20,020 nt of DNA from positions 1-20,020 of the IMG/VR virus record IMGVR_UViG_3300044843_000326; one strand, written 5' to 3'. A model generated the notes under the pieces. The model searched no databases. It saw only the letters and a list, made by a program, of their open reading frames with translations, and was not told the origin of the DNA. Each line of letters begins with the position of its first letter. The first letter of the stretch is position 1. This DNA is from a virus. Shown one piece after another: positions 1 to 20,020 of the stretch. The translations under genes and the position numbers were made by a program.

Positions 1-216
1 CAATGTAACGTAAGCCTCGCAGTATTTGGACCGCAGGTTCTCTACTTCTCTCTCCAAGGAGCTGAGCAATTCCGAAAGCTGAGCTTCCTTGCTGGTTGCT
101 TGCGAGGTGGTCAAACCTGCTCTCACGGGTCCAAAGAAAGTGAAGGCACTCCCACTCTCTCCCTCTCCAACCAAACGCAACCCACGCGTATTTCTTTGCC
201 AGTTTTCTGTTCTCAC
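1..216 (-). CDS. Hypothetical protein, N-terminal part, runs off left edge
   Basis: An open frame begins at a GTG at 216 and continues without a stop to the window edge (72 codons visible). The GTG sits in a GTGA overlap with the stop of the upstream gene at 213-518, and AGGAGAAGGG just before it is a good Shine-Dalgarno motif. The last visible ~25 residues (LSELLSSLEREVENLRSKY) look like a coiled coil. The rest is Gly/Ser/Thr-rich without a motif I recognise. The function is unknown. The start and coupling are well supported; the C-terminus lies outside the window. Confidence 0.6.
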   Translation of the reverse strand, partial: MRTENWQRNTRGLRLVGEGESGSAFTFFGPVRAGLTTSQATSKEAQLSELLSSLEREVENLRSKYCEAYVTL

Positions 217-518
217 CCTTCTCCTCCCACGTTGCTTTCGTTCTGCTTATCTGCGTTGGCTTGCTCGGATCTAGATGTGTCGTTGTTTCTATCTGTAAGA
301 ACACCAAGACTAGAGCTAATACTGGTAGCGCCAGTAATGTCCAGCCACGTTTTTGCCATACTCTCATCAGCTAACCTCTCCTGCTCAAGTAAATCCTTGT
401 ATTGGTCGGGATACTGTTGAGCAAGGCGTGTTAAAGCCCTTGCCCTAGCCCTCTGATAGTTGCGTAGCCATACAGCTCGCTTCTCAGAGTAGGCTCTGCG
501 TTTATCTATCGTTTTCAT
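213..518 (-). CDS. Small basic phage protein, actinophage-type hypothetical
   Basis: The predicted protein is 101 aa. The first ~55 residues are helical and very basic (KRRAYSEKRAVWLRNYQRAR, then QQYPDQYKDLLEQERLADE). This 'R-A-R ... hP-x-x-Y-x-x-L-x-x-x-E' pattern resembles small proteins I associate with actinobacterial phages and may bind nucleic acid, which is inference. The C-terminal third is Ser/Asn/Asp-rich and probably disordered. GGGAGGATAAGC precedes the ATG at 518. It overlaps the 28-aa gene upstream (502-588) by 17 nt and the next gene downstream by a GTGA. Confidence 0.8.
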   Translation of the reverse strand: MKTIDKRRAYSEKRAVWLRNYQRARARALTRLAQQYPDQYKDLLEQERLADESMAKTWLDITGATSISSSLGVLTDRNNDTSRSEQANADKQNESNVGGEG

Positions 519-588
519 TGAGCTTATCCTCCCATACTATGAGCAGGTAGGCAAGGATAGTCATAAGTATTACGCCTAGAAATAACAC
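502..588 (-). CDS. 28-aa membrane microprotein
   Basis: A GTG at 588 overlaps the TAG of the preceding gene (TAGTG), after the purine-rich GGGGAGAGG. It opens a 28-codon frame: about 18 hydrophobic residues (LFLGVILMTILAYLLIV) followed by a short charged tail (WEDKLNENDR). The layout is a single membrane span with a charged end, as in small phage membrane proteins. There is no catalytic motif, and holin or accessory-lysis roles cannot be distinguished from a chance hydrophobic frame. The overlap pattern matches every other junction in this operon, which is the main support. Confidence 0.55.
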   Translation of the reverse strand: MLFLGVILMTILAYLLIVWEDKLNENDR

Positions 589-818
589 TATCCTCTCCCC
601 CTCTCACTTATTATGGTAGCTAGGATTAAGGTGCTAACCTCAATTTTATCAACCATTAAAACGGGCTCTTCAGGATCTTCCTCGTTCCAAATAGATACAA
701 AGACCCTCCTATCTAGCCCCCTTCTGAACCACTCCACCGCTTCGGTAGCACTAGCGCCACCCCACACCGCGTCTTGGCCCTCTTTCTCTGTTATCTCATA
801 GAACTTAACTGGCTTCAT
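588..818 (-). CDS. Conserved phage-type small acidic protein
   Basis: The predicted protein is 76 aa with start ATG at 818 in an ATGA overlap with the upstream gene. The sequence (FYEITEKEGQDAVWGGASA, then EWFRRGLDRRVFVSIWNEED) suggests one compact alpha/beta domain: a strand, a helix around residues 22-36, two strands (VFVSIWNE and PVLMVDKIEV) and a hydrophobic C-terminal strand TLILATII. The 'DAVWGGA..AEAV.W.RR' pattern looks like hypothetical proteins I associate with actinobacterial phages. I do not know a function for it. Confidence 0.8.
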   Translation of the reverse strand: MKPVKFYEITEKEGQDAVWGGASATEAVEWFRRGLDRRVFVSIWNEEDPEEPVLMVDKIEVSTLILATIISERGRG

Positions 819-1000
819 ACTCTTTCCCTTTCTACTTCTGTGTCGTTGAGATACTGAACATAATCAAAGTCTTGATAGTGCTTACTCAAGGGCTCTACGA
901 GCGCGTCAATGAAGCGATCCATAGTTCCTTGCTCAAAATCTTCCTCCTCTTTGAGGCATTGGATAGCGTCAGTAATGCTTAAGTATTCATCGCGGTTCAT
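815..1000 (-). CDS. Small acidic helical protein, unknown function
   Basis: The predicted protein is 61 aa, rich in Asp/Glu and probably all-helical. AAGGAGGAGAAGGAC precedes ATG 1000, a strong Shine-Dalgarno. The start lies 14 nt inside the upstream gene (987-1160), and the stop overlaps the next start as ATGA. No domain is recognised. Confidence 0.7.
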   Translation of the reverse strand: MNRDEYLSITDAIQCLKEEEDFEQGTMDRFIDALVEPLSKHYQDFDYVQYLNDTEVERERV

Positions 1001-1160
1001 TGTCCTTCTCCTCCTTATAGTTAATTAAGTTGATTTGATTTAGGGCATTGACCATACGAAGCAAGTTCTTGCCTGCCTCGCCAGCCTCCCCCTCCACCAT
1101 TTGCTTTATTGCTAGTCCTCGGCATAGATCTGCCTTAGCTTGATAGTATTCTTTATTCAC
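987..1160 (-). CDS. Small helical protein with GTG start
   Basis: A 57-aa frame begins at GTG 1160, behind AGGAGGAAGC and overlapping the upstream stop in the 8-nt string GTGAATAA. The start MNKEYYQAKADLCRGLA is followed by a Gly/Glu-rich turn and the helix KNLLRMVNALNQINLIN. The segment ending NALNQ resembles the segment ending LANLNQ in its upstream neighbour (1153-1299). With the shared junction, that hints at an old duplication, but the similarity is weak. Function unknown. Confidence 0.6.
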   Translation of the reverse strand: MNKEYYQAKADLCRGLAIKQMVEGEAGEAGKNLLRMVNALNQINLINYKEEKDNEPR

Positions 1161-1172
1161 TTGCTTCCTCCT
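1153..1172 (-). repeat. Junction repeat A, copy 2
   Basis: AGGAGGAAGCAAGTGAATAA at the end of 1153-1299, containing the Shine-Dalgarno, GTG start and TAA stop shared with 987-1160. Identical over 20 bp to 1292-1311. Confidence 0.8.
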
Positions 1173-1299
1173 CTTGATTAAGGTTTGCCAATTTAAGCCA
1201 ATGATTAAAGGCTTCCTCCGATAACTTGTTGGAGCAGTATGCGTTGCCGATAAGTCCTTGAAGCTCCCGCAGTAGGGCGGGTTCTATAACCTTATTCAC
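1153..1299 (-). CDS. 48-aa helical protein with GTG start
   Basis: GTG 1299 sits in GTGAATAA, overlapping the stop of 1292-1501, with AGGAGGAAGC just upstream. The frame encodes 48 aa: MNKVIEPALLRELQGLIG, one Cys, then a helix SEEAFNHWLKLANLNQ and the acidic tail EEEASE. That tail is exactly what the next gene's ribosome site and start overlap dictate. It shares the start MNK and the LNQ helix end with 987-1160. Function unknown. Confidence 0.6.
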   Translation of the reverse strand: MNKVIEPALLRELQGLIGNAYCSNKLSEEAFNHWLKLANLNQEEEASE

Positions 1300-1311
1300 T
1301 TGCTTCCTCCT
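1292..1311 (-). repeat. Junction repeat A, copy 1
   Basis: Same 20 bp as 1153-1172, at the 1292-1501 / 1153-1299 junction. Gives both upstream proteins the tail EEASE. Confidence 0.8.
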
Positions 1312-1501
1312 TTAGTTGTGATGAAATTAGGGTAGTTCCATTAACATAATTAAACACCGCAGGATCTACCTCACTCTCTACCTCTGTTATTACTATCCAC
1401 TTAGGCATTGAACTCTCCTCCTCTATCTTGATTAGATCATCTATCTCTGGCGTTATCTTGTCCTCGTATTGGTCTAATAGATACTCTTTCATCTTAGACA
1501 T
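1292..1501 (-). CDS. Small acidic protein, unknown function
   Basis: The predicted protein is 69 aa, strongly acidic in its first half (DQYEDKITPEIDDLIKIEEE) with two probable strands later (PKWIVITEVE and FNYVNGTTLI). It starts MSKMK, the same first five residues as the gene at 1666-2079, from an identical 17-bp start region. ATG 1501 lies 8 nt inside the upstream gene. Ends KEEASE, the tail imposed by the downstream junction cassette. Confidence 0.7.
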   Translation of the reverse strand: MSKMKEYLLDQYEDKITPEIDDLIKIEEESSMPKWIVITEVESEVDPAVFNYVNGTTLISSQLKEEASE

Positions 1502-1504
1502 TAG
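1488..1504 (-). repeat. Junction repeat D, copy 2
   Basis: CTAATGTCTAAGATGAA, giving an 8-nt stop/start overlap and the start MSKMK. Identical to 2066-2082; a diverged form (ATGTCTGAG) sits at 1665-1673. Confidence 0.75.
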
Positions 1505-1673
1505 TAGTCACCTCTATACACTCAGCACCGCACTCATCTAGGTCTATGCCATACTCATCTAATAAGTTCTGCTTAGCCAGCGCCTCCGCTTGGTCTTGAT
1601 TAGGTGCTTGGATAGTAGTGTTAAGCGTAAAGTAATTAGCGACATAACTTACATTATAGCTTTTCTCAGACAT
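1494..1673 (-). CDS. 59-aa protein, unknown function
   Basis: Starts at ATG 1673, preceded by AAGGAGCTAGTC. It begins MSEKSYNVSYVANYFTLNT, followed by a helix (QDQAEALAKQNLLDEYGI) and an acidic end with two Cys (DECGAECIEV). It overlaps both neighbours by 8 nt, in the strings ATGTCTGA and ATGTCTAA. The beta-strand plus helix arrangement is that of many small phage proteins; no family recognised. The coupled overlaps at both ends support it as real. Confidence 0.65.
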   Translation of the reverse strand: MSEKSYNVSYVANYFTLNTTIQAPNQDQAEALAKQNLLDEYGIDLDECGAECIEVTTNV

Positions 1674-2079
1674 TGACTAGCTCCTTATCTACTATCCAAT
1701 TAGCTACTGTTTCAATAGCGTCTTTGACTTCGTGATAGACCTCGCCTGTGTATTCGTTAGAGCCATAGTCATAGACCTCAAACCAAGAGTTATTTATCCA
1801 CTCTCCTCCGCTATCATCTATCTTGCTCAGGTCTTTGTCGCGCTTGATACCTGCTCTTATTAGATCATCGCAGTATCTAATTATCTCCCCTTTGTAGAGG
1901 ATACGCATTTCTCCTACACATACCACGCGATACTCTCGCCCTTGATAGGTGAGTAGAGCTACATCGCTAGTATCTCCCCAAGTATAGAACGCGCTATCTT
2001 GGCGGTCTTTACGCTCCGCGTCATAGTCTAGTATCTCCAGCTCTACCCCTTTAGGTAGCTTATACTTCATCTTAGACAT
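1666..2079 (-). CDS. Alpha/beta early-region protein, unknown function
   Basis: The chosen start is ATG 2079 (MSKMKYKLPKGVELEILDY) because GGAGGGAGC lies at the right distance. The longer frame reaching to 2121 has no ribosome site and would sit deep inside the upstream gene. Length 137 aa. It contains a strand pair around LLTYQGREYRVVCVGE, and its upstream neighbour has a similar TYQGKSY hairpin, suggesting a shared fold or an old duplication. The C-terminal helix is DAIETVANWIVDKEL. Function unknown. Confidence 0.75.
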   Translation of the reverse strand: MSKMKYKLPKGVELEILDYDAERKDRQDSAFYTWGDTSDVALLTYQGREYRVVCVGEMRILYKGEIIRYCDDLIRAGIKRDKDLSKIDDSGGEWINNSWFEVYDYGSNEYTGEVYHEVKDAIETVANWIVDKELVNV

Positions 2080-2082
2080 TAG
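2066..2082 (-). repeat. Junction repeat D, copy 1
   Basis: Same 17 bp as 1488-1504, at the start of 1666-2079. Upstream proteins at the three related junctions all end in NV. Confidence 0.75.
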
Positions 2083-2314
2083 CTCCCTCCTTATTGTATG
2101 CCTTAGCATAGGTAGCCTCATCTAACTCACTTGCTAGGTCGTATTGACTTTCGTATTCATTACGCAAGCTCTCAGGCAATTTATCAAAGCCCTTCATCTC
2201 ATACCCATTATCTCTTGCCCAAGATAAGTTGATTAGATAGCTCTTGCCTTGATAGGTAATCGCTATCGTTCTCTCCCACTCAGTATCGTTATGCTCTATC
2301 AGGTTTATTTTCAT
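2072..2314 (-). CDS. Small protein with TYQG-type beta hairpin
   Basis: The predicted protein is 80 aa, starting at ATG 2314 in a TAATG overlap with the gene upstream, behind GGAGAGGGCGAG. It has strands WERTIAITYQGKSYLINLSW and a helical second half (LPESLRNEYESQYDLASEL). The TYQG-x-x-Y hairpin recurs in 1666-2079. Its last residues (ANV) are read through the next gene's start codon. Function unknown. Confidence 0.75.
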   Translation of the reverse strand: MKINLIEHNDTEWERTIAITYQGKSYLINLSWARDNGYEMKGFDKLPESLRNEYESQYDLASELDEATYAKAYNKEGANV

Positions 2315-2586
2315 TACTCGCCCTCTCCTTCTGTGTTGTAGGTAAAGATTACTTCTTGCTCTAATTGGCTAGGTCTAACGCCATACTTCTCGCAATTAGC
2401 TGGCGTTATTCTGTGATACTCAAAGTCCCATAGATCGCAGACCTGTGAGTGAGTTAGGTTAGATACCTCTAACTCTTTATAGTCATCATAATCGCGGATA
2501 CTGTCGGCTATCTCTTTAATAGACTTCCAAAGATAGCCCTCTTTCCACCCTGTCTGTTGCTTATCTATCACAAAGTAGCCCTTCAT
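2314..2586 (-). CDS. Small acidic protein, unknown function
   Basis: The predicted protein is 90 aa, with ATG 2586 in an ATGA overlap after the small membrane protein gene. The N-terminal strand MKGYFVIDKQQTGW leads to a helix (SIKEIADSIRDYDDYKEL), a middle segment HSQVCDLWDFEYHRI and an acidic end TEGEGE that carries the next gene's Shine-Dalgarno. Aromatic-rich, with two isolated cysteines and no metal-site spacing. Function unknown. Confidence 0.75.
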   Translation of the reverse strand: MKGYFVIDKQQTGWKEGYLWKSIKEIADSIRDYDDYKELEVSNLTHSQVCDLWDFEYHRITPANCEKYGVRPSQLEQEVIFTYNTEGEGE

Positions 2587-2738
2587 CTCTTGCCCTCTCT
2601 CTCCCTCTTATCGGTTATCTTGCTTATGATTACTAGCCCTAGATAGATTACTAGGGCGTAGATAATAACTTGTATTAAGGCCCAAAAGCCTCCCACCTGA
2701 ACGCTAGTTAGGCGGTCTAGTATGAACTCTAGGCTCAC
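2583..2738 (-). CDS. 51-aa single-span membrane protein
   Basis: GTG 2738 overlaps the upstream TGA as GTGA, with GAGGAGGGGG as ribosome site. After a short N-terminus (SLEFILDRLTSVQV), residues ~17-39 are hydrophobic (GGFWALIQVIIYALVIYLGL, then VII). A basic tail follows (SKITDKREREGKR), fitting one membrane helix with a positively charged inner end. It lies among soluble zinc-type microproteins. No functional motif is visible; a holin-like or host-membrane role would be guesswork. Confidence 0.6.
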   Translation of the reverse strand: MSLEFILDRLTSVQVGGFWALIQVIIYALVIYLGLVIISKITDKREREGKR

Positions 2739-2902
2739 TTTCCCCCTCCTCTAGTTAGGTATTGCTTATCGTGCTGGCACTCTGAATTGTTTTCCATACG
2801 AAAGCAGATAGAGCACCAGCTAAGGTTGCTCGCCTCCCACTCGCATTGAACACAAGTATAGAACGGGCAGGTGTCGGCGTTGGTATGCTCTCGCTTAATC
2901 AC
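2735..2902 (-). CDS. Cysteine-rich zinc-binding-type microprotein
   Basis: The start is placed at GTG 2902 (MIKREHTNADT). It lies in a GTGA overlap behind AGGAGGCGAG; upstream in-frame starts have no ribosome site. The 55 aa include C12, C17-x2-C20, C30-x2-C33, C42 and H44. The two CxxC pairs nine residues apart are the classic spacing for one zinc ion, with extra ligands at either end. Ends RGGGK. Probably a zinc-stabilised fold binding protein or nucleic acid, but the partner is unknown. Confidence 0.65.
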   Translation of the reverse strand: MIKREHTNADTCPFYTCVQCEWEASNLSWCSICFRMENNSECQHDKQYLTRGGGK

Positions 2903-2915
2903 TTGCTCGCCTCCT
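2899..2915 (-). repeat. Junction repeat B, copy 2
   Basis: AGGAGGCGAGCAAGTGA joining 2899-2994 to 2735-2902 by a GTGA overlap. Identical over 17 bp to 3170-3186; both upstream proteins end EASK. Confidence 0.8.
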
Positions 2916-2994
2916 CGCACTTGCCACAATAGCAAGCACCTAATTCTTTATTATTACACTCTTCTTTGGTGAGCGCGGGTTCCCACTCTATCAT
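2899..2994 (-). CDS. 31-aa cysteine-motif microprotein
   Basis: ATG 2994 lies in a TAATG overlap with the upstream stop; a second in-frame ATG at 3000 is possible and would add two residues. The peptide is MIEWEPALTKEECNNKELG followed by ACYCGKCEEASK. Cys 13, 21, 23 and 26 could form a single metal site. Its end is dictated by the 17-bp junction repeat. Very short, so support comes from the overlap logic and the cysteine pattern. Confidence 0.5.
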   Translation of the reverse strand: MIEWEPALTKEECNNKELGACYCGKCEEASK

Positions 2995-3173
2995 TACCAT
3001 TTATTTACCCTCTCTCTCATAATTTGAGGCTGACCTAGATACCTTCTCACTTGCGCGAGCTGGTCTAGTCTGCCTTGATAATAGTTGCGGTCATTAGCCT
3101 CGGATAAGGAGGTTGCCAGCCTCTCCAATACCCACTCTGCCTCGGTGTTTAAGAATTGCTCTAGCTCTCTCAC
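2994..3173 (-). CDS. 59-aa helical protein with GTG start
   Basis: GTG 3173 overlaps the upstream stop as GTGA, with the strong ribosome site AGGAGGCGAG. The frame encodes a charged, probably all-helical protein: ELEQFLNTEAEWVLERL, then NDRNYYQGRLDQLAQVRRYL and a basic end RERVNKW. It has no cysteine, unlike its neighbours. A short helical-bundle or coiled-coil role is likely; function unknown. Confidence 0.6.
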   Translation of the reverse strand: MRELEQFLNTEAEWVLERLATSLSEANDRNYYQGRLDQLAQVRRYLGQPQIMRERVNKW

Positions 3174-3186
3174 TTGCTCGCCTCCT
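3170..3186 (-). repeat. Junction repeat B, copy 1
   Basis: Same 17 bp as 2899-2915, at the 3170-3445 / 2994-3173 junction. A variant with ATG in place of GTG (AGGAGGTGAGCAAATGA) occurs at the 4119-4301 / 3943-4122 junction. Confidence 0.8.
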
Positions 3187-3445
3187 TACACTTTACCGAG
3201 CAAGCTATGTTATCCATAGCCTCACGATAGGTAGAAGCATAGCCAAAGCGGGCAATTAGATCGCTCGCCTTCTCCTTGAATTGGTAGCGATAAGCAAAGC
3301 TCTCGCCCTCTTTCCCTACCTTCTCTATCTCCCACTCATCAACTAGGGAGGCTAGGCAGATACACGCGGATAGCTCTCCACACTCATCACACTCATCAAA
3401 ATAAGCGGTGGAGGTGTTGTCGCACTCGGTAAGGTTATGGCTCAC
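3170..3445 (-). CDS. Cysteine-motif protein with GTG start
   Basis: The predicted protein is 91 aa, starting at GTG 3445 in a GTGA overlap with 3442-3861. The ribosome site is weaker (GAGCAGGTAAG). The N-terminal third has C8, C19-x2-C22 and C28-x-C30, a plausible zinc knuckle. The rest is helical and charged (KEKASDLIARFGYASTYREA) with a further Cys pair near the end (C-x3-C). The tail EASK is encoded by the downstream junction repeat. Function unknown. Confidence 0.7.
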   Translation of the reverse strand: MSHNLTECDNTSTAYFDECDECGELSACICLASLVDEWEIEKVGKEGESFAYRYQFKEKASDLIARFGYASTYREAMDNIACSVKCKEASK

Positions 3446-3861
3446 GCGCTTACCTGCTCTCTATCTAGTTCGCACCCGTGGCAGGAGCAAGGAGCGAAAG
3501 CGGAGATAACACTCTCCCAATTCTTACGGGCTAGGCGTAGGCTCTCAAAGCTCTTTCCCTCTCTATGGATAGTTCCATAAGGGCAAAGCATTACTATCTC
3601 GTAATACCTGCTCGCTCCCTCGTATCCGTGTCGGCTTGATACGATTACCGAGAGGCTCTCCACCTCTTGACCTCTGTTGAAAGCCTTGAAATCTACAATT
3701 CTAGACGAAAAGAATCGCATAGTATCCCTCCTGAAGTAGAAGGTTCCGCTCTCCTTGCTTGGGATTTGGTCTTGGTGCCATACCTCCGCAGGTCTAGTCG
3801 GATAGTTGCGACAACCATTACACGAGCACGCAAAGCGTGTCTCTGTGTTCTTTGCTCTCAT
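3442..3861 (-). CDS. Protein bracketed by two CSCxGC motifs
   Basis: The 139-aa product has CSCNGC at residues ~12-17 (ACSCNGCRNYPTRP) and CSCHGC at ~126-131 (PCSCHGCELDREQ). The two near-identical C-x-C-x2-C motifs sit at opposite ends of a body with strands (SLSVIVSSR, YYEIVML) and a helix (SLRLARKNWESVISAF). Six ligands could make one or two zinc sites, or less likely an Fe-S site, that clamp the termini together. ATG 3861 follows AAAGGATAAGAAG. It is the first gene after an 81-bp gap, the largest in this array, so it may have its own promoter. Function unknown. Confidence 0.8.
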   Translation of the reverse strand: MRAKNTETRFACSCNGCRNYPTRPAEVWHQDQIPSKESGTFYFRRDTMRFFSSRIVDFKAFNRGQEVESLSVIVSSRHGYEGASRYYEIVMLCPYGTIHREGKSFESLRLARKNWESVISAFAPCSCHGCELDREQVSA

Positions 3862-3942
3862 CTTCTTATCCTTTCATTAGTGGAAGGCTTAGCCCCTCCC
3901 TACCCCTCAAGGATACTCTAACCCTTGAAGGATAGGCAAGGT
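3862..3942 (-). promoter_or_regulatory. Inter-gene gap with weak leftward promoter candidate
   Basis: This is the only real gap inside the leftward array. Reading leftward, TTGCCT (3934-3939) and TATCCT (3910-3915) are 18 nt apart, each matching 4 of 6 sigma-70 consensus positions. The sequence TATCCTT-N-A-R-GGG occurs twice in the gap. Either a secondary promoter for 3442-3861 and downstream genes, or chance. Confidence 0.25.
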
Positions 3943-4122
3943 CTAATCGCTCTGTTGCTCTAATTTATCCAATACCCAAGCCAGAGCCTCGGTCTGGCCT
4001 TCCCAATACTTGCGCTCCATAGAATCCATAGCCTCCTCGGTGAGCTCCTCCTCCTCTTGCGCTAGGCGTAATTGCTCCTCGGCCTCGGTGAGAGCCTTCT
4101 TTATCTTATCTAGGTTTATCAT
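3943..4122 (-). CDS. Acidic coiled-coil protein
   Basis: The start is ATG 4122 (MINLDKIKKALTEAEEQL), in an ATGA overlap behind GAGGAGGTGAGC. A longer frame beginning with a run of arginines only reads the upstream poly-glutamate codons in another frame and is rejected. The 59 aa are almost all helical, Glu/Leu/Ala-rich with heptad-like spacing, so a coiled coil or small oligomer is likely. Last gene before the 81-bp gap. Confidence 0.7.
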   Translation of the reverse strand: MINLDKIKKALTEAEEQLRLAQEEEELTEEAMDSMERKYWEGQTEALAWVLDKLEQQSD

Positions 4123-4301
4123 TTGCTCACCTCCTCTTCTTCTTCTTCTTCTTCTTCGAAGAAGTCTGCCCAATTCGCTATAGTGAAAGTCTTACCGCAA
4201 GCCCCGCAAGGGAAATGTGCTACATCTTGCTTATCAACAAGGCCCTTGAACTCTGCCTCATTGTCGCACTCAAAACACCCCGTAAAAACTGTTGCTTTCA
4301 T
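4119..4301 (-). CDS. Zinc-ribbon microprotein with poly-Glu tail
   Basis: The chosen start is ATG 4301 (MKATVFTGCFECDNEAEF), overlapping the upstream stop as TAATG. A frame extending to 4394 only reads through the gene before it. The 60 aa contain C9-x2-C12 and C32-x2-C35 (PCGACGKTF), a standard four-cysteine zinc ribbon. The end is FF, nine Glu, then VSK. The Glu run is seven GAA plus two GAG codons, whose end forms the Shine-Dalgarno of the next gene. Such a tail could mimic DNA charge or simply be ribosome-site sequence; untested. Confidence 0.75.
   Translation of the reverse strand: MKATVFTGCFECDNEAEFKGLVDKQDVAHFPCGACGKTFTIANWADFFEEEEEEEEEVSK
4137..4164 (-). repeat. GAA trinucleotide run and 14-bp palindrome
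   Basis: Seven GAA codons in a row (4137-4157), part of a nine-Glu tract. The run's upstream end forms the perfect palindrome CTTCTTCGAAGAAG (4151-4164). A slippage-prone tract that would add or remove Glu without breaking the frame. Confidence 0.75.
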
Positions 4302-4453
4302 TAGTTGATTACCGCCCCTTCTTTGATAAGTCCAACGATTAACTCTATTGGTAGCCCGCTTGAGGCTTGAGCCTTGCTTAAGCAATTCCAGCAATAGCCT
4401 TCAATGAATTGGAGATTTCCAGCTTGAGATAAATTACAAAATAGGCAATTCAT
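4301..4453 (-). CDS. 50-aa zinc-ribbon microprotein
   Basis: ATG 4453 overlaps the upstream stop as TAATG, behind GGGAGGCTAAC. The N-terminal half holds C3-x2-C6 and C21-x2-C24 (MNCLFCNLSQAG, then YCWNCLSKAQ), one predicted zinc site. The second half is hydrophobic and helical (GLPIELIVGLIKEGAVIN). It resembles small ribbon proteins in phage early regions that bind host factors, though no specific family is recognised. Confidence 0.65.
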   Translation of the reverse strand: MNCLFCNLSQAGNLQFIEGYCWNCLSKAQASSGLPIELIVGLIKEGAVIN

Positions 4454-4465
4454 TAGTTAGCCTCC
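4448..4465 (-). repeat. Junction repeat C, copy 2
   Basis: GGAGGCTAACTAATGAAT, with stop and start fused as TAATG, between two zinc-type microproteins. Identical to 4558-4575. Confidence 0.8.
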
Positions 4466-4563
4466 CGATTATGTTTATCTAAGTGTCCCTCTATCTGGCT
4501 CATCTCCCACTCATTGGAGCGGTCATACTCAAGCCCACATCTAGGGCATTCCCAATTATTCAT
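4453..4563 (-). CDS. 36-aa C2H2-type zinc-finger microprotein
   Basis: ATG 4563 overlaps the stop of the upstream gene as TAATG, behind AGGAGGCTAAC. The peptide starts MNNWECPRCGLEY and ends IEGHLDKHNREAN. C6-x2-C9-x17-H27-x3-H31 has the ligand order of a C2H2 finger with a longer than usual middle. It would be a single finger that could bind DNA or a host protein. Very short, but the motif is complete and the overlaps match the operon. Confidence 0.6.
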   Translation of the reverse strand: MNNWECPRCGLEYDRSNEWEMSQIEGHLDKHNREAN

Positions 4564-4575
4564 TAGTTAGCCTCC
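4558..4575 (-). repeat. Junction repeat C, copy 1
   Basis: Same 18 bp as 4448-4465, at the 4563-4817 / 4453-4563 junction. The upstream proteins end EAN and the downstream ones begin MN. Confidence 0.8.
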
Positions 4576-4817
4576 TCTTGAGGTATTGGAAAGAAAGGTT
4601 CATTGGAGATAATCTCTAGTAAATCAAAGTGAATACCTTTCCATAATTCTTTGCTATTTTCTGCCATACCTACCAAGCCTTGGCGGTTATCGTAATCACT
4701 TAATTGAAATCCCTCGGGCAGGTTGATAGAGCTTTCAATAGTTCCAGAAATGCGGTGTAGAGCTATCTCTAGATTATGCTCTTGAGCTAACTTAAAGCAC
4801 TTTGCTTTAGTAGTCAT
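4563..4817 (-). CDS. First gene of the leftward array, unknown function
   Basis: The predicted protein is 84 aa. GGAAGGATAAGAA precedes ATG 4817. An N-terminal helix (TKAKCFKLAQEHNLEIALHR) leads to a short strand region and LPEGFQLSDYDNRQGLVG, then a helical C-terminus. It is the gene nearest the divergent control region and so probably the first translated from the leftward promoter. Ends QEEAN, with the ribosome site of the next gene. No family recognised. Confidence 0.75.
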   Translation of the reverse strand: MTTKAKCFKLAQEHNLEIALHRISGTIESSINLPEGFQLSDYDNRQGLVGMAENSKELWKGIHFDLLEIISNEPFFPIPQEEAN

Positions 4818-5117
4818 TTCTTATCCTTCCAATGAGCCCACCTTGAGCCCATAAGGCGAGGATAGCGGAGGCTAATCTAACCCGCAAGTAGGCAGGGAAT
4901 AATCTTTCCAAGAGTGTCGGGCTGGATAGCTCTGCCGACAGATTTCAAGATCTTGGGAAATAGTCAGAGAAAATCCAAATAGTGAGATGAGGCAAGGCGA
5001 GGGCTAGGAGCTGGAAAGGTGGCAAGGCTTGAGGGCTGGCAAGAGATAGGGGCGAGGGCTAAGGCAACGGGCGAGAGAGTAAGGCAGAGCTCCAGCCTTA
5101 TCGGGTAGGGCTAGGCA

Positions 5118-5135
5118 GGGCAGGGCAGGGCAGGG
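5118..5135 (+). promoter_or_regulatory. Canonical four-run G-quadruplex motif
   Basis: GGGCAGGGCAGGGCAGGG: four runs of three G separated by uniform 2-nt CA loops, with two more GGG runs at 5103-5105 and 5108-5110. Short equal loops favour a stable parallel quadruplex. The G-rich strand is the non-transcribed strand for the leftward genes, where it could be exposed as an R-loop forms. Function is inferred. Confidence 0.55.
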
Positions 5136-5147
5136 CTATCGGATAGC
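5135..5147. promoter_or_regulatory. 13-bp quasi-palindrome, operator candidate
   Basis: GCTATC, a central G, then GATAGC. The 6-bp arms are perfectly symmetric, suiting a dimeric repressor. It lies just downstream of the leftward promoter candidate, within its transcribed leader. Confidence 0.35.
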
Positions 5148-5226
5148 GGTTTATTAAATAAGGCTCGGAGAATTATTAGGGGAGAGGGAGCGCTAGATAG
5201 GTGCCGATAGGGTAATTGCCCCCGCC

Positions 5227-5255
5227 ATAATCCCCCGCTATTCACTTATGCTCAA
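5227..5255 (-). promoter_or_regulatory. Leftward sigma-70-type promoter candidate
   Basis: Reading leftward, TTGAGC (5250-5255) and GATTAT (5227-5232) are separated by exactly 17 nt, each with 4 of 6 consensus matches. Transcription would begin near 5220 and give a ~400-nt, C/U-rich leader before the first gene at 4817. This is the best promoter I found for the array, by eye only. Confidence 0.4.
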
Positions 5256-5480
5256 CACTATCTCGCGCAAGTCTGCCAGCGTGCGAAGGGGGCGACCCTA
5301 GGTGATTAAATGGAGGGCGCGTAGGGCTGTAGACCCCAACAAAGTTTTTTTCCTAAAGTGAACCTTGATCATCTAGTGTCCTAGTTTGTCCGTATTTAAT
5401 TGTGATGTTTACCACAAAACAAAGATTTATTTGCAGAAAGCGGGAAATGACTATTTTTTCCCGCCTAATACAGTATAGGA

Positions 5481-5510
5481 GCAGTAAGCGGAACGGTTGT
5501 AGCTTACTGC
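5481..5510 (+). other. 9-bp perfect stem-loop
   Basis: GCAGTAAGC (5481-5489) pairs fully with GCTTACTGC (5502-5510) around a 12-nt loop. No U-run follows, so it is not a standard terminator. It is the first of four hairpins upstream of the terminase gene. Confidence 0.55.
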
Positions 5511-5522
5511 GGGCTACGCTGA

Positions 5523-5549
5523 CGCTACGCCCCTCTAAGGGCTGTAGCG
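5523..5549 (+). other. Stem-loop with CGCTAC/GTAGCG arms
   Basis: CGCTAC (5523-5528) pairs with GTAGCG (5544-5549), and CCC (5530-5532) pairs with GGG (5539-5541). The left arm is part of a direct repeat of GCTACGC (5513-5519 and 5524-5530). Confidence 0.45.
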
Positions 5550-5573
5550 GACTTACCCCTCACTTCGTTGTGA

Positions 5574-5616
5574 CTCGTTCGGGCGCCAAGCCCGATGACG
5601 AGGCGCAAGTCGCCTC
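5574..5616 (+). other. Two overlapping, mutually exclusive stem-loops
   Basis: TCGGGC/GCCCGA (5579-5584 with 5590-5595) can be extended by CTCGT/ACGAG (5574-5578 with 5598-5602) across a 2-nt bulge. GAGGCG/CGCCTC (5600-5605 with 5611-5616, 5-nt loop) uses some of the same bases, so the extended first stem and the second stem compete. GC-rich against an AT-leaning background. No U-tract follows. Confidence 0.45.
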
Positions 5617-5657
5617 ATTTAGTTGGGTGTAATCTATCTATAATTTAGGAGCCTGCT

Positions 5658-7517
5658 ATTTCTAATAACACTGCTGATATAGCTAAAAGGGTAATCCTTA
5701 ACGCTGTAGCAGAGGGTATGACTATAGAGACGGCTTGCGGTGAAGCTGGTAAGTCTATGAAGACTTATGAATACTACCGTAGATCCGATAAGGTCTTCGC
5801 AGATAAAGTTGATAGAACCCGCCTAGGGTTAAGGTCTAAGAACTTTGCAGCTACCGATGTCCACGACCTCGGCTTTGCCGAGTTTCGCCAGAAGTTTCTT
5901 CATCAGACTACCTTCCCTCACCAGCAGAACCTGGCAGATGTTATAGAGGGTAGAGACCCTTCTTGGCACCATCCCGCTATGAAGTTTGAAAAGGGTCTAG
6001 CAAGTAACCGTATCCTTATCAACATCCCACCGAATCACGCCAAGTCAATTACGATTACCGTAGATTATGTAACTTGGAAGATAGTCCAGAATCCTAACTT
6101 TAGAGTCTTGATAGTATCCCAGACTCAGCAGCTTGCAGCAGACTTCCTATATGCTATCAAGCAGCGCCTTACCCATCCGATGTATGAGACCCTACAGCAA
6201 GCCTATGCTGCTGGAGTCGGCTTTAACTCTAAGTCTGCTACTTGGACTACCACTAGAGTCACCTTCGGTGATGAACTCAGAGAATCATCTGAGAAGGACC
6301 CAAACCTAGAAGCTGTAGGTATTGGCGGTCAGATATACGGTAAGCGTGCCGATATGATTATTGTTGATGATGCTGTTACCTTAAAGAATGCCAATGAATT
6401 TGAAAAGCAGATTAGATGGCTTACCCAAGATGTTAGATCACGTCTTAACCCTACTGGTAAGTTAATTGTTATCGGAACCCGCGTTGCCTCTGTAGACTTA
6501 TACAAAGAACTACGCTCTCCTGATAGATACCCTGGTGGTCTGGTCCCTTGGACATATCTGGCTATGCCAGCATTACTTGAAACCAATGAGGACCCCACCA
6601 AGTGGGTAACTCTCTGGCCTAACTCAGACCAACCCTTTGATGGGCAGAAAGACTCTGATAAGACCGAAGAGGGTTTATATCCTCGCTGGAACGGTAAGCA
6701 TCTCTATGCAGAACGTCAAGCTATGGATGCTCAGACTTGGGCTTTAGTTTATCAGCAGCAAGATGTTTCAGATGATGCCACCTTTGACCCTGTATGTGTA
6801 AAGGGTTCTATTGATGGTATGCGTAAGGCAGGTAGGCTCCAGATGGGAGCCCCAGGCCATCCTAAAGATTTAACTGGTTTTTCTTTTGTATGTGGACTAG
6901 ACCCTGCAATGGTTGGTGATACCGCCGCTATCTGCTACGGCGTAGATCGTGTTACTCATAAACGCTACATTGTAGATGCTGTCAAGATTACTAGACCTAC
7001 CCCAGCTCAGATTAGACAGTTAATTATTGATTGGACCAACGTCTATGCTCCTGCTGAATGGGTTGTAGAGCGTAACGCTTTCCAGTCCTTCCTAACTCAG
7101 GATGAAGGTATCAGACAGTTCCTAGCATCTAAGGGAACAGTCCTTAGAGAACACCATACTGGTAATAACAAATGGGATGCAGGCTTTGGTGTAGCTTCTA
7201 TGTCTACCCTGTTTGGAACTAAGCAGCAAGATGGTAAGCACCACAGAGATAACATTATTCATCTCCCATCAGATCAGACCGAGAATGTCAAGGCTTTAAT
7301 AGAACAACTTATTACCTGGTCACCCACTACTAAGGGTAAGACCGATATGGTGATGGCTCTATGGTTCTGTGAGATTAAAGCCAGAGAATGGCTTAATAAC
7401 GGAATACATACCACACACCATATGAAGAATCCATTTTTGTCTCGCTACGAACGAGGCAAGCGTCTAGTAATAAACATAGACGAGCTGTTAGCAGAACAAC
7501 AACGTCAATTCATCTAG
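5658..7517 (+). CDS. terL: Terminase large subunit with N-terminal HTH
   Basis: ATP-driven DNA-packaging motor that translocates phage DNA through the portal and cuts it. Counting from the Met at 5718: a Walker A-like P-loop at ~101-112 (INIPPNHAKSITI), Walker B at ~213-220 (MIIVDDAV), the coupling motif at ~251-256 (VIGTRV), and RNase H-like nuclease acidic residues in CGLDPAMVGD (~392), WVVERNAF (~448) and TDMVMAL (~543). The first AUG (5718) has AGAGG only 2 nt away. AGGAG (5647-5651) is ideally placed for an in-frame ATT at 5658, giving 619 aa, so that start is preferred. The extra residues complete a helix-turn-helix (MTIETACGEAGKSMKTYEYY) like that of small terminase subunits, and no separate small subunit gene is seen. 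The product is very secure; the ATT start is a hypothesis. Confidence 0.93.
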   Translation: MSNNTADIAKRVILNAVAEGMTIETACGEAGKSMKTYEYYRRSDKVFADKVDRTRLGLRSKNFAATDVHDLGFAEFRQKFLHQTTFPHQQNLADVIEGRDPSWHHPAMKFEKGLASNRILINIPPNHAKSITITVDYVTWKIVQNPNFRVLIVSQTQQLAADFLYAIKQRLTHPMYETLQQAYAAGVGFNSKSATWTTTRVTFGDELRESSEKDPNLEAVGIGGQIYGKRADMIIVDDAVTLKNANEFEKQIRWLTQDVRSRLNPTGKLIVIGTRVASVDLYKELRSPDRYPGGLVPWTYLAMPALLETNEDPTKWVTLWPNSDQPFDGQKDSDKTEEGLYPRWNGKHLYAERQAMDAQTWALVYQQQDVSDDATFDPVCVKGSIDGMRKAGRLQMGAPGHPKDLTGFSFVCGLDPAMVGDTAAICYGVDRVTHKRYIVDAVKITRPTPAQIRQLIIDWTNVYAPAEWVVERNAFQSFLTQDEGIRQFLASKGTVLREHHTGNNKWDAGFGVASMSTLFGTKQQDGKHHRDNIIHLPSDQTENVKALIEQLITWSPTTKGKTDMVMALWFCEIKAREWLNNGIHTTHHMKNPFLSRYERGKRLVINIDELLAEQQRQFI

Positions 7518-7528
7518 GGAGAAAAACA

Positions 7529-7921
7529 ATGGCAAAAAAGAAAATGAATCCACTTGAGAAAGTGGCAAAACGCTTTGGCGTTACAGCGCGTGAAGCACGC
7601 GATATCGCAACAGCAGTCTCAACTTTAGGTCGCACCGTTACAGATAAAAATGTAAGAAACAATCCTGATATGGACGTAACAAAACGTGGTAAACCGACTA
7701 CTTACGCAGGCTATCCAGGAAGAACCTATAATATAAAAGAGTTAAGAACAAAAGCAGGAAGAAATCTTGCAAAGCAAGTTGGAGAAGTTTATACAGCAGC
7801 AACTAAAGGCAAGAGTGGAACTAAGTCTGCTAAGATTAAAACTACAAGAGGAAAATCTGGCGGTATAGAAAATATAAAATACGCAACCGAAACAAAGCGC
7901 AAGCAAGGTAGCAAGAAGTAA
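7529..7921 (+). CDS. Basic protein between terminase and portal
   Basis: The predicted protein is 130 aa, strongly Lys/Arg-rich. GGGAGAAAAAC precedes ATG 7529, 11 nt after the terminase stop. Residues ~8-35 (LEKVAKRFGVTAREARDIA) may form a helix-turn-helix-like region. The middle is Gly/Arg-rich and the C-terminal half is low-complexity Lys/Gly/Thr/Ser (ATKGKSGTKSAKIKTTRGKS). It is the first of three consecutive basic genes. DNA binding in the head or at packaging is plausible, but no family is recognised. Its base composition is richer in A than the terminase gene's. Confidence 0.75.
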   Translation: MAKKKMNPLEKVAKRFGVTAREARDIATAVSTLGRTVTDKNVRNNPDMDVTKRGKPTTYAGYPGRTYNIKELRTKAGRNLAKQVGEVYTAATKGKSGTKSAKIKTTRGKSGGIENIKYATETKRKQGSKK

Positions 7922-8181
7922 TGCCAAACCATTACGGCACTAAGAGGAAGATTCCTTCTAAAAATAAAAGAGGTTCTGTTCCACCAGATTACGATGTGAT
8001 TCTACCTGGTATGGGATACACCAAGCCTACTGCTACCAAGCAACCTACAAAGATTAAGCCTAAACCTAAACCAACGCCAAAGCCTAAGAAGCCAATCACT
8101 AGGAAGCCAATGCCATTGCCGATATCAAAGATGCCAGCAAGGCCAAGTGTACGAACAAAGCCAAAGAAAGGCCCTAGATAA
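7921..8181 (+). CDS. Lys/Pro-rich basic protein
   Basis: The predicted protein is 86 aa, starting in a TAATG overlap with the previous stop. After MPNHYGTKRKIPSKNKRG and a short ordered stretch (DYDVILPGMGY) it becomes a Lys-Pro run (KIKPKPKPTPKPKKPITRK), resembling histone H1-type or TonB-type extended tails. Probably disordered and polycationic. Function unknown; see the basic gene cluster finding. Confidence 0.7.
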   Translation: MPNHYGTKRKIPSKNKRGSVPPDYDVILPGMGYTKPTATKQPTKIKPKPKPTPKPKKPITRKPMPLPISKMPARPSVRTKPKKGPR

Positions 8182-8492
8182 TGTTATCAAAAACAAAAAG
8201 CAAAACAGCAAAACAAATTTCAGGTAAGAGTAAAACAATAAAATCAGTAAAGCCTAAAATGTCTACTATAAAGGGTAGTATGGTTAGTACAGGTAAAACA
8301 ACAAAACCAGCAAAAGCTAAACCTAAAAAACCTAAATACAAAGATAATATTATTAATAGAATAAAAGAAGACTGGAGTAAGCCAATCGGTGGTTACAATT
8401 ATGAAAAAGGAACCACTTTTGACCCAGGCTATGACAAGTACCCCTACGGTTCTTTAACTGGTAGAGGTAAAAGCAAAAAGAAAAAGAAGTAA
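8181..8492 (+). CDS. Lys-rich basic protein
   Basis: The predicted protein is 103 aa, with ATG 8181 overlapping the previous stop (TAATG). The N-terminal ~55 residues are almost only Lys, Ser, Thr, Ala and Pro (KTKSKTAKQISGKSKTIKS), and there is a short mixed segment (DNIINRIKEDWSKPIGGYNY). It ends in a Lys-rich block (RGKSKKKKK) whose codons lead into the portal ribosome site. Likely disordered and polycationic. No family recognised. Confidence 0.7.
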   Translation: MLSKTKSKTAKQISGKSKTIKSVKPKMSTIKGSMVSTGKTTKPAKAKPKKPKYKDNIINRIKEDWSKPIGGYNYEKGTTFDPGYDKYPYGSLTGRGKSKKKKK

Positions 8493-8498
8493 GGAAAA

Positions 8499-10235
8499 AT
8501 GCTTACAACCAAAGAGGTTATTGCTAAGGTATCACGGTTACAGACTAAGTACTCAGCGCGTGATCAGCGTATGCGTGACGTGCTATCTGTGCGCCAAGGA
8601 GACATCAGTAAGGTTTATCCTGCTATGTTCTCTGAGGAATACCCAAAGCCTCTGGTTGCTAACTTTGTAGATGTAGCTGCACGCGACCTAGCAGAGGTAA
8701 TGGCACCACTACCATCCTTTAACTGCGCTGCTACCAATATGGTTTCAGACTCTGCACGCAAGGCAGCAGATACTAGAACTCGTATTGCAAACTACTTTGT
8801 ATCAGGCTCAGAGCTGCAGATTCAGATGTATCAGGGTGCTGACTGGTTTAATACTTATGGAATGCTACCAGCAATGGTAGAGATGGATTACGAGACAAAC
8901 AATCCTAGAATCCGTTTGCTAAATCCTTTTGGTGTCTATCCAGAGATGGACCGCTTTGGTCGCTGTATCTCAATTACTCAAGTAATGAATACCGATGCAG
9001 AGACTCTAGCAATGCAGTATCCAGAGTTCTATAATCAAATTATTACAAACAGGAACTATGCAAATAGCTCTCCTTATATCACAATGATTCGCTACCACGA
9101 TAAGGACCAAGATTTAATCTATGTTCCAGATCGTAACAACTTAGTTTTATTAAACCTACCTAATGCCATTGGTAAATGTTTAGCCCGCGTTGCAATGCGT
9201 TCATCCCTAGACGGAGAAGCACGCGGTCAGTTCGATGATGTTCTAGCAGTACAACTTGCTCGTGCTCGCTTTGCAGTATTGCAGATTCAAGCAGCAGAGA
9301 AGTCTATCCAAGCACCTATTGCTATTCCGCAAGATGTACAGGAACTAGCACTTGGTCCTGATGCGATTATGCGTTCTGCTAATCCGCAAGGTATCCGCCG
9401 TGTTCCATTAGAACTTCCACCTGGAGTCTTTACTGAGTCAAGCGTTCTAGAGCGAGAACTACGTTTAGGTTCACGCTATCCAGAAGTACGTAGCGGTAAT
9501 GTTGATGCTTCAATCATTACAGGTCGCGGAGTACAAGCCCTACAAGCTGGCTTTGATACTCAAGTTCGTGCAGCACAAGCACAGTTTGCAAGACTATTCA
9601 CCGAGCTAGTATCACTTAGCTTTGAGGTGGATGAGAAAATCTTTGGTTCTATGACCAAGGAAATTAAGGGAGTAGATGACGGTACTCCGTTTAATATGAA
9701 GTATGTACCAAGTCGTCAGATTGCTGGCGAGTATGGTGTAGATGTTCGCTACGGCATTATGTCTGGTATGAATCCAAACAATGCCATTATTGCTTTACTA
9801 CAGATGCGAAGCGACAAACTTGTATCAAGAGATTATGTACGCAGAGAAATTCCTATGGAGCTAAATGTCACTCAAGAAGAGCAGCGTGTGGATATTGAAG
9901 AGATGCGTGATTCTTTGCGTCTTGCTGTTGCTCAGTATGCTCAGACCATTCCAGCACTTGCAGCCCAAGGTCAAGATCCTTCTCAGATTGTTTCTAGAAT
10001 CGCCGAGGTTATTAAGGGTCGCCAAAAAGGTAAACAACTTGAGACGATAGTTGAAGAAGTATTTGCTCCAGAGCCAGCTCCAGAAGTCCCAACAGAAATG
10101 ATGGGCGAACAAGTTCCAGCAGCAGGTATGGCCCCCGTTCCTGCCTCGCAGCCAACTCAAGAACAAATGGGTGCGGCCCCTGCTGCTGGCTCTCGTCCAG
10201 ATATTGCTACATTACTCGCATCTATTGCAGGGTAG
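8499..10235 (+). CDS. Portal protein
   Basis: The dodecameric portal forms the DNA channel at one head vertex and docks the terminase. The 578-aa length, position right after the terminase, N-terminal helical start (KVSRLQTKYSARDQRMRDV) and central alpha/beta body fit the SPP1 gp6-like portal class. The helix DVLAVQLARARFAVLQIQAA and the segment VDASIITGRGVQALQAGFDT are typical of portal stem and wing regions. The C-terminus (~525-565) is Pro/Ala/Gln-rich and probably disordered inside the head. AAGGA precedes ATG 8499. Confidence 0.85.
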   Translation: MLTTKEVIAKVSRLQTKYSARDQRMRDVLSVRQGDISKVYPAMFSEEYPKPLVANFVDVAARDLAEVMAPLPSFNCAATNMVSDSARKAADTRTRIANYFVSGSELQIQMYQGADWFNTYGMLPAMVEMDYETNNPRIRLLNPFGVYPEMDRFGRCISITQVMNTDAETLAMQYPEFYNQIITNRNYANSSPYITMIRYHDKDQDLIYVPDRNNLVLLNLPNAIGKCLARVAMRSSLDGEARGQFDDVLAVQLARARFAVLQIQAAEKSIQAPIAIPQDVQELALGPDAIMRSANPQGIRRVPLELPPGVFTESSVLERELRLGSRYPEVRSGNVDASIITGRGVQALQAGFDTQVRAAQAQFARLFTELVSLSFEVDEKIFGSMTKEIKGVDDGTPFNMKYVPSRQIAGEYGVDVRYGIMSGMNPNNAIIALLQMRSDKLVSRDYVRREIPMELNVTQEEQRVDIEEMRDSLRLAVAQYAQTIPALAAQGQDPSQIVSRIAEVIKGRQKGKQLETIVEEVFAPEPAPEVPTEMMGEQVPAAGMAPVPASQPTQEQMGAAPAAGSRPDIATLLASIAG

Positions 10236-10246
10236 GGAGGTGTAAA

Positions 10247-10378
10247 ATGAAAAAAGGTGGTCGTGCAAAGGCTCCAATGGCAAAGCCAACTGAGGGCAAG
10301 AAGGATATGAAGAAACCAGCAGGAGGCAAAGTTGCTTTTGGCTATGCTGGCAAAGCTCGTAAAGGCAAGAAGGCTTAG
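10247..10378 (+). CDS. 43-aa Lys/Gly-rich basic microprotein
   Basis: GGGAGGTGTAAA gives ATG 10247 a strong ribosome site directly after the portal gene. The peptide (MKKGGRAKAPMAKPTEGKKD, then GKVAFGYAGKARKGKKA) is highly basic, extending the set of polycationic proteins around the portal gene. No fold expected; function unknown. Confidence 0.6.
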   Translation: MKKGGRAKAPMAKPTEGKKDMKKPAGGKVAFGYAGKARKGKKA

Positions 10379-10400
10379 TTTTATAGTGAGAGGATAGAGC

Positions 10401-10616
10401 GTGGAAGATAAAGATTACGTACCACGCTCTGTCACTCTCGCAGATTTCTTTGTAGTTATATCAGGTTTCTTTGTGAATATAGTCCGAGCTGTAGAGATGC
10501 TCGCATCAGAACTTTTAGATTTAGCAGTGTATAACGCAAATAGAACAACGAAGGTTTCCAAAGTGTGGGAACAATTTACTTCAGATTTAGAAAAGATGGA
10601 GGATCCAAATGGCTAG
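10401..10616 (+). CDS. Small protein with hydrophobic helix, GTG start
   Basis: The predicted protein is 71 aa, beginning at GTG 10401 after GAGAGGATAG. Residues ~12-45 are a long hydrophobic/amphipathic helix (LADFFVVISGFFVNIVRAVE, then MLASELLDLAV), which may be one membrane or membrane-associated span. The rest is charged. The last 8 nt overlap the next gene, whose GGAGG lies in this frame. Function unknown. Confidence 0.65.
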   Translation: MEDKDYVPRSVTLADFFVVISGFFVNIVRAVEMLASELLDLAVYNANRTTKVSKVWEQFTSDLEKMEDPNG

Positions 10617-11043
10617 AGGGCCTATGGCAGGTGTATCAGGACCTGGTAAATTCTCCAAGAGAACAGATGGTATGTCATTCCAGTCTACAGAATATGGCTC
10701 AGGTGTTGAGAACACTGCTAATAAAGCAGGAGCTCCACTAGCTAAAACTCCAGATGTGCGTGCAACATCTCGTAGCGAAATGGGTATGGCTCCAAGTCAA
10801 ATGCAACCAGTAACTTCGCTATATGCTCCATCGCAACGTCCAGATGAACCAATTACTTCTGGTATTGCAATGGGTGAAGGTCCAGGACCAGAAGTTTTAG
10901 GAATGAATAATAATATTGATACCCAAGAAGACAAAGATAGAATGATATCTTATCTTCCAGCTCTTGAAGTAGTTGCAGCATCACCTAATTCATCTCAAGC
11001 ATTTCGTAACTATGTAAGGCAACTGCGAGCTAATCTTCTATGA
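10609..11043 (+). CDS. Putative minor virion protein, unknown function
   Basis: The predicted protein is 144 aa. GGAGGATCCAA precedes ATG 10609. The first ~100 residues are Gly/Ser/Pro/Met-rich and low in secondary structure (MARGPMAGVSGPGKFSKRTD and PSQMQPVTSLYAPSQRPDEP). The last ~45 form helices (EDKDRMISYLPALEVVAASP and SQAFRNYVRQLRANLL). Lying between portal and the giant gene, it may be a linker or head-completion component. Overlaps the next gene as ATGA. Confidence 0.7.
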   Translation: MARGPMAGVSGPGKFSKRTDGMSFQSTEYGSGVENTANKAGAPLAKTPDVRATSRSEMGMAPSQMQPVTSLYAPSQRPDEPITSGIAMGEGPGPEVLGMNNNIDTQEDKDRMISYLPALEVVAASPNSSQAFRNYVRQLRANLL

Positions 11044-14000
11044 GTGATAGAGAAATTGCACAAAGGGTATATTCTGAAAAACTTCAAGCAAAGAATCCCT
11101 CTGCCTTTGACACTATGGGAACCTTTAATCGTTATTACAACGACCCTCGTAATCCTGCTTCGTTAGCAGCTCCTGCGGATTTTGGAAGAGCTCTACCTCC
11201 AGCCAATCGCGCTGAAGCGCAACAAACTCTTACACGCCAAGAAGAGTTAAAAAAAACTGAACAAAAAATTGGTTTCTGGGGAAATCTTTTTAAGTATATG
11301 GAGAAGGCTTACAACCTTTCAGCCCAGGCAGTTTCTTTTGGTTTACTTGTTGGCGAGGAAACTAATCCACTTTATCAGGGTAAAGGATTAGATGTAAGTA
11401 AAGTTCGTCAATCTTGGGATAAAGCTCGCACTGTATCTCCAGGTAGAGCCTTAGTAAGAACTCTTACTGGTCAGCCATTAGATCTTATAGAAGATGCTCT
11501 CAATGCAGCAACTCTAGGTAAGAGTCGCAATAAAGCAGAGAAGTTTATTAAAGACCATTTACTTTTTGCTGCTAACGACTTTGATATCTACGATAAAGAA
11601 CAAGCGGAAAAGGCTTTTCGTGAGCAAACCTATGGTCGCTTTTCATCTTGGGGAACGGATGTAGTTGCTCGCTTTGTTATTGATCCTACTATTATTGTAG
11701 GTAAAGCTGTTAAAGTTGCTCGTGCTGCTAAGTATGCAGTAAAAGGAACTTCTGAACTTAAAGCGGTTCTTGCTGGAGAAAAAGTTGGACCTAGAGCAGA
11801 ACGTATCAAGGCAACCTTACAAGATTTCGTAGAAAAAACAGATGACCTTACAGCAGCAGAATTATTCCGAATTAAAGCTATTCGTGAGTCTGCAGCTCCT
11901 GCATCATTCTCTGACCTTATAGCTAAGGCTAATAAGATTGAAGATGTTACTGCCCGTCACGCAGCAAAGACTGATATAGTCCAATGGGCTATGGGCGATG
12001 TTGGTGCAGCTACCCGTTTATTACAAACTAATAAAGATATAGCAGCAGATATTGCTAACCTACAAGATGAAATTGTAGGAGCTAAGTTCTTTGGTGCTGG
12101 TGTAGATAATGTTAGCGGTCAATTAACAATGGATTTAGTAAACCAAGGCGATAATCTTGAAAAGAATATTGCTATGGCTGCTCAATATGAGCAGGAACTA
12201 GCCTCTAATATCCAGAAACTAAGCGCTGAAGCAATTATTAACCCTAATATTATTCCTAGTGTAGATGCCGTATCTCGCATAAGGACAACAGCCTTTAGAA
12301 GTCAAGGTCTTATTGACCTTCGTTCAGGTGCTGCAAGCACTCCGCTACGTATTATTACTGGATTTGCCTATAAGCGTCCTAAAGGTTGGATTGATTTTAC
12401 TGATAATCAGTCATTACAGACTGTAGATAATCTACTTAGCAGAGTTCGTGGCGTATCTGATAAACAAGAAAAACTTTATCTTGCTAATATTTCTAAATTA
12501 GAAAAAGATTTACTTCTTACAACTGACGAAACTCAAAAGAAAATCATAAAAGCTAAAATAGATGCCAATAAGCGTAGCATTGAATTATCAAAATTTACTG
12601 TTGAACGCAAGAATGAATTGTTTGATAAGTATGTTGCTACAGTAGATCCTATACAAAGAGCTAATGTCTATCAAGAAATAGAGCGAGAGCTCTTTGATAC
12701 TGTCGCTCGTCAGTTTGGATACACTAATCCTGAAGATGTACGTAGGGCTTGGGCTACTTTTGCAGGAGCAAGAGCTAGAGCACATAACTTAATTCGTGAA
12801 CGCGCCTATACTGGCGCTATAGACCCTGCTACTGGTGGTCCAGTAGGTGGAAGATTAACACCTATTGAAGGTATTGATGGTACTCAGCTAGTTATTCCAA
12901 TGCCTTTAACTGAATCTCAACTGTTAAAAGAACTACCAACCCTTGATATTGATGGTATGTATGGCGCTTTGACTAAAGCAACTCGTGCAGCTCGCTTTGA
13001 AGCACTAGGTCCTGTTTATGCTTTCCAGCGCGGAGTTGGAGAATTAACTCAAAGCATTGATTCCTTGATTAAGTTTGAGGTTTTAGCTCGCGTTGGATAT
13101 CCAATACGTAGCGTTACTGAAGGATTCTTACGTATTGCCAACACTGTTGGCGCTATGGCTATCTTAAACCGTACAGGAATAGGCGTTAAGAATATAGTTC
13201 AAAACAGATTCAAAGATGCTAAGCCTACTGAGATAATTGATTATCTAGATAGCGTTAAACTCAACACCAAAAAATCTGAACTTCTTGCTGGTATTGATGA
13301 TGCTGATAATCCAGAGTTAATTGAAAGACAAATTGCTGAAATTGATGCAATGCTTGACGGTAGAATGAAGATTAAAGACAAGTTTGGTCTAGGTCTTCGT
13401 GAGATAAAGATTGGTGATGAAGTTATCACCTACGAAGATGCTTTCGGAGCTACCCCTGCTAAGGCTAAATACATTCAACAAAGATTTATTGTCAACGCAG
13501 CTACCCTAATGGATAATGCTTTTAGCGAATCATCTAGTAAACTACGCAATGCCACTGAACTTAGTGGAGATTGGGTAGTTATCAAAGGCACAGATGAGAA
13601 TTGGGCAGAGTCCTATGCTCGTGTAGTTAATCGCCAACTGCGAGGATCTAAACTTGCATCTATCTTATTAAAAGATGCTCCTAGGGAGCAAGTTATGAAC
13701 AATGCAAAGATGTTCCTTCTTAAAGATCCAGAAGGCCGACAGATATTAAAGAACCTTGCTCTAGGTCGTAACGTAGATGAGTTAGTAGAGGCCAATATGC
13801 AAAATATTGAGTCGCTGTTTCCATCATATATTAGCCCTGCATTGAGGGCTATCGCTGCTAAACGTAATATAACAGCAGATGATATTGCTAAGTATATACC
13901 AGTAGCTGGTCGTCCAGATGTAAACGCAGCTCAAGTAAAGACTGCTCTTGGTCGCGGTGCTCCTATGCGTATCTGGTCTAACTTCCTAGATAACTTTTAC

Positions 14001-15680
14001 AAGGGATTCGGTGAATTACCTGAAGCAACCCTTGTTCGTAATCCATTGTTTGTAGATTTATACCGTAAGCGTATGGATGCTTTAGTAAAGAATGCTATTG
14101 ATGAGTACCCTGGAGACAGTATTCCACCAGAGTATTTACGTAGCTTAGAAAACAAATCTCGCCAATGGGCTAGAGCTGAAATGCGTAGAACTCTTTACGA
14201 TACATCAGAACGTGTGGATGCAGCATCTACTATGCGTTATATTTTCCCATTCTTTGGTGCATTTGCTGACGTTGCTGAAAAGTGGGGTCGCATTATTCTT
14301 AACGACCCATCAACTATCCGTAAACTAGAAACAGTTTATGATTCTCCAGACCGCAATGGTATGGTTGAAGAACGCAATGGAATTAAATACATTAACATTC
14401 CTGGTGAGTGGGCTAAGTTCCTACGTCTTGATCCAGGTGAGCGTCCAATCTCAATTCCAAAGCCATCATTAAACCTTATCTATCAAGGTAATGCTTGGTG
14501 GAATCCAGGTGCTGGATGGTTTGTTCAGTATCCATTATCATCTATTTTGAAGAAGTATCCCGAAAAAGAAACCAATAAGGTTATTAGAGAAATCCTTCCT
14601 TATGGTCCACAAGATACCCGTATAAGAAGTTTTCTTATCCAGAACGCAGCGTTCCGCCGTGCTTTAGATGGCTTTGACCCAGAAAGTCCATTACGTTCTA
14701 ACCTAACAGTACTTGTAATGGCAGAAGAAAGCCATAAGTATGCTACAGGTCAGCGCGATAAAGCTCCATCTCCTGATGAAATCAATAACAAAGTAAAATT
14801 TATTATTGGTCTTGATGTAGTATCTAGAGCGTTGCTGCCTTTTGCTACCCAGACTCGCAGTCCTTATCAGTTCTGGATTGATGAATACCAGCGTATGCGC
14901 GGAGAAGACCCAATAAACGCTGCTGAGAACTTCTATAACAAATATGGTGATGAGTATTATTACTTTACAACTAGCCTTTCTAGGAACTATACAGGCGTAG
15001 CTGCAACAGTTGAGGCTGATAAGAGAGCAAAGCAATTAAAAGACCTTATCGCTACCAATCCAGAGTATGGCTGGTTCTTGGTTGGAGATGCTAATGCTGG
15101 TGAATTCTCGCCTACTGTTTATCGTAAGCAGAGAGAACAGGCAGTAGCTCCTGGTTCTACTCAGAAATTCCGTGAAGCCCAAGATCCATACGATGCTATT
15201 CAGGATACCAATGCAGAGCGTGGTTGGATTCTTTACAACAAGGCTATGGACCGTATTGAAGTAGAGCGTGTAAATCGTGGTCTTAAGAGTCTAGAGTCTA
15301 AAGGCGCTGAGGATTTGAAACAGTTAAAAACTGATTTTATTTCTGCTCTGTCTAAAGAAAATCCTGATTGGTCTGCAGTGCGAGGTAGGATTGATACCCG
15401 AAAGGTTATGAACTTCCTGACATTTGCTAAGAAGGCAACTTCTGATCCTAGGCTTTCACCTCGCAATGATATGAAAACTATGGCTGATTATCTAAAGGGT
15501 CGTCAGTATGTTGTTACATTATTATCGCAACGTAAATCTAAAAATATTAACAATGAAGAAAATGCTGATCTAAAAGAACTATGGAGTGCTTTTACTGGTG
15601 CTCTTATTGATAGAGATGTTACGTTCAATAGAGTCTATACGCGTATTCTTGAAAATGATACTTTGTTAGAAGGGCTATAA
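11040..15680 (+). CDS. Giant 1546-aa protein, probable virion-internal protein
   Basis: The largest gene, in the head module between portal and scaffold, starts in an ATGA overlap. No catalytic signature was recognised. Landmarks: a helical region with hydrophobic stretches (~200-235, WGTDVVARFVIDPTIIVGKA), a coiled coil (~468-527), a hydrophobic helix block (~683-725, RSVTEGFLRIANTVGAMAIL) and an aromatic segment (~1064-1090, MRYIFPFFGAFADVAEKWGR). The last resembles a motif in large polyvalent or internal phage proteins. The C-terminal third is charged and helical. Size, position and short hydrophobic segments suit an ejected internal protein like T7 gp15/gp16 in role, not by homology. A multi-domain head or neck protein remains possible. 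Confidence 0.75.
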   Translation: MSDREIAQRVYSEKLQAKNPSAFDTMGTFNRYYNDPRNPASLAAPADFGRALPPANRAEAQQTLTRQEELKKTEQKIGFWGNLFKYMEKAYNLSAQAVSFGLLVGEETNPLYQGKGLDVSKVRQSWDKARTVSPGRALVRTLTGQPLDLIEDALNAATLGKSRNKAEKFIKDHLLFAANDFDIYDKEQAEKAFREQTYGRFSSWGTDVVARFVIDPTIIVGKAVKVARAAKYAVKGTSELKAVLAGEKVGPRAERIKATLQDFVEKTDDLTAAELFRIKAIRESAAPASFSDLIAKANKIEDVTARHAAKTDIVQWAMGDVGAATRLLQTNKDIAADIANLQDEIVGAKFFGAGVDNVSGQLTMDLVNQGDNLEKNIAMAAQYEQELASNIQKLSAEAIINPNIIPSVDAVSRIRTTAFRSQGLIDLRSGAASTPLRIITGFAYKRPKGWIDFTDNQSLQTVDNLLSRVRGVSDKQEKLYLANISKLEKDLLLTTDETQKKIIKAKIDANKRSIELSKFTVERKNELFDKYVATVDPIQRANVYQEIERELFDTVARQFGYTNPEDVRRAWATFAGARARAHNLIRERAYTGAIDPATGGPVGGRLTPIEGIDGTQLVIPMPLTESQLLKELPTLDIDGMYGALTKATRAARFEALGPVYAFQRGVGELTQSIDSLIKFEVLARVGYPIRSVTEGFLRIANTVGAMAILNRTGIGVKNIVQNRFKDAKPTEIIDYLDSVKLNTKKSELLAGIDDADNPELIERQIAEIDAMLDGRMKIKDKFGLGLREIKIGDEVITYEDAFGATPAKAKYIQQRFIVNAATLMDNAFSESSSKLRNATELSGDWVVIKGTDENWAESYARVVNRQLRGSKLASILLKDAPREQVMNNAKMFLLKDPEGRQILKNLALGRNVDELVEANMQNIESLFPSYISPALRAIAAKRNITADDIAKYIPVAGRPDVNAAQVKTALGRGAPMRIWSNFLDNFYKGFGELPEATLVRNPLFVDLYRKRMDALVKNAIDEYPGDSIPPEYLRSLENKSRQWARAEMRRTLYDTSERVDAASTMRYIFPFFGAFADVAEKWGRIILNDPSTIRKLETVYDSPDRNGMVEERNGIKYINIPGEWAKFLRLDPGERPISIPKPSLNLIYQGNAWWNPGAGWFVQYPLSSILKKYPEKETNKVIREILPYGPQDTRIRSFLIQNAAFRRALDGFDPESPLRSNLTVLVMAEESHKYATGQRDKAPSPDEINNKVKFIIGLDVVSRALLPFATQTRSPYQFWIDEYQRMRGEDPINAAENFYNKYGDEYYYFTTSLSRNYTGVAATVEADKRAKQLKDLIATNPEYGWFLVGDANAGEFSPTVYRKQREQAVAPGSTQKFREAQDPYDAIQDTNAERGWILYNKAMDRIEVERVNRGLKSLESKGAEDLKQLKTDFISALSKENPDWSAVRGRIDTRKVMNFLTFAKKATSDPRLSPRNDMKTMADYLKGRQYVVTLLSQRKSKNINNEENADLKELWSAFTGALIDRDVTFNRVYTRILENDTLLEGL

Positions 15681-16450
15681 TGAGTAAAGACTTTGTAGAA
15701 AATTTTTTCAACAACTATGGTAATACAGCATCTGCTGCTGGAACTTATGTGAACAAAGTTTATCTTGGCTCTCAAAAGGTTCCTGGTTATACAACTCCAA
15801 GTCCTACAGGTGGCACATATACTGTTGAGCCAACATCTAAAGACCTTACAGAGACTATAACCCAAGCCCAAGCTCGCTACTTAACGGATGCTCAACTACG
15901 TGAAAAGTGGAATACAGCTTTGCGTAAAAATGGATTTAGCGCAGACCCTATTCAAGCTCGTGCCTTATGGGACTTATCTGTAGATGGCGCTTCTGACTGG
16001 TATTCCACATCTAATGGCCAGCAAAAGATTACCCCAGAGCAATACCTTGGTTGGTATTCAAGCGGTAAAAAGAAGAAGGGTCCAGCCCTTCCTACCCGTC
16101 AGGTATATCAGGTAACTGAAGATGAAATTTCTGCAGACATTGATGATCTCTTACAGAAAAAAGCAGGGCGCACTTTACAAGACTCTGATAAAGATATGGG
16201 CTGGTATCAAGATCTAGTTAAGAGTATCGGCAATCTTTACGGCGAAGGTATTGTAACTACTGTTAAAGAAGTAAAGAACCCTAAGACTGGTAAAATGGAG
16301 AAGGTTGTTACTCAGGATCCAGGCTTTTCTAAAGAACAAATTGCTGAAGAAATTACTTCTACAATAGAAGCAGAAGATCCTGCATCTGTTCAGCGTAAAC
16401 AAAGAATTGATAATACTAAATGGCTATTGTCACGAGGAGGTAAAGGCTGA
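15680..16450 (+). CDS. Putative virion protein (256 aa)
   Basis: Starts in a TAATG overlap with the giant gene, behind AGAAGGG. The N-terminus is Thr/Gly/Ser-rich (~residues 15-55) and low complexity. Then come a helical segment (ARYLTDAQLREKWNTALRKN), a Lys-rich linker, and a helical C-terminal half (TEDEISADIDDLLQKKAGRT). The ending WLLSRGGKG carries the next gene's GAGGAGG. It is co-translated with its neighbours and probably part of the same virion substructure. No family named with confidence. Confidence 0.7.
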   Translation: MSKDFVENFFNNYGNTASAAGTYVNKVYLGSQKVPGYTTPSPTGGTYTVEPTSKDLTETITQAQARYLTDAQLREKWNTALRKNGFSADPIQARALWDLSVDGASDWYSTSNGQQKITPEQYLGWYSSGKKKKGPALPTRQVYQVTEDEISADIDDLLQKKAGRTLQDSDKDMGWYQDLVKSIGNLYGEGIVTTVKEVKNPKTGKMEKVVTQDPGFSKEQIAEEITSTIEAEDPASVQRKQRIDNTKWLLSRGGKG

Positions 16451-17568
16451 TGGCTAAACCTTCTTACCTCACCGACAACGGGTTAATCGCTCTTTCTGAA
16501 ACAGAGTGGGCTAGTAAACAAGGAGATGGTACACCACAAAATCCATTTACGGTTATATTAGACGGAACTAAAAAACGAATTAAATTAACTGGAACCATAG
16601 ATACATCCGCAAAAAAAGGTATGCAAAACGATAATATCGTAAATGGTGTTATTGTAAAAGGTAAAACACAGTCACCTATAGCATTAGATACTACTGAGAT
16701 AGTTGAAACTCCTACAAGTTCATCAAATACTTCTACAAATAAAAATACCGTAGACGTTCGCACTAAGTATGGAATTGGTGAGGCTTTATTAAATCACCCA
16801 ATCTATGGCGCTGAGATTAAAAAAATCTTTGCACTACTTGATGCTGGTAAATTAGCTGAAGCAGAAGAAGAATACTTTAAGTCTAGTTGGGGTAAGTTAG
16901 ATGGAGATGCTCAAGAACGCATCCTTATGCAACTTGAGAATGATAAACTCTACAAAGAGAAACTTAAAAACTGGAAAATTGGCATTAAGCGTGCTCTTGC
17001 TTCTCGCGGTCTTAAAGCAGATGATGCAACCCTTGACAAGTATTATTTAGACGGTATTGATGATGCAACTATATTTGATGAACTTGCTGGCGGCATATCT
17101 GCTAAAGGTGCAGCAGGTGAAATCGGTGATGCTTTATCTAGTCTACGTAGCGTTGCCCGTGCTAATGGTTTCAACTTAGAAAAAGACTTTGGCTTGCAGT
17201 TAGATGGCTGGCTACAGCGTATATCTAAAGGTGAATCTCTTGATGATTTTTCCCGTATTATCAGACAGCAGGCTAAGTTAGGTTTACCTGAAAAGGTAGG
17301 AGCCTTACTTGATGAAGGTCTAGACCTAGATAATATCTATGCTCCATATAGAACTCGTATGGCTAATCTGTTAGAGCTAACTCCAGATGCTATTAGCCTA
17401 GATGATCCGCTACTGCGTAGCGCCTATGGACAAGACAAAGAAATGTCTTTATATGATTTCCAACGTGCGGTCCGTAAAGACTCACGTTGGCAGTATACCG
17501 ATAATGCTAGACAAGAAGTATCTAGCGTAGCTCTTAATGTACTTCGTGACTTCGGATTCCAGGGGTAG
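16450..17568 (+). CDS. Putative virion protein (372 aa), helical C-terminus
   Basis: Starts in a TGATG overlap behind GAGGAGG. The N-terminal ~90 residues are strand-rich with a Thr/Ser/Asn linker. Residues ~170-372 are helical: SLRSVARANGFNLEKDFGLQ, then a linker and helices LGLPEKVGALLDEGLDLDNI, then SLYDFQRAVRKDSRWQYTDN and NVLRDFGF. The R-x-D-x-R-W-x-Y-T pattern near the end resembles conserved virion proteins of environmental phages that I recall without a firm name. Confidence 0.75.
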   Translation: MAKPSYLTDNGLIALSETEWASKQGDGTPQNPFTVILDGTKKRIKLTGTIDTSAKKGMQNDNIVNGVIVKGKTQSPIALDTTEIVETPTSSSNTSTNKNTVDVRTKYGIGEALLNHPIYGAEIKKIFALLDAGKLAEAEEEYFKSSWGKLDGDAQERILMQLENDKLYKEKLKNWKIGIKRALASRGLKADDATLDKYYLDGIDDATIFDELAGGISAKGAAGEIGDALSSLRSVARANGFNLEKDFGLQLDGWLQRISKGESLDDFSRIIRQQAKLGLPEKVGALLDEGLDLDNIYAPYRTRMANLLELTPDAISLDDPLLRSAYGQDKEMSLYDFQRAVRKDSRWQYTDNARQEVSSVALNVLRDFGFQG

Positions 17569-17572
17569 ATAA

Positions 17573-18985
17573 ATGGCAGAAGATGAAGATATCCGCAGAG
17601 CAAGAGCTCAACGAGCAAGAATTGATACTAACGCTTACTATGTACGTGACCCTAAGACTGGCCTTAGTCCTGCCCAAGTAGAGGCAAACCAAGCTATCGC
17701 AGAGGCTGCTGCGTCAACAGGCAAACCAGTAATACCTGGAGCAACTGGCACAAGCGCTACTGCTGATAGAGTTTCAGCAACTCCAAATCGTTACTATAAT
17801 TATTTTACTGGCGAGTATGTATCAAGTCCAGACCTTATTAAGCCACGCACTGGTATGGATGGCGCAGAGTCTGATGGCGGGATTATTGATACTGGACAAT
17901 TTCAATCTACAGGTAAAACAATAGTATCTGTAACATATGAAGGAACTGGAAAAAACAGAGTAAAAGTTACTAAATACTCTGATGGTACTGAAACTAGAGA
18001 AGCTGCTTCTGAAGATGTTGGCGATGGTAGTACAGGTGGTAGTACAGGTAAAACTTACACTGCCCCAGATGGCAGAATCTTTACTGACCTAGCAGCCTAC
18101 AATGCTTATATTGCTCAAACCGCAGCAGATGAAAAAGCACGTAAAGGTCAGTCTGCCTATGACTTACTCTTTTCAGAGTTTGACCGTTATGGATTAGGCG
18201 CTCTTATAGAACCACTTAAGGGTTTTATTCAAGATGGTTTATCTGAAGCAGAATTTACTTTACGTCTACGCGATACCGATGCCTACAAGAAGCGCTTTGC
18301 TGCTAACCAAGTCCGTATTAAAAATGGTCTTCGCGCCTTATCAGAGGCAGAGTATATTTTAGAAGAAGATAAATACCAAGATGTAATGCGCCGTTATGGA
18401 TTACCTGAGAGTTACTACACACGCGGCGATATGGGTCGTCAAGAAGGATTTGAAAAACTAATTGGTGGAGATGTATCTCCCGTTGAACTAGAAGACCGTA
18501 TCCAGACTGCACAGAACAGAGTAGTCAATGCTAATCCAGAAGTTTCTAGAGCGCTCCGTGAGTTCTATCCTGAGATTACTGGTGGAGACATTCTTGCTTA
18601 TGCACTAGATCCCTCAAAGGCTATTGAAAATATTAAGCGTAAAGTCGGTGCTGCTGAAATCGGAGCAGGTGCAATGCAAGCAGGTCTTAAGACTGGACTT
18701 GCCAGAGCAGAAGAACTGCAACGCTATGGCGTTACCAAAGAGACAGCTCAACAAGGCTTCGGAACTATCGCTAGTGGCCTAGAGCGTGGTCGCCAACTAT
18801 CAAGTATTTATCAACAACCTACATATACTCAAGAAGTAGCAGAGACAGAAGTCTTTGCCCTGCCTGATGCTGAGAAATCACGCCGTCAAAGGCGCAAGCT
18901 AGGACAACTTGAGACAGCCACCTTCAGTGGAACAACTGGAATGACTGGTGGAGCACTAGACCGCGAACGCGCTGGTCAATACTAA
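17573..18985 (+). CDS. Putative virion protein (470 aa)
   Basis: Begins 5 nt after the preceding gene. Residues ~1-155 are low complexity (Ala/Thr/Gly/Ser) with a strand pair (TIVSVTYEGTGKNRVKVTKY) and a GST linker. A short motif (YTAPDGRIFTDLAAYNAYIA) follows. Residues ~190-400 are helical (LRDTDAYKKRFAANQVRIKN; LSEAEYILEEDKYQDVMRRY; IGAGAMQAGLKTGLARAEEL). The tail is Gly/Thr-rich (FSGTTGMTGGALDRERAGQY). Together with the two genes before it, it probably forms an internal or neck complex. A structured spacer follows rather than another overlap. Confidence 0.75.
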   Translation: MAEDEDIRRARAQRARIDTNAYYVRDPKTGLSPAQVEANQAIAEAAASTGKPVIPGATGTSATADRVSATPNRYYNYFTGEYVSSPDLIKPRTGMDGAESDGGIIDTGQFQSTGKTIVSVTYEGTGKNRVKVTKYSDGTETREAASEDVGDGSTGGSTGKTYTAPDGRIFTDLAAYNAYIAQTAADEKARKGQSAYDLLFSEFDRYGLGALIEPLKGFIQDGLSEAEFTLRLRDTDAYKKRFAANQVRIKNGLRALSEAEYILEEDKYQDVMRRYGLPESYYTRGDMGRQEGFEKLIGGDVSPVELEDRIQTAQNRVVNANPEVSRALREFYPEITGGDILAYALDPSKAIENIKRKVGAAEIGAGAMQAGLKTGLARAEELQRYGVTKETAQQGFGTIASGLERGRQLSSIYQQPTYTQEVAETEVFALPDAEKSRRQRRKLGQLETATFSGTTGMTGGALDRERAGQY

Positions 18986-18991
18986 AGCCTG

Positions 18992-19077
18992 CTAACAGAA
19001 CGACTGGCCTGTTAGAGAGACACCAAGACCAGTAGTAGAAGCCATACAGAAATCCCCCGAATCTGTATGAGGTCTAC
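18992..19077 (+). promoter_or_regulatory. Two consecutive stem-loops before the scaffold gene
   Basis: Hairpin 1: CTAACAG (18992-18998) with CTGTTAG (19009-19015). Hairpin 2: CATACAGA (19043-19050) with TCTGTATG (19062-19069), loop AATCCCCCGAA, extended by GTAGA/TCTAC (19035-19039 with 19073-19077) across a 3x3 internal loop. No U-run follows, so not a canonical intrinsic terminator. It lies in the only real gap of the late module, just upstream of scaffold and capsid. It may be an RNA-processing or stabilising site, or an attenuator raising capsid expression. Confidence 0.5.
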
Positions 19078-19108
19078 GTAAACTAAAAAAGAAATGGGAG
19101 AAGGACCT

Positions 19109-19579
19109 ATGTCCAACTACGACTACGAAGATGACGACTTTGATACATCATCTAATGATGGTAATGACCTCGTCAAACAGTTGCGAAAAGCAAATAAACA
19201 AAAAGAGAAAGAACTAGCTGACCTAAAAACTCAGTTTGAATCTATCTCTAAATCCAACCGTGAACGAGCAATCAAAGATGCGCTTGCTAGTCGCGGGGTA
19301 AACAGCAAAATTGCTGCATTTATCCCACAGGATATAGACCCAACTGAAGAGTCTGTATCTAAATGGCTGGAAGATTATGCCGATGTATTCGGCTATGAAA
19401 CCCAGTCTAACCAGGCAACGCCTAATGTAGATCCAAAGCAGGCTGCTGCATATCAACGGATGACTAATGCTGTAGAGCAGGGAATTACTCCTGAGTTCCA
19501 AGCAGACGTTCATCGTAAGTTGATGAATGCAAGTAGCCGTGAAGAACTGGATGAAATTATTAGGTCGTCTGGTCTCTAA
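19109..19579 (+). CDS. Capsid scaffolding-like protein
   Basis: Start ATG 19109 is preferred over 19094 because GGGAGAAGG is correctly spaced for it. The 156-aa protein has a very acidic N-terminus (SNYDYEDDDFDTSSNDGND), a coiled coil (~20-50: LVKQLRKANKQKEKELADLK) and a globular helical part (DALASRGVNSKIAAFIPQDI, SVSKWLEDYADVFGY). It ends in small helices (EELDEIIRSSGL). An acidic coiled-coil protein immediately before the major capsid gene fits a head scaffold that directs shell assembly and is later removed. Confidence 0.8.
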   Translation: MSNYDYEDDDFDTSSNDGNDLVKQLRKANKQKEKELADLKTQFESISKSNRERAIKDALASRGVNSKIAAFIPQDIDPTEESVSKWLEDYADVFGYETQSNQATPNVDPKQAAAYQRMTNAVEQGITPEFQADVHRKLMNASSREELDEIIRSSGL

Positions 19580-19607
19580 GACCGAACCTATCCGAAAGGT
19601 AAAATAA

Positions 19608-20020
19608 ATGGCAATTCCTACAGGTACATTGACACAAATTTCGTCAATGCAAAACCTTGTACAGAGTGCGTACGATCAGTATGTTCGTATGGCTCTTCGC
19701 TCCATCCCAGTGATGCGTGCGTTGGCTGATGTTAAGCCAGTACAGCAAGCAATGCCAGGTTCGTCAGTTGTATTCTCCATTTACTCAGATCTCTCAACAG
19801 CGACTGGTACATTGACAGAAACTTCTGATGTTTCCTCTATTGCTCTTGGTAACCCTTCACAGGTTACTGTAACACTTAATGAGTACGGCTCAGCCGTAAC
19901 AACAACCAAGAAGTTGAATCTAACTTCTTTCAACGATGTTGACTCAGCTCTTGCTGACATCATTGCATACAACGCTGCAGATTCTATTGACTCTGTAGTA
20001 GCAGCCGTTCTAACTGGTTC
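19608..20020 (+). CDS. Major capsid protein, N-terminal part (N4-gp56-like)
   Basis: ATG 19608 follows GAAAGGTAAAATAA. The frame is open to the right edge, with 137 codons visible. The sequence MAIPTGTLTQISSMQNLVQS, MALRSIPVMRALADVKP, then strands GSSVVFSIYSDLSTATGTLT and QVTVTLNEYGSAVTTTKKLN, and the helix DIIAYNAADSIDSVVAAVL match the beginning of the N4-gp56-type HK97-fold capsid family as I know it. Position directly after a scaffold gene agrees. The missing C-terminus prevents a length check. Confidence 0.85.
   Translation, partial: MAIPTGTLTQISSMQNLVQSAYDQYVRMALRSIPVMRALADVKPVQQAMPGSSVVFSIYSDLSTATGTLTETSDVSSIALGNPSQVTVTLNEYGSAVTTTKKLNLTSFNDVDSALADIIAYNAADSIDSVVAAVLTG

Follow-up and report, generated by a model that had tools for sequence, protein, structure and literature searches.

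Whether phage mosaic boundaries arise from short-homology recombination or from random joining followed by selection is a long-standing question. The boundary-sequence (linker homology) model, cited in PMC3029335 and PMC3233612, holds that exchange points fall at short sequences conserved at the borders of modules. Boundary homology has been reported as undetectable at most mosaic boundaries (PMC3029335), and work on mycobacteriophages has as its standard model illegitimate recombination followed by selection (PMC3029335, PMC3233612). In Cluster I mycobacteriophages (Island3 and Brujita), a single small gene, Island3 gene 68, differs in presence between phages and is bordered on each side by a repeat, which was explained by recombination between the copies (PMC3029335). 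In Cluster K mycobacteriophages, many non-structural genes that are unrelated to one another have, upstream of their starts, a short repeat (Start-Associated Sequence, SAS) containing a Shine-Dalgarno (SD) sequence, and a role in translation was proposed (PMC3203893). Phage Rad52-like annealases carry out relaxed (homeologous) recombination between imperfect, short homologies (PMC3945230, PMC2327257).

We analysed a 20-kb IMG/VR virus record (the window; 20,020 nucleotides in full), whose left part holds an early array and whose right part holds the terminase and structural genes. About 200 related loci were retrieved from IMG/VR using terminase and early-array proteins, and 168 were kept after duplicate removal. 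All sequences compared were metagenome contigs, and the phage group is large and uncultured. Among 50,697 phage records, no cultured relative matched the window at the DNA level, and the window terminase shared less than 50% identity with those of Streptomyces phages. A prophage route to the host was also followed; terminase relatives were not found in 84,980 species genomes. About 700 bp between the early array and the terminase (4930-5640) lacked convincing genes but held a (GGGCA)n run near 5115-5140 and a stretch ~90% conserved in relatives; this is probably a divergent control region. In one relative (G005, the contig of L131), the terminase gene at 13948-15762 was broken by many frame breaks, probably reflecting an error-rich assembly.

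The array, the gene used as an anchor and the repeats were as follows.

213-4817, minus strand: early array of ~21 small genes, mostly overlapping and translationally coupled
987-1160, minus strand: anchor gene (VNKEYYQAKADL...), its family pooled by clustering with the neighbour at 815-1000
1153-1172, minus strand: 20-bp repeat AGGAGGAAGCAAGTGAATAA (SD, GTG start, upstream TAA stop), before anchor gene 987-1160
1292-1311, minus strand: second copy of the 20-bp repeat, before gene 1153-1299
1488-1504, minus strand: 17-bp repeat CTAATGTCTAAGATGAA, at the start of gene 1292-1501
2066-2082, minus strand: 17-bp repeat CTAATGTCTAAGATGAA, at the start of gene 1666-2079
2899-2915, minus strand: 17-bp repeat AGGAGGCGAGCAAGTGA, before gene 2735-2902
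3170-3186, minus strand: 17-bp repeat AGGAGGCGAGCAAGTGA, before gene 2994-3173
4448-4465, minus strand: 18-bp repeat GGAGGCTAACTAATGAAT, before gene 4301-4453
4558-4575, minus strand: 18-bp repeat GGAGGCTAACTAATGAAT, before gene 4453-4563

All four exact pairs reported in the initial annotation were thus recovered, as was a diverged relative placed at 4118-4134, which we located at 4106-4142 with 68% identity. All four repeats lie at SD sequences or stop/start overlaps on the minus strand. Two of the four families, among them the 20-bp one, represent variant forms of a single junction, GGAGG-MR-AGCAA-GTGA. The 17-bp CTAATGTCTAAGATGAA copy spans the overlap and codons 2-5 and lacks the SD. The identity between 2899-2915 and 3170-3186 lies within a longer 37-bp pair that is 84% identical. 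No exact repeat of at least 16 bp was found in the late-gene half of the window. At 4119-4170, directly 5' of an SD, a (GAA)n run gives the protein a C-terminus of consecutive glutamates (EEEEEEEEEVSK), which may have arisen by slippage and be tolerated as a tail.

We compared these matches with several chance expectations. Junctions were defined as -24 to +14 around the start and modelled by position-specific chains whose order ranged from 0 to 5, with 1,632 other junctions of the group as the training set. Because the chains were position-specific and trained on real junctions of related arrays, constraints on the SD, spacing and overlap were included in the null. Sets of 19 simulated junctions yielded 0-0.07 pairs of at least 17 bp, compared with four in the window; with 1,500 samples drawn for each model, not one reached that count. 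The longest match in the simulations averaged 8.7-12.1 bp, so the earlier estimate that ribosome-site and overlap needs explain about 10 bp was about right. When real junctions were drawn one per contig, 0.34 pairs of at least 17 bp were obtained (P(>=4) = 0.002). A codon shuffle keeping proteins and overlaps, as proposed in the initial annotation, gave at least four such pairs in 0 of 1000 trials. Freezing the SD bases as well gave P(>=4) = 0.019; this version is over-conservative and nearly uninformative, as it fixes nearly the whole repeat. Among relative loci with at least 10 junctions, 11 of 112 had a pair of at least 17 bp, placing the window at the rich end.

The initial annotation had also suggested looking in relatives for gene presence/absence breakpoints at the repeats. 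Each of the four repeats proved to have a gene-lacking contig carrying a single hybrid copy with 0-1 mismatch: the upstream flank matched one window copy, the downstream flank matched the other, and the intervening gene or genes were missing. For the 1153/1292 repeat, contig L087 held the exact 20-mer once, with 97% (upstream 60 bp) and 82% (downstream 60 bp) identity to the two copies. The exact 17-mer of the 1488/2066 repeat occurred once in L009 (95% and 93%, respectively). Single copies with one mismatch were found for the 2899/3170 repeat in L018 (85% and 75%) and for the 4448/4558 repeat in L003 (83% and 95%; ATG to GTG). The missing segments were as follows.

1153-1299, minus strand: single-gene cassette, 48 aa, missing in L087, where the junction is collapsed to one copy
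1494-2079, minus strand: two-gene block (1494-1673 and 1666-2079), missing in L009
2899-3173, minus strand: two-gene block (2899-3000 and 2994-3173), missing in L018
4453-4563, minus strand: single-gene cassette, 36 aa, CPxCG zinc-ribbon-like, missing in L003

A further junction was seen inside an open reading frame.

1408-1424, minus strand: internal junction GAGGAGGAGAGTTCAATG inside ORF 1292-1501, a breakpoint relative to L009 and L155

This internal site has an SD and an ATG (MPKWIVI...) with no stop ahead, and both L009 and L155 break exactly here. ORF 1292-1501 looks like two cassette genes fused after the junction lost its stop codon.

We read the repeats as marks left behind by the exchange of cassettes of one gene (or two) in the early array of a group that resembles actinophages, and put the probability of this explanation as a whole at about 0.7. 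Convergence or gene conversion could instead have pulled junctions toward one optimum (translation, mRNA stability or codon 2-5 effects) with no role in exchange. The SD and codons 2-3 are A/G-rich group-wide, so a strong common constraint does exist; however, models containing this constraint yield far fewer long matches, and hybrid single copies in gene-lacking relatives would be unexpected, making such an origin very unlikely. An assembly artefact, in which chimeric metagenome contigs were joined at short repeats, has to be considered since every sequence is a metagenome contig. Its probability appears almost nil: assemblers usually work with k-mers longer than these 17-20 bp repeats, the flanks differ from the window by 3-25%, indicating that the contigs represent distinct phages, and across many samples the gene families reappear next to other neighbours.

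The initial annotation had named tandem duplication as its alternative: a gene would be duplicated together with its junction, and the copies would then diverge fast. In some cases a single gene is indeed flanked by the repeat, and the genes are short and fast-evolving. In single-gene events, however, the inserted gene was homologous to the downstream gene in 0 of 174 cases and to the upstream gene in 7 of 174 (BLAST and phmmer). No phmmer match between neighbours was found at E<=0.01, homologous adjacent pairs numbered 11 of 3,431, and the intervening genes were found elsewhere beside other neighbours. This lack of paralogy between flanking genes speaks against a recent tandem duplication, which we consider very unlikely as the source of the repeats.

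Cassette exchange at junctions was also visible across the group. Both breakpoints fell within 20 bp of a called start in 81% of 345 clean presence/absence events inside early arrays, compared with 3.7% expected by random placement; several events among the remaining 19% were at starts missed by the simple caller. A first tally had given only 55% at starts because events on the other strand, outside the array, diluted the count. The 345 events are not all independent, with junction-to-junction events forming 95 clusters, 89 of them inside the array, and 174 of 251 junction-to-junction events involved exactly one gene. Gene order proved highly fluid: early families had a mean of 6.3 upstream neighbour families, and the commonest neighbour's share was 45% for early genes versus 75% for late genes. 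Where the neighbour had changed, identity of the downstream gene was high to its start, intermediate from -1 to -16 and at background by about -17, while that of the upstream gene was high up to its stop and then collapsed. These profiles place the joint zone in the SD-to-start stretch. Among other-strand genes beyond the early array (L072 and L047), a 20-bp repeat, TGGCATTACTGTTTCTCCTT, flanks another presence/absence event; it is an SD-ATG junction on the opposite strand, and the phenomenon is therefore not confined to the early array. Within the limits set out here, these data support the conclusion that this group acquires, loses and rearranges its small genes singly, with the ribosome-site junctions between them as the breakpoints and, in some cases, a 17-20 bp repeat left on either side.

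The anchor gene allowed us to follow one junction through many contexts. The pooled anchor family had 61 upstream neighbour families, and MNKE-type genes alone had 37. The 20-mer was present once each in 34 contigs of the viral collection. In ~30 of these it preceded the anchor family (VNKEY...), behind unrelated proteins, nearly all ending in EEASE, from 11-12 upstream families; in L083, it followed one of those upstream genes but preceded a gene other than the anchor. In a count not selected on the 20-mer, the EASE tail was found in 10 of 37 upstream families before MNKE-type anchors versus 1 of 611 at other junctions. The junction therefore dictates the upstream tail, and the suggestion that cassettes set the C-terminus of the upstream protein was right for the 20-mer junction. 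Upstream of the 20-mer in L039, L115, L117 and L205, otherwise different genes have a longer 3' end in common (TPEIDDLIKMEEEASE), which indicates that some exchanges cut inside the upstream gene and that whole C-terminal tails travel.

We then asked how much homology matters. Exact runs averaged 6.26 bp at event-flanking junction pairs versus 4.88 (sd 0.26) at non-event pairs from the same arrays at equal gene separation (0 of 5000 resamplings; 89 clusters). Runs of at least 17 bp were found in 5 of 89 independent clusters when counted by best member (3 by cluster mean), versus 0.45 expected. With the SD core matched, codons 2-5 were still more alike at event junctions, at 5.06 versus 3.78 of 11 (P = 1e-4 over pairs, 0.011 over clusters), while neither the spacer (P = 0.12) nor the bases upstream of the SD (P = 0.27) was enriched at the cluster level. 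Homology beyond functional need was thus present and, once the SD core was matched, modest. In most events the match in register is only 4-9 bp long. Lengths of 17-20 bp form the tail of the distribution and are still shorter than the minimum for efficient pairing by RecA (31-34) or Red-beta (23-27), as quoted in PMC3945230. Decay of repeats with age was not seen, as run length and flank identity (recency) were uncorrelated (Spearman -0.10, P = 0.34). Because most events share 4-9 bp and length does not track recency, a role for short homology, whether used or favoured, is supported in a minority of the events we can see; much of the remainder is probably due to selection that keeps coupled genes intact.

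These results bear on the strongest alternative reading, that illegitimate recombination makes joints anywhere and that survivors lie at boundaries preserving the SD, start and stop, with the repeats as by-products of translation signals. It predicts breakpoints at starts equally well, and it suits both the SD-core homology that is all most events show and the independence of run length from recency. It accounts less well for the greater homology of event junctions over matched non-event ones, for the excess of clusters with long runs, for the resemblance of codons 2-5 beyond the SD core, and for the fact that all four window repeats are breakpoints. We regard it as unlikely, while leaving it a real share of our belief. 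The proposal that junctions serve as short homologies for inserting, losing or swapping cassettes accordingly stands in part: single-gene cassettes are gained, lost and swapped there, and the four repeats are exactly breakpoints, but homology as the driver is supported for a minority of events.

Under the cassette-exchange reading, each small gene ends in a coupling junction, with the SD in the last codons of the upstream gene, a spacer, and a stop overlapping the next start. Surviving recombination events would be those falling within this 15-20 bp zone, where two junctions could pair because they are alike. Recombination between two junctions of one genome would remove the gene or genes between them and leave one hybrid copy; the reverse, between two phages, would insert a cassette with a junction copy on each side. 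We infer that the joints arise by pairing over short homology (annealing, or template switching during replication) and then pass through a filter, selection for coupled genes that are intact. The close relative G001 has genes for a RecE/Cas4-like exonuclease and for a resolvase of RusA-like or PDDEXK type, along with a primase, a DnaB-like helicase, a sigma factor, a WhiB-like regulator and a proteasome/HslV-like peptidase; among its proteins we recognised no annealase. Genes for the last two, the peptidase and the WhiB-like regulator, were also seen in L200 (4198-4821 and 2371-2724, respectively). The WhiB-like regulator and the Streptomyces-phage-like terminase suggest an actinobacterial host. 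A stronger version, in which the array has evolved as an exchange system and its junctions stay similar because cassette shuffling is selected for or keeps reusing them, perhaps with a phage exonuclease/annealing pathway acting on them, seems improbable to us; it would mean that any gene could be inserted at any junction and translated at once. Of the "built-in exchange mechanism" suggested initially, exchange at junctions is upheld; a dedicated recombinase or selection for exchange is not. Selection for intact, translatable genes predicts junction breakpoints too.

The findings bear on the question of how single genes can pass between phages while the adjacent genes stay intact, for which this group supplies hundreds of single-gene events with breakpoints near base-pair resolution and internal controls. 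They also explain C-terminal tails common to unrelated small phage proteins, which can mislead homology searches and annotation.

Among known systems, the phenomenon fits the boundary-sequence model and is a variant of this known model of mosaicism. As in that model, one short sequence borders genes that are unrelated (the window has four exact pairs), and presence/absence breakpoints fall at junctions (4/4 window repeats; 81% vs 3.7%). It differs in that the boundary is a translational-coupling junction (SD plus stop/start overlap) inside coding sequence that rewrites protein tails, in that the modules are single genes of 30-140 aa, and in that many event junctions have homology of SD length only. 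The phenomenon also resembles Island3 gene 68, a single instance in which the repeats measure ~50 bp and lie at the 3' ends of genes, whereas here there are many independent events, with 5-20 bp repeats at gene starts. Unlike SAS, the junctions are of several types, overlap stop codons and reach codons 2-5, and breakpoints map to them. Membership in the Cluster K SAS was rejected: its 13-bp consensus GGGATAGGAGCCC gave 0 matches with up to 2 mismatches. Rad52-like annealases offer a mechanism, but Red-beta needs ~23-27 bp of perfect pairing and the relative examined has no recognised annealase. Integron-like cassettes use a dedicated integrase and attC-type inverted repeats, whereas these junctions are short direct repeats with an SD; an untargeted scan of the relative's proteins showed no integrase. 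In the open-licence literature we found no direct precedent for exchange at SD-overlap junctions. The novelty lies in three points: the coupling junction itself forms the boundary, each module is one gene, and numerous events lend themselves to measurement against internal controls.
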